Shown here: positions 1-64,000 of the stretch, in pieces | Position numbering within the stretch: position 1 is the stretch's first letter | How the letters are laid out: every line of letters begins with the position of its first letter | NCBI RefSeq assembly: GCF_004358165.1 | Contig: NZ_SMTG01000002.1 | Location: 1,240,001-1,304,000, forward strand | DNA from: Luteimonas terrae | GTDB taxonomy: Bacteria; Pseudomonadota; Gammaproteobacteria; Xanthomonadales; Xanthomonadaceae | Length of the DNA: 64,000 nt | Direction of reading: 5' to 3' | Program-made: the position numbers and the translations under genes | The notes under the pieces: model-generated | The model's input: the letters and a program-made list of their open reading frames with translations, nothing else | The model's database searches: none | What the model was told of the DNA's origin: nothing

Positions 1-99
1 TCGCGAGGCCGCCTCCAGCCGGGCCTCGCGGTCCAGCAGCACCAGGACGAGCAGCCCGACGCTCAGCACGACCCCCAGCCACAGACCCGCGTTGCGCAT
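1..99 (-). CDS. N-terminal fragment of a single-span membrane protein (runs off window start)
   Basis: The minus strand from position 99 opens with a short Met-Arg-Asn segment followed by a strongly hydrophobic stretch (residues 5-22, rich in Leu and Val) and then a charged DREARLEA segment. This looks like a signal anchor leading into a coiled coil or periplasmic domain. Only about 33 residues are inside the window, so the family cannot be named. No convincing ribosome binding site precedes the ATG, and the frame stays open upstream to about position 231, so a TTG start near 177 or 210 is possible. The gene is divergent from the pyrH block. The call rests on the hydrophobic profile alone. 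Confidence 0.35.
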   Translation of the reverse strand, partial: MRNAGLWLGVVLSVGLLVLVLLDREARLEAASR

Positions 100-359
100 G
101 GCCCGGACCGAGCGGAGCCGTCGCGACTGGGGGCTGGCGTGGTCGGGTGCGTCCGGGGTCTGGGCTGCTCCGTGCAAGGAAGCCGCTCTTGCTGCCGTAG
201 AGACCGCCAAGCATGCCGCGAAAAATCCTGAACACGTTGCTCAGAAAAGTCTGAAAACCCGCGCCCGGCCCGGCGCTTGTTGCACGCCCGGAACCGGGTT
301 TCACGTCCGCGCTCCGCATGGCGCGCAAGCCTGACCCGACCCCCCTCGAGACCTCCGAC

Positions 360-644
360 ATGACCCAGAAGACGCCACCCGAAAAATCGCCGGCGACGAC
401 ATCGCGCGGCAACCGTGCCACGGGCGACCGCATGGCCTCGAACGGCGACGAGTACGCGGACGACAACAACACCTCGGGCGAAGGCAACGACGCATCGTTG
501 ACCGCCGGTCCCGGATTCGTCCGCAAGGTCGATACGGACAAGGCCGCAGGTCGAGCCGGCGAGCGCGACAGCGGCGCAGGCAATCGCGCCCCCGAGGCAG
601 ACGCGAACGACGATGGAGACGGCGCCTCGACGCAGCGCGACTGA
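360..644 (+). CDS. small acidic, probably disordered protein of unknown function
   Basis: This 94-residue frame (from ATG 360; an upstream ATG at 318 is also in frame) encodes a very hydrophilic, Gly/Asp/Asn/Thr-rich protein with no hydrophobic segment, no cysteine and no motif I recognise. A central GEGNDASLTAGPGFVRKV stretch looks less random than the rest. It has the same general character as the 58-residue product at 33952-34128: acidic, rich in Pro/Asn/Asp and without predicted fold. It lies between a divergent membrane-protein gene and pyrH. No strong ribosome binding site is visible. In DNA of this GC content chance open frames are common, so expression is only moderately likely. Confidence 0.45.
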   Translation: MTQKTPPEKSPATTSRGNRATGDRMASNGDEYADDNNTSGEGNDASLTAGPGFVRKVDTDKAAGRAGERDSGAGNRAPEADANDDGDGASTQRD

Positions 645-688
645 GCGTTCCATCGCGTTCCGGGCGCGCATCGCGGGGACCGATCCCC

Positions 689-694
689 TAGAAT
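689..694 (+). promoter_or_regulatory. candidate -10 element for pyrH
   Basis: TAGAAT lies 32 bases upstream of the pyrH ATG in the gap after the small acidic ORF. It matches TATAAT at five of six positions. No recognisable -35 hexamer sits at the right distance. The GC-rich surroundings make the AT-rich hexamer stand out, but this is a weak prediction. Confidence 0.35.
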
Positions 695-725
695 CCGCAG
701 CGTCCTCGCCCCCGGAGTCCTGCGC

Positions 726-1454
726 ATGTCGTCTTCCCCCCTCGCCTATCGCCGCGTCCTGCTGAAACTCTCCGGCGAGGCCCTGATGGGCGACGAGGAT
801 TACGGCATCGACCCCAAGGTCATCGGCCGTCTTGCCGACGAGGTGATCGAGGCCCAGAAGGCCGGCGCCGAAGTCGGCCTGGTCATCGGCGGCGGCAACA
901 TCTTCCGCGGCGCGGGCCTCGCGGCCGGCGGCATGGACCGGGTGACGGGCGACCAGATGGGCATGCTCGCCACGGTCATCAACGCACTCGCCATGCAGGA
1001 CGCGCTGGAGAAGCGCGGCGCGCGCGCGCGCGTGATGAGCGCGATCAAGATCAACGACGTCTGCGAGGACTACATCCGCCGCCGTGCGATCCGGCACATG
1101 GAGAAGGGCCGCATCGCGATCTTCGCCGCCGGCGTCGGCAGCCCGTTCTTCACCACCGACTCGGGCGCTGCGCTGCGCGGCATCGAGATCGGCGCCGACC
1201 TGCTGCTCAAGGCGACCAAGGTCGACGGCGTCTACGACGCCGATCCGAAGAAGGTGCCGGGCGCCAAGCGCTACGACCGCCTGACCTACGACGAGGTCAT
1301 CAGCCAGGGTCTGGAAGTCATGGACACCGCGGCCTTCGCACTGGCACGCGACTCCGATCTGCCGCTGCGCATCTTCGACATGAGCCAGCCCGGCGTGCTG
1401 CTGCGCATCCTGCGTGGCGAGGCGATCGGCACCCTGGTGCAGGGCCGCAACTGA
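726..1454 (+). CDS. pyrH: UMP kinase
   Basis: PyrH phosphorylates UMP to UDP in the cytoplasm, feeding RNA, UDP-sugar and CTP synthesis. The bacterial enzyme is a hexamer of the amino-acid-kinase fold and is unrelated to eukaryotic UMP/CMP kinase. Seen here: the N-terminal [11 protein letters not shown] phosphate-binding segment (residues 12-22), the [11 protein letters not shown] loop (about 55-65) and the [13 protein letters not shown] segment typical of the family. The length of 242 residues is normal. It heads the long co-oriented block with frr and uppS. The distance of about 100 bases to frr, with a TATAAT in between, suggests frr can also be transcribed separately. Confidence 0.97.
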
Positions 1455-1522
1455 GCCCGCCAGGCGCGGCTGCGTGCCGCGCCGCCGCATACGCCACGGC
1501 CCCGTCGCCGGTCGCGGACGCT

Positions 1523-1528
1523 TATAAT
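1523..1528 (+). promoter_or_regulatory. consensus -10 hexamer upstream of frr
   Basis: A perfect TATAAT sits 32 bases before the frr ATG inside the otherwise GC-rich pyrH-frr gap. The -35 region 17 bases upstream is GC-rich and does not match TTGACA, so strength depends on the -10 or on an activator. It is a likely internal promoter of the pyrH-frr-uppS cluster. Confidence 0.5.
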
Positions 1529-1560
1529 CGTCCGATTCCGCACACGGACCGGGGCCGCGC

Positions 1561-2118
1561 ATGCTCAACGACATCAAAAAAGACACCCAGACCCGCATGG
1601 CCAAGAGCGTCGAAGCGCTCAAGCACACGCTGGTCAAGGTGCGCACCGGCCGCGCCTCGACCGCCCTGGTCGACAGCATCAAGGTCAACTACCACGGCTC
1701 GGACATGCCGCTGAGCCAGGTCGCCAGCGTGCAGGTGTCGGATGCGCGCTCGCTGGTCATCACGCCGTGGGAGAAGCAGATCGTCGGTGCGATCGAGAAG
1801 GCGATTCTCGGCTCCGACCTCGGTCTGACCCCGAACACCGCCGGCACCACGATCCGCCTCAACCTGCCCGCCCTGACCGAGGAGCGCCGCAAGGAGCTGA
1901 CCAAGGTCGTGCACGGCGAAGGCGAGGACACGAAGGTCGCGATCCGCAACATCCGCCGCGACGCAAACCAGCAGATCAAGGAACTCCTCAAGGAGAAGCT
2001 GATCTCCGAGGACGACGTGCGCCGCGGGGAAGACGACATCCAGAAGGTCACCGACGCGGCGATCAAGGACGTCGACGAGGTCGTCAAGGGCAAGGAACAG
2101 GAACTGATGACGGTCTGA
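1561..2118 (+). CDS. frr: ribosome recycling factor
   Basis: RRF works with EF-G to split the post-termination ribosome so the subunits can be reused. The 185-residue product is full length and has the typical three-helix-bundle sequence: an N-terminal [13 protein letters not shown] segment, the [14 protein letters not shown] segment, and a long charged C-terminal helix pair rich in Lys/Glu that includes EERRKELTK and the [10 protein letters not shown] segment. Arg residues in the IRNIRR segment are those known in the family for ribosome contact. It lies between pyrH and uppS, the order common in proteobacteria, and ends 19 bases before uppS. Confidence 0.97.
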
Positions 2119-2137
2119 CGGCCCGCCTGCGGTCCGC

Positions 2138-2911
2138 ATGAACATTCCGTCCCAGACCGGTCCCGTTCCCCGCCACATCGCCGTCATCATGGACGGCAAC
2201 GGGCGCTGGGCCGCGCGCCGCAAGCGCCCGCGCGCGATCGGCCACCGCGCCGGCGCGCGCACGGTCAACGTCTGCATCGATTTTTGCCTGGAACGCGGCG
2301 TCGAGGCGCTGACCCTGTTCGCGTTCTCGAGCGAGAACTGGGGGCGCCCGGACGAGGAAGTCGGCGCGCTGATGAAGCTGTTTCTCGGCGCGCTGGACCG
2401 CGAGGTCGGCGAACTGCACCGCCGTGGCGTGCGCCTGCGTTTCATCGGCGAGCGGAGCCGCTTCAGCGAGGCGATCCGCCAGCGCATGGCCGCGGCCGAA
2501 GCGCAGACCGCCGGCAATGCGCGGCTGTCGCTCAACGTGGCGGCCAGCTACGGCGGTCGGCAGGACATCGCGATGGCGGCACGCGCGCTGGCGGAGGACG
2601 TCGCGGCCGGACGACTGAAGGCCGACGACATCGACGAAACCACGCTGGGAGCGCGCGTCGCCCTGGCGGACCTGCCGGCGCCCGATCTGTTCATCCGCAC
2701 CGGCGGAGATCTGCGCGTCAGCAACTTCCTGCTGTGGCAGCTGGCCTACACCGAACTGTGGTTCACCGAGACCCTGTGGCCGGAGTTCGGCGTCGAGGAA
2801 CTCGAGCAGGCCCTGCACGTCTACGCCTCGCGCGAACGACGCTTCGGGCTGACCGGCGAGCAGATCGCCGCCACCCAGGCCGCATCGCCCATGGAGGGCC
2901 GCCACCCATGA
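2138..2911 (+). CDS. uppS: undecaprenyl (cis-polyprenyl) diphosphate synthase
   Basis: UppS adds isopentenyl units in cis to farnesyl diphosphate to make the C55 carrier lipid for peptidoglycan and O-antigen. The diagnostic [12 protein letters not shown] motif is at residues 14-25 with the catalytic Asp at 19, followed by the GHRAGA segment, FSSENWGRP, and near the end [14 protein letters not shown] and LWPEF. The 257-residue length is normal. Its TGA overlaps the cdsA ATG by four bases (ATGA), so translational coupling is likely. IspA, which makes its allylic substrate, is encoded at 21454-22353. Confidence 0.97.
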
Positions 2912-3747
2912 CCCGCACCCGTGTCATCGCCGCGCTGCTGATGGCCCCGACCGCCATCGCCGCCGTGCTGCTGCTCAACACGCCGTGGATGGCGGCCGTC
3001 TCGGCGATCATCTTCCTCGCCGCGCTGTGGGAATGGCTGCGCCTGACCGACATCGAGGACACCCTCGCCCGCACCGCGCTGCTGGCCTTGAACCTGCTGC
3101 TGATGGTGGCCATCGTCTGGGCCTCGGCCACCGGCGGCGGCTCGCTGGTGCTGTTGAAGATCCTGGCGATGGTCGGCGTGGCCTGGTGGCTGTTGGCGAC
3201 GCTGTGGCTGCGCCATTACGACTTCGCGTCCGATCACGACACGAAAGCCCGCGTGTTCAAGCTCGCCGCCGGCACGCTGGCGGTGATTCCGGCCTGGGCG
3301 GCGCTGTGCGTGATCCATGCCGGGGAGAACGGCGAACACGGCAACCGCTGGCTGCTGCTGGCGCTGGCCATCGTCTGGGCGACCGACACCGGCGCGTATT
3401 TCGCCGGTCGCAAGTTCGGCAAGCGCAAGCTCGCACCGCGCATCAGCCCCAACAAGACCGTCGAAGGCCTGGCGGGCGGTGTCGCGGCCGGCGTACTGGT
3501 GGCGGTGGCGTTCGCGCCGCTGGCCGGTGCCACGGCGGCGCAGTTGCCGCTGGTCGCGCTGGTCGCCATGGCGACCGTCCTGGCGTCGGTGGTCGGCGAC
3601 CTGTTCGAGAGCCTCCTCAAGCGCCATGTCGGTGCCAAGGATTCGGGCACGCTGATTCCCGGCCACGGCGGCGTCCTCGACCGTCTGGACAGCGTGCTCG
3701 CCGCGCTGCCGGTGTTCGCCTTCGGCCAGATCTGGCTCGGCTTCTGA
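2908..3747 (+). CDS. cdsA: phosphatidate cytidylyltransferase (CDP-diglyceride synthase)
   Basis: CdsA makes CDP-diacylglycerol from phosphatidate and CTP, the branch point for all membrane phospholipids. The 279-residue product is almost wholly hydrophobic with about seven to eight membrane spans. The family signature is clear in the C-terminal third: [12 protein letters not shown], then [18 protein letters not shown], then the [10 protein letters not shown] segment holding the conserved Asp residues. The start is set by the ATGA overlap with uppS; the longer open frame upstream is only the shadow of uppS. dxr begins two bases after the stop. Confidence 0.96.
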
Positions 3748-3749
3748 CC

Positions 3750-4946
3750 ATGGCCACGGTTCCAGACGGGCTGCGCCGCGTCGCGGTGTTTGGCGCGACC
3801 GGTTCGATCGGCACGTCCGCGCTGGACGTCATCGCCCGGCATCCCGGGCGGCTGCGCGCCAGCGTGCTGGCGGCCGGTCGCAATGTGGAGGCGCTGGTCG
3901 CCCTGTGCGTCACCCATCGCCCCGACCATGCGGTCATCGCCGATCCGGATCTGCTCGATGCGCTCGCGAACGCGCTCCGCGCGGCGGGCCTCGCCACCGT
4001 GCCGCACGCCGGCATGGCCGCGCTCGACACCCTGGCGCGCGATGCCGATGCCTGCGACACCGTGGTCGCGGCGATCGTGGGCGCCGCCGGTCTCGATTCC
4101 ACGCTGGCCGCGCTGCGCGCCGGCAAGCGGGTGCTGCTGGCCAACAAGGAGTCGCTGGTGCTGGCCGGCGAGCTGATGCTGCAGGCCGCGCGCGAGGCCG
4201 GCGCGACCATCGTGCCGATCGACAGCGAGCACAACGCCATCCACCAGTGCCTGCCCGCCGACGGCGACTGCAGCGGCGTCGCGCGCATCGTGCTGACGGC
4301 CTCGGGCGGTCCGTTCCGCGGTCGCAGTCGTGCGCAGCTGGCCGACGTCACGCCGGCGCAGGCGGTCGCGCATCCGAAATGGTCGATGGGTCCGAAGATC
4401 TCCGTCGATTCGGCCACGCTGATGAACAAGGGACTGGAGCTCATCGAAGCCCACCACCTGTTCGGCATGCCGGCCGACCGCCTCGACGTGCTGGTGCATC
4501 CGCAGAGCCTGGTGCACTCCTTCGTCGAGTTCATCGACGGTTCCACGCTCGCGCAGCTCGGACTGCCCGACATGCGCACCGCGCTCGCGGTCGGACTGGG
4601 CTATCCGGACCGTATCGCCTCGGGCGTGGCCGGCCTGGATCTCCTGCGCCACGGGCGACTGGATTTCGAATCGCCCGACACCGACGCGTTCCCCTGCCTG
4701 GCGCTCGCCCGCGCCGCGCTGGTCGCCGGCGGCACCGCGCCCGCCCTGCTCAACGCGGCCAACGAAGTGGCCGTTTCAGCCTTTCTTCAGGGGCAATTGC
4801 GTTTTCTGGCGATCCCTGCGCTGGTCGAGCATGTGCTCGCCACGCTCCCCGCCGCCGATGCGGCGTCGCTCGACGTGCTGCGCGATGCCGACGCGCGTGC
4901 GCGCGACGTCGCCACGCAGGCGCTCACCACCGGCACCCTCCACTGA
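3750..4946 (+). CDS. dxr: 1-deoxy-D-xylulose-5-phosphate reductoisomerase
   Basis: Dxr converts DXP to MEP with NADPH, the committed step of the non-mevalonate isoprenoid pathway. The N-terminal NADPH-binding motif [15 protein letters not shown] is at about residues 13-27. The metal and substrate site is visible as [12 protein letters not shown], then [20 protein letters not shown], then [11 protein letters not shown]. The 398-residue length is usual. The start ATG lies two bases after the cdsA stop; the open frame extending upstream is noncoding shadow of cdsA. dxs, the gene for the preceding step, is not in this window. Confidence 0.96.
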
Positions 4947-4955
4947 GCATGCGTG

Positions 4956-6317
4956 ATGTCTGAATTCCTCGGCTCGGTGTGGTGGCTGATCGTCAGCCTG
5001 GGCGTGCTGGTCACCTTCCACGAGTTCGGCCACTACTGGGTGGCGCGCCGCTGCGGCGTGCGCGTGCTGCGGTTCTCGATCGGCTTCGGGCGCGCGTTGT
5101 GGTCGCGCACCGGCAAAGACGGCACCGTCTACCAGGTGGCGATGATTCCGCTGGGCGGCTACGTCAAGATGCTCGACGAGCGCGAGGCGCCGGTGCCGGA
5201 GGCGGAGGCGCACGAGGCTTTCAATCGCGCGTCGGTGTGGAAGCGCATCGCCATCGTCGCCGCCGGTCCCGTGGCGAACCTGATTCTCTGCGTCGCGCTG
5301 TTGTGGGCGATGTTCGTGATCGGCCGCCCGGACTATGCGCCGGTCGTCGGCCAGGTCAGCGGGATCGCCGAAACTTCGGGGCTGCGCGCAGGCGACCGCA
5401 TCGATGCGGTGGGCGATCGCGAGACCCCGACCTGGATGGAGGTGCAGCTGGCCCTGCTGCCGGCCGCGCTCGATCACCGCGACGTCGCATTGCAGGTCAC
5501 CGACGAGCGTGACCGTGCGGTGGTACGCGAACTCGCGCTGTCCTCGCTGCCGTCCGACTTCGACCAGCGCCGCATCGCCGCATCCATCGGTCTGTGGCCG
5601 CGGCATCTGCTGCTGCCGGCGGTGGTCGGCCGCGTCGAGGAAGGCTCGGCGGCTTGGGGCATCCTCGCCGAGGGCGATCGCCTGACCGCGATCGACGGCA
5701 GCCCGGTCCGCGTGTTCGAGGACATCGGCCCGCTGGTGCAACGCCTGGGCGACCAGGGCGGCACGGCGATGGTCGAGGTCGAGCGCGACGGCGAACGGCT
5801 CGCGCTGGAAATGGCGCCCCGGCGCGCGGAACTGCCGGACGGCCGCGGCGAATACTGGGCCTTCGGCATTGCGCCGGAGGCCTTCGTGCCGCCCGCCAAG
5901 GACGCGATCCAACGCTACGGCGTACTCGCATCGGTGCCAGCCGCATTCCACGAAGTGGGCCACCTGACCGGCCAGCTGGTGGGCATGATCGGACGCGCGT
6001 TCACCGGGCGGGTGGCGATCGAGAACACGGTCGCCGGCCCGATCACCATTGCCCGGGCTGCCAACACCTACGCGAACCAGGGCGTCGCCTGGTACCTGAC
6101 CATCCTCGCCCTGCTGTCGCTGAGCCTGGCGATCCTGAACCTCCTCCCCATCCCGCTGCTGGATGGGGGACACCTGTTGTATTACCTTATCGAGTTGGTC
6201 AAAGGCAGCCCCGTGAGTGAGCGCGCGATGGTGGCCGGGCAGTACGTCGGCATGGCCCTGTTGGCCAGTCTGATGGGCCTGGCGTTCTACAACGACATCC
6301 TCCAACTCGTGCGCTGA
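4956..6317 (+). CDS. rseP: site-2 zinc metalloprotease RseP
   Basis: RseP is the inner-membrane protease that makes the second cut in the anti-sigma factor RseA during the sigma-E envelope stress response and also clears signal peptides. The HEFGH zinc motif is at residues 22-26 in the first membrane span, and the distal LNLLPIPLLDGGHL motif carrying the third ligand is near residue 400. Two PDZ-type domains lie between. Length is 453 residues. ATG 4956 is chosen; a GTG one codon upstream is also in frame. The stop overlaps the region just ahead of bamA. This outer-membrane assembly neighbourhood fits the stress-response role. Confidence 0.96.
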   Translation: MSEFLGSVWWLIVSLGVLVTFHEFGHYWVARRCGVRVLRFSIGFGRALWSRTGKDGTVYQVAMIPLGGYVKMLDEREAPVPEAEAHEAFNRASVWKRIAIVAAGPVANLILCVALLWAMFVIGRPDYAPVVGQVSGIAETSGLRAGDRIDAVGDRETPTWMEVQLALLPAALDHRDVALQVTDERDRAVVRELALSSLPSDFDQRRIAASIGLWPRHLLLPAVVGRVEEGSAAWGILAEGDRLTAIDGSPVRVFEDIGPLVQRLGDQGGTAMVEVERDGERLALEMAPRRAELPDGRGEYWAFGIAPEAFVPPAKDAIQRYGVLASVPAAFHEVGHLTGQLVGMIGRAFTGRVAIENTVAGPITIARAANTYANQGVAWYLTILALLSLSLAILNLLPIPLLDGGHLLYYLIELVKGSPVSERAMVAGQYVGMALLASLMGLAFYNDILQLVR

Positions 6318-6385
6318 TGCCTGCCACCGACCCGGTTTCCGCCGTGCCACACACGCCGGAACCCCTCCCCTACCCGGATCCAAAG

Positions 6386-8926
6386 ATGACGCGAATGCCC
6401 GACCGCCGCCTGCTTGCCCTCGCCCTCGCCGCGGTGATCGCCGCTCCGGCCTGGGCCCAGACGTCGGCCACCGCGCCCGCCGCCCTGCCGCCGTTGGCAC
6501 CACCGGGCGCCAGCGAGTTCACCGTCAGCGACATCCGCGTCGACGGCCTGCAGCGCATCGGCGCCGGCACGGTCTTCACCTATCTGCCGGTCGAGCGCGG
6601 CGATGCCATCAACAGCACGCGCATCTCCGAGTCGGTGCGCGCGCTGTACCGCACCGGCTTCTTCGAGGACGTGCAGGTCGCGCGCCAGGGCGACATCCTG
6701 GTGTTCACGGTCACCGAGCGCCCGGCCATCAACCGCCTGACGCTGACCGGCAACAAGGACATCAAGACCGAGGACCTGCTCAAGGGCCTGACCGACATCG
6801 GCCTGTCGGAGGGCGAGACCTTCGACCGCCTGGCGCTCGACCGCGTCACCCAGGAGCTGGTGCGCCAGTACAACAACCGCGGCAAGTACAACGTCAAGAT
6901 CACCCCGACGGTGTCGCGCCTGGACCGCAACCGCGTCGACGTCACCATCAACGTCGAGGAAGGCAAGGCGGCCAAGATCCGCCACATCAACATCGTCGGC
7001 AACGAGGTCTACGACCTCGACACGCTGACCGACAACTGGGAATCGGGCGAGTCGAACTGGCTCAGTTGGTACCGCCGCGACGACCAGTACTCCCGCGAGA
7101 AGCTCGAGGGCGACCGCGAGAAGCTGCACAACTTCTATCTCGACCGCGGCTACATCGACTTCAGCGAAGACAGCATCCAGGTCTCGATCAGCCCCGACAA
7201 GGCGGACATGTTCATCACCGCCGGCATCACCGAGGGCGAGATCTACAAGGTGTCGGACGTGCAGGTCACCGGCAACACGGTGCTGCCCAAGGAAGACATC
7301 GAGAGCCGCGTCTTCGTGCAGAAGGACCAGGTGTTCTCGCGCGCGCTGCTGGAACTGAGCTCGGACGCGATCATCGCCGCGCTGGGCAACATCGGTTACG
7401 CCTTCGCCCAGGTCAATCCGATTCCGGAAGTCGACCGCGAGAACCGCACCGTCGCGATCAACATGCAGGTCGTGCCGGGCCCGCGCGTCAACGTGCGCCG
7501 CATCCAGTTCAAGGGCAACACCCGCACCGCCGACGAGGTGATGCGACGCGAGATGCGCCAGTTCGAAGGCAGCTGGTATTCGCAGGCCGCGGTCGACCGC
7601 TCCAAGGTCCGCCTGCAGCGCCTGGGCTATTTCGAGTCGGGCAGCGTCAACGTCGAGACCCAGCCGGTACCGGGCAGCAACGACCAGGTCGACGTGATCT
7701 TCAGCGTCACCGAAACCACCTCGGGCAGCTTCGTGTTCGGCCTCGGCTACTCGCAGCTCGCCGGCGTGACCACCTCCGTGCAGCTGTCGCAGAACAACTT
7801 CCTCGGCAGCGGCAACCGCGTGTCGGTCGAAGCGCAGCGCAACGTCTACCTGCAGCGCTACTCGTTCTCCTTCATGAACCCGTACTTCACCGACGGTGGC
7901 ATGTCGCTGGGCTACAACCTGTGGTGGCGCGAGTTCGACAACTCCGAGTTCAACACCGCGCAGTATTCGTCGACCAGCGCCGCCGGCCAGGCGATCCTCG
8001 GCATTCCGCTGACCGAGAACGACTCGATCTCGCTGCTGCTCGGCGTGGACCGCAACCAGATCTTCGCCTTCCGCCGCTCGTCGCCCGAATCGATCGTCGA
8101 CTACATCGACGCCTTCGGCTCGCGCACCTTCCACGCCTGGCGCAGTGAACTGGCCTGGGCGCGCGACACCCGCAACGACTATCTGCAGCCGACCCGCGGC
8201 ATGATGCAGCGCGTCTCGCTGGAAACCACGCTGCCCGGTTCCAGCGCCGAGTACTACAAGCTCAACTACGAGATCTCGAAGTACTGGCCCATCAACCGTC
8301 ATCTCGTGCTCAACACGCGCGCCGAGATCGGCTACGGCGACAGCTACGGCAGCGATGTGGTGCGCAATGTCTGCTTCACCCCGCCGACCTTCACCGACAG
8401 CAACGGCGACGGTGTCCCCGATACCGAGGTGCCCGGTCCGCCGCCGAGCGACCCGTGCGACCCGACGTCTTCGGATTACCTGCGCACGCTGACTGCGACC
8501 GGCCTGCCGTTCTACGAGAACTTCTACGCCGGTGGTGCGCGCTCGGTCCGCGGCTTCCGCGACAACACGCTCGGTCCGCGCGAGGCAGCGCTGGGCAGCT
8601 CCTTCCTGCAGCCGATCGGCGGCGCGGTCAAGACGGTCGGCTCGGCCGAAATGTTCTTCCCGCAGCTGATCAAGTCGCCGGCGGCGCGCATCTCGGCCTT
8701 CGTCGACTTCGGCAACGTCTACAAGGACGTCGACAGCTGGGATGCCAAGGAACTGCGCGCGTCGGCAGGTGTGGCGCTGATGTGGCGTGCGCCGGTCGGC
8801 CCGATCTCGATCAGCTACGCCTACCCGCTGCGCCAGCAGAAGGAAGTGCGCGGCGGCGCCGGCGACCTGATCAAGCAGGGCGACGAGGTCGAGCGCCTGC
8901 AGTTCACCTTCGGCGGCGCGTTCTGA
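6386..8926 (+). CDS. bamA: outer membrane protein assembly factor BamA
   Basis: BamA is the essential beta-barrel insertase of the BAM complex. The chosen start (ATG 6386; ATG 6395 is an alternative) gives a normal signal peptide ending in AWAQ at about residue 24. An upstream in-frame ATG at 6317 would add 23 Pro-rich residues ahead of the signal peptide and is unlikely. Five POTRA domains fill about residues 35-430, followed by a 16-strand barrel with the conserved VRGF motif of loop 6 at 721-724 and a C-terminal Phe. A DSNGDGVPDT insertion near residue 670 lies in an extracellular loop. In E. coli skp follows; here lpxD follows directly. Confidence 0.96.
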   Translation: MTRMPDRRLLALALAAVIAAPAWAQTSATAPAALPPLAPPGASEFTVSDIRVDGLQRIGAGTVFTYLPVERGDAINSTRISESVRALYRTGFFEDVQVARQGDILVFTVTERPAINRLTLTGNKDIKTEDLLKGLTDIGLSEGETFDRLALDRVTQELVRQYNNRGKYNVKITPTVSRLDRNRVDVTINVEEGKAAKIRHINIVGNEVYDLDTLTDNWESGESNWLSWYRRDDQYSREKLEGDREKLHNFYLDRGYIDFSEDSIQVSISPDKADMFITAGITEGEIYKVSDVQVTGNTVLPKEDIESRVFVQKDQVFSRALLELSSDAIIAALGNIGYAFAQVNPIPEVDRENRTVAINMQVVPGPRVNVRRIQFKGNTRTADEVMRREMRQFEGSWYSQAAVDRSKVRLQRLGYFESGSVNVETQPVPGSNDQVDVIFSVTETTSGSFVFGLGYSQLAGVTTSVQLSQNNFLGSGNRVSVEAQRNVYLQRYSFSFMNPYFTDGGMSLGYNLWWREFDNSEFNTAQYSSTSAAGQAILGIPLTENDSISLLLGVDRNQIFAFRRSSPESIVDYIDAFGSRTFHAWRSELAWARDTRNDYLQPTRGMMQRVSLETTLPGSSAEYYKLNYEISKYWPINRHLVLNTRAEIGYGDSYGSDVVRNVCFTPPTFTDSNGDGVPDTEVPGPPPSDPCDPTSSDYLRTLTATGLPFYENFYAGGARSVRGFRDNTLGPREAALGSSFLQPIGGAVKTVGSAEMFFPQLIKSPAARISAFVDFGNVYKDVDSWDAKELRASAGVALMWRAPVGPISISYAYPLRQQKEVRGGAGDLIKQGDEVERLQFTFGGAF

Positions 8927-8939
8927 TCGCGCGTTGTCG

Positions 8940-9968
8940 ATGACGGAATCCAGCACACGCCACACCGCCGAAGCGCTCGCGCAGCGCTTCGGTCTCGCCA
9001 TCCACGGCGATCCTGGCACTGCGGTGTCGGGAGTCGCGACGCTGGCGGCGGCGAACGCGGATCAGCTCGCGTTCCTGTCCAACCCGCGCTACCGCCCGCA
9101 GCTGGCCGAAACGCGCGCCGGCATCGTGGTGCTGCGCGAGGCGGATGCCGTCGGACATGCCGGGACCGCACTGATCGCGAAGGATCCCTACGTCGCCTAC
9201 GCGAAGATCGCCGCGCTGTTCGAGCCGGCCACCGATGCGCCGGTCGGCGTCCATGACACGGCTGTCGTCGATCCGAGCGCCGTCGTCGACGCTGCGGCCT
9301 CGATCGGCCCGCATGTCGTCATCGGCGCGCGCAGCGTGGTCGAGGCCGGCGCGACGATCGGGCCTGGTTGCGTGATCGGCGAGGACTGCGTCGTCGGTGC
9401 GGGCAGCCGCCTGATCGCGCGCGTCACCCTGGTCAAGCGCGTCCGCCTGGGCGCGCGCGTCACCATCCACCCGGGCGCCGTACTCGGCGCCGACGGCTTC
9501 GGTCTGGCGATGGAAGCCGGCCACTGGGTCAACGTGCCGCAGCTCGGCGGCGTGGTCGTCGGCGACGACAGCGACATCGGCGCGAACACCACGATCGATC
9601 GCGGCGCGCTCGACGACACGGTGATCGGCGAGGACGTGCGCCTCGACAATCTGATCCAGATCGGACACAACGTGCGCATCGGCGCGCACACCGCGATCGC
9701 GGGCTGCGTCGGCATCGCCGGCAGCACGAAGATCGGCAGCTATTGCCTGCTCGCGGGCAAGGTCGGCGTCGCCGGCCATCTCGACATCTGCGACAAGGTC
9801 GTCGTCCATGCGATGACGATGGTGTCGGCATCCATCACCGAGCCCGGCGAGTATTCGGCCGGCATTCCCGCCCAGCCCACGCGCGAGTGGCGGAAGAATG
9901 CCGTGCGGATCCGCCAGCTCGATTCGCTCGCGCGTCGCGTCACGGCGCTCGGGAAGGGGGAATCATGA
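8940..9968 (+). CDS. lpxD: UDP-3-O-(3-hydroxyacyl)glucosamine N-acyltransferase
   Basis: LpxD adds the second hydroxyacyl chain, on the glucosamine nitrogen, in lipid A synthesis (third step). An N-terminal uridine-binding domain (to about residue 100) is followed by a left-handed parallel beta-helix of hexapeptide repeats. The catalytic-His segment IQIGHNVRIGAHTAIAGC is at about residues 239-256. Length is 342 residues from ATG 8940; a TTG two codons upstream is also in frame. The stop overlaps the fabZ ATG by four bases (ATGA). Confidence 0.95.
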   Translation: MTESSTRHTAEALAQRFGLAIHGDPGTAVSGVATLAAANADQLAFLSNPRYRPQLAETRAGIVVLREADAVGHAGTALIAKDPYVAYAKIAALFEPATDAPVGVHDTAVVDPSAVVDAAASIGPHVVIGARSVVEAGATIGPGCVIGEDCVVGAGSRLIARVTLVKRVRLGARVTIHPGAVLGADGFGLAMEAGHWVNVPQLGGVVVGDDSDIGANTTIDRGALDDTVIGEDVRLDNLIQIGHNVRIGAHTAIAGCVGIAGSTKIGSYCLLAGKVGVAGHLDICDKVVVHAMTMVSASITEPGEYSAGIPAQPTREWRKNAVRIRQLDSLARRVTALGKGES

Positions 9969-10420
9969 CGACCGACATTTCGCTGCCGATCCTGATCGAC
10001 GGCGTCCACAAGCTGTTGCCGCACCGCTATCCGTTCCTGTTGATCGACCGCGTCGTCGAGTTCGAGCACGGCAAGCGCGTGGTGTGCTGGAAGAACGTCT
10101 CGGCCAACGAGGAGTTCTTCCAGGGGCATTTTCCCGGCCAGCCGGTGATGCCAGGCGTCCTGGTGATCGAGGCGCTGGCGCAGGCCGGCGGCATCCTCAC
10201 GCACCTGACCAAGGGCAAGGATTGCGAAGGCAATCTCTCGTATCTGGTCAAGGTGGACGCGGCCAAGTTCTCGCGCATGGTGGTGCCGGGCGATCGACTC
10301 GAGCTCGAAGTCACGATCAAGCGCGAGATCCGCAACATGACCATGTACAGCGGCATCGCCCGCGTCGACGGCCAGCAGGCCGCGTGCGCGGAGATCCTCT
10401 GCGCCGAGGTCCCGCGCTGA
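9965..10420 (+). CDS. fabZ: 3-hydroxyacyl-[acyl-carrier-protein] dehydratase FabZ
   Basis: FabZ removes water from 3-hydroxyacyl-ACP in fatty acid elongation and competes with LpxA/LpxD for hydroxyacyl-ACP. That explains why the gene sits between lpxD and lpxA. The hotdog-fold active-site segment [20 protein letters not shown] carries the catalytic His at 55 and Glu at 69. Length is 151 residues, normal for the family. The start overlaps the lpxD stop; lpxA begins one base after the fabZ stop. The whole lpxD-fabZ-lpxA-lpxB unit is likely translated from one mRNA. Confidence 0.96.
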
Positions 10421-10421
10421 C

Positions 10422-11207
10422 ATGGGCGCCGCGCAGGTCCATCCCAGCGCGGTCGTCGATCCCCGCGCGACGCTGGGCGAGGACGTGCGCATCGGTGCCT
10501 TCACCATCATCGGTCCCGATGTGGACATCGGTGCCGGCACGATCGTCGGCCCGCATTGCAGCATCCACGGGCCGACGCGCATCGGCAGCGGCAACCACTT
10601 CCACGGCCACGCCGCGATCGGCGGCGAGCCGCAGGACAAGAAGTTCGCCGGCGAGCGCGCCGAGCTGGTGATCGGCGATCGCAACACGGTCCGCGAATTC
10701 GTGACGATCAACCGCGGCACCGGCGACGGCGGTGGCATCACACGCGTCGGCGACGACAACTGGTTCCTCGCCTACACGCACGTCGCCCATGACTGCGTCG
10801 TCGGCAATCGCTGCGTGTTCTCCAACAACGCCACCCTGGCGGGCCACGTCGAGGTCGGCGACCACGTGATCCTCAGCGGCTTCGTGGGCATCCACCAGTT
10901 CTGCCGGATCGGCGCGCATGCGTTCATCGGCATGGGCGCCTTCGTCAACGGCGACGTGCCGCCGTTCGTGATGGTGGCGCAGGACGGCTATGGCCGGCCG
11001 CGCGGCATCAATGCCGAGGGTCTCAAGCGTCGCGGCTTCGACGCGACGCGGACGTCCGCGATCAAGCGCGCCTACCGGGCGCTGTACGTTTCCGGCGATT
11101 CGCTGGCCGACGCGCGCGCGCGCCTGGCCGAGATGGCGCAGGACAGTGACGATGTCCGCGCCTTTCTCGACTTCATCGATGCAGGCGATCGCCCGCTGCT
11201 GCGTTGA
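10422..11207 (+). CDS. lpxA: UDP-N-acetylglucosamine acyltransferase
   Basis: LpxA performs the first, reversible acylation of UDP-GlcNAc in lipid A synthesis. The 261-residue product is a left-handed beta-helix of hexapeptide repeats plus a C-terminal helical region. The catalytic His is residue 123 in THVAHDC, matching His125 of the E. coli enzyme, and the [17 protein letters not shown] segment that shapes the acyl pocket follows. Acyl-chain preference cannot be read with confidence. lpxB follows closely, with a possible TTG start overlapping this stop. Confidence 0.96.
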
Positions 11208-11233
11208 TACGCTTGCGGCACGACGCGCTGTCG

Positions 11234-12469
11234 ATGCCGCACAATGACGCCGTGTCCAGTCCCGCGCCCGCTTCACTGATTCCCGACCACGCGTCCGCCG
11301 CGCCCTTGCGCATCGCACTCGTCGCCGGCGAAGCCTCCGGCGATCTGCTGGGTGCCGGCCTGATCGACCAGTTGCGCATGCGCCATCCGGGCGCGGTGTT
11401 CGCGGGCGTCGGCGGCGATGCGATGCGCACCGCGGGGATGGAAACCTGGCACGACGCTGGCGAACTCGCGGTCATGGGCCTGTCGGAAGTGCTGCGACAC
11501 CTGCCGCGCCTGCTGAAGCTGCGCAGGACACTGCGCAAGCGGCTGCTCGACTGGCGGCCGGACGTCTTCATCGGCATCGATGCGCCGGACTTCAATCTGG
11601 GTCTCGAGCGCACGCTCAAGGACCAAGGCATCCGCACCGTGCACTACGTCAGCCCGTCGATCTGGGCCTGGCGACAGGGGCGCGCGGCGAAGATCGGCCG
11701 CAGCGCAGACCTGGTGCTGTGCCTGTTCCCGATGGAACCGACGATTTACGCGCAGCATGGCGTCGATGCGCGTTTCGTCGGCCACCCGCTGGCAGAGATG
11801 CTGGCGCTCGAGCCCGATCGCAGCGCCGCGCGCGCGACGCTCGGCCTGCCGCACGACGCGCCGGTGCTCGCCATGCTGCCCGGCTCGCGCCTCGGCGAGA
11901 TCGCGCGCTTGGGCGAGGTGTTTCTCGATGCCGCCGCGCGCGTCGCCGCTGCGATGCCCGGGCTGCGCATCGTGCTGCCGGCGGCGAACGCCGGCTGTCG
12001 TGCCGCGATCGACACCCTGCTCGCGCACCCGGAGTTCGCCGCGCTCGACGTGCAGGTACTCGACGGCCAGGCCCGCACCGCGATGGTCGCCAGCGACGTC
12101 GTGCTGCTGGCGTCCGGCACCGCGACGCTCGAAGCGCTGCTGGCCAAGCGCCCGATGGTCGTCGGCTACCGCATCGCGCCGAGCACCGCTTTCATCGTGC
12201 GCCTGTTCAAGCTGATGCGCGTCGACCGGTTCTCGCTGCCGAACGTGCTCGCCGGCAGGACGATCGCGCCGGAGTTCATGCAGGAAGACTGCACGCCGGA
12301 AAACCTCGCCGACGCCGTGCTGCACTGGTTCCGGGATCCGCAGGCGGCCGATGCGCTGCAGCCGGTCTATCGTGATCTGCACCTGCAGTTGCGCCAAGGC
12401 GCCTCGGCGACCGCTGCCGATGCGGTGGCGCGTCTGGCCCTGCCTGCCCTGCCGGCGCCCGCGCCATGA
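11234..12469 (+). CDS. lpxB: lipid-A-disaccharide synthase
   Basis: LpxB joins UDP-diacylglucosamine and lipid X to form the tetraacyl disaccharide backbone of lipid A. The GT19 family features are clear: [15 protein letters not shown] near the N-terminus, [15 protein letters not shown] in the middle, LPGSRLGEI and the [11 protein letters not shown] donor-binding stretch. ATG 11234 gives 411 residues. A TTG at 11204 overlapping the lpxA stop would add ten residues and also fits translational coupling, so the start is uncertain. The final codons overlap rnhB (ATGA). Confidence 0.94.
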
Positions 12470-13107
12470 CCCGCCGTCTGCGCATCGCTGGCGTCGATGA
12501 AGCCGGCCGCGGACCGCTGGCCGGACCGGTCGTGGTCGCGGCGGTCATCCTGCATCCCAGGCGTCCGATCGACGGCCTCGACGATTCCAAGAAGCTGACC
12601 GAAAAGCGCCGCGAGGCCCTGTATCCGCGCATCGTCGAACACGCCCTCGCGTGGCGCATCGAGTTCGTCGAGGTCGACGAGATCGATCGCGTCAACATCT
12701 TCCAGGCCACGATGCTGGGCATGGCCCGCGCGGTGCAGGCACTGGCGCCTGCCGCCGAGCGTGTGCTGATCGACGGCAATCACGTGCCGCGCGCGATGCC
12801 GTGCCCCGCGCGTGCGATCGTCGGAGGCGACGCGACCGAGCAGGCGATCATGGCCGCCTCGATCCTCGCCAAGGTCGCGCGCGACCGCGCGATGGTGGCG
12901 CTGCACGCACAGTTCCCGGATTACGGTTTCGACAGCCACAAGGGCTACGGCGCGCCGACGCATCTCGCCGCGCTGCTCGCGCATGGCCCCTGCGTGCACC
13001 ACCGCCGGAGCTTCGCCCCGGTGTCCCGCCTGCTGCCCGCAGCCGTGTCGGATGCCGTCGCAGAACCTGCCACCGCGGACCTCTTCGCCGAGCCTTTGCC
13101 GGCCTGA
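12466..13107 (+). CDS. rnhB: ribonuclease HII
   Basis: RNase HII removes RNA of RNA/DNA hybrids and single ribonucleotides misinserted in DNA. The motif [15 protein letters not shown] places catalytic Asp11 and Glu12. Asp103 in LIDGNHVP is the third acidic residue, and the [10 protein letters not shown] segment carries the fourth. The 213-residue length is typical, with an Ala/Pro-rich tail. It overlaps the end of lpxB by four bases, so it is co-translated with the lipid A genes, a widespread arrangement. A 146-base gap without a clear promoter or hairpin separates it from dnaE. Confidence 0.96.
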
Positions 13108-13253
13108 TTTCCCCGCGTCGGATACCCACGACTGAACCGCTCCCGATGGGCCGGCACGCGCCTTCCGCGCCAGAGCGCGACCTGTCCCCTGTCAAGCCTT
13201 GTCCGCCCCCGCCCCCGGCCCTAACCTGACACTCCGGCCGCCACGCCCCCGCA

Positions 13254-16784
<3,531 letters not shown>

Positions 16785-16864
16785 CGGCCGACGGCCAAGT
16801 TCCGGCAACGTGCAAGGATCCGTCTTCCGGACGCCCTCGTACGGCCTGCCCGGGCGCGGTCGGC

Positions 16865-16870
16865 TAGACT
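16865..16870 (+). promoter_or_regulatory. candidate -10 element for accA
   Basis: TAGACT lies 88 bases before the accA ATG in the 174-base gap after dnaE, flanked by very GC-rich DNA. It is of the same TAGAnT type as the hexamer upstream of pyrH. No good -35 is visible. It is listed because the gap is long enough for an independent accA promoter. Confidence 0.25.
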
Positions 16871-16958
16871 GTCGCCCTTTCCGGCCCCGGCCGGCCCCGC
16901 GTGGCGCGTCGCGCCCGGGTCCGCACCGCGGCCGCTCCCGAACGGACGGCTCTCCCGA

Positions 16959-17918
<960 letters not shown>

Positions 17919-18009
17919 GCACCGCCTTCGTACCGGCGTCGCCCGGCCTTCAACGGTTCTTCGCGGACGCATGACAGACTCGTCGCTCACTCGACGAAGG
18001 GATGCTTCG

Positions 18010-18678
18010 ATGAAGATGCGCGCCGCTGTCTACAGCGTTCCCTTGCTGGCGCTGTCGTGTGCCTTGACCACCGTCGCGGCCACGCCGGCCCGTGCGGCCG
18101 ACGATCACACGCGCGAGGTCGCGGCCCGTGCACCCGCGCTGGCGGGCGCCGCGCAGGCGGCCTGCGCAGCGGTCACGCGCCCCGACGCCCCGACGCCGCT
18201 CGAAATCGAAAGTGCGATCCGGGATGCGCGCGCCGCCGTCGGCGCAGCGGTGACATCTGACGAGACGGTGCCCGCGGCTGCGCCGATCCTCGCGGCACTC
18301 GCGAGCCGCATCGGTGAACTCGACCGGGTGCCGTCAGTGCAGTTGCAGATGTTGCGCAATGCGCTCGCCAACCGTGCTGGCGACCGCGAGCGACTGATCG
18401 AAGGCCGCGCGTTCGCACATGCCTTGTTGCAGCACATCGAAAGCAGCGGTGACGGCGCGACACCCCGGACCGCTTGGCATCCGTGTCTGGTCAGCAACGA
18501 GTACGCGTTCGTGCAGCAGGTCCTGCGGGCGCAGAAGGTCACCCAGCAGGCGCTGGTGCACGAGAACGGACGGCATTACGACAAGCTGACCCTGACGATG
18601 GCCGACAGAAGCACGCGCGAGGTGTTCTTCGACATCACCGATCTCTTCAGGCGCAATACCGAAGCGCTCACCCGCTGA
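18010..18678 (+). CDS. secreted protein of unknown function
   Basis: I do not recognise this family. ATG 18010 follows a GAAGG ribosome binding site with about nine bases spacing and gives a 222-residue protein with a signal peptide ending near AAT-PARA-AD (about residue 30). The mature protein is Ala-rich and helical up to about residue 130. Its C-terminal part has a better-conserved look: HPCLVSNEYAFVQQVLRAQ followed by an ENGRHYDKLTLTMADRST stretch, resembling a small beta domain. Only two cysteines remain in the mature part. The gene follows accA and converges with an oxidoreductase gene six bases away. An alternative start at 17971 lacks a good site. Confidence 0.7.
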   Translation: MKMRAAVYSVPLLALSCALTTVAATPARAADDHTREVAARAPALAGAAQAACAAVTRPDAPTPLEIESAIRDARAAVGAAVTSDETVPAAAPILAALASRIGELDRVPSVQLQMLRNALANRAGDRERLIEGRAFAHALLQHIESSGDGATPRTAWHPCLVSNEYAFVQQVLRAQKVTQQALVHENGRHYDKLTLTMADRSTREVFFDITDLFRRNTEALTR

Positions 18679-18684
18679 AGGCGC

Positions 18685-19746
18685 TCACCACGCCCGCAGA
18701 TACTGCGCGGGCGCTGCGATCTCCACGCCGAGTTCGCGCGCCGCCCGGCGTGGGAAGTACGGGTCGCGCAGCAGCTCACGCGCGAGCAGCACCACGTCGG
18801 CATCACCCGCCGCGACGATGCGCTCGGCCTGCGCAGGGGTGGTGATCAGCCCGACCGCGCCGGTGGCGATGCCGGCCTGCGCGCGGATCTCGCGCGCGAA
18901 CGGCACCTGGTAGTCGGGCACCGCCTCGATCGCCTGCAACGGCGACAGTCCGCCGCTGGACGTGTCGATCAGATCGACGCCGCGCGACGTCAGCCGGCGC
19001 GCCAGCTCGATGCTCTGCGGAAGATCCCAGCCGCCGTCGACCCAGTCGGTCGCCGACAGCCGCACCCACAAGGGCAGGCGGTCCGGCCAGACCGTGCGCA
19101 CGGCGTCGACGACGTCGAGCAGCAGGCGCACGCGATGGTCGAAACGGCCACCCCAGGCGTCGTCGCGCGTGTTCGACAACGGCGACAGGAACTGGTGTAG
19201 CAGATAGCCGTGCGCGGCGTGGAGTTCGATCACCTCGAACCCGGCGTCGAGTGCGCGCAACGCGCCTGCGCGGAAGTCGGCGACGATCCGCGCGATACCG
19301 GCCGCGTCCAGCGCGTGCGGTGCGGGATACCGGTCGCTGTAAACCTGCGCCGACGGCGCCACGACCGGCCAGCCACCGGCATCTTCCGGCACGGCGCCAT
19401 GGCCGCGCCACGGGGCGAAGGTGCTGGCCTTGCGGCCCGCGTGCCCCAGCTGGATCGCCGGCACCGCGCCCTGCGCCCGGATGAATCCGGCGATCGGTGC
19501 CCAGGCGTGCGCCTGCGCGTCGTTCCAGATGCCGGCGTCCTCCGGCGAGATGCGGGCCTCGGGCGACACAGCGCAGGCCTCGGTCATCACCAGCCCCGCG
19601 CCACCGACCGCGCGACTGCCCAGATGGACGCGATGCCAGTCGTCCGGCACGCCTTCGACCGCGCTGTACTGGCACATCGGCGAGACCGCGATGCGGTTGC
19701 GCAACGTCAGGCCGCGCTGGCGGAACGGCGCGAACAGTGCGGACAT
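18685..19746 (-). CDS. NADH:flavin oxidoreductase, old yellow enzyme family (YqjM/NamA-like)
   Basis: This 353-residue FMN enzyme belongs to the OYE family, which reduces activated C=C bonds with NAD(P)H. SPMCQYSA at residues 22-29 includes the Cys that tunes FMN in the YqjM-like class. HAAHGYLLHQFLSPLSN is the substrate-side motif, and the C-terminal half has VGLITTPAQAERIV and the ARELLRDPYFP phosphate-binding end. An AGGAG ribosome binding site lies about eight bases before the ATG. The long open frame upstream is noncoding. It is divergent from tilS and converges on the secreted unknown. The natural substrate cannot be inferred. Confidence 0.93.
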   Translation of the reverse strand: MSALFAPFRQRGLTLRNRIAVSPMCQYSAVEGVPDDWHRVHLGSRAVGGAGLVMTEACAVSPEARISPEDAGIWNDAQAHAWAPIAGFIRAQGAVPAIQLGHAGRKASTFAPWRGHGAVPEDAGGWPVVAPSAQVYSDRYPAPHALDAAGIARIVADFRAGALRALDAGFEVIELHAAHGYLLHQFLSPLSNTRDDAWGGRFDHRVRLLLDVVDAVRTVWPDRLPLWVRLSATDWVDGGWDLPQSIELARRLTSRGVDLIDTSSGGLSPLQAIEAVPDYQVPFAREIRAQAGIATGAVGLITTPAQAERIVAAGDADVVLLARELLRDPYFPRRAARELGVEIAAPAQYLRAW

Positions 19747-19853
19747 GGCGGAACTCCTCGTGACGGCCCCCGACTCTAGGCCCGCACACAAGGCGGCGCG
19801 AGCGCATCTGCGGATCGCAGCGTCGCAATCGAAGGCGCGGCTACCATGTCGGC

Positions 19854-21182
19854 ATGCAGATCGCGTTGCCACGTCCCGAAGCATTCGCCGAAGCGGACGG
19901 CCGGATCGTCGTCGGCTACAGCGGCGGACTGGACTCGACGGTGCTGCTGCACGTGCTGGCGCACACACCGGACCTGCGCGCACGCGGCTTGGAGGCACTG
20001 CATGTCCACCATGGCCTGCAGGCCGCGGCCGACGACTGGGCGGCGCATTGTCGGCGCGTGTGCGACACGCTTGATCTGCCCTGCAAGGTCGCGCGCGTGG
20101 ACGTCGCGCGCGATGCCGGCCACGGCCTCGAAGCGGCCGCACGCGCGGCGCGGCGCGCTGCGTTCGCGCAGTCGATGGCGCCGGGCGATCTGCTCGCCCT
20201 CGCCCATCACCGTGACGACCAGGCGGAAACCGTGCTGCTGCGTGCGCTGCGTGCGTCCGGGCCGGACGGCCTCGCCGCGATGCGGGCATGGCGCAGGTTC
20301 GGCACCGGCTGGCTGTGGCGGCCGCTGCTGGCCCTGCCACGCGCGCAGCTCCTCGCCTATGCGCAGGCCCATGGCCTGCACTGGATCGAGGACCCCAGCA
20401 ACGCCGTCGACGATGCCGATCGCAACTTCCTGCGCAACCGGGTATTGCCGCTGCTGCGCAGCCGCTGGCCGCAGGCCGATGCGGCGCTGGCGGGCGTGGC
20501 GGCGCTGCAGGCCGACGCGACGGCACTGCTGTCACCGGACGATGTCGCCGCGCTTGCAGGTGCACGCACGTCCGACCCCGCCGTGCTCGACACGACCCGC
20601 CTCCAGGCCCTGCCCTCGGCCCGACGCGCGCGCGTGTTACGGCAGTGGATCGACGCCCTCGGCCTGCCGCCTTTGCCCGCGCGCGCCGTCGCCTGGTGCG
20701 AGGCCGATCTGGCGACAGGACGTGCGGATCGCGTTCCGGTCTTCGACTGGTCCGCCCATCGCTTGCAGCGCTGGCGCACGCAGCTGCATGCTGGCCCGAT
20801 CCGCTCACCGCTGGCCGGGGACTTCGCCAGCACGTGGTCGGGCAAGGTGCCACTCCAGTTGCCGGATGGCGGCCGCCTGTGGCTCGAAGGCGCACCGGCG
20901 GACATGCGGTGGACGGTACGCGCGCGGCACGGCGGCGAGCGCGTCCGGCTGACCGGCCGCGCGCATTCGCACAGCCTCAAGCACGTGCTGCAGGCGCGGG
21001 ACATCCCACCCTGGCAGCGCGCGCACCTGCCGCTCCTGCTGGATGCCGACGGCCTGGTCCAGGCCGCCGGTGATCTCGTGTTCGATGCCGGCTTCGAGGC
21101 CTGGCTGCGGGCGGGCGGTCGTCGCCTGCGCTGGGCTGCGCCAGGGGCGCTGCATACCGCCGACGACGCGCCGATGGCTTAA
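19854..21182 (+). CDS. tilS: tRNA(Ile)-lysidine synthetase
   Basis: TilS attaches lysine to C34 of tRNA-Ile(CAU) so that it reads AUA instead of AUG. The N-terminal PP-loop is GYSGGLDSTVLL with the nucleotide-binding SGGLDST at residues 23-29, followed by HVHHGLQ and the HHRDDQAETVLLR segment. The C-terminal half has the TilS substrate-binding and TilS_C domains, ending in the LPLLLDADGLVQAAGDL region. Length is 442 residues. It forms a compact unit with xseB (nine-base gap) and ispA. Confidence 0.95.
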   Translation: MQIALPRPEAFAEADGRIVVGYSGGLDSTVLLHVLAHTPDLRARGLEALHVHHGLQAAADDWAAHCRRVCDTLDLPCKVARVDVARDAGHGLEAAARAARRAAFAQSMAPGDLLALAHHRDDQAETVLLRALRASGPDGLAAMRAWRRFGTGWLWRPLLALPRAQLLAYAQAHGLHWIEDPSNAVDDADRNFLRNRVLPLLRSRWPQADAALAGVAALQADATALLSPDDVAALAGARTSDPAVLDTTRLQALPSARRARVLRQWIDALGLPPLPARAVAWCEADLATGRADRVPVFDWSAHRLQRWRTQLHAGPIRSPLAGDFASTWSGKVPLQLPDGGRLWLEGAPADMRWTVRARHGGERVRLTGRAHSHSLKHVLQARDIPPWQRAHLPLLLDADGLVQAAGDLVFDAGFEAWLRAGGRRLRWAAPGALHTADDAPMA

Positions 21183-21191
21183 AATCCGCAG

Positions 21192-21461
21192 ATGCCGAAG
21201 AAGACCGCCGCCGACCCCAGCCCCGTCGCCGATTTCGAGAATGCGCTGACCCAGCTCGAAGCGCTGGTCGAACGCATGGAAGGCGGCGAATTGAGCCTCG
21301 AAGATTCGCTGGGCGCCTACGAACGCGGCGTCGGCCTGTACCGCCGCTGCCAGCAGGCGCTCGAAGAGGCCGAACTGCGCGTGAAACTGCTCAGCGATCC
21401 CGCGGCGCCCGAACGCGCCCAGCCGTTCGGCGATGCGGCGCTGGACGATCCCGATGCCTGA
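21192..21461 (+). CDS. xseB: exodeoxyribonuclease VII small subunit
   Basis: XseB is the small subunit of exonuclease VII, which degrades single-stranded DNA with XseA (not in this window). The 89-residue helical-hairpin protein has the signature [19 protein letters not shown] followed by [20 protein letters not shown]. Its last codons overlap the start of ispA, the usual xseB-ispA coupling. The TAAAAT just upstream at 21181-21186 resembles a -10 element but overlaps the tilS stop, so its role is uncertain. Confidence 0.95.
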
Positions 21462-22353
21462 CGCGGCCAGCGGGACTGCCGCGCTGATCGACAGCTGGCG
21501 CAGCCGCACCGACGACACCCTGCAGCGCGCACTCGACACCGCCGCCGACGGGGAGCCGCGACTGTACGCGGCGATGCGCCACGCGGTGCTGCTCGGCGGC
21601 AAGCGCATGCGCCCGCTATTGGTCCACGCCACCGCGCATGCCTTCGGCGCGCCCGAGGCAGCGGCCGACGCCGCGTCCGCCGCGGTGGAACTGGTGCATG
21701 CCTACTCGCTGGTCCACGACGACCTGCCGGCGATGGACGACGACGCCCTGCGTCGCGGCCAGCCGACCGTGCACGTCGCCTTCGACGAGGCCACCGCGAT
21801 TCTCGCCGGCGACGCGCTGCAGACGCTGGCGTTCGCGCTGCTGGCCGAGGCGCCGCTCGATGCGGACGTCCGGCTGGCGATGGTCGCCGCGCTTGCGCGT
21901 GCAGCGGGCGCCAACGGCATGGTCGGCGGCCAGGCCCTGGACATCGCGGCGACCGGCGGCGCGCAGAGCGTCGACATCGCAGCGCTCGAACGCCTGCATG
22001 CGATGAAGACCGGCGCGCTGATCCGCGCAGCCGTCGCGCTGGGTGCGTTGGCCGCCGGCGTCGATGCGCCGACGCGCTCGCGCCTGGACGATTTCGCCGA
22101 TGCTCTGGGGCTCGCCTTCCAGATCCGCGACGACCTGCTCGACATCGAAGGCGACAGTGCGACGCTCGGCAAGACCGCCGGCAAGGACGTCGCACAGGAC
22201 AAGGCGACGTTCCCGGCGCTGATCGGCATCGAAGGCTCGCGCGCGCGGCTCGACGCGTTGGCGATGCGCATGCGCGATGCGCTCGCACCGTTCGGGGATG
22301 CCGCCGCGCCGCTGGCCGCACTCGGCCGCCGCGCGATCGAGCGGAGTTACTGA
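21454..22353 (+). CDS. ispA: farnesyl (geranyl) diphosphate synthase
   Basis: IspA condenses IPP and DMAPP into geranyl and farnesyl diphosphate, the substrate for UppS and for quinone side chains. The first Asp-rich motif [10 protein letters not shown] is at residues 88-97 and the second, DDLLDIEGD, near 227. The segment KRMRPLLV at 50-57 binds the substrate diphosphate. ATG 21454 overlaps the xseB stop and gives 299 residues; an in-frame ATG at 21433 would add seven. Unlike many proteobacteria, dxs does not follow; the gene converges with a DUF4870 gene seven bases away. Confidence 0.95.
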
Positions 22354-22360
22354 GCCGCGC

Positions 22361-22807
22361 TTAGCCGCCGAAGAACCGCAGCGTCAGCGGATGACGATAG
22401 TGCTCGCCGTTCCAGGCATGCACGGCGGCCACGCAACTGCTGACCAGCCACAGCACCGCGAGGCCGAGCGCCGCAGTCGCCAGCACCAGACCGGCCGGCA
22501 GGGTCACGATCGCGCCGATGCCCAGCGTCAGCACGGTCGCCCCGACCAGGGCAATGGCGGCGACAACGATCGCGCAGGCGTAGACGAACATGCTCAGGTG
22601 GAAGTTCAGCGCTTCGCGTGCGTGCTCGGCCACGAAGGCATCCGCGTCGCGCTTGAGCAGATAGACGACGCCGGCCACCAACGCGCCGGCCAGTCCGGAC
22701 ATCCAGCTGGTCATCACGGCAAGCAGCAAGGCACCGATGTGCAGGCCGGCCGCCCACTGGCGGCTGTCGTGTGCGGGCGTGGTCTGTGCGATGGATGCGG
22801 TGTGCAT
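22361..22807 (-). CDS. DUF4870 domain membrane protein
   Basis: A 148-residue membrane protein with about three hydrophobic segments separated by a charged loop. The loop includes the family hallmark AREALNFHLSMFVYA and the end carries HAWNGEHYRHPLTLRFFG. DUF4870 proteins are small membrane proteins of unknown role, widespread in bacteria. It is the first of two neighbouring, same-strand paralogues (the other at 22963-23373); the 155-base gap between them holds a terminator. The two share the core AREALNF motif and the C-terminal Y-R-(Y/H)-P segment but differ at the N-terminus, suggesting an old duplication. Confidence 0.85.
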   Translation of the reverse strand: MHTASIAQTTPAHDSRQWAAGLHIGALLLAVMTSWMSGLAGALVAGVVYLLKRDADAFVAEHAREALNFHLSMFVYACAIVVAAIALVGATVLTLGIGAIVTLPAGLVLATAALGLAVLWLVSSCVAAVHAWNGEHYRHPLTLRFFGG

Positions 22808-22915
22808 GGCGGAATCTCCAGGGTGAACCGTGTGTCCACACTGCGCGCGGAAAGTGCCGGCGTCGCGCCCTGGAGGTCACCGGGACTTCCGGCACCCCGC
22901 AGGACGCCGCGCACG

Positions 22916-22942
22916 AAAAAGCCCCGGCGCGGACGCCGGGGC
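22916..22942 (-). terminator. rho-independent terminator downstream of the 22963-23373 gene
   Basis: On the minus strand GCCCCGGCG and CGCCGGGGC form a perfect nine-base-pair stem with a four-base loop, followed by five T residues. It begins 20 bases after the stop of the second DUF4870 gene, so transcription of that gene probably ends here and does not run into the 22361-22807 paralogue. Confidence 0.85.
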
Positions 22943-22962
22943 CTGTTGCGCGACGCGCCGGC

Positions 22963-23373
22963 TTACTTGACCAGCCGGATCGCGAAGGGATAGCGGTAGG
23001 CCACGCCGTTGTTGGCCTTGATCGCCGCCATGATCGTCAGCACCAGCCAGGCCAGGCCGATGATGATGCCCAGGGGCGCCGTCAGGATGACGCCGATGCC
23101 GAAGGTCACCAGGGTGATCAGGAACATCACCACGCCGATCAGCAGCAGGGTGATGTTGAAGTTGAGGGCCTCGCGCGCCTGGTCGGCGGCGAACGGCATC
23201 GTGTCCTTCTTGATCAGCCAGATGATCAGCGGGCCGACGATGTTGCCGACGCCGCCGGTGAACAGCCCCGTCAGCGCGGCCAGGTGGCCGAACATGCCCC
23301 ATTGCCGCTCTTCGGCAGGCGCTGCGCCCGTGGGCGCCGCCGGCGCGGCGGTGTACTTCTCGAACTCGCTCAT
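22963..23373 (-). CDS. DUF4870 domain membrane protein (second copy)
   Basis: A 136-residue membrane protein of the DUF4870 family: a polar N-terminus of about 25 residues, a MFGHLAALTGLFTGGVGNI segment, the loop KKDTMPFAADQAREALNFN, then two hydrophobic helices and the ending NGVAYRYPFAIRLVK. It matches the standard family form more closely than its neighbour. A GGGGA ribosome binding site precedes the ATG and a strong terminator follows the stop, so it looks monocistronic. Function is unknown. Confidence 0.88.
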   Translation of the reverse strand: MSEFEKYTAAPAAPTGAAPAEERQWGMFGHLAALTGLFTGGVGNIVGPLIIWLIKKDTMPFAADQAREALNFNITLLLIGVVMFLITLVTFGIGVILTAPLGIIIGLAWLVLTIMAAIKANNGVAYRYPFAIRLVK

Positions 23374-23466
23374 GGAAATCCCCGTTGAAAAACGATGTGG
23401 ACGTAATCGCTGGGTCGCGCCCCGATCAACCGCCGGACCGGGTGCGACTGGCCGGCAGAGAATAGA

Positions 23467-24849
23467 TCATTCAGCTCCGGCCACCGTCATGCGGCCGACC
23501 AGGATCGAGCCGGTGCGCACGTGCGAACGCGGGTCGATGTCGGTGCCGACGGCCTCGATATTGGCGAACATCTGTTTCAGGTTGCCCGCGATGGTGATGC
23601 CGTCGACCGCATGGCGGATTTCGCCGCCCTCGACCCAGAAGCCCGAGGCGCCGCGCGAGTAGTCGCCGGTGACCGCGTTGACGCCCTGCCCCATCAGCCC
23701 GGTGACCAGCAGGCCGCTGCCCATGCCGCGCAGCAGATCGTCCAGACCGCCGGCATTGGCCGGAATCTCCAGGTTGTGCACACCGCCGGCATTGCCGGTG
23801 CTCTGCAGGCCGAGCTTGCGCGCCGAATAACTGCCCAGCACGTAACGCTGCAGCACGCCGCCGTCGACCAGCGCCGATTCGCGTGTCGCCACGCCTTCGG
23901 CGTCGAAGGCCGAGGACTGGAAACCGCGTTCGAGGAAAGGCCGCTCGTGGATGCCGAACCAGTCCGGGAACAACTGCGTGCCCACGCTGTCGAGCAGGAA
24001 GCTCGCGCGCCGGTACAGCGCGCCGCCGGAGACCGCGCCGAGCAGATGCCCGATCAGCGACCGCGCGACCTCGGCCTGGAACAGCACCGGATAACTGCCC
24101 GTCGCCAGCGGCCGGGGATCGAGCCGCGCCAGCGTGCGCTCGGCCGCGCGACGGCCGATGGCGTCGGGCGATTCGAGATCGCCACTGGCCAGCGCCACCG
24201 AATACCAGCCCTCGCGCTGCATGCGCTCGCCCTCGCCGGCGATCAGCGCGCAGCCGATGCTGTGGTGGCTGCCGCGCTCGGCGCCGACGAAGCCGTGGCT
24301 GTTGGCGTAGACGCTCAGGCCCCGCGAGGTGCTGACCGAAGCGCCGTCGGAATTGCCGATGCGCGCATCGCGGTCGCGGCCGGCGGCCTCGCAGGCCAGG
24401 GCCAGATCGACCGCGGTGTCGGCGTCCAGCGCCCAAGGGTGCCAGGCGTCGAACTCGGGAAACCGGCCGTCGGTGCCGGGACGCGCCATCAGCTCGGCAT
24501 CGGCGAGGCCGGAGGCCGCGTCGTCCTCGGTGAAGCGGGCGATCGCGCAAGCCTGGTCGACGGTTGCGGCGAGGCTGTCCTCGCGCAGGTCGGCGGTGCT
24601 GGCGCTGCCCTTGCGCTTGCCGAAGTAGACCGTCACGCCGATGCCGCGGTCGCGGGTGGACTCCACGGTCTCCACCTCACCCATGCGCACGTTGACGCTC
24701 AGGCCCGCGTCTTCGGAGCACGAGACATCGGCCTGGGTGGCGCCGGCGGCGCGGCAGCGGTCGAGCAGGCGCTGCGACAGCGCGGCCAGTGCGTCGAGGC
24801 GGACGGCCGAATCATCGGCCGATTGCGGTGCGATCAGGGCGTGGGACAT
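23467..24849 (-). CDS. pmbA: TldE/PmbA subunit of the TldD-TldE metalloprotease
   Basis: TldE/PmbA pairs with TldD to form a protease that degrades unfolded peptides and, in enterobacteria, matures microcin B17. PmbA itself lacks the metal site. The 460-residue protein shows typical segments: [19 protein letters not shown] at about 46-64, [17 protein letters not shown], and the C-terminal [19 protein letters not shown] and [17 protein letters not shown]. The chosen ATG is just 23 bases from the divergent darP start. A longer upstream frame overlaps darP and is rejected. Its partner tldD lies at 25546-27009 beyond darP. Confidence 0.95.
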
Positions 24850-24872
24850 GGGGGATGACTTATCCTGTAGCA
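24850..24872. promoter_or_regulatory. 23-base divergent start region of pmbA and darP
   Basis: Only 23 bases separate the two divergent start codons. A TATCCT at 24861-24866 reads as a -10-like hexamer on the plus strand, six bases before the darP ATG. On the minus strand GGATAAGT lies at a similar distance from pmbA. If these are real, both mRNAs would be nearly leaderless and the -35 elements would lie inside the opposite gene. An in-frame ATG at 24855 could also start darP. No strong ribosome binding site fits either ATG. Confidence 0.35.
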
Positions 24873-25463
24873 ATGAGAGGCATAGACGAAGATTCCGGCG
24901 AGTACCTGTCGCCGAGCCGCAAGCAGAACCGGCGCGAGGCACTCGAAGTGCTGGCGCTGGCCGAAGCCCTGGTCGCGCTGTCGGAGAACCAGCTGGGCAA
25001 GCTGCCGGTCCCCGAGACCTTGCTGCCGCACATCGCCGACGCGCGGCGCATCACCTCGCACATCGCGCGCAAGCGGCAGCTGGCATTCCTGGCCAAGCAG
25101 ATGCGCCGCGAGAGCGACGAGACGCTGGAAGAGATCCGCGACGCGATGGATGCCGGCGGCACCGCCGCGCGCATCGAGACCGCACTGCTGCACCGCGCCG
25201 AGACCTGGCGTACGCGTCTGCTCGACGAAGGCGACGCGGCACTGGCCGAACTGCTCGACGCGTATCCCGACGCAGACCGCCAGCGGCTGCGCCAGCTGGT
25301 GCGCAATGCGCTGGCCGAGCGCGCGAAGAAGAAGCCGCCGGCGGCGTTCCGCGAACTGTTCCGCGAGCTGCGGGGCGTGTTCGCGGCCGCATCCGGTGCC
25401 AGCGAGCAGGACGTCGCGCATGACGATGCGCCGTCGAGCGAAGACGACGACGCGGCGCGCTGA
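24873..25463 (+). CDS. darP: dual-action ribosomal maturation protein DarP (YjgA, DUF615)
   Basis: DarP/YjgA binds late 50S assembly intermediates and helps mature the peptidyl-transferase region. The 196-residue protein is highly charged and helical, with the family segments [37 protein letters not shown] and FLAKQMRRE, then [18 protein letters not shown] and an acidic tail. The start MRGIDEDSG resembles the start of Xanthomonas homologues as I remember them; an ATG at 24855 is an alternative. It is divergent from pmbA and convergent with tldD, with a palindromic hairpin between. Confidence 0.94.
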
Positions 25464-25476
25464 GACCTCGAAACCG

Positions 25477-25500
25477 TCATTCCCGCGTCCGCGGGAATGA
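25477..25500. repeat. palindromic intergenic element between convergent darP and tldD
   Basis: TCATTCCCGC and GCGGGAATGA form a perfect ten-base-pair stem with a four-base loop. The sequence belongs to the GTCATTCCCG/CGGGATGAC type of short intergenic repeats seen again in diverged form at 35131-35157 and 55749-55768. Between two converging genes it can act as a bidirectional terminator, though neither side has a long T run. Confidence 0.7.
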
Positions 25501-25545
25501 TGGCGCGTCGCGCACGCACGCCATCCGCCTGTCCCACGCCCGCAT

Positions 25546-27009
<1,464 letters not shown>

Positions 27010-27067
27010 CCATCCAGTGTGGGGGCAAAGCGGGCGATGGCAACCCGGGCCCACCCTGCCCGGGCTT

Positions 27068-30000
27068 TCAGTTCGCGGACTGCGGCCGGCTTGCCGGCGC
27101 CGGCGCCTGCTGCGCGGCCTCGCGACGCTCGACCACTTCGACCTTGGGGTCCTGCCACGGTCCACTGACGTGGTAGTTGCGCGCGCCCATCTCCGCCAGC
27201 GGCTTGCGCAGCACGGCATTGGCGACCGCACCGACCGCCGCACCGACCGGCCCTGCGGTCAACGCGCCCACGGCCGGCAGCAGATTGCCGGTCTTGGGCA
27301 GCACCTCGATGTTCTGGTCGTGCGTCTTCGCCGCCAGATCGGCGCTGCCGCGGATGCGGATCTCGGCCGCCGGCCCGTCGATGACGAGGTTCTCGCCGCG
27401 CGCCACGCCATTGCCGAAGCGGATGTCGCCGGCGATGCGGTTGAACCCGAAGCCCTTGCTGAAGAAGTCGCGGAAATCGAGCATCAGCCGGCGCGGCAGC
27501 TCGGCCACGCTCAGCAGGCCGAGCACGCGGCCCGCGCCCGGTTCCACTTCGACAAGTTGGCCGTCGCGCAGTGCGATGCGCATTGACCCTTCCAGCTGCG
27601 CGACCTGGAACGCGTTCGGCGCACCCGGCCAGCCCGCGTCGAAATCCACCCGACCCTGCCCGCCGACGATGCTGCCGGCGAAGCCGAGCCCGGACGCGAG
27701 ACGTCCGAAATCCTCGCTCTCGACGTCGGCCTCGAACGCGGTGCGCGCACGCGCGCCGCGTCCGGTCCAGCGGCCGGTCACGTCGATGCGGTGTTCCTTC
27801 GCGCGCAGTTGCAGCTGTTCGACCGCCAGCCCGCCCGGCACGCGCCGCGAGCGCGCATCGACACGGCCGAGCTGCAGATCGCCGTAACGCAGGTCGTCGA
27901 TGGCCAGCTGGATCGGCGGCACCGCGGCGGGATCGAACGCGTCATCGCGCGGCGTCGCGGCCGGTATGCCGGCAATGGCCGGCGCCGCTGGCGCGGTCTG
28001 CGCCGTCGCGGCCGGCCTGGGCACAGGCGCGGGCCAGTGCAGGCGCTGCAGGGTGATCGCGACCGGCGCGCCGTTCGCATCCGGAATGCGCACATCGCCG
28101 GCCAGGGACGCGCCGTCGAGCCGCAGTTCGGTTGCCGCATCGCCGCGCCGCGCGACGATGCGCGTCTGGCCGAGCCGTCCGCCTGCCAGACGCAGGTCGG
28201 CCGTGGTCACGTCGACCTGCTGCAGCATCGGCCCGTCGCCGTCGCCACCGTCCATCAGACCGACCCAGTCGATGACGTCGACGACCGGCGTGCGACCGCC
28301 GACGACGATGCCCGACGCCGGTGCCGCCTCGTCGACGCGCGCCTGGCCCATGCCGACCCGGATGCCCGCGCGCGGCCCGCTGGTGCGCGCGCGCACGGCG
28401 AGGCGATCGCCGAACCCCACCAGCACATCGCCGGTGCCGAACGGCAGCGGCGCTTCGATGGTCGTCCGCAACGGTGCAGCGGCGCGCTTGGCCAGCGGTG
28501 CCGGCAGCCGCAGCGTGGTGCCGACCAGATCCGACCGCAGCAGCAGATGCGCCGCGGGCATACCTTCGCGCTGGGCCGCCGGCACGGCGACTTCCACACG
28601 CCACGGCGCACGGCCGCCGACATGCGGCCGCAGCCACGCCAGATCGGGCGCACGCGCCAGCAGCGCCTCGGCTTCGAAGGGCATGTCGAGGTCGCCCTCG
28701 AAGGCATTGGCCGCGTGGCGCACGTGGCCGGGACCGGCCCGCAGTGCAAGCGTGCCGGGCTGCCCGTCCAACTGCGCGGCCAGCGCGCCGGCGTTGAACC
28801 CGGACTGGTTGAACGCCACGCGTCCACGCACCGCGTCGAAAGCGAGATCGAAGCGCGATTCGCGCATCGCCACGCCCTCCAGCGCCACACTGCCGTCGAG
28901 GTGCATCGGCGCGCCATGCGGCACGGCCAGCGACAGCGCGACCTGCGCCGGGCCGCTGACATCGAGTGCGTCCAGCGTCTCCTTCTGGTCGGCCTGGAAC
29001 GGGCTCTGCCGCATCATGGCCAGCAACTGCTTCGCGTCGGCATTGGCGGCGGCCTGCACGACCACCGGACTGTGCGCGTAATCCGCCATGCCCGCCGTCA
29101 CATCGCGCACCGGCACGCCCACCAGATCGCCGGTCGAGGGGTCGAGCTGGAACCCGGCATTGACGAACCGCACGTGGCCGTTGAGCTGCGTCAACGCAGG
29201 CCACTCTTCGTTGAAGCGGATCGTCGCGTCCTCGATGTCGCCCTCGGCGAAGAACACGCCGCGGCGGTCCTTGCCGTCCTTCGGACCGAACGGCCAGTCG
29301 TCGAGATCGCCGGCGACGATGCCGCGGCCGTTGCGCACGGTGCCCGCGGCCAGCGCCATGTCCAGCCATTCGCGCGCGACCGCCGGCATCTGGTGGCGCA
29401 CCCAGAACTTCTTCGCGACCGGAATCTGCGCCGCGTCGACGTCGGCGGCAAGGTCGAGACGCGGCCGCGAGCCGTCACCCTCGAAGGACAGGCCGCCGCG
29501 CGCGTCGGTCGCATAGCCCTCGCCCTCGACGCGCAGCGCCGGTGTCTCGATGCGCCAGCCCGCGCCCTCGCGCCAGCCGGCGATCTCGCCCTCGAGGCGC
29601 AACGGATGCGGCACGCCGAAGCCGGCCGGCCAGTCGAACACGGCCCGCGCGGTGGGATCGGGCCGGAACACGACGCCGGCGCCATCGCCCAGCAGGGTGC
29701 CGCCGAACCCGTGCAGGCCGGGCGTCTCGCCGACGGGGTCGAAGCCCAGGTCCTCGATGCGCGCCGACACACGCAGCGGGCCGCCGGGGCGCGCAGCGAA
29801 CGCGACATCCGACAGCACCGCGTGTGGCGCCGCGGCCTGCAGCCAGGCACGTGTCGACGGACCGATACCGTCGCCCAGCGCGGCCAGGGCGATCAGCGGC
29901 CCGACTTCGACACGGTCCGCGTGCATCGCCCACTGGCGGCCGCCGGCGACGACGAGACCATCGAGCACCTGCTCGCGCCCCTGCTGGACGATACGCAGCG

Positions 30001-30967
30001 TCGGCGCGTCGAGACGCCAGTCTCCGTCCACGTGTTCCCAGCGCGCCCGCGCGCGTACGCCGTCGAAGACGACGGTGGGCACATCGGCCGCGCCGCGCGC
30101 GACGTCGGCGGCGCGGCGCAGCGACAGCGCATCAACGGTGAGGTCGGCGGTCACCGCTTCGACGCGACGCGCTTTGAGATCGATCCACGCCGCGACGCGG
30201 CCGTGACCCTCGCCGATCGCGACGCCACTCGGCGCCAGCAGGGGCGACCAGACCTGCAGATCGTTGCGCGGCATCGCGACGTAGGCGCGGCCGTCGCCGT
30301 GCGCGCGCAGCAGGTCGAGCCGCAGATCCAGCGGCGTGCCGCCGGTTTCGATCCAGGCCCGCGCCGCCGCACGCACGCGGCGCCGGTCGACCTGCATGCG
30401 CACGTCCACGCGCGGCAACGTGTGCGCGATCGACAGCGACGGCGCGTCGATCGTCAGCTTCGCATCGACCACCTGCAGCTCGCCCAGGCCCTGCAGCGCA
30501 TCCAGCGGATCGCCCTCGTCCTGGCGGGCGCCCGGCAGGCCGCGCACCTGCCAGCGGCCGTCGTCGCTGCGCTGCAGCGTCAGTTCGATGCCGCGCAGCC
30601 GCAGCTCGGTCAGCGAACGTCCTGGCAGCAGGCCCGAATACTGCGCGACCTGGATTTCGGCCTCGCCGATCGGCACCGCGGTCGCCGGGTCGCCGATGCG
30701 CAGACCGGTCACGCGCAGCAACGGGCCGCGGCGGGTCCAGTCGGCATCGAGCGTGTCGAACGCGACCGGTCGGCCGGCACGCTCGCTCAGCCACGTCGCG
30801 ACGGTCTGCGGATTGCGCTCCAGCCACGGCAGCGCGAATTGCGCCACGACGACGGCGACCAGCGCCATCGTCACCAGCACCGCCAGCGCGAGATACCAGA
30901 CGCCCGCGTGCGCGCGCCGCAGACGCGCGGCCCAGGCCGCGGTCACGGGCGTCGCCGCGCGGCGCAT
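27068..30967 (-). CDS. yhdP: YhdP-type AsmA-like envelope lipid transport protein
   Basis: YhdP is an inner-membrane-anchored, periplasm-spanning AsmA-like protein thought to carry phospholipids to the outer membrane together with TamB and YdbH. This 1299-residue protein has one N-terminal span (about residues 24-46) followed by a very long region of short beta segments, the expected bridge-like repeating-groove fold. The end carries the DUF3971/AsmA-like part with [23 protein letters not shown]-type sequence at about 1165, then [14 protein letters not shown] and a Pro/Ala tail. It sits between rng (12-base gap) and tldD. Confidence 0.93.
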
Positions 30968-30979
30968 GGCAGATGGGCC

Positions 30980-32494
30980 TCAGAGCAGGACAACGTCAAA
31001 CTGCTCCTGCAGATACTGCTCGTCGGACTGGAAGCGGATCGACTTGCCCAGGAATTCCTCGAGTTCGACGACCGCCGCCGATTCCTCGTCGGTGATCGTC
31101 GAGACCACCTTCGGCGAAGCGATCACCAGCAGCCGCTCGGCCTCGAACTGGCGCACCGCGCGCACGATCTCGCGGAAGATCTCGTAGGTCACGGTCTCGA
31201 CGGTCTTGACGATGCCGCGGCCGCCGCAGGCGCCGCAGGCTTCGCCGAGCTGGCGCTCGAGACTTTCCACCGTGCGCTTGCGGGTCATCTCGACCAGGCC
31301 CAGCGGCGAGAAGTCATAGACCGTGGTCTTGGCGTGGTCCTTGGACAGCGACTTCTCCAGCGTGCGCAGCACTTGGCGCTTGTGCTCGGCGTCCACCATG
31401 TCGATGAAGTCGATGATGATGATGCCGCCCAGATTGCGCAGCCGCAGCTGCCGCGCGACCGCCTGCGCGGCTTCGAGATTGGTGCGGAACACCGTCTCCT
31501 CGAGATTGCGCTGGCCCAGGAACGAACCGGTGTTGACGTCGACCGTGGTCATCGCCTCGGTCTGGTCGATGACCAGATAGCCGCCGGACTTCAGCGGCAC
31601 CTCCTTGTTGAGCGCGCGGGCGATCTCGTCCTCGACGCCGTACAGATCGAAGATCGGCCGCGTGCCCGTGTAGCACTCGATGCGGTCGACCAGACGCGCC
31701 TGCTCCGCCGGACCGGGCGCGGGCAGATACTGCGCGGCGAAGATGCAGAGCTTCTCGTAGGTGTCGCGTGAGTCGACCTTGACCTTGTCGACGTCGCGGC
31801 GCATCAGGTCGCGGACCGCGCGCATCGGCAGCGTCAGGTCCTCGTAGACGCGCACGCCCACGCGCGCATCGGTGGTGGTGTGTTCGATCAGCGCCCAGGC
31901 GCGCTGCAGATACGCGATGTCCTCGGCGAGCGCCTCGGCACTCTGGCCTTCGGCATTGGTGCGCACGATGTAGCCGTGACCACCGGTCGCGGCGGACAGT
32001 TCGGAGACCAGCGTCTTCAGACGCGTGCGTTCGACGTCGTCCTCGATGCGCGCCGATACGCCGACCACGCGCGACTGCGGCAGCAGCACGAGGTAACGCG
32101 AGGGAATGCTGATCTGCGTAGTCAGGCGCGCGCCCTTGCTGCCGATCGGGTCCTTGACCACCTGCACCACGATCTCCTGACCGTCGCGCAGTAGTTCGGT
32201 GACCGGCAACGTCGGTGCGGCCTGGCCGAGCGGATGCTCACCGTTCGCATCGCCTTCGGGTTGGGGTGCGCGCATGACGTCGTTGGCGTGCAGAAACGCC
32301 GCGCGCTCCAGGCCGATGTCCACGAACGCGGCCTGCATGCCCGGCATGACCCGCTGCACTTTGCCCTTGTAGATGTTGCCGACCACGCCACGGCGCCAGC
32401 CGCGCTCGATGTGCAACTCCTGCAGCATGCCGTTCTCGACCACCGCCACGCGCGTCTCGCGCGGGGTCACGTTGATGAGAATCTCTTCGGACAT
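30980..32494 (-). CDS. rng: ribonuclease G
   Basis: RNase G is the RNase E-family endonuclease that trims the 5' end of 16S rRNA and starts decay of some mRNAs. N-terminal MSEEILINVTPRETRVAVVE leads into the S1 domain (about 40-120). The catalytic DNase I-like region has VDVNTGSF and IIIDFIDM with the metal-binding aspartates. CGACGGRG provides the two cysteines of the zinc link between subunits. The 504-residue length, with no long C-terminal scaffold, fits RNase G rather than RNase E. maf ends seven bases upstream. Confidence 0.95.
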   Translation of the reverse strand: MSEEILINVTPRETRVAVVENGMLQELHIERGWRRGVVGNIYKGKVQRVMPGMQAAFVDIGLERAAFLHANDVMRAPQPEGDANGEHPLGQAAPTLPVTELLRDGQEIVVQVVKDPIGSKGARLTTQISIPSRYLVLLPQSRVVGVSARIEDDVERTRLKTLVSELSAATGGHGYIVRTNAEGQSAEALAEDIAYLQRAWALIEHTTTDARVGVRVYEDLTLPMRAVRDLMRRDVDKVKVDSRDTYEKLCIFAAQYLPAPGPAEQARLVDRIECYTGTRPIFDLYGVEDEIARALNKEVPLKSGGYLVIDQTEAMTTVDVNTGSFLGQRNLEETVFRTNLEAAQAVARQLRLRNLGGIIIIDFIDMVDAEHKRQVLRTLEKSLSKDHAKTTVYDFSPLGLVEMTRKRTVESLERQLGEACGACGGRGIVKTVETVTYEIFREIVRAVRQFEAERLLVIASPKVVSTITDEESAAVVELEEFLGKSIRFQSDEQYLQEQFDVVLL

Positions 32495-32501
32495 GCGGGG
32501 G

Positions 32502-33098
32502 TCAGGCTCCAGCGTCGAGGGCGGCGAAGGGCCGCGGGTCCAGTCCGAACGATCGCAGCAGCGCGGCCGTCTGTTGCAGGGGCAGGCCGACCACGGCCGA
32601 ATGACTGCCGGCCATGCGGGTGACGAACAACTCTGCGCCGCCCTGGATCGCATAGGCGCCGGCCTTGCCATGCGGTTCGCCGCTGGCGACGTAGGCCGCG
32701 ATCGTGGCCTCGTCGAGCGTGTCGAACGTGACGTCGGTAACGACGACGTCATGCACCTGACGACCGGCGCCAACGAGCACCACGGCCGAGATCACCTGGT
32801 GCGTACGCTCCGACAGTCGCTGCAGCATCGCGGCCGCATCGGCCGCGTCGCGTGGCTTGCCGAAGACCTCGCCGTCGAGCACCACTTCGGTATCCGCGCC
32901 GAGTACCACGGCGTCATCGCGACCCAGCGCGTCGAAGCCCGCGCGCGCCTTGTCGCCGGCCACGCGCAGGACGTAATCGGCGGCCGGTTCGTCCACGCCG
33001 CGGACCTCGGGCACGTCGACATCGACCCGCCCGAAGGGCAGTCCGAGACGGGCCAGAAGATCGCGACGGCGGGGGGATTGCGAAGCCAGATGCAGCAT
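32502..33098 (-). CDS. maf: Maf-family nucleotide pyrophosphatase
   Basis: Maf proteins hydrolyse non-canonical or bulk pyrimidine nucleoside triphosphates (dTTP/UTP type for YhdE) to monophosphates. The N-terminal [19 protein letters not shown] motif (residues 4-22) is diagnostic, followed by [16 protein letters not shown] and the C-terminal [11 protein letters not shown] segment. Length is 198 residues. It opens the maf-rng-yhdP-tldD run and diverges from the SIMPL gene across 120 bases. In E. coli maf (yhdE), rng and yhdP are also neighbours, after mreBCD, which is not here. Confidence 0.94.
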
Positions 33099-33218
33099 GG
33101 GCCAAGGATACCGCGCGGGCCCTGTCCGACCGCCCGCTGAATCGCATCGACCCCGGTCCGGCTCACGGCCCGTTCACCGGATCGTCCCGACCCTTGGTCG
33201 CCTACCCCGGAGCTCTTC

Positions 33219-33950
33219 ATGCGCCTGATCCCCCGCCCCCTGCTGCTCGCCTGCGGCCTTGCCCTCGGAACCCTGACGATGACCGCCAGCGCGCAGGACA
33301 CCACCCACCAGACCGCCCCCAGCGACGGCACCCTGCTGTCGATCTCGGCCCAGGCGGAGGCCAGCCGTGCGCCCGACATCGCCACCATGTCGACCGGCGT
33401 GGTGACCCAGGCGGCGGATGCGAATGCGGCCATGCGCGCCAATGCCGAGCAGATGGCCAAGCTGATGCAGGCGATCAAGGCCGCCGGCATCGCCGAGCGC
33501 GACGTGCAGACCTCGGGCGTCAACCTCAGCCCGCAATACCGCTACGCCGAGAACCAGCCGCCGGCGATCACCGGCTACCAGGCCAGCAACACGGTCAACC
33601 TCAAGGTGCGCGACATCGGCAAGCTGGGGCAGGTGCTCGACGCCCTGGTCGCCAGCGGCGCCAACCAGATCAACGGCCCGACCTTCGAGATCGACGACGC
33701 CGATGCGGTGCAGGACCAAGCGCGCGCCGCGGCGCTGAAGAAGGCGCAGGCGCGGGCGGAGGTCTACGCGAACTCGCTGGGCATGCGCGTACGCCGCATC
33801 GTCAGCATCAGCGAAGGTGGCGGCTTCCAGGCACCGCCGCGCCCGATGATGGCGATGCGCGCGATGGCCGAGAGCGCCGACACGTCCATCTCGCCTGGTG
33901 AGTCCACGCTCACCGCCAACCTCGACGTCGTTTTCGAACTGGGACGCTGA
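33219..33950 (+). CDS. secreted SIMPL-domain (DUF541) protein
   Basis: A 243-residue periplasmic protein with a clear signal peptide ending near TASAQ (about residue 26). The SIMPL/DUF541 domain starts DGTLLSISAQAEASRAPDIA and continues through an AIKAAGIAERDVQTSGVNLSP segment and a GYQASNTVNLKVRDI segment. The NPxL-like helix pattern ARAAALKKAQARAEVYANSL is also present. SIMPL proteins are oligomeric outer-membrane or periplasmic proteins of unsettled role, linked in some bacteria to oxidative stress and in eukaryotes to signalling. A GGAG site precedes the ATG. The tiny gene at 33952 starts one base after its stop, so the two are probably cotranscribed. Confidence 0.9.
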   Translation: MRLIPRPLLLACGLALGTLTMTASAQDTTHQTAPSDGTLLSISAQAEASRAPDIATMSTGVVTQAADANAAMRANAEQMAKLMQAIKAAGIAERDVQTSGVNLSPQYRYAENQPPAITGYQASNTVNLKVRDIGKLGQVLDALVASGANQINGPTFEIDDADAVQDQARAAALKKAQARAEVYANSLGMRVRRIVSISEGGGFQAPPRPMMAMRAMAESADTSISPGESTLTANLDVVFELGR

Positions 33951-33951
33951 C

Positions 33952-34128
33952 ATGAGCCAGAACAGGACCACCCCCGAACCGCCGGTCAAGCCGGGCCAGA
34001 ACCCCGGCTATTCGGAGAAGAACCCGACCGACAAGGGCGATGCCCACCAGCCGGCCGATACCCAGGACACCGAGAATCCGGACGACGGCGGTCTGGACCG
34101 CGACGCGGAAAACATGCCGGAGCGTTGA
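33952..34128 (+). CDS. 58-residue acidic, Pro/Asn/Asp-rich protein
   Basis: This tiny frame starts one base after the SIMPL stop and ends just before a strong hairpin, a layout that favours a real second gene of the operon. The product has no hydrophobic segment and no cysteine. It begins MSQNRTTPEPPVKPGQNPGY and is strongly acidic in its second half. It is probably disordered. Its character resembles the 94-residue product at 360-644. No family is recognised; related short proteins could easily be missed by annotation pipelines. Confidence 0.6.
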   Translation: MSQNRTTPEPPVKPGQNPGYSEKNPTDKGDAHQPADTQDTENPDDGGLDRDAENMPER

Positions 34129-34148
34129 TCTCACAGCGCCGCTTGCAT

Positions 34149-34179
34149 CGACAGGGCCCGCCATGCGCGGGCCCTGTCG
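34149..34179 (+). terminator. strong hairpin after the SIMPL/small-protein pair
   Basis: CGACAGGGCCCGC and GCGGGCCCTGTCG form a perfect 13-base-pair stem with a five-base CATGC loop, starting 21 bases after the small-gene stop. No T run follows on the plus strand, so it may be a terminator assisted by rho or an mRNA-stabilising structure. The following 230 bases up to the TonB-like gene hold no gene or clear promoter that I can support. Confidence 0.65.
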
Positions 34180-34408
34180 TATGCGCACATCGGCATCGCG
34201 CGCAACCGCATGCGCGCGAACGTCGGGCCCGTACGCGCGCCGCCAGTCCCGCACAGACTTCCGTTCGTCGGCATGGGCTTGTCCCGATGGACCGACCGGC
34301 GCAGCTTCGAAGCGAACGATGCGCCGGCGCGACAGGTCGACCCCATCGCCCCCGCTGCCGCGTTGACGCTTCCACGGGCCGTCCGGTCCGACGATGAGGA
34401 GGTGGTGC

Positions 34409-35116
34409 ATGGTGCTGCAGCCCGCTGGTCCCCGCATGCGCGGATCGATTCCCACGACGACGCGCCACGCGCCGCCCCGTCCCGATGCCGTGCGCATCGT
34501 CGGCCTGAGTGGCACCCTCGCCCTCAATGCGATGCTGTTCATGGTGCTGCTGGTGCCGGCGACGCAGGACGTGATCGACCGCGCCCTGCCCGAGCGCAAG
34601 CAGGAGTTCCAGTGGATCACCCCGCCCCCGCCGCAGCCGCCGCGTCCGCCCGAGCGGGTCGAGATCGTGCAGCCGCCTTCGGTGCCGACACCTGCGGTGC
34701 CGCGGCCGGCGACGCCACCCACGGCGCCTGTCGATGCTGCGGTCGTCGTCGACGGCGGCACCCTGCCCGCGCTGCCCGCGTTCGAGGGCCCGCCGGTCGA
34801 GGTGGCGATGCCGACCATCGACACCACGCCGATGTCGGGCGTTGCCCTGCAATACGCGAATGCCCCTGCGCCGGACTATCCGCGCGCGGCATTGACCGCA
34901 GGCGCCGAGGGCGTGGTCCTGCTGGAAGTCCACGTGGGCACCGATGGCCGTCCGATGGATGTGCGCATCCACCGCAGCAGCGGCAACCGCGACCTCGATC
35001 GCGCCGCCTTGCGCCATGTGCAGCGGATGTGGACCTTCCAGCCCGCCATGCGCAACGGGATAGCCGTGGAGGCGATCGGACTGGTGCCGATCGCGTTCAA
35101 TCTGTCGAAGGGCTGA
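34409..35116 (+). CDS. TonB-family energy transducer-like protein
   Basis: The 235-residue protein has an N-terminal inner-membrane anchor (about residues 30-48), a periplasmic Pro-rich stretch with PPPPQPPRPPERVEIVQPP and more Pro further on, and a C-terminal TonB domain. That domain contains PDYPRAALTAGAEGVVLLEV, RSSGNRDLDRAALRHV and MWTFQPAMRNG. TonB proteins couple the proton-motive force to outer-membrane receptors. A GAGGAGGTG ribosome site precedes ATG 34409. No exbB, exbD or receptor gene lies nearby, so it is an orphan homologue. The anchor lacks the usual His of TonB/ExbB contact as far as I can see. Confidence 0.85.
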   Translation: MVLQPAGPRMRGSIPTTTRHAPPRPDAVRIVGLSGTLALNAMLFMVLLVPATQDVIDRALPERKQEFQWITPPPPQPPRPPERVEIVQPPSVPTPAVPRPATPPTAPVDAAVVVDGGTLPALPAFEGPPVEVAMPTIDTTPMSGVALQYANAPAPDYPRAALTAGAEGVVLLEVHVGTDGRPMDVRIHRSSGNRDLDRAALRHVQRMWTFQPAMRNGIAVEAIGLVPIAFNLSKG

Positions 35117-35130
35117 GGGGCGTCGCGCAC

Positions 35131-35157
35131 CCGTCATCCCGATGTCCGGGATGGCGG
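35131..35157. repeat. imperfect palindrome after the TonB-like gene
   Basis: CCGTCATCCCG and CGGGATGGCGG form a near-perfect stem around a short spacer, 14 bases after the TonB-like stop. It is a diverged member of the GTCATCCCG-type repeats seen at 25477-25500 and 55749-55768 and may serve as a terminator. Confidence 0.55.
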
Positions 35158-35175
35158 GTTGCGTGTACGAAGATG

Positions 35176-35259
35176 CCTGTGGGAGCGCGCTTGCGCGCGA
35201 TCCCAAGGGTGCGTCGGCAGCTGGACGACCGGAATCGCGCGCGAACGCGCTCCCACAGG
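35176..35259. repeat. REP-like inverted pair (GTGGGAGCGCGC type)
   Basis: Two 25-base arms, 35176-35200 and 35235-35259, are inverted copies of each other with two mismatches, separated by 34 bases. Each arm begins or ends with the CCTGTGGGAGCGCG core and each is itself partly palindromic. Such pairs are typical of dispersed REP/BIME elements in Xanthomonadaceae and Pseudomonas. It occupies the gap between the TonB-like gene and rlmH and is related to the pair at 44598-44674. Confidence 0.8.
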
Positions 35260-35279
35260 CGGCCGATAGATGTCGTCAG

Positions 35280-35750
35280 TTACGCCCGGTGATACGGGTG
35301 ATTCGCCAGCATCGCCGCGGCGCGGTAGAGCTGTTCGGCGAGCACCAGCCGCACCAGCATGTGCGGCAACGTCAGCGGGCCGAGCGACCAGCGCTCGTCG
35401 GCGCGCGCCAGCACGTCGGGCGCATGCCCTTCCGGACCGCCGATCAGGAACGCCAGATCTCGCCCCTGCATGCGCCAGTGCTCGAGGCGCTGGGCGAGAT
35501 CTTCCGAGGAATGCAGCCGGCCACGGCCGTCGAGCGCGACGACCAGCGCGTCGCGCGGCACCGCGCCGAGCACGCGCGCGCCTTCGTCTGACATCGCACG
35601 CACGGTGTCGCGGCCCTTGCCGCGCAGGCCGGGTTCGACTTCGATCAGATCCAGCGGCAGCCAGTGCGACAGCCGCTTGCGGTACTCGGCGAATCCGTCC
35701 GCGACCCAGGCGGGTGCGCGTTCGCCGACAGCAACGAGTTTCGCCTTCAT
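35280..35750 (-). CDS. rlmH: 23S rRNA pseudouridine-1915 N3-methyltransferase
   Basis: RlmH methylates pseudouridine 1915 in helix 69 of 23S rRNA on assembled ribosomes. It is a small SPOUT methyltransferase. The knot region shows FLIGGPEGHAPDVLARAD and the C-terminal LTLPHMLVRLVLAEQLYRA ending in HPYHRA, all family signatures. Length is 156 residues. It is the last gene of the leuS-lptE-holA-nadD-rsfS-rlmH series and follows rsfS by 33 bases, the standard rsfS-rlmH pairing. Confidence 0.97.
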   Translation of the reverse strand: MKAKLVAVGERAPAWVADGFAEYRKRLSHWLPLDLIEVEPGLRGKGRDTVRAMSDEGARVLGAVPRDALVVALDGRGRLHSSEDLAQRLEHWRMQGRDLAFLIGGPEGHAPDVLARADERWSLGPLTLPHMLVRLVLAEQLYRAAAMLANHPYHRA

Positions 35751-35783
35751 GCCGTCACGCCGATGCGCGGCGGCGCGCCGCGA

Positions 35784-36194
35784 TCAGGCACCGCGCGGAC
35801 CGCGGTCCTCGCCCGGCGGCTGGTCGCCGACGGTCCACAGGCGCTCGAGCGCATAGAACTCGCGCACGCGCGGCAGCATGACGTGGACGATGACGTCGCC
35901 CAGATCGACCAGCACCCACTCCGCTTCGCGCTCGCCCTCGACGCCCAGCGGCTGGCAGCCGAGCTGCTTGGCATGCTTGACGACTTCGTCGGCGATCGAC
36001 TTCACATGACGGCTCGACGTCCCCGAGGCGATGACCATGAAGTCGCAGACGCTGCTGCGGCCACGCACGTCGATGTCGATGACGTCGACGGCCTTGATCT
36101 CGGCGACGGCGGTGCGGGCGATCTGGAGCAGCGCGTCCGCGGACGGCGGCGGCTCGGGAAGACGGGTCTTGATGACGTGTGCGGGATTGGACAA
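35784..36194 (-). CDS. rsfS: ribosomal silencing factor RsfS
   Basis: RsfS binds uL14 on the 50S subunit and blocks subunit joining when nutrients are scarce. The 136-residue protein has the DUF143 core: ALLQIARTAVAEIKAVDVID, then CDFMVIASGTSSRHVKSIAD and GEREAEWVLVDLGDVIVHVM. The tail after about residue 120 is a charged, poorly conserved extension. It lies between nadD and rlmH. Its N-terminal 20 residues are Pro-rich, and no other start is clearly better. Confidence 0.95.
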   Translation of the reverse strand: MSNPAHVIKTRLPEPPPSADALLQIARTAVAEIKAVDVIDIDVRGRSSVCDFMVIASGTSSRHVKSIADEVVKHAKQLGCQPLGVEGEREAEWVLVDLGDVIVHVMLPRVREFYALERLWTVGDQPPGEDRGPRGA

Positions 36195-36224
36195 GGGTGC
36201 GGGACTCGGAAAGTTCGGCGGAAA

Positions 36225-36887
36225 TTATAGCGGAGCCGTCGGCGCCGGCCGGTAGAGCCCCTTCTCCTCGATGAATGCGGCCACGTCCGCCGGCAGAAGA
36301 TCGAGGGCGGGATCGCTTGCGGCGAGCCGCGCGCGGACACCGGTCGCCGAGGCCGGATGCAAGGGCTGGTGCAGCCGCAGCAGGTGCCCGGCAGGCGCGG
36401 CGTGCAGCCGGCCGGCATCGTCGGTCCAGCGGCCTTCGAGCATGCGCGCGAGCGGTTCGGGCAACGCAGACGCGTCGATGGGGCTGCCGGGACGGTCCGC
36501 CACGACCAGATGGGCAAGCGTCAGCAGCGCCTGCGCGCGGTGCCAGCCCGGCAGGCCGAGCAGGCTGTCGGCGCCCACCAGCCAGGCCAGCGGCTGCGAC
36601 GGCCCCAGTTCCGCGCGGAGTTCGGCCAGCGTGTCGACGGTGTAGCTGCGGCCGTTGCGTTCGAGTTCGCGTCGATCCAGCAGAAAGCCCGGTTCGTGTG
36701 CGATCGCCAGCGCGACCATCGCCGCGCGATCCTCGCCGCCCGCGCCAGGCGGCGCCCGATGCGGGGGATCACCGGCCGGCATGAACCGGACCGTGCAGTC
36801 GAGACGGGCGCGGGCTGCCCGCGCGATGGCGAGATGCCCGAGGTGGATCGGATCGAAGGTGCCGCCGTAGACGAGATGCAGCGGCAT
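36225..36887 (-). CDS. nadD: nicotinate-nucleotide adenylyltransferase
   Basis: NadD adenylylates nicotinate mononucleotide to deamido-NAD, an essential step of NAD synthesis. The nucleotidyltransferase motif YGGTFDPIHLGHLAIA is at residues 6-21. In the C-terminal region the usual ISST(x)(I/V)R motif appears as ASATGVR, a mild variant also ending in the required Arg. Length is 220 residues from ATG 36887; the longer open frame upstream overlaps holA and is rejected. The holA stop lies seven bases before this start. Confidence 0.94.
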   Translation of the reverse strand: MPLHLVYGGTFDPIHLGHLAIARAARARLDCTVRFMPAGDPPHRAPPGAGGEDRAAMVALAIAHEPGFLLDRRELERNGRSYTVDTLAELRAELGPSQPLAWLVGADSLLGLPGWHRAQALLTLAHLVVADRPGSPIDASALPEPLARMLEGRWTDDAGRLHAAPAGHLLRLHQPLHPASATGVRARLAASDPALDLLPADVAAFIEEKGLYRPAPTAPL

Positions 36888-36894
36888 CGCCGGC

Positions 36895-37941
36895 TCAGGC
36901 CGCGAGCAGTGCGCCCGCGCGCGCGTCGGCCACCGCGACCAGCAGCCGCTCCAGCGCGAGCCAGCCGTCGACCGGATCGGTGCCCCAGCGGCCGCGTCCC
37001 TTGGCGATGCGGTCCACGCGCCCGGCTTCGGCGACGAAGCGGACCCAGCGCGTCTCGGGATGGCGCTGCAGTGCGCGGCGATAGCCGGCCTGGCGCGCAT
37101 CCCAGATGCGCTGCGCCTTGAATTCGTTGGCCATGTTGCCGCCGCGCGCTTGCACCTGCGCCAGCTGCGCGGCGCGCGAGAGTTCCATGACCACCATGCC
37201 CATCAGCGCCGGAATCGCCGCGCCCTCGGCGCGCAGTCCGGCGAGCATGCGCACGACCTGCGCCGGCTGGCCGTTGAGCGTGGCATCGAGCAGGCGGAAC
37301 ACGTCGAAGCGCGCGGCATCGGCGACCAGCGCCTGCATGCGTTCGCCATCGAGCGTGCTGCCGTCGGCCAGCAGGGCCAGCTTGTCGACCTCCTGCGCCG
37401 CGGCCAGCAGATTGCCGTCGACACGCTCGGCGAGCTGCTGCACCGCGCTGCGGTCGGCGAGCAGGTTGCGGCTGCGCAGGCGCGCGTCGATCCAGCCTTC
37501 GAGTTCGTGCGGCTTGACCTGCCAGGCGACGACTAGATGGCCGATGCCGGTGATCGCCTCGCTCCACTTGCCGCCGTGCTGGCGGCTCCATTCGCCGCCG
37601 GTGACCAGCAGGGTGATGTCGGGCGGCGGATCGGCGCAGAAACCGCTGATGACCGCAGCGCCGTCCTTGCCGGGCTTGGTCGTCGGCAGGCGGATCTCGA
37701 CCAGGCGCTTCGACGCGAACAGGCTCGGTGCGCGGAACGTGGCCTCGACCGCGTTCCAGTCGATGTCGCGGCCTTCGGGCTCGAAGACTTCGCGCTCCGA
37801 CACGCCCTGCGCGCGCGCGGCAGTGCGCACCGCGTCGGCGGCCTCGAGCACGCGCAGCGTTTCGGGACCGGCGATCAGGTAGGCCGGACGCAGCGGCTCG
37901 CGCGCGAGTTGCGCGGGCAGGCGTTCGGGGGTCAGTTCCAT
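36895..37941 (-). CDS. holA: DNA polymerase III delta subunit
   Basis: HolA is the clamp-loader subunit that opens the beta clamp. The 348-residue protein starts MELTPERLPAQLAREPLRPAYLIAG-type sequence (residues 1-25), the AAA+-like but nucleotide-free domain 1. It continues with domain 2 containing DIDWNAVEATFRAPSLF and VEIRLPTTKPGKDG, and a helical collar domain with VFRLLDATLNGQPAQVV and WVRFVAEAGRVDRIAKG. It sits between lptE and nadD, the classic gammaproteobacterial leuS-lptE-holA-nadD order. Confidence 0.95.
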   Translation of the reverse strand: MELTPERLPAQLAREPLRPAYLIAGPETLRVLEAADAVRTAARAQGVSEREVFEPEGRDIDWNAVEATFRAPSLFASKRLVEIRLPTTKPGKDGAAVISGFCADPPPDITLLVTGGEWSRQHGGKWSEAITGIGHLVVAWQVKPHELEGWIDARLRSRNLLADRSAVQQLAERVDGNLLAAAQEVDKLALLADGSTLDGERMQALVADAARFDVFRLLDATLNGQPAQVVRMLAGLRAEGAAIPALMGMVVMELSRAAQLAQVQARGGNMANEFKAQRIWDARQAGYRRALQRHPETRWVRFVAEAGRVDRIAKGRGRWGTDPVDGWLALERLLVAVADARAGALLAA

Positions 37942-37966
37942 GCAGGGCGCGCGTGCATCGCCGGGA

Positions 37967-38494
37967 TCACTGGCGCGCGCGTTCCTGCGGATTGCGGAAC
38001 ACCGCGTCGATGCGACGGATGATCGACGCGGTCATCTCGCGCTCGAGTTCGCGCGACAGCAGTTCGCGCTCCGAATCGGCACCGATCGAATCGGTCGGCG
38101 GCGAGAGGTAATCGCGGGCCAGCTCGATCGCCTGCTGCGGCACGATGTCCCGGCCGTCGGCATCGCGCATCGAGAACACCACCGCATAGCGCAGCGTGTA
38201 TTCCTGCGCGCGGCCCTGCGCGTCGAGGCTGGCCGGCAGCGCGGCCCAGCGCTCGGACTGGATGTTGAGGACGGCGACGTCGGTCGCGTCCGGATCGGCC
38301 AGCTCGGCGCCCGCGGCCGCCAACGCGCGTTCGACCGAACGGGCCAGACGGCTGTAGGGATCGCTGGAGGCGACGTCGACCGGACCGAGATCGGGCGGCA
38401 GCGACAGCGCATTGCGCAGGTGGAATCCGCAGGCCGACAGCGCCAGCACGAGGACGACGATGGCGAAGGTCTGGACCGGTCGGAGGATGCGCAT
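37967..38494 (-). CDS. lptE: LPS-assembly lipoprotein LptE
   Basis: LptE is the outer-membrane lipoprotein that plugs and assembles the LptD translocon for LPS. The signal peptide ends in the lipobox LALSAC with Cys22, followed by GFHLRNALSLPPDLGPVDV, the start typical for LptE. The rest is a small alpha/beta domain ending in a charged helix. Length is 175 residues. Position directly between leuS and holA supports the assignment, since the sequence itself is poorly conserved across families. Confidence 0.92.
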   Translation of the reverse strand: MRILRPVQTFAIVVLVLALSACGFHLRNALSLPPDLGPVDVASSDPYSRLARSVERALAAAGAELADPDATDVAVLNIQSERWAALPASLDAQGRAQEYTLRYAVVFSMRDADGRDIVPQQAIELARDYLSPPTDSIGADSERELLSRELEREMTASIIRRIDAVFRNPQERARQ

Positions 38495-38560
38495 GGGCGG
38501 AGTCTGGACGAGGCGGATGGGGGCGGCAAGCGTCGCGCCGTCGGCGCGACGACAACGTGT

Positions 38561-41350
<2,790 letters not shown>

Positions 41351-41461
41351 CTACCGCAGCGCCGTTCCGGCCGCCATTCGGGACGTTCCTGCCGCCGCTG
41401 CACGCACGTCTTTCGCAAGCCCGGCGCTAGAATCGGCCGCTGCGCCTCCAGGTCCGCTCCC

Positions 41462-43174
41462 TTGCCCGCATCCCGGTCCCGCCTGTCGACCTATCGGATC
41501 CCCGCCTTCGCCATCGCCGTGGCGATGCTGCTCGGCGTCGGCGTGGCCAGCGTCTACGGCGTGACCACGCTGCGCCAGAGCAATGCCTGGATCGAACACA
41601 CCTACGAGGTCATCAACCGGATCGAGGTCGTCGAGCGTGCGATCCGTGGGGCCGAGGCCAGCGCCCGCGCCTACCGGCTGACCTCGCATCCGGAGTTCCG
41701 CAGCCAGTACCTCGCCGCGGTCCCGGAGGTCGAACGTGCGACCGGCGAGCTGATGATGGCGATCCGCGACAATCCAGGCCAGGACGCGCGCGCCCGACGT
41801 CTGCGTGAGGTCGCTCGCGCGCACCTGGCCGAATTGCAGCGTCTGTACGACCTCCAGGAGACGCAGGGCGATGCAGCCGCGCGCCTGGGAACCGACGCCG
41901 CGCTGACGTTGAGGCAGTGGGGCGAGATCGACGCCACCGGCAGCGAGATGCGCCGCGAGGAACAGCGCCTGCTGGAAGCGCGCAAGGCCCGCAGCGCGAC
42001 CTATGCCGACCGCCTGGTCGCCATCGTCGTGCTCGGCATGTTGCTGTCAGTCACCCTGCTGATCTCGCTGATGGTCAGCGTGAGTCGCGAGAACCGCCGC
42101 GCGCGCGCGCTCGAGCAGGACGCTCGCGGCGCCGCGCAGGAAATGGCGCTGAGCATGGCCAAGGTCGATCGGCTCTCGCACCAGCGCCACGTGCTGAGCC
42201 GGTATTCGGGCCTGCTGCAGAGCTGCCAGACGCTCGAGGAGATCGTGCAGCTGTCGATCGAGACCATCCAGCGTCTCGTCCCCGGCGCCAGCGGCCGCTT
42301 CTACCTGATGCGCGCCTCGCAGGATTTCCAGGAAAGCGTCGCGGTGTTCGGCGACGCGCTGATCAGCAGCCCCGACTTCCTGTCGGCCAATGACTGCTGG
42401 GCGCTGCGCCGCGGCCAACCGCACGAGATCCACGGCGAGGACGGCTCGCTGATGGCCTGCGCCCACATCGATGCGGGCAAGCCCGTACCCGGCACCACCG
42501 CACTGTGCCTGCCCCTGAGCGCGCAGGGCGCGCAGATCGGCCTGCTCCACGTCAGCGCGGCGACCGATGCGCTCGACCACGGCGAGGCCGTCGACGAACT
42601 GCTGGGCCAGCTGGCCGAACAGCTGGGCCTGGCGATCGCGAACCTGCAGTTGCGCGAAACCCTGCGCACGCAGTCCTTGCGCGACCCGCTGACCGGCCTG
42701 TTCAACCGCCGCTATCTCGAGGAGAACCTCGCGCGCGAACTGACCCGTTGCGAGCGTCGCGGCCTCCCGCTGTCGGTGCTGATGCTCGACGTCGACCATT
42801 TCAAGCGCTTCAACGACACCCATGGCCACGCGGCCGGCGACGCGCTGCTCTCGCAGGTCGGTCGACTGCTGGAAGTCGGCGTGCGATCGGAGGACATTCC
42901 CTGCCGCTACGGCGGCGAGGAGTTCACCATCGTGATGCCCGAGCTCGACGCCGCGGGCGCCTGCGCGCGCGCCGAGCAGATCCGTCGCGAGGTCGAGCGC
43001 ACCACGGTGCAGCACCTGGGCCAGACGCTCGGCCCGGTGACGATGTCGATCGGCATTGCCACCTATCCGGCCGATGGCGACACCCCGGCGGTGTTGTTGC
43101 AGATGGCCGACGCCACGCTGTATCGCGCCAAGGCCGAGGGTCGCAACCGGGTGCTGCACGCCTCCCACGCCTGA
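41462..43174 (+). CDS. membrane diguanylate cyclase with CHASE3, GAF and GGDEF domains
   Basis: The protein synthesises the second messenger c-di-GMP. Domain order in 570 residues: membrane span 13-34, periplasmic CHASE3 domain (about 35-180) with [20 protein letters not shown], second span 184-206, a GAF-like domain (about 245-395), and GGDEF (about 405-565). The active-site motif is GGEEF at 484-488. An intact RxxD inhibitory site, RSED at 475-478, suggests product feedback. No in-frame ATG precedes the first span, so a TTG at 41462 is the likely start; a TAGAAT at 41429-41434 could be its -10. No phosphodiesterase domain is fused. Confidence 0.9.
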
Positions 43175-43233
43175 GCCGTCCGGCCCTGCGCCGGGCGTGC
43201 TTCAATGCGGCTCCGCACCCTGGAGCCTTCCGC

Positions 43234-44553
43234 ATGCGCCGTGTCCGCCCGTCCGCCCTCCTCGTCTGCACCGCCGCGCTGTTCGCGCCGCTGACCGTGC
43301 TGGCGCAGACCACCGCCGTGCATTGCGAGCGCCTGTTCGACGCGCGCAGCGGCCAGGTCCGCGGCGAGCACACGATCCTGGTGGAGAACGGCCTGATCCG
43401 CGAGGTGATTCCCGGCCGCGCCAAGCTGCAGGACGGCGTCGAATCGATCGTGCTCGGGGACCGCACCTGTTCGCCCGGCTGGACCGATCTGCACGTGCAT
43501 CTGGGCTCGCAATCGAGCCCGGCCAGCTACTCGGAAGGCTTCCGCCTCGACGCGGTGGACTACGCCTTCCGCGCGGTCGGCTATGCGGACAAGACGCTGT
43601 CGGCCGGCTTCACCACCGTGCGCGATCTCGGCGGCGAGGTCAGTCCGCACCTGCGCGATGCGATCAACCAGGGGCTGGTCGACGGCCCGCGCATCTTCGC
43701 GGCCGGCAAGTCCATCGCCACCACCGGCGGCCATGCCGACCCAAGCAACGGCTACAACTCGATGCTCTCGCACCTGATGGGCCCGCCGGGACCGACCGAG
43801 GGCGTCATCAATTCGATCGACGATGCCCGCCAGGCCGTGCGCCAGCGTTACAAGGAAGGCAGCGACGTCATCAAGATCACCGCGACCGGCGGCGTGCTGA
43901 GCTATGCGCGCAGCGGGGATGCGCCGCAATTCACCGTCGACGAGGTGCAGGCGATCGTCGACACCGCCAAGGACTACGGCTATCGCGTGGCCGCGCATGC
44001 GCACGGCACCGAAGGCATGAAGCGTGCGGTGCTCGCCGGCGTGACCAGCATCGAGCACGGCACGCACATGGACGACGAGGTCATGCGGCTGATGAAGCAA
44101 CGCGGCACCTGGTACGTGCCGACGATCTACGCCGGCCGCTTCGTCGCCGACAAGGCGAAGGAGCCGGGCTACTTCCCCGAGGTCGTGCGCCCGAAGGCGG
44201 CGACGATCGGCGCGCAGATCCAGGACACCGCCGCGCGTGCCTACCGCGCCGGCGTGCCGATCGCCTTCGGCACCGACCAGGGCGTCGGCCCGCACGGCGA
44301 CAACGCGCGCGAGTTCGTCTACATGGTCGAGGCCGGCATCCCGGCGGCGTATGCGTTGCAGTCGGCGACGCTGCATGCGGCCACCGTGCTCGGCGTCGAC
44401 GACCAGGGCGTGATCGAAGCCGGCAAGCGTGCCGACATCATCGCGATGCCCGGCGATCCGGTCGCCGACATCAACGCGGTGATGGGCGTGGACTTCGTGA
44501 TGAAGGGCGGTCGCGTGCATCGCGCGCCGGCCGAGGCTGCAGCGCTCGATTGA
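43234..44553 (+). CDS. secreted metal-dependent amidohydrolase
   Basis: This 439-residue amidohydrolase-superfamily enzyme has a signal peptide ending in VLAQ (about residue 25). Metal ligands are visible as HVH at residues 87-89, Lys214 in [10 protein letters not shown] (the bridging carbamylated lysine position), HAHG near 253 and GTDQG near 349. The sequence resembles the imidazolonepropionase-like/Xaa-Pro dipeptidase (prolidase) group that is common as secreted enzymes in Xanthomonadaceae. Proline- or arginine-containing dipeptides are plausible substrates, but I cannot choose. It is monocistronic, followed by a palindrome and a REP pair. Confidence 0.87.
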
Positions 44554-44555
44554 GG

Positions 44556-44571
44556 CCGCGGTCCCGGGACC
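44556..44571. repeat. 16-base perfect palindrome after the amidohydrolase gene
   Basis: GCGGTCCCGGGACCGC starts two bases after the amidohydrolase stop. It could fold into an eight-base-pair stem with no real loop or act as a protein-binding site. No T run follows. A role in termination is possible but not shown. Confidence 0.4.
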
Positions 44572-44597
44572 GCTTCCGCGGGCGGAAACAGGCAGTC

Positions 44598-44674
44598 TTT
44601 GGGAGCGCCCTTTCGCGATTCGCGTAAGCGCGCAACTGATGCCTCGTCGAATCGCGCGCGAGCGCGCTCCCACA
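44598..44674. repeat. REP-like inverted pair, second locus
   Basis: An arm at 44598-44618 (TTTGGGAGCGCCCTTTCGCGA) and an inverted partner at 44652-44674 share the GGGAGCGC/GCGCTCCC core with the pair at 35176-35259, but the first arm is more diverged. The element fills the gap between the amidohydrolase and the DUF998-like gene. Confidence 0.72.
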
Positions 44675-44692
44675 CGGAATCTCTGTCTTCGC

Positions 44693-45271
44693 TCAGCCTT
44701 GCGAGCGGGTCTTTTCGATCCCCGGCACGCGCACCGCCAGCAGCAGCGTCCACGCCCACCACGCCACCAGCACCACGCGCGGCCCGACGATCGGCCCGTG
44801 CAGCAGCGGCGACAGCAGGCACGCCGCGCAGATCAGCAGCGCCGGCCATCGCACCGCAGGCAGTGCGACACCGGACAGCAGCGCACCGGCCGCGAACGCG
44901 ATCGACCAGACCATCCACGCAGTCGCATGCAGGCGACTGACGCCGGCATCAAGTGCCCCGGGATCCAGCGGCCATACCCCTTGCGCCGCAAACGCCAGCG
45001 CGGCCAGCAGAAACAGACGCAGGGCGATGCCCGCGACCAATCCGATCGTCGGCGCGGTCGCGCGCAGGCGCAGCGCGGCGAAAGCGAGCAACACGCCCGG
45101 TACGATCCATGCCAGCAGATTGAATACCCACGCCCGCTGCATGCCGGCGGCGCCCGACCATGCCAGTGGCGCCGCCATCGGCAAGGTGTTCGCGACGGTG
45201 AAGGCGAGCAATGCCACCAGCGTGCAGGCGTGCGCGACCGCAACGATGGGCCATAAGCGCACGCGGCTCAT
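44693..45271 (-). CDS. six-span membrane protein, DUF998-like
   Basis: The 192-residue product is almost entirely hydrophobic with about six spans. The region [19 protein letters not shown] followed by [15 protein letters not shown] matches my recollection of DUF998 proteins, in which a DP-x-H pattern in the third loop is conserved. Function is unknown. The start overlaps the stop of the XRE regulator gene by four bases (ATGA), so it is the third gene of a tightly coupled unit with 45268-45480 and 45477-45923. Confidence 0.75.
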
Positions 45272-45480
45272 GCTGCCCACCGGAACACGTCTTCGACCCC
45301 GACCCCGAACGTCCGCGCGATCCGGAACGCCAGTTCCAGCGACGGCGCATAGCGCCCCGCCTCCAGCGCGATGATCGTCTGCCGGGTCACGCTGCAGGCA
45401 TCGGCCAGCGCCTGCTGGGTCATCTCGCCGTGGTCGAAGCGCAGGCGCCGGATCTCGTTGGCGATGGGCGTGCCGGTCAT
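45268..45480 (-). CDS. small XRE-family transcriptional regulator
   Basis: A 70-residue single-domain DNA-binding protein. The helix-turn-helix is plain: [20 protein letters not shown] at about residues 20-39, then [20 protein letters not shown] and VGVEDVFRW. Proteins of this size (YozG type) are usually encoded beside a small membrane protein and regulate their own operon. Here the gene overlaps its upstream and downstream neighbours by four bases each. The operon promoter carries a perfect inverted repeat at 45980-45997 suited to a dimer, so autorepression is the likely mode. Confidence 0.93.
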
Positions 45481-45923
45481 CGGCGCGCCCGGGCATAGGC
45501 GAACGCCGTTGCTGTATGGCCCGCGAAGTTCGCCACGATCAGGCCGAGCACCAGGGTGCCCGGAAGCCTCAGATGTTCGGCCAAGAGCGGTTCGCGTGCG
45601 ACGGGTACGACAAGCGCCGCCGCCAGGGCGAGTGCCCAGACACTCGCCGTCGAGCGGAATAAGCGATCGCCGTACGCGAGGAATGCCGCGTCTCGCTCGT
45701 CCTCCAGCACACCCCGGCGACGCTGCGCGTCGCTCAGGGCCCGGCGCCGGAACCAGTGCGAGAGGAACAGCACGCCTGCAACGCTCATCAGCGGAAACGG
45801 GCTCGGCGCGATCACCGCCACCACGAGCGTCCACATCGCCAGGCACGCGGCACCGATTGCGGCACTGCGCGCATATCGCTCACCGAACGCCGGCGTCTCG
45901 ATGCAGGTGTTCTCGACCGCCAT
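45477..45923 (-). CDS. small membrane protein (DUF2178-like), first gene of the XRE cassette
   Basis: The 148-residue protein has about four membrane spans grouped in two pairs (roughly 18-40, 43-58, 90-108, 120-142). Between them is a charged helix with [19 protein letters not shown], a pattern reminiscent of DUF2178 proteins, which carry a DER-D loop and usually precede a small XRE regulator. AAAGGAG lies seven bases before the ATG, one of the best ribosome sites in the window. Function is unknown; the genetic link to the regulator is the main clue. Confidence 0.8.
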
Positions 45924-45957
45924 GAACGTCTCCTTTGCCGGACATCAGGTCAACGAT

Positions 45958-45985
45958 TGTTTACATCCCGATCAGTCGATGTCAA
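45958..45985 (-). promoter_or_regulatory. predicted promoter of the XRE cassette
   Basis: On the minus strand TTGACA (45980-45985) is separated by 16 bases from TAAACA (45958-45963). The -35 is a perfect match; the -10 is fair. The element lies 35-62 bases before the start of the first cassette gene. The -35 forms half of the inverted repeat at 45980-45997, so a bound regulator would block RNA polymerase. Confidence 0.6.
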
Positions 45986-45997
45986 ACATTTTTGACA
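45980..45997. promoter_or_regulatory. putative XRE operator (perfect inverted repeat)
   Basis: TGTCAAACATTTTTGACA is a perfect 7-4-7 inverted repeat (TGTCAAA/TTTGACA). It is strikingly AT-rich compared with its surroundings and overlaps the -35 box of the cassette promoter. Size and symmetry suit a dimer of the small XRE protein encoded in the cassette. It also sits 72 bases upstream of the divergent thioredoxin gene and could influence it. Confidence 0.65.
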
Positions 45998-46069
45998 TGG
46001 TTGTATCCTGCCGGCGCCGTCGCCATCTGCTTGGATCGCGCACGGCGCTTCTCCATCCAAGGACTCCCC

Positions 46070-46954
46070 ATGCTTCTCGACGGCTCCGCCCCCGCCACCG
46101 ATGCTCCCCGCCACATCTTCGATGTGACCACCGCGACCTTCGAGGCCGAGGTGCTGCAGGCGTCGCTCGAGCGCCCGGTGCTGGTCGATTTCTGGGCCGA
46201 ATGGTGCGGGCCGTGCAAGTCGCTGGGGCCGGTGCTGGAGAAGCTGGCCGCCGAGTACAACGGCGCCTTCGTGCTGGCCAAGGTCGATGTCGACAAGGAA
46301 CAGCAGATCGCGGCCGCGTTCCAGATCCGCTCGGTGCCGACGGTGTTCCTGCTGATCGGTGGTCAGCCGGTCGACGGTTTCCCGGGCGCGTTGCCGGAAG
46401 GCGAGGTACGCGAGTTCCTCAAGCGTCACGGCATCGAACCGGCCGAGGGCGGCGCCATCGAGGATGGCGAGCCGGCGCCACTGGATCCGACCGCCGAAGT
46501 CGCGCGTCTGCGCGATGCGGTCGCCGCCGAGCCCGACAAGGGCGAGCTGCGTCTCGATCTCGCACTCGCCCTGCTGCAGACCGGCGCCGCGAAGGAGGCC
46601 GAGGGCCTGCTCGACGGCCTGCCCGCCAACCTCGCGACCGACGATCGCGCGATCAAGGCGCGCGCCCGCCTCGACTTCGCCACCCTGCTGGCCGATGCGC
46701 CGCCGGCCGACGCGCTGCAGGCCGCGATCGCCGCCGATCCGGCGAATCTCACCGCGCGCCATCAGCTCGGCGTGCGCCACATCGTCGGCGGCGACGCCGA
46801 GGCCGGCCTCGAGCAGTTCATCGAGATGCTCGCGCGCGACCGCGATTTCCAGGACGGCCTGCCACGCAAGGCACTGATCGATGCGTTCCGCGTCGTCGAC
46901 GACGCCGCGCTGGTCGGCCGCTACCGCCGGAAGATGGCCTCGCTGCTGTTCTGA
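46070..46954 (+). CDS. cnoX: CnoX/YbbN-type thioredoxin with TPR-like C-terminal region
   Basis: The protein joins a thioredoxin domain (about 14-125) to a helical, TPR-like region (about 155-294). This is the layout of CnoX (YbbN), a chaperedoxin that shields proteins from oxidation and passes them to GroEL. The active site is WCGPCK with Cys46 and Cys49. E. coli CnoX has SxxC there, so this version should keep thiol-disulfide activity. The TPR-like part contains LRLDLALALLQTGAAKEAEG and ARHQLGVRHIVGGDAEAGLE. The start ATG 46070 follows an AAGGA site. It is divergent from the XRE cassette. Confidence 0.88.
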   Translation: MLLDGSAPATDAPRHIFDVTTATFEAEVLQASLERPVLVDFWAEWCGPCKSLGPVLEKLAAEYNGAFVLAKVDVDKEQQIAAAFQIRSVPTVFLLIGGQPVDGFPGALPEGEVREFLKRHGIEPAEGGAIEDGEPAPLDPTAEVARLRDAVAAEPDKGELRLDLALALLQTGAAKEAEGLLDGLPANLATDDRAIKARARLDFATLLADAPPADALQAAIAADPANLTARHQLGVRHIVGGDAEAGLEQFIEMLARDRDFQDGLPRKALIDAFRVVDDAALVGRYRRKMASLLF

Positions 46955-47027
46955 TCGCGGGCGCCGCGCGGCGTCTTCCGTACAGCGGCGTATGGCAAGA
47001 TCGGCGTCCCTCGCCGATCGCGCCGCC

Positions 47028-47507
47028 ATGACTCCACGCCGCTTCCGCCTGCTGATGAACCTGTGGCCGCCGTTCCTGTGCGCGGGCATCCGCGTGACCG
47101 CGATCGACGCCGGCTTCCGGCACGCGCGCGTCGAGCTGCGGCAGCGCTGGTACAACCGCAACTACGTCGGCACGCACTTCGGCGGCAGCCTGTTCGCGAT
47201 GACCGATCCGTTCTGGATGATCATGACCCTGCGCGCGCTCGGCAGCGAACACGTGGTCTGGGACAAGGCCGCCGAGATCGAGTTCATCCGCCCCGGCCGC
47301 GGCACGGTGCATGCGGTCTTCGATCTCGACGATGCGACAGTCGAGGCGATCCGCGCCGCGACCGCCGACGGCAGCAAGTACCTGCACTGGTTCGTCACCG
47401 ACGTGCTCGATGCCGCGGGCGAACCGATCGCCCGCATCCGCAAGCAGGTCTACGTGCGGCGCAAGCGCCGCGCTCAGTCCGCGGCGGCGGGCGATTCGAC
47501 CAGATAG
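47028..47507 (+). CDS. DUF4442 hotdog-fold protein
   Basis: A 159-residue protein of the DUF4442/PaaI-like hotdog superfamily, which often contains acyl-CoA thioesterases. RRFRLLMNLWPPFLCAGIRV starts the domain and VELRQRWYNRNYVGTHFGGS includes the family's N-x-x-GTHFGGSLF motif. WDKAAEIEFIRPGRGTV and a C-terminal RIRKQVYVRRK strand follow. The catalytic substrate is unknown. The last 34 bases overlap the 3' end of the convergent gene at 47474-48796, so the Ser/Ala-rich tail beyond residue 148 is probably unimportant. Confidence 0.85.
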   Translation: MTPRRFRLLMNLWPPFLCAGIRVTAIDAGFRHARVELRQRWYNRNYVGTHFGGSLFAMTDPFWMIMTLRALGSEHVVWDKAAEIEFIRPGRGTVHAVFDLDDATVEAIRAATADGSKYLHWFVTDVLDAAGEPIARIRKQVYVRRKRRAQSAAAGDSTR

Positions 47508-48796
47508 GGCGGCAACGGCAGCGACCAGGTCGCACCGCGACTGGTGTCGTACTGCGCGATTTCGATCGACTGCCCGTCCCCTGTGACGGTGATGTCGCGT
47601 GCAGGACTGCGCAGGTCTTGGGGAAGACGCGCCAGACGCTCTTCGAGCGTGCCATCGTCAGGCTGTCCGCGAAGCCAGACCAAGGCGGCGAGAAGCTGAA
47701 GCCGGGCGCGATGATCGAGCGCGCGATTGCTGTATCCGAGATACACGGAGTGGTCACCGATCAGAAGACAGCTGTCGATGTTTGCCACGCATTCCAAGCG
47801 TTGCCAGATCGGCAGGACCTCGCCCGAAGCAACGAAAGGCATGTCCCGTTGCAACGTGCCGGCATCCTTCGCACACGCTGCAGCCATCTGCTCTGCCAGT
47901 AGTGCCCGGAACTGCTCGGGCTCGAAGAACAACCAGTTCCAGGCCGCTTGCATATAGGCCTCGTGAGACGAAGAGGTCAGGCCCGTGGCCCATGCGAGTT
48001 CGCCTTTCATGGGAGGGCAGACGGATGCCTCCTGCGCCGCAGGCGCGGCGAGTGCAAGCTCGCAGCTTGGCGGGAGCACTGCATCGCGCGGCAGCTCCGC
48101 GAACATGCTCGCCAGCAACGCGCCGTAACCGTTTGTCGTCAGTGACCGCGCGAGGTTATGAACGATCAAGGTATCGCTACTGGCTCCGATGCGGCGCATC
48201 GCGGCGAGGTTGCGACACGTGGCGTCGACAGCAGACAGTCGATCGCCCCGCACGAACTCGACCGCGCGCGAGGTGACCGGCCAGGACAGCAGCGTCAGTG
48301 GCGGGAGCGGCGCGCGCTGGTCGTAGGGCAGGCGCCATGCGTGGTGATCATAGGCCGCGAGCGCGTCCACACGCTCGATCAACCGGGCGTTCGCCTCGAC
48401 CAGCGCGGCGTAATCATCGTACGCGGCCGACACCTTGGACAGGCAGTCCGCCCCGCCGGAACTGCAGTGCCGCACAGCACCCGTGCGCTGCAGGTCGGGG
48501 TAACGTGCAGCGGCACTGGTGAACGAAGGGATGCCTGCCGAGGCGCCGAGCGCCTGACGCATCGCCTGCATGTCCGTGTCAGCGACGGCCGAAATTTCCG
48601 TTTCAGGTACGTCGTAGCGGAGCACCCAGATCGCATCGAACGCGTTGCGCCCCTCGAACGCGTTCGGCGCTTCCAACTGCGCCAACGCGGCACGCTGCGC
48701 GGGCGTCGGGCCGCGCAGACGCGAGACCGTCCACAGCAACGCCACCACAACGGCCAGCACCAGACAACCGAGACCCAAGCGTTTCAACCAGCGCAT
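47474..48796 (-). CDS. membrane-anchored or secreted protein of unknown family
   Basis: I do not recognise this family. The 440-residue protein has one N-terminal hydrophobic segment (about 8-25, after MRWLKRLG) that works as an anchor or signal peptide. The mature part is mostly helical with about ten cysteines, some probably paired. The segment NAFEGRNAFDAIWVLRYDVP at about 45-64 looks like a conserved start. A Trp-rich AYMQAAWNWLFFEPEQF stretch lies near 290. The C-terminal 40 residues form a beta-like piece, DITVTGDGQSIEIAQYD then LPLPPYLVE. A GGGGAAG site precedes the ATG. It is divergent from the flavoprotein gene across 211 bases. Confidence 0.75.
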   Translation of the reverse strand: MRWLKRLGLGCLVLAVVVALLWTVSRLRGPTPAQRAALAQLEAPNAFEGRNAFDAIWVLRYDVPETEISAVADTDMQAMRQALGASAGIPSFTSAAARYPDLQRTGAVRHCSSGGADCLSKVSAAYDDYAALVEANARLIERVDALAAYDHHAWRLPYDQRAPLPPLTLLSWPVTSRAVEFVRGDRLSAVDATCRNLAAMRRIGASSDTLIVHNLARSLTTNGYGALLASMFAELPRDAVLPPSCELALAAPAAQEASVCPPMKGELAWATGLTSSSHEAYMQAAWNWLFFEPEQFRALLAEQMAAACAKDAGTLQRDMPFVASGEVLPIWQRLECVANIDSCLLIGDHSVYLGYSNRALDHRARLQLLAALVWLRGQPDDGTLEERLARLPQDLRSPARDITVTGDGQSIEIAQYDTSRGATWSLPLPPYLVESPAAAD

Positions 48797-49007
48797 ACCT
48801 GCTTCCCCTGATCCGCGTCCTGCGGTGCGGCAGTCTGCTGTCTCGAACGCCCCTGCCGCAACCGGGTCGACGCACGCGCCGGCCTCGTGCCCGCGGGACG
48901 ACGGGTATCCTTGTGGTCCCGAACTGCCGCTCCGCGCAGGACGACGCCTGCGTCCGCACGCGTCCTTCGCCCGAGGGCGGCCACGTCCGTTTCCAGCGCC
49001 CGACCCG

Positions 49008-50708
49008 ATGCTCCGACTGACCGATCTCAAACTGCCGCTCGACCACGACGACGCCGCGCTGCCGGCCGCGATCGTCGCGCGCCTGGGCATCCATGCCGAC
49101 GAACTCGCCGGCTTCACCGTCGTCAAGCGCAGCTACGACGCGCGCCGGCGCGGGGCGATCGTGCTGATCTATTCGGTCGACGTGGAAACACCGCGCGAGG
49201 CCGACATCCTGCAGCGGCTGGAGGTCGACCCCGAGGCCGCCGCGGGCGATCCGGCGGACGGGGCGATCGCGAGCGGCAGCGGCAAGGTGGGGCCTGCGCC
49301 CGACACGACGTACCGCTTTGTCGCCCGCGCGAACGGAGCGCTGCCGACGCGTCCGCTGGTCATCGGCATGGGGCCCTGCGGCCTGTTCGCCGCGCTCGTG
49401 CTGGCGCAGATGGGGTTTCGCCCCATCGTGCTCGAACGCGGCAAGGCCGTGCGCGAGCGCACGGTCGACACTTTCGGACTGTGGCGCAAGAAGGTGCTCA
49501 ATCCCGAATCGAACGTGCAGTTCGGCGAGGGCGGCGCGGGCACGTTCTCCGACGGCAAGCTCTACAGCCAGATCTCCGACAAGCGCCATCACGGGCGCAA
49601 GGTGCTGACCGAGTTCGTCGCCGCCGGCGCGCCGGAGGAAATCCTCTACGTCAGCAAGCCGCACATCGGCACCTTCCGGCTGGTGTCGATGGTCGAGCAC
49701 ATGCGCGCGACCATCGAATCGCTGGGCGGTGAGATCCGTTTCTCCAGACGCGTCGACGACCTGCTGATCGACACCGATGCCGACGGCGTCCGCCACATCC
49801 GCGGCGTGACCCTCGCCGATGGCGGCGAAATCCGCAGCGACCACGTGGTCATGGCGCTGGGCCACAGCGCGCGCGACACCTTCGCGATGCTGCACGGGCG
49901 CGGCGTGTTCCTCGAAGCCAAACCGTTTTCGATCGGCTTCCGCATCGAGCATCCGCAGTCGCTGGTCGACGCCGCGCGCTTCGGGCCGCAGGCCGGCCAC
50001 CCGCTGCTCGGCGCGGCCGACTACAAACTGGTGCACCACGCGCGCAACGGCCGCTCGGTGTACAGCTTCTGCATGTGCCCCGGCGGCACCGTGGTCGCCG
50101 CGACCAGCGAGCCGGGCCGTGTGGTCACCAACGGCATGAGCCAGTACTCGCGCAACGAGCGCAATGCGAACGCGGCGATCGTCGTCGGTATCACCCCCGA
50201 GGATTACCGCCCCTACGCACCCGAAGGCGGACCGTTGGCCGGCATCGCCCTGCAGCGCCACTGGGAGTCGAACGCCTTCGTGCTCGGCGGCGGCGAATAC
50301 GAGGCGCCGGGCCAGCTGGTCGGCGATCTGCTGGCCGGTCGCGCATCGACCGCATTCGGCAGCGTGCAGCCGTCGTACACACCGGGCGTGCGCCTGGGTG
50401 ATCTGTCGACCGCACTGCCCGACTATGCGATCACCGCGATCCGCGAAGCCCTGCCCGCCTTCGACCGTCAGCTGCGTGGCTTCGCTTTGCACGACGCGGT
50501 GCTGACCGGTGTCGAGACGCGCACGTCCTCGCCGCTGCGCATCACCCGCCACGCCGACGGTCAGAGCTTGAACACGCGCGGCCTGTTCCCCGCAGGCGAA
50601 GGCGCGGGCTATGCCGGCGGCATCCTGTCGGCCGGCGTGGACGGCATCAAGGCCGCCGAGTCGGTGGCGCTGGCGATGGTCGCCGCCGGACTCGCCCGCG
50701 CTGCCTGA
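49008..50708 (+). CDS. FAD-dependent dehydrogenase of the COG2509 type
   Basis: A 566-residue flavoprotein. An N-terminal domain of about 110 residues precedes the FAD Rossmann motif VIGMGPCGLFAALVLAQMG (about 116-134). This is followed by NPESNVQFGEGGAGTFSDGK and YSFCMCPGGTVVAATSEPG, both typical of the uncharacterised COG2509 dehydrogenases. The end carries LFPAGEGAGYAGGILSAGVDG, the second FAD contact. The reaction is unknown; relatives are often annotated loosely as FAD-dependent oxidoreductases. ATG 49008 is the first Met of the conserved part. Confidence 0.88.
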   Translation: MLRLTDLKLPLDHDDAALPAAIVARLGIHADELAGFTVVKRSYDARRRGAIVLIYSVDVETPREADILQRLEVDPEAAAGDPADGAIASGSGKVGPAPDTTYRFVARANGALPTRPLVIGMGPCGLFAALVLAQMGFRPIVLERGKAVRERTVDTFGLWRKKVLNPESNVQFGEGGAGTFSDGKLYSQISDKRHHGRKVLTEFVAAGAPEEILYVSKPHIGTFRLVSMVEHMRATIESLGGEIRFSRRVDDLLIDTDADGVRHIRGVTLADGGEIRSDHVVMALGHSARDTFAMLHGRGVFLEAKPFSIGFRIEHPQSLVDAARFGPQAGHPLLGAADYKLVHHARNGRSVYSFCMCPGGTVVAATSEPGRVVTNGMSQYSRNERNANAAIVVGITPEDYRPYAPEGGPLAGIALQRHWESNAFVLGGGEYEAPGQLVGDLLAGRASTAFGSVQPSYTPGVRLGDLSTALPDYAITAIREALPAFDRQLRGFALHDAVLTGVETRTSSPLRITRHADGQSLNTRGLFPAGEGAGYAGGILSAGVDGIKAAESVALAMVAAGLARAA

Positions 50709-50800
50709 AACGGCCGCCCATCGGACCGGACAGAACCGGGCGCGCATCACACCGTTTTCGTGTAGTCGATGGGTATGCTGTCCGCCGCACAGGGGGATGC

Positions 50801-52870
50801 ATGTCGGAACCGTTCATCGCGCAGGACGATCAGGCACCGTTGCCGGAGATCGCGGGCTACCGCATCTCGCGGGTGGTGGGCCATGGCGGGATGGCGACGG
50901 TCTATCTGGGCACGCAGCTTTCGCTGGGCCGCGACGTGGCCATCAAGGTCATGCGCCCCGAGGCACTGGCCGACGAGGTCAGCCGCCGACGCTTCGAGAA
51001 CGAGGCCCGTACGATCGCCCGGCTCGAACACCCGCACATCGTCGGCATCCACGAGGTCGGTCGCACCGATGACGGGCTGCCCTGGTACTCGATGCCCTAC
51101 CTGCCGCACGGGCATCTGGGCCGGCGCGATCTGACCCAGGACCACGCGCGCGTGCGCGAAGTGCTGCGCGCCCTGCTCTCCGCATTGGCCTACGCGCACG
51201 TGCGCGGCGTGATCCATCGCGACGTCAAGGCCGAGAACGTGCTGTTCGACGAAGCCGACCGTCCCCTGCTGGCGGACTTCGGCATCGCCCTGCGACGCGG
51301 CTACGGCACGCGCGTGACGATGGTCGGCCTTGCGGTCGGCAGCACCGCCTACATGGCGCCCGAGCAGGCGCGCGGTCAGCAGGTCGATTTCCGCGCCGAT
51401 CTCTACAGCGTCGGCGTGCTCGCTTGGGAAATGCTCAACGGCAGCCTCCCGTACCAGGGCGAAGACGCGCTCTCCATGGCGATCGCGCACACGCAGAACC
51501 CGATTCCACGCTTGCCGCCGGCCTTGCGGCACTGGCAGCGTTTCATCGACCGCGCGCTGGCCAAGTCGCCCGGCCGCCGATTCTCCGACGCCAACCAGAT
51601 GCTCGAAGCACTGGCGCAGGTGCCGCACCGAGACGGCCGCCGCGAGCCCTTCATCACCGGCACCTTCCGGCGGATCGGCGCCGGTGCGAAACGCGTATCG
51701 CCGATGCTGTGGATACCCGCGGTGCTCGTCGTCGCCGCCGGCATCGGGTTCGTGTTGCGGCCCGGCGACGACGGTGGCGTGGACGCGGCGCAGGCGACCG
51801 CCGCCGGCGATTCCACAGTGCCGGCGCTGGTCAGCGATGCCGAAGGCCTGGCGCGCGACCCGGGCGCCGGCGAAACGGCCGTCACGACGCCGGCGGTCGA
51901 CCCGACAGCCGCGCGCATCGCGCCGGTGTCGCCGACCGACCGTCACCTGGCCGATGCCGAGCAGCAGCTGCGCGCCGGACATCTGGCCGCGCCGGCCGGC
52001 GCGAATGCATTCGAATCGTTGACCCGCGCCTGGCAGGCCGACCACGAACACCTGAAGTTCGCGCCGCTCGCAACGCGCACCTTCGATGCCGCGGGTGCGC
52101 GCGCGGTCGCGCTGATCGAGAAGGGCGATCTGGCCGCAGCCACGAGCCTGCTGACCGCGGCGCGCCAGCATGCGGTCGCGACCGGCCAGGCCGACGGCGA
52201 GGCGCTGCGCCGCCTGCGCACCCGGGTCGGCGATGCGGTCGAGGTGCGCATCGTCGACGCAATCGGCGACGTGGATCGCACGGCCGCGGTCGCCAGCCTG
52301 TCGCCTGCCGAGGCGATCGGACTCGACGCCGCGACGACCGCACGCCTGCGCCGCCAGGCGATGACGATTCCCGACGTCGCCGCGCTGGCCGCGAGCGTCG
52401 GTGGCGGCGCGCGCGTGGTCCGCGGCAACGACGGCATCTATGCCATCGCCAACGCGCCGGTCAGCCGCGCCGACTACGCCGCGTTCGTGGCGGCGACGGG
52501 CCACAAATCCGCCTCCTGCCGTGCACGCGGATCGGTGTTGCGCGCGCTGGCACCGCGCGACTGGGAGAACCCGGGCTTCGAACAGGCGGCGTCCGACCCC
52601 GTGGTCTGCGTGTCCTGGCACGACGCGGTGGACTACGCGCGCTGGCGCAGCGAACGCGAAGGCCGCAGCATCGTCGTGGCCTCCACGGCGCAGGGTGCGA
52701 ACGGCGCGCCGCGCGCGAACGGTCCGGCCGAATGGCGCAGCGATTGCGCGGCCGCCTGCAAGGACCGTGTCGCCGCCGGACGCAGCAGCCGCGACGATCT
52801 CGCCAGCCGACCACTCGATCCCAAGCGCGGCTACGACGACGTCGGCTTCCGGCTCGCTCATCTGCCCTGA
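50801..52870 (+). CDS. transmembrane Ser/Thr protein kinase with a degenerate FGE/sulfatase-modifying C-terminal domain
   Basis: The 689-residue protein has a Hanks-type kinase domain (about 18-275): glycine loop GHGGMATVY at 28-36, catalytic Lys49, HRDVKAEN with Asp141, DFG at 159-161 and APE at 186-188. All key residues are present. One membrane span (about 301-319) leads to a periplasmic region of about 370 residues. Its end, from roughly 540, resembles the formylglycine-generating enzyme fold: SRADYAAFVAATGH, then CVSWHDAVDYARWRSEREGR and a final DVGFRLAHLP. The RLPTEAEWEYA segment of true FGE domains is absent, so this is probably a binding or sensing module. A GGGGG site precedes the ATG. 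Confidence 0.9.
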   Translation: MSEPFIAQDDQAPLPEIAGYRISRVVGHGGMATVYLGTQLSLGRDVAIKVMRPEALADEVSRRRFENEARTIARLEHPHIVGIHEVGRTDDGLPWYSMPYLPHGHLGRRDLTQDHARVREVLRALLSALAYAHVRGVIHRDVKAENVLFDEADRPLLADFGIALRRGYGTRVTMVGLAVGSTAYMAPEQARGQQVDFRADLYSVGVLAWEMLNGSLPYQGEDALSMAIAHTQNPIPRLPPALRHWQRFIDRALAKSPGRRFSDANQMLEALAQVPHRDGRREPFITGTFRRIGAGAKRVSPMLWIPAVLVVAAGIGFVLRPGDDGGVDAAQATAAGDSTVPALVSDAEGLARDPGAGETAVTTPAVDPTAARIAPVSPTDRHLADAEQQLRAGHLAAPAGANAFESLTRAWQADHEHLKFAPLATRTFDAAGARAVALIEKGDLAAATSLLTAARQHAVATGQADGEALRRLRTRVGDAVEVRIVDAIGDVDRTAAVASLSPAEAIGLDAATTARLRRQAMTIPDVAALAASVGGGARVVRGNDGIYAIANAPVSRADYAAFVAATGHKSASCRARGSVLRALAPRDWENPGFEQAASDPVVCVSWHDAVDYARWRSEREGRSIVVASTAQGANGAPRANGPAEWRSDCAAACKDRVAAGRSSRDDLASRPLDPKRGYDDVGFRLAHLP

Positions 52871-52953
52871 TCGCGGCCCGGCGCGTGCCGCGCTTCCGCC
52901 CCCGAGGCGGCGGGCGCATCATGGTGCGTTCCCCACCCCACCCGCGGATTCCA

Positions 52954-53649
52954 ATGAGTGCCCCCACTTTGGGCGGACGCCTGCAGCGTCTGTTCCTCAC
53001 CGGCCTGCTGACCCTGCTGCCGATCTGGCTGACCTGGATCGTGGTCAAGTTCGTCTTCGTGCTGCTGTCGGACATCAGCACACCCTGGGTCGCGCCGCTG
53101 GCGCACCGCATCGCCGCCGGCTTCCCGAACTCGATGGGCTGGATCAATGCCACGTCGGTGCAGGCGACGATCGCGATGCTCGCGACCATCGCCCTGATCC
53201 TCGGCGTCGGCTGGCTGGCGCGGCGTGTGATCGGCCAGCGCATGCTCTCGTGGGTGGACCTGCTGGTGCGGCGCATCCCGCTGGCGAACGTGATCTATTC
53301 CAGCGCGCGCAAGCTGCTCGACATCCTGCAAACCAAGCCCGACGGCACCCAGCGCGTGGTGCTGATCGACTTCCCGCATGCGGAGATGAAGTCGGTCGGT
53401 TTCGTGACCCGGGTGATCCGCGAAGCCGGCACGGGCCGCGAACTCGCCGCGGTCTACGTGCCGACCACGCCGAACCCCACGTCCGGCTACCTCGAGATCG
53501 TGCCGCTGGAGAAGATCACGCCGACCGACTGGACCGTCGACCAGGCGATGAGCTTCATCATCTCCGGCGGCGCCGTCGCACCGGACACGATTCCCTTCGA
53601 CCCGCCCCCGGCATCGCCCGCGCCGCCGCAGGGCACGCCCGCCGCCTGA
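52954..53649 (+). CDS. DUF502 membrane protein
   Basis: The 231-residue protein starts with a LFLTGLLTLLPIWLTWIVV membrane segment (about 13-31) and has a second span near 72-92. The rest is the conserved DUF502 domain: RIPLANVIYSSARKLLDIL, VVLIDFPHAEMKSVGFVTR, AVYVPTTPNPTSGYLEIVP and WTVDQAMSFIISGG. A Pro-rich tail ends the protein. DUF502 proteins are widespread inner-membrane proteins of unknown function. ATG 52954 is chosen; an in-frame ATG at 52921 would add 11 residues. It follows the kinase gene by 83 bases on the same strand, so cotranscription is possible. Confidence 0.93.
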   Translation: MSAPTLGGRLQRLFLTGLLTLLPIWLTWIVVKFVFVLLSDISTPWVAPLAHRIAAGFPNSMGWINATSVQATIAMLATIALILGVGWLARRVIGQRMLSWVDLLVRRIPLANVIYSSARKLLDILQTKPDGTQRVVLIDFPHAEMKSVGFVTRVIREAGTGRELAAVYVPTTPNPTSGYLEIVPLEKITPTDWTVDQAMSFIISGGAVAPDTIPFDPPPASPAPPQGTPAA

Positions 53650-53724
53650 GCGGGTGACCTCCGGCCCTTGCCGCCCCGCATCCACGTTCGACAGCATCGA
53701 CCCGACCGATTCCCGGAGCCCGAC

Positions 53725-55602
53725 ATGCAGCAGCCGCTCGTCCTCGCCATCGCTCTCGCCCTCGCCGCGGGCGGACTCGCCGGCTGCAAGCGCGATGCCC
53801 CCGCGCAGGACCCCGCCGCCGCGGTCGCCGACGTGCCGGTCGAGGATGCAGCCGCGCGCGCGACGCGCCTGACCACGCTGTATGCCGAGTACTGGGAAGC
53901 GCTGCTGAAGCTCAACCCGGTGCAGGCCACCTTCCAGGGCGACGCACGCTACAACGACCAGTTGCCCGACTTCGGCAGCGCCGAGTACCGCGAGCAGGTG
54001 CGCGCCTTCAACGAGCGCTGGCTGAAAGCCGTCGAGGCGGTCGGAAAGGACGGTCTGCAGGGACAGGACCTGCTGAGCTACGAGATCTTCGTGTCCGAGC
54101 GCCGAAATGCGCTCGACGCCGAGCGTTTCCCGGGCTGGATGATGCCGGTCAACCAGATGGGCAGCATCGTCAGCTACGCGGTGCTGCTGGGCTCGGGCAC
54201 CAACGCGCAGCCCTTCGCCACCGTTGCCGACTACGACGCGTGGCTGACCCGCGCGGCGCGCATTCCGGTGCTGCTCGATACCGAGATCGCCAACATGCGC
54301 GCCGGCATCGAGGCCAACGTCGTGCAGCCGCGCGTGGTGATGGAAAAGGTGCTGCCGCAGTTCGACGCGATCCTGGTCGACGACGTGGAGCAGAGCCCGT
54401 TCTGGGCACCGGTGGCGAACTTCCCGGAGGGAATCGCCGAGGCCGACCGGGAGCGCCTGACCATCGCGTTCCGCACGCTGATCGCCGACCAGCTCAATCC
54501 CGCCATCAAGCGCCAGCGCGACTTCATCGCCAACGACTACTTGCCGCACACGCGCGACAGCGTGGGCTTGGACGCACTGCCCGACGGTATGGCCTGGTAT
54601 GCGTTTTCGGCGAAGCAGCAGACCACGTCCGACCTGACGCCCGAGGCGATCCACCAGATCGGTCTCGACGAAGTCGCGCGCATCCACGCGGAGATCCGCC
54701 AGGTGATGGCGGAAACGAAGTTCGAGGGCTCGCTGCAGGACTTCTTCCGCTTCATGCAGACCGACCGGCGCTTCGTCTTCCGCTCCGAGGATGCGCTGCT
54801 GACGCACTACCGCGGCATCGAGCAGAAGATCGAGGCCAGGGTGCCCGAGCTTTTCTCGCTGACGCCCAAGGCGGGCTTCGAGATCCGCCCGGTGGAAGCC
54901 TTCCGCGCCGAGTCCGCGGCCGGCGGCTCGTACATGTCGCCCAGCGAAGACGGCACGCGCCCGGGCATCTTCTACGTCAATACCTTCGACCTGCCGACGC
55001 GCAAGCGCTGGGAGGCCGAGGACCTGTTCCTGCACGAGGCGATTCCGGGCCACCACTTCCAGCTGGCGCTGCAGCAGGAACTGACCGACCTGCCCGCCTT
55101 CCGTCGCTTTGGCGGCGAGACCGCCTACATCGAAGGCTGGGGCCTGTATGCCGAAAGCCTGGGCAAGGCGCTGGGCCTCTACACCGATCCCTACGACTAC
55201 TTCGGTCGTCTCCAGGGCGAGCTGTGGCGCGCGGTGCGCCTGGTCGTCGACACCGGCCTGCACAGCAAGGGCTGGAGCCGCCAGCAGGTGCTCGATTACA
55301 TGTACGCGAACTCCTCGGTCAGCGAGCCCGACGCGATCGCCGAGGCCGAGCGCTACATCGCGTGGCCCGGCCAGGCGCTGGCCTACAAGATCGGCGAACT
55401 CAAGATCCAGGAACTGCGCAAGCGCAGCGAGACCGAGCTGGGCGCCGCCTTCGACATCCGCGAGTTCCATGCCGAAGTGCTGAAGGACGGCGCGCTGCCG
55501 CTGCCGCTGCTGGACGCGAAGATCAATGCATGGATCGAGGGGCGGAAGGGGCGCGTGGACGACCAGCCGATCACCACCGCGCCAGCAGGGGTGGAGTCGT
55601 AA
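53725..55602 (+). CDS. DUF885 family lipoprotein, probable metallopeptidase
   Basis: The 625-residue protein begins with a lipoprotein signal peptide (lipobox LAGC, Cys21). The DUF885 domain follows, starting YAEYWEALLKLNPVQATFQG. The likely zinc site is HEAIPGHHFQ at 437-446, with downstream GGETAYIEGWGLYAE carrying the conserved Glu. DUF885 proteins resemble the gluzincin metallopeptidases and are abundant as secreted proteins in Xanthomonadaceae. Substrates are unknown. The start ATG 53725 sits at the signal peptide; the earlier in-frame ATG at 53668 is rejected. The gene is followed by the repeat block at 55622-55888. Confidence 0.9.
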   Translation: MQQPLVLAIALALAAGGLAGCKRDAPAQDPAAAVADVPVEDAAARATRLTTLYAEYWEALLKLNPVQATFQGDARYNDQLPDFGSAEYREQVRAFNERWLKAVEAVGKDGLQGQDLLSYEIFVSERRNALDAERFPGWMMPVNQMGSIVSYAVLLGSGTNAQPFATVADYDAWLTRAARIPVLLDTEIANMRAGIEANVVQPRVVMEKVLPQFDAILVDDVEQSPFWAPVANFPEGIAEADRERLTIAFRTLIADQLNPAIKRQRDFIANDYLPHTRDSVGLDALPDGMAWYAFSAKQQTTSDLTPEAIHQIGLDEVARIHAEIRQVMAETKFEGSLQDFFRFMQTDRRFVFRSEDALLTHYRGIEQKIEARVPELFSLTPKAGFEIRPVEAFRAESAAGGSYMSPSEDGTRPGIFYVNTFDLPTRKRWEAEDLFLHEAIPGHHFQLALQQELTDLPAFRRFGGETAYIEGWGLYAESLGKALGLYTDPYDYFGRLQGELWRAVRLVVDTGLHSKGWSRQQVLDYMYANSSVSEPDAIAEAERYIAWPGQALAYKIGELKIQELRKRSETELGAAFDIREFHAEVLKDGALPLPLLDAKINAWIEGRKGRVDDQPITTAPAGVES

Positions 55603-55621
55603 TTACTGGCCTCCGGATGCC

Positions 55622-55888
55622 GTCGCCCCAACGAACGCTGGGGCCCATTTTCGCGGTGATGCCTCAGATCAAGATGGGCACCAGTCTTCGCGGGGGCGAC
55701 GGCATTCAAGTTTTACGCTCTCTTCGACCGATCCCGAAAAGTCACTGGATCCCGGCTTTCGCCGGGATGACGAAGGTCGTGTCCCGTCATCCCAGCGGCT
55801 TTCGACAGACGCACGTCCGTTCAAGCCGGGATCCATCCTCGCGGTAAAGCCGCAGATCAAAATGGGCCCCAGCGTTCGCTGGGGCGAC
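55622..55888. repeat. mosaic of nested inverted and direct intergenic repeats
   Basis: The 384-base gap between the DUF885 gene and the next gene holds no convincing CDS but is almost filled by repeats. A 30-base arm at 55622-55651 and its inverted copy at 55859-55888 differ at one base; each contains the GCCCCA(A/G)CGAACGCTGGGGC hairpin. A roughly 57-base unit at 55653-55709 is a diverged direct copy of 55840-55896. Between them ATCCCGGC-TTTC-GCCGGGAT (55749-55768) forms an eight-base-pair hairpin of the GTCATCCCGG type. This is a composite of REP-like elements, not a coding sequence. Confidence 0.82.
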
Positions 55889-55986
55889 GGTTTTCAATTC
55901 ATACGGGTTCTTTTCTCCCGCGCCGCCCCTTGCCCTCCCCCATCCGCCGCGCGATGCTGCACCCCGGTTCGCGTCGGGGAGGCGCC

Positions 55987-56397
55987 ATGATCCGCACGAT
56001 GTTCTCGGTGATGCTCGGCATGGTCGTCGCACTGATGATGATGCTCGGGCTCGAATTCGTCGGGACCTGGATGTTCCCGATGCCGGCCGGCCAGCTGAAC
56101 AACGAGGCCGACCTCGCCGCGATCGTCGCCAGTGCGCCGACCGGCAAGCTGGTCTGGGTGCTCGCCGGCTGGCTGGTCGCCGCCTTCTGCGGCGGCTGGG
56201 TGGCCGCGCGACTGTCGCGCGTGCACCGGATGGGCGCGGCGATTGCGGTCGGCGTGCTGATCGTGCTCGGCGTCATCGCCAACGCGTGGATGCTCCCGCA
56301 TCCGATGTGGATGACCCTGCTCGGCGTGATCGGCCCGGTACCGCTCGCGTGGTGCGGCGGGCGCCTCGTGCTGCGCCGCGCTGCCGCCATGCGCTGA
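55987..56397 (+). CDS. small membrane protein of unknown function
   Basis: The 136-residue product has four hydrophobic spans (about 4-24, 56-76, 82-100, 108-126), with a polar loop PAGQLNNEADLAAIVASAPT between the first two. Membrane proteins of this shape are common in gammaproteobacteria and Cyanobacteria; I cannot assign a family. A GGGGAGG ribosome site precedes ATG 55987. The transporter gene follows after 31 bases on the same strand, suggesting an operon. Confidence 0.8.
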   Translation: MIRTMFSVMLGMVVALMMMLGLEFVGTWMFPMPAGQLNNEADLAAIVASAPTGKLVWVLAGWLVAAFCGGWVAARLSRVHRMGAAIAVGVLIVLGVIANAWMLPHPMWMTLLGVIGPVPLAWCGGRLVLRRAAAMR

Positions 56398-56428
56398 CGA
56401 CCCGCATCATCACCGGAGGAGGTCCGCC

Positions 56429-58227
<1,799 letters not shown>

Positions 58228-58329
58228 GCAGTGCTCTGACGGGGGCGCGACCATCGTCCACCCGATGACGATCCCTTCGATGGCGTCTGCTGCGCGTTCG
58301 TCACCCTGCGGGATCACCTGAAACGAGAA

Positions 58330-58349
58330 GGCCCCGCATGCGCGGGGCC
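58330..58349. terminator. bidirectional hairpin between the beta-lactamase and the M16 genes
   Basis: GGCCCCGC and GCGGGGCC form a perfect eight-base-pair stem with a four-base ATGC loop in the 147-base gap between two converging genes. On the minus strand it is followed by a T-rich stretch (TTCTCGTTT); on the plus strand there is little T. It most likely ends the minus-strand-inbound side and may serve both. Confidence 0.65.
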
Positions 58350-58374
58350 ATCCTGCATCCACAACCGCCCGGGA

Positions 58375-59844
58375 TCATTCGGCGCTCTTGAACGTCCCAT
58401 ACGACTGCAGCTGCTCGCCGACCGCCGCGTCACCCACGACGACGATGCTCTGCTGCTTCGGGTCGAAGAACTCGCGTGCGACCGACTGCACCTGCGCTGC
58501 GGTCACGTTGTTGACCTTGTCGACGTAGGTGCTCAGGTAATCCGCCGGCCGGCCCAGCAGCCAGTTGCCGGCGAGCGCCGAAGCGACCGCGTACTGCAGC
58601 TGGTTCTGGAACAGGTAGGTGCCGGCGGTGAAGCGCTTGGCGCGCTGCAGTTCGTCGGCAGGCACCGCCTGGGCGCGCATCGCTTCGAACTCCTTGAGGA
58701 ACTCGCCGATCGCCGCCCCGGTGACTTCGTTGCGCACGTCGGCCTGGGCCTGGAACGCACCGCCCTCCGCACGCAGGCCGAAGCTGCTGCCGGCGCCGTA
58801 GGTATAGCCCTTGTCTTCGCGCAGGTTGCGCATCAGACGACTGTCGAAACCGCCACCGAGAATGGTGTTGGCCAGTGCCGCCGGAATCGCGCGGTCGTCA
58901 TCGGCGTCGAAGGCCGGACGCCCGATGCGCACCGCCGACTGCACGCTGCCGCTGCGCGGCACCAGCACGAATTGCGGACCCTTCGGATAGTCCGGCGCCG
59001 CGACCTCGGCAATCGGAGCACCGCTGCCCTGCCAGTCGCCGAACATCGATTCGGCCAGCGCTTTGGCCGCATCCGCCTGCACGGGACCGGCGATCACCAG
59101 CAGCGCGTGGTCGGGACGGAAACGCGCGGCGTGCGCCGCTTTCAGACCGGCGATGTCGGTGCCGTTGATCGCGGCCTCGGTCGGCAGCGTATTGCCGTAG
59201 GGATGCGTCCCGAACAGCACGCGGCCCATCGCACGGTTGGCCTGGTAGCTCGGCTGCGCTTGCATCGCCTTAAGGCCCTGCAGCGCGTTGGTCTTGGCCA
59301 GCTGCACTTCGTTCTCGGGAAACGCCGGATTGCGCACCACATCGGCGAACAGCGCGGCCAGCGGCTCGGCCGATGCCGACAGACCCGACGCGCTGACGAA
59401 CAGGCCGTCGTTGCTCGCCTGCGCGCCCATCTCGGCGCCCAGGGTCTGCAGCTGCTCGGCGATCTGCACCGAGCTGCGCGTGCTGGTGCCCTCGCGCATC
59501 AGGCCGGCGAGCAGGTTCGACATGCCCGGCAGTTGCGCCGGATCGCTGGCCAGACCGCCGCGCACGGCGAGCACGTAGTCGACACGCGGCAGCCCGCCCG
59601 CGCGCGGCAGCACCCAGACGGTCAGGCCGTTGGCGAGCCTGTGTTCGACGAGGCCCAGTTCCGGCAGCGGCTTGTCCTCGCCGTAGGCCGGCAGACCTGC
59701 CGGCAGCTCGGTCGGCGGCGCGGTCGTGGGCGCAGCGCCGGCGCCTGCGGGCTGCTGCGCGTATGCGCCACCGGCGAACAGGCACAGCCCCAGTGCGAGG
59801 GCCAGCGGACGGGCGGCACGGTTCGGAATGTTGCGGATGTCCAT
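58375..59844 (-). CDS. M16-family peptidase-like protein lacking the zinc motif
   Basis: The 489-residue protein has a signal peptide ending in AYAQ (about residue 30). It shows the two-lobed M16 fold with NGLTVWVLPRAGGLPRVDYV near 72-91. Where active M16 enzymes have HxxEH it has MSNLLAGLMREG (about 108-119), with no His, so it is catalytically inactive by itself. The C-terminal lobe has the R/Y-type segment LREDKGYTYGAGSSFGL found in non-catalytic partner subunits. It follows the catalytic partner gene by ten bases, so the two proteins probably form a heterodimer in the periplasm. A GAGGAG site precedes the ATG. Confidence 0.93.
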   Translation of the reverse strand: MDIRNIPNRAARPLALALGLCLFAGGAYAQQPAGAGAAPTTAPPTELPAGLPAYGEDKPLPELGLVEHRLANGLTVWVLPRAGGLPRVDYVLAVRGGLASDPAQLPGMSNLLAGLMREGTSTRSSVQIAEQLQTLGAEMGAQASNDGLFVSASGLSASAEPLAALFADVVRNPAFPENEVQLAKTNALQGLKAMQAQPSYQANRAMGRVLFGTHPYGNTLPTEAAINGTDIAGLKAAHAARFRPDHALLVIAGPVQADAAKALAESMFGDWQGSGAPIAEVAAPDYPKGPQFVLVPRSGSVQSAVRIGRPAFDADDDRAIPAALANTILGGGFDSRLMRNLREDKGYTYGAGSSFGLRAEGGAFQAQADVRNEVTGAAIGEFLKEFEAMRAQAVPADELQRAKRFTAGTYLFQNQLQYAVASALAGNWLLGRPADYLSTYVDKVNNVTAAQVQSVAREFFDPKQQSIVVVGDAAVGEQLQSYGTFKSAE

Positions 59845-59854
59845 GTCGCTCTCC

Positions 59855-61276
59855 TCAGTCCTGGGCCGCTGCGGCAGCGGGGGCCGGCGCGGCCGGCGGG
59901 GCGATGCCACGCGCAGGCGCCATCGCGGCCGGCACGCGGTCGATGATGGTGCGGTTGGCATCGGTCAGATAGGTCTTCGCCACGCGCTGCACGTCGGCGG
60001 CGGTCACCGCCTGCACCCAGCCGGGCACCGCGTTGAGCGTGTTCGCATCGCCCCACAGCAGTTGGGCCTTGGCGAGTTCGTCGGCGCGCGAGATGAAGGG
60101 CTCCAGGCCGTTGACGTAATCGGCCAGCAGCTTGATCTTGGCGGCGGCCAGCGTCTCGGCCGGCACACCTTCGGACACGATGCGTGCGATTTCCTCGTTG
60201 ACCGCACCCAGCACCGCATCGGGTTCCACATTCGGCTTGTACAGCGCGAACAGCGTCATGAGCGTCGGACCGTCGTAGTCCCAGGCGTGTCCCAGCGGCC
60301 AGCCCATGCCGCCGTCGATATTGAGCAGCTGCTCGCGGCCCTTGACCAGGCCCTGGTACAGACGCGAGGCGTCACCGCCGGCCAGCACCTGCGCCAGCAC
60401 CGCCATCGGCGCATGGTCGGGCGTGCCGCGTGCGGGCATCTTCCAGCCCACCGCCAGCGCCGGCACCTGCGCCAGCGCGTCGCTCTGCGCCTCGCGCTTG
60501 CCTTCGGTGTTGAGCGGCTCGGAGACGTCGGGACGCGCCGGTGTGGCACGCGACGGAATGTCGCCGAAGTACTCCTCGACCATCGCGAAGGCTTCGTCCG
60601 GCGAGATGTCGCCGGCGATGCCGATGACCGCGTTGTTCGGGCCGTAGTAGTCGCGATGGAAGGCTTCCACGTCGGCGAGCGTCGCGCCTTCGAGGTCCTT
60701 GAAGCTGCCGTAGCCGTCGTGCGCGTTCGCCCACTTCGAGAACGCCAGGCGGTTGATGTCGAACACGAAGAACAGGCCGTAGGGCTGGTTCTGCACGTTG
60801 ACGCGGATCTCTTCCTTGACCACGTCCTGCTGGTTCTTGAGGTTCTGGGCCGAGAAATCGAGCGTCTTCATGCGGTCCGCTTCCAGCCACAGGATCGGAC
60901 GCAGCGCCGAGACCGGCGCGGTCTCGATGTAGTTGGTGTAGTCGGGACGCGTGGAGCCGTTGAGGCGGCCGCCGCCGCCCTGGATCACGCGATCGAAGGT
61001 GCCCTTGGGCGCGACCGGCGTGCCCTGGAACATCAGGTGCTCGAACAGGTGCGCAAAGCCGGTGCGGTTCTCGGGCTCGAGGCGCATGCCCACGTGGTAG
61101 ACCACGCTGACGCCGACGGTCGGCGAGCTGCGGTCCTCGGACACGACGACGGTCAGGCCGTTGTCGAGCTTCTTCGTTTCGATCGGCAGACGCCAGTCGG
61201 CCTGTTGCGCGGCCGCGGGCGCGGCCAGCATCGCGAGCAGCACGCAAGTGCCACCCAATCCAGCGAGTCGTTTCAT
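59855..61276 (-). CDS. M16-family zinc metallopeptidase (catalytic partner)
   Basis: The 473-residue protein has a signal peptide (MKRLAGLGGT, cleavage near AAAQ at residue 24) and the inverted zinc motif HLFEH at 76-80 in RTGFAHLFEHLMFQGTP. EEIRVNVQNQ about 75 residues later carries the third acidic ligand. The domain order and length match bacterial M16 peptidases, relatives of mitochondrial processing peptidase and of the PqqL/FusC group. The substrate is unknown; peptides imported or released in the periplasm are plausible. It pairs with the zinc-less homologue downstream. Confidence 0.94.
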   Translation of the reverse strand: MKRLAGLGGTCVLLAMLAAPAAAQQADWRLPIETKKLDNGLTVVVSEDRSSPTVGVSVVYHVGMRLEPENRTGFAHLFEHLMFQGTPVAPKGTFDRVIQGGGGRLNGSTRPDYTNYIETAPVSALRPILWLEADRMKTLDFSAQNLKNQQDVVKEEIRVNVQNQPYGLFFVFDINRLAFSKWANAHDGYGSFKDLEGATLADVEAFHRDYYGPNNAVIGIAGDISPDEAFAMVEEYFGDIPSRATPARPDVSEPLNTEGKREAQSDALAQVPALAVGWKMPARGTPDHAPMAVLAQVLAGGDASRLYQGLVKGREQLLNIDGGMGWPLGHAWDYDGPTLMTLFALYKPNVEPDAVLGAVNEEIARIVSEGVPAETLAAAKIKLLADYVNGLEPFISRADELAKAQLLWGDANTLNAVPGWVQAVTAADVQRVAKTYLTDANRTIIDRVPAAMAPARGIAPPAAPAPAAAAAQD

Positions 61277-61492
61277 GGTCGGTTCCCTGTCCGCCCCGCT
61301 CCCCGGGGCACGAACGCCGACTATAAGCCGGCGACGTGTGCACGCGCGTGCCGGTGGTCACCGGACAGCCCGCACACTGCATACGCCCGCGACGGAACTG
61401 CACGCACGCCCGGCATTCCGCGAGGTGACGGCGAGGCTGCTGCGAACGCTTGCACTGTGGTCAGCCGCCGACGCGGCGCGCCGGCACCGCGG

Positions 61493-62779
61493 CTACTTCG
61501 GATCCTGCACGCCGGGATCGTCGAGGCCGACATTGCTGCTCGCCGATTCGTAGACCGTGCGGTCCAGCAGGCCGGTCTCGCGTGCGACCAGCACCGGCAC
61601 CAGCATCTGGCCGGTGACGTTGGTCATCGTGCGCATCATGTCGAGGATGCGGTCGATCGCCAGCAGCAGGCCGAGGCCTTCGAGCGGCAGGCCGGCCGCC
61701 GACAGCACCACCGTCGCCATGACCACGGCCGTGCCTGGCACGCCGGCGGTGCCGAAGCTGCCGAGCACCGAGGCCAGCAGGATGGCCGCGTACTGCGCGA
61801 AGCTCAGTTCGATGCCGAAGTACTGCGCAATGAACACCGAGGCCAGCGTCGGATAGATCGCACCGCAGCCGTCCATCTTGATCGTCGCGCCCAGCGGCAC
61901 CGCGAAGGCGGCGTAGTCGCGGTTGACCCCGAGGTTGTGGGTGACCGCACGCATCGCGACCGGCATCGACGCCAGGCTCGACGAGCTGACGAAGGCCACC
62001 TGCATGCCCGGCGCGGCGCCGCGGAAGAACTTCAGCGGATTGAGCCCGTGCGCCAGCAGCAGACCGCTGTAGACGACGAGGATGTGCGCCGCGCAGGCGA
62101 CGTAGAGCGCGATCACGAAACTGCCCAGCGGCAGCAGCTTCTCGAAGCCGTAGGTGCCGACCAGCGCGGCGATCAGACCGAATGTGCCGATCGGCGTGAT
62201 CTCGAGCACGAAGCGCGTGACCTGGATCATCGCGTCCGACGCCTGCCCGACCAGCGTACGGAGCGCCGCCACGCGCTCGCCCAGCTTGACCATCGCGAAA
62301 CCCAGCAGGCCGGCGAAGAAGATCACCTGCAGGATCCTGCCTTCCGACAACGCCGCGAAGGGGTTGGTCGGCACCACGCTCAGCAGCACCTCGACCGGCG
62401 TCGGCACTTCGCGCGGCGCGTAGTCGGCGGCGATGCTCAGCGAGCCCGCCTCGATGCTGAGCCCGGGATTGAAGGTGTAGGCCACCGCGAAGCCCACGCC
62501 CACCGCGAGCACCGCGGTTGCTGCGAACCAGCCGAAGGTGCGACCGCCGAGCGCGGCGATCGACTGCTGGCCATGCAGCGCCGCCACCGCGTTGATGACC
62601 GCGAAGAACACCAGCGGCACCGCGATCATGCGGATCAGATTGACGTACAGCGTGCCCAGCGGCTGCAGCCACGTCCCTGCCGCCGGTCCCATCAGCCAGC
62701 CGACCAGCGCACCGAGCACGAATGCGCCCAGCACGCGCTGCCAGAACGGGATGCGGAACCACCAGGCCAGAGCATTCAT
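61493..62779 (-). CDS. dicarboxylate/amino acid:cation symporter (DAACS family)
   Basis: The 428-residue protein has the eight-helix, two-hairpin topology of the GltP/DctA family. FVSSSSLASMPVAMRAV is the serine-rich hairpin 1 motif and FAVPLGATIKMDGCGA carries the conserved NMDG-equivalent as KMDG. The hairpin 2 region GTAGVPGTAVVMATVVLSA and the DRILDMMRTMTNVTGQM helix follow. Substrates are probably glutamate, aspartate or C4-dicarboxylates, but specificity cannot be read. It follows no obvious operon partner; a 216-base gap separates it from the M16 genes. The chosen ATG 62779 starts the first helix. Confidence 0.92.
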   Translation of the reverse strand: MNALAWWFRIPFWQRVLGAFVLGALVGWLMGPAAGTWLQPLGTLYVNLIRMIAVPLVFFAVINAVAALHGQQSIAALGGRTFGWFAATAVLAVGVGFAVAYTFNPGLSIEAGSLSIAADYAPREVPTPVEVLLSVVPTNPFAALSEGRILQVIFFAGLLGFAMVKLGERVAALRTLVGQASDAMIQVTRFVLEITPIGTFGLIAALVGTYGFEKLLPLGSFVIALYVACAAHILVVYSGLLLAHGLNPLKFFRGAAPGMQVAFVSSSSLASMPVAMRAVTHNLGVNRDYAAFAVPLGATIKMDGCGAIYPTLASVFIAQYFGIELSFAQYAAILLASVLGSFGTAGVPGTAVVMATVVLSAAGLPLEGLGLLLAIDRILDMMRTMTNVTGQMLVPVLVARETGLLDRTVYESASSNVGLDDPGVQDPK

Positions 62780-62843
62780 CGGGGAACTGCCTTCGACACA
62801 ATCGGCGACGATACGTGACGCCATCCGTGTTTGCGATGCCGGC

Positions 62844-62891
62844 ATCGGGACGCCAGCGTCCCACATCCGGAACGCTGGCGGATGTCCCGAT
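62844..62891. repeat. long imperfect hairpin upstream of the symporter gene
   Basis: ATCGGGA-CGCCAGCGT pairs with ACGCTGGCG and, after a four-base bulge, with TCCCGAT, giving a stem of about 16 pairs around a 12-base loop. It sits between the symporter start and the end of the protease gene. It could end transcription of the protease or contain a regulatory site for the symporter. Confidence 0.55.
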
Positions 62892-62894
62892 CCC

Positions 62895-62919
62895 GCGTCC
62901 GCCGGCAGGCGGCGGACGC
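62895..62919 (-). terminator. hairpin downstream of the subtilisin-like protease
   Basis: GCGTCCGCCG and CGGCGGACGC form a perfect ten-base-pair stem with a five-base loop, starting 13 bases after the protease stop on the minus strand. No T run follows. It lies next to the longer hairpin at 62844-62891, so the two together may act as a termination region. Confidence 0.6.
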
Positions 62920-62931
62920 CGATGGACGCGC

Positions 62932-64000
62932 TTACTGTCGCGCGACGAGGGTCAAGCCGGTGTAGGTGCCGCTCAACTGCAGGTAGTAGGTGCCCGCCTT
63001 GGGTGCGGTGACGCGGATCGTTTCGATGTTGCCGGCGCGCCCCGAACGGAACTCGTAGGCGGCCGCGGTCGGCACCTCGCCGTAGCGGGCATGCAGGGTC
63101 ACGTCGCCCGTGCCGCCCAGGGTCATGAAGGTCAGCACGCGACCGGCCTGCGCTTCGAACCGGTACAGCGCGCCCTCACCGTTCGACGCGAGATTGAGCA
63201 CGTTGGCGCCGTTGAAGAGCTCGGTGCCGACCGCGCAGGTCCCGGTCGCGGGATCACACGGCACCTCGAGTGCCTTGGCCAGCGCACGTGTCGCGTCGAC
63301 GATGCCCACGCCGATCGGCGTATTGGCCGCCGGCGCCACGTTGAACGGACGGGCGGAGCTCTTGAGCAACGTTTCCATCTCTGCCGGCGTCAGCGGCGCG
63401 CGATCCTGTCCCGCGAGTGCGCTCTGCACCAGGGCCGCGATGCCGGACACGTGCGGCGCCGCCATCGAGGTGCCGCTGAGGCCGGTATAGAGGTACTGAC
63501 CCGACGTCGGCGTGGTCGCACCGTCGTAACCGGCCTGCAGCACGTACCCGTTCCAGCCACCATTGCCGGGGTCGAATTCGCCGCCGCCCCCCGGTCCGGA
63601 GACATCCACACGCGCGCCGAAGTTGGAGTAGAACGCGCGCCCCCCGTTGATGCGGTTGGCGCCGACCACCACCACGTTGTCGCAGTTGGCCGGCGAATAG
63701 TTCTGTGCGTTGTCGTTGTAATTGCCCGCCGCCACGACGACCGTGCTGCCGCGCGACACCGCGCCGTCGATCGCGGCCTGGGTCTGCGCGTCGCAGGCCC
63801 CGGGGCCGCCCAGGCTGAGGTTGATGACTTCGGCTGGATGCGCATTGGCCGGCACGCCGTCCACCTCGCCACCCGACGCCCAGACGATCGCGTCGGCGAT
63901 GTCCGACGGGTAACCACCGCACCGGCCGAGCACGCGGACCGGCAGCACCTGCGCGTTGTAGGCCACACCGGCGCCGCCGATGCCGTTGTGGGTGGCTTCG
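62932..64000 (-). CDS. secreted subtilisin-like (S8) serine protease, partial at window end
   Basis: The last 355 residues of a secreted subtilase are inside the window; the N-terminal part with the signal, propeptide and catalytic Asp and His lies beyond it. Seen are THNGIGGAGVAYNAQVLPVR just after the His motif, INLSLGGPGACD, the oxyanion Asn in VVAAGNYNDNAQNYSP, and the catalytic Ser in LSGTSMAAPHVSGIAALVQS. After about 250 residues in the window comes a PPC-type beta domain (YRFEAQAGRVLTFMTLGG onward). Such proteases are abundant exoenzymes in Lysobacter and Xanthomonas. The frame runs open to the last base. Confidence 0.92.
   Translation of the reverse strand, partial: EATHNGIGGAGVAYNAQVLPVRVLGRCGGYPSDIADAIVWASGGEVDGVPANAHPAEVINLSLGGPGACDAQTQAAIDGAVSRGSTVVVAAGNYNDNAQNYSPANCDNVVVVGANRINGGRAFYSNFGARVDVSGPGGGGEFDPGNGGWNGYVLQAGYDGATTPTSGQYLYTGLSGTSMAAPHVSGIAALVQSALAGQDRAPLTPAEMETLLKSSARPFNVAPAANTPIGVGIVDATRALAKALEVPCDPATGTCAVGTELFNGANVLNLASNGEGALYRFEAQAGRVLTFMTLGGTGDVTLHARYGEVPTAAAYEFRSGRAGNIETIRVTAPKAGTYYLQLSGTYTGLTLVARQ

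Follow-up and report, generated by a model that had tools for sequence, protein, structure and literature searches.

Within a 64,000-nt stretch of the Luteimonas terrae genome (hereafter the window), the gene of a small XRE-type regulator lies between two membrane-protein genes, and a perfect inverted repeat covers the promoter in front of them. The locus raises the question of whether the regulator acts on this repeat and, if so, what part the neighboring membrane proteins take in its control.

Genes, proteins and promoter region of the cassette

The features of the locus are compiled in Table 1. The first membrane-protein gene (M1), the regulator gene (XRE) and the second membrane-protein gene (M2) are joined by four-base ATGA overlaps at both the M1/XRE and the XRE/M2 junctions, which bears out the original prediction that the three genes form one operon. 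The interval given for that unit, 45268-45997, covers M1, XRE and the dyad but leaves M2 outside. The gene divergent to M1 encodes a protein with Pfam Thioredoxin and TPR_20 matches, and we take it to be a cnoX/ybbN-like gene, called cnoX below. CnoX is a chaperedoxin of the oxidative-stress response.

Table 1. Positions of the genes, predicted operator sites, promoter elements and protein motif in the window
Feature	Position	Strand	Remarks
O1, perfect dyad TGTCAAA-N4-TTTGACA (CATT centre)	45980-45997		predicted operator; includes the -35 box
-35 box TTGACA	45980-45985	-	right half-site of O1; from promoter scan
O2, TGTAAACAATCGTTGACC	45948-45965		predicted operator; exactly 32 bp from O1; overlaps the -10 region
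-10 region	45956-45963	-	AACAAT at 45961-45956 with 18-nt spacer (scan), or TAAACA at 45963-45958 with 16-nt spacer (family pattern TAAnnT)
O3, TGTCCGGCAAAGGAGACG	45927-45944		predicted operator, degenerate in the window; 21 bp from O2, 53 bp from O1; overlaps the Shine-Dalgarno sequence
Shine-Dalgarno sequence AAAGGAG of M1	45930-45936	-	
M1	45477-45923	-	148-aa membrane protein, DUF2178-like; first gene of the operon
DE-x4-hydrophobic-x3-[AGS] box of M1	45669-45701	-	residues 75-85; follows a basic loop and starts the third helix
XRE	45268-45480	-	70-aa Cro/CI-type HTH regulator, CylR2/PbsX-like
M2	44693-45271	-	third gene, accessory; DUF998-like membrane protein of 192 aa
cnoX/ybbN-like thioredoxin-TPR gene	46070-46954	+	divergent, shares the intergenic region with the cassette; possible second target

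The regulator is a stand-alone protein that belongs to the XRE family, as its Pfam match to HTH_3 scores 47.2 bits against a cut-off of 23 (E 2.2e-12). Compared with solved structures, its alignment profile matches a PbsX-family regulator (9k3w, 4e-22) and CylR2 (1utx, 7e-15). The nearest named relatives (96-97%) belong to an unclassified Lysobacteraceae bacterium and three Luteimonas strains.

The family names proposed earlier for the two membrane proteins, DUF2178-like and DUF998-like, hold through their relatives and not through the window's own proteins, since M1 has no Pfam match to DUF2178 (PF09946) and M2 none to DUF998 (PF06197) at E<=1. DUF2178 is detected at E<=0.1 in 16 of the 34 members of the M1 alignment, the window's own protein being among the 34, with a best value of 1.8e-5. 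One M1 relative scores 18.5, below the DUF2178 gathering cut-off of 22.8, and the membership of M1 is therefore expressed as "-like" only. DUF998 is detected at the same threshold in 23 of the 29 members of the M2 alignment, again counting the window's protein, and its cut-off of 30 is passed by two of the four M2 relatives scanned (36.8 and 44.9). M2 is tied to the DUF998 family through these relatives, although the window protein itself misses the gathering cut-off. AlphaFold2 models of both proteins have high mean pLDDT values, 89.8 for M1 (four long helices and one short) and 91.8 for M2 (helices 7-28, 36-40, 47-72, 78-99, 110-136 and 138-181). In a Foldseek search against the PDB, neither model has a match at E<=0.001, and therefore the folds give no functional lead.

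In the promoter region, the perfect repeat TGTCAAA-CATT-TTTGACA, with the -35 box as one of its halves, is located at 45980-45997 as originally described. Searched as a pattern with up to two mismatches, it yields one match in the window against 0.03 expected. The only promoter-like site in a scan of both strands of 44400-46300 is the TTGACA/AACAAT pair (0.1 in shuffles). Symmetry alone was rejected as a sign of significance, because perfect 7-4-7 repeats occur 16 times in the window and 15.0 times in Markov shuffles; with at most two G/C in the arms, however, the count is one against 0.0. What distinguishes O1 is its position, AT-richness and conservation rather than its symmetry. O3 is degenerate in the window and the -10 is weak. 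Adjoining O1 on the cnoX side, at 46001-46009, lies a TTGTATCCT element.

Conservation of gene order and predicted operator sites

XRE matches at E<=1e-5 were found in 166 of the 247 family genomes searched. As orthologues we took 79 of the 86 best-ranking matches (L003-L081; E down to 1.1e-16, identity 54-100%), leaving out seven lower-ranking ones; 11 weaker matches (L082-L092) are of a paralogous type and were separated from the orthologues by their neighbors. Among the 79 family loci, M1 lies directly upstream of XRE in 69, a DUF998 gene (M2) downstream in 47, and cnoX nearby in 43. Both membrane-protein genes flank XRE in just 39 loci, so that the cassette is not the essentially three-component unit that had been proposed, and the DUF998 gene is accessory. 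In 18 loci outside Lysobacterales whose open reading frames were judged by eye, a DUF998 gene was recognized in none.

The conservation check suggested with the original prediction was carried out upstream of the homologous cassettes of the family loci, and the palindrome is conserved there. An 8/8 TGTNA-N8-TNACA dyad with a second site at 20-60 bp precedes 65 of the 79 loci, whereas the reversed-sequence controls contain such a pair in 0/90. The best gap between the dyads is 32 bp in 46 loci, 21 bp in nine, 33 and 34 bp in one each, and another distance in eight. A pair within the scanned range is absent from 14 of the 79, one of which (L037) has a 32-bp pair just beyond that range. The repeat may therefore be regarded as a predicted operator, as claimed, although it is not a single site but one of two or three in tandem.

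When 43 dereplicated loci from the 46 with a 32-bp gap are aligned on O1, the motifs ATGTNA-N7-TTGACAT and ATGTAA-N8-TTACAT appear at offsets 0 and 32, respectively. The third dyad at +53 (O3), which was unused in the selection, overlaps the Shine-Dalgarno sequence. Among all offsets its motif score is the third highest (5.4/8, with a mean of 2.0 and an sd of 1.0), and a scan of the same 43 loci for symmetry alone places it fourth. O2 encloses the family -10 pattern, TAAnnT, at a spacer length of 16 nt.

The loci with altered gene content indicate which gene the sites accompany. Eight loci possess M2 but lack an M1 gene ahead of XRE, and six of these (L008, L022, L039, L049, L051 and L054) have a clear O1/O2-type array before XRE; of the other two, L042 has a perfect O2 with a degenerate O1, and L021 a dyad at another spacing. 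The array is also retained where a divergent cnoX is lacking (10 of the 48 anchored loci). The comparison establishes gene order, sites, spacing and conservation at the level of sequence, and it links the sites to XRE rather than to M1 or cnoX, from which we strongly infer that XRE binds them. Since M1 is absent upstream of XRE in 10 of the 79 loci, it seems that some loci either do without it or have it at another place.

Other arrangements of the genes were also seen. In L051 and L146 the order is XRE-M1-M2 instead of M1-XRE-M2, and the operator array still precedes XRE. By eye, an alpha/beta-hydrolase-like gene follows XRE in L065, L066, L067, L071 and L170, and a similar one in L012; DUF998 was undetected in L065, L066, L067 and L071. 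These hydrolase-like third genes are possibly exchangeable outputs.

The genome that contains the window carries, on another contig, a second cassette (L002:1456-2316; contig C7 near 600396), composed of a 191-aa membrane protein, a 66-aa XRE and a peptidase-like gene. The dyads TGTAAAGCCTGCTTGACA and TGTCAAGCTCACTTGACA, 45 bp apart, lie ahead of the 191-aa membrane protein. The evidence for this paralogous site is its location together with the second dyad and not the number of matches, because a genome-wide pattern search with up to two mismatches gave two matches per strand for the real pattern and equally two per strand for the backwards control. In the 11 paralogous-type loci from other genomes, the best dyad pairs are likewise spaced at 43-45 bp. 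Cross-talk between the paralogous cassette and the window XRE is possible. With up to one mismatch, ATGTNA-N8-TNACAT occurs at four places in the genome, two of which are O1 and O2, against two for the reversed control; no wider regulon is claimed.

Beyond the order, named XRE relatives are found in Caulobacter, Hyphomonadaceae, Phycisphaerae, Acidobacteriaceae, Gemmatimonadetes, Krumholzibacteriia, Sumerlaeota and Aggregatilineales. XRE was detected at E<=1e-16 in 28 of 398 sampled genomes of the window's phylum, including the window genome, two of the same family and two of the same order. At the same threshold it was detected in 15/199, 12/199 and 10/150 genomes of the phyla of the Acidobacteriaceae, Phycisphaerales and Gemmatimonadetes loci, each count including the seed genome. 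From these, 63 new sampled loci were joined with 15 named-relative loci, leaving out L165, L167 and L168 (same genomes) and the named relatives from Lysobacterales; three loci were too short, which left 75. The best-pair score is at least 14/16 in 35 of the 75 loci against 2/375 shuffles, and 13 of the 75 are without any pair.

In the 73 loci that remain without two same-order ones, a pair of dyads scoring at least 6/8 at exactly 21 bp occurs in 33 (0.1 expected) and a pair at 42 bp in nine (0.2 expected), every other gap being found in at most four. Dropping six near-duplicates leaves the 21-bp pair in 29/67 and the 42-bp pair in 9/67. By group, the 21-bp pair is present in 15/31 loci of Pseudomonadota, 9/13 of Acidobacteriota, 3/12 of Planctomycetota, 2/10 of Gemmatimonadota and 4/7 of the others; it is lacking in 40 of the 73 loci, with the highest proportions in the Planctomycetota (9/12) and Gemmatimonadota (8/10) samples. 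Outside Lysobacterales, XRE is 66-79% identical to that of the window, partly through selection because similarity to the window protein was the criterion for collecting the relatives, whereas M1 is 12-23% identical. As a family, the DUF2178-like/XRE pair is widespread and largely unstudied. Its regularly spaced palindromes, two or three in number, through which it probably represses its own genes, occur in other phyla as well.

Two observations were made in single loci of these groups. In an Aggregatilineales MAG (L160) and an alphaproteobacterial MAG (L171), a quinone-oxidoreductase-like gene follows M1-XRE, as judged by eye. In a Sumerlaeota MAG, two 8/8 dyads 21 bp apart (L161:1474-1512) are located about 1 kb upstream of XRE, beyond the range scanned elsewhere.

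Candidate regulatory circuit and competing explanations

We favor, with somewhat better than even confidence, the explanation that the cassette is an autorepressed membrane-protein/XRE sensory switch in which M1 may be the sensor that relieves repression. XRE dimers would occupy dyads that follow TGTNA-N8-TNACA and stand two or three in a row; in the window's family, O1 lies over the -35, O2 (+32 bp) over the -10 and O3 (+53 bp) over the ribosome site. With 10.5 bp per turn of DNA, gaps of 21, 32, 42 and 53 bp approximate whole turns, as do, less closely, the 43-45 bp of the paralogues, and the dimers would therefore lie on about one face of the DNA. Bound to O1-O3, XRE would exclude RNA polymerase and keep the operon low. 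The assignment of XRE as the binder of the dyads is strongly suggested by the comparison of loci, as is repression as its effect, which fits sites placed on both promoter elements and on the Shine-Dalgarno sequence. The further steps are hypothetical: on an envelope signal, a DE-x4-I-x3-A box on the cytosolic side of M1 might hold XRE at the membrane and so relieve repression, and M2 might be a lineage-specific output or immunity protein that is produced once the switch opens. No result points to a particular signal, including the membrane stress or envelope lipids originally suggested.

The candidate docking motif derives from the membrane proteins themselves. D75 and E76 are the only invariant residues of the M1 alignment, an invariance that is partly built in because the M1 set was chosen with a D[EQ][RHL][DE] filter. 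The DE-x4-hydrophobic-x3-[AGS] box is present in 34/34 M1 proteins and in 10/11 paralogue-side membrane proteins, the latter not chosen by motif, compared with 1-2% of shuffles. These 11 comprise ten of the 11 paralogous loci and the window genome's copy; the exception is a 68-residue fragment (L092). The paralogue-side box reads DELQQRIELEA in the window genome and DELQRRIELEG in L086, whose protein lies outside the scan range. That M1 and its paralogue-side counterpart are homologous was considered and is unsupported (hhalign probability 0.4%), the alignment being confined to 14 columns around the DE box. By the positive-inside rule, basic loops of membrane proteins tend to face the cytosol. 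As the M1 box follows a basic loop at a helix start, it is probably on the cytosolic side.

The opposite sign of control is unlikely in our view. XRE would then be a positive autoregulator of the LytTR kind, inhibited by M1 at rest and, once freed, activating the operon from O1. Operon pairs that couple a regulator to a membrane inhibitor, and in which conserved repeats precede the promoter, have been described (PMC6193735), and O1 is the farthest upstream of the sites and conserved enough to anchor the alignment. In S. mutans, however, the repeats are reported 4-11 bp upstream of the -35 (PMC6193735), whereas the sites of the present family extend over the -35 and -10 elements and the Shine-Dalgarno sequence, where a bound protein would block polymerase.

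Another explanation is that an ordinary small XRE gene regulates itself and that the membrane genes are unrelated passengers. Autoregulation through palindromes is reported to be general among XRE genes, with 223 motif clusters and binding in 9 of 10 tested interactions (PMC12565409), and the third gene of the cassette does vary. The upstream gene argues against it: a DER-motif membrane gene lies directly upstream of XRE in 69/79 family loci and in 63/73 loci outside the order, and the membrane protein that adjoins the paralogous XRE carries the same DE box too. We regard this explanation, too, as unlikely.

The divergent cnoX gene might instead be the main target, with O1 controlling both directions. 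Besides the presence of cnoX next to the cassette in 43/79 loci, a NACAA/TCCAA element matching TTGTATCCT accompanies O1 at a distance of 4-16 nt in 31 of the 38 loci with a divergent cnoX and in 0/10 without; it is probably part of the cnoX promoter, perhaps its -10. Nevertheless, the array persists in the 10 cnoX-less loci of the 48 anchored ones, 21-bp pairs occur in other phyla, and O2 and O3 are located on the cassette side, so that cnoX as the main target seems quite improbable.

A toxin-antitoxin pair, with M1 as membrane toxin and XRE as antitoxin and autorepressor, is the kind of system in which small XRE antitoxins autoregulate through palindromes, and XRE has weak matches to NCBIfam antitoxin models and some PADLOC HTH models. 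This is very unlikely here, as the NCBIfam matches reach at most about half of the cut-offs, neither M1 nor M2 has a PADLOC match at E<=0.01, no toxin of a known family stands beside an antitoxin above its cut-off as in type II systems, and XRE persists with M2 in 8/79 loci without M1 upstream. Also, a 2009 survey put Xre/membrane pairs aside, type II systems with a membrane component being then unknown (PMC2701414).

Returning to the autorepressed switch, we tentatively extend it, with considerably less confidence, to a phosphate-free sensory system of several phyla. Its dyads would be set about whole turns apart (21, 32, 42-45 and 53 bp), dissimilar membrane proteins would gate a CylR2-type XRE repressor through a single short docking box on the cytosolic side, DE-x4-I-x3-A, and DUF998 and other third genes would be exchangeable outputs.

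Relation to described systems

In the literature search, no paper contained "DUF2178", alone or with XRE, and the combination of HTH, membrane protein and DUF998 was likewise not found; no title or abstract on a DUF2178-like/XRE pair was retrieved. Related elements are nevertheless known. The 2009 survey noticed three conserved Xre-repressor/membrane-protein gene pairs, apparently those listed in its table as PA2784-, YoaS- and PA4076-like, which by their description resemble the present pairing; operators, mechanism and a link to DUF2178 are absent from the accessible part of its text (PMC2701414). A genome-wide catalogue describes palindromes upstream of XRE genes, some of them tested by EMSA; the terms "tandem", "membrane", "Xanthomon", "TGTAA" and "TTACA" are absent from its main text, which mentions a TTAC segment for two motifs, and its supplementary motif tables may list the motif (PMC12565409). 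What makes a pair of an Xre repressor and a membrane protein directly testable is the conserved predicted operator at fixed spacing together with the candidate docking motif. Should M1 indeed gate XRE, a sensory family would emerge from a large class of so far anonymous membrane proteins.

Three described systems come close to the cassette, and we file it under none of them because a defining feature of each is not found in it. SdpR of Bacillus subtilis is an ArsR-type regulator, whereas the Pfam matches of the window at E<=1 include neither ArsR nor SdpI. The likeness would lie in the design, as SdpR is described as an autorepressor that the polytopic membrane protein SdpI sequesters at the membrane on a signal (PMC1626106). 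For the LytTR Regulatory Systems (HdrRM, BrsRM), the description is of one operon encoding both a LytTR-family regulator and a membrane inhibitor, with repeats at the promoter and a wide phyletic spread (PMC6193735), and they share with the cassette the operon pair, the conserved promoter repeats and the spread. By that description, they differ in having direct repeats upstream of the -35 and positive feedback, whereas here an HTH_3 regulator is accompanied by dyads over the -35 and -10. In CylR1/CylR2 of Enterococcus faecalis, a 66-aa XRE regulator stands beside a predicted three-span membrane protein that is needed for induction, and it has been suggested that the pair forms a two-component system lacking a phosphorelay (PMC3709268). 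The window XRE is of the same sequence type (the 1utx match above) and also lies next to a membrane protein, although CylR2 controls a divergent lantibiotic toxin operon and the divergent gene here is cnoX-like. Compared by description only, CylR1 has three predicted spans, whereas M1 is modelled with four long helices.
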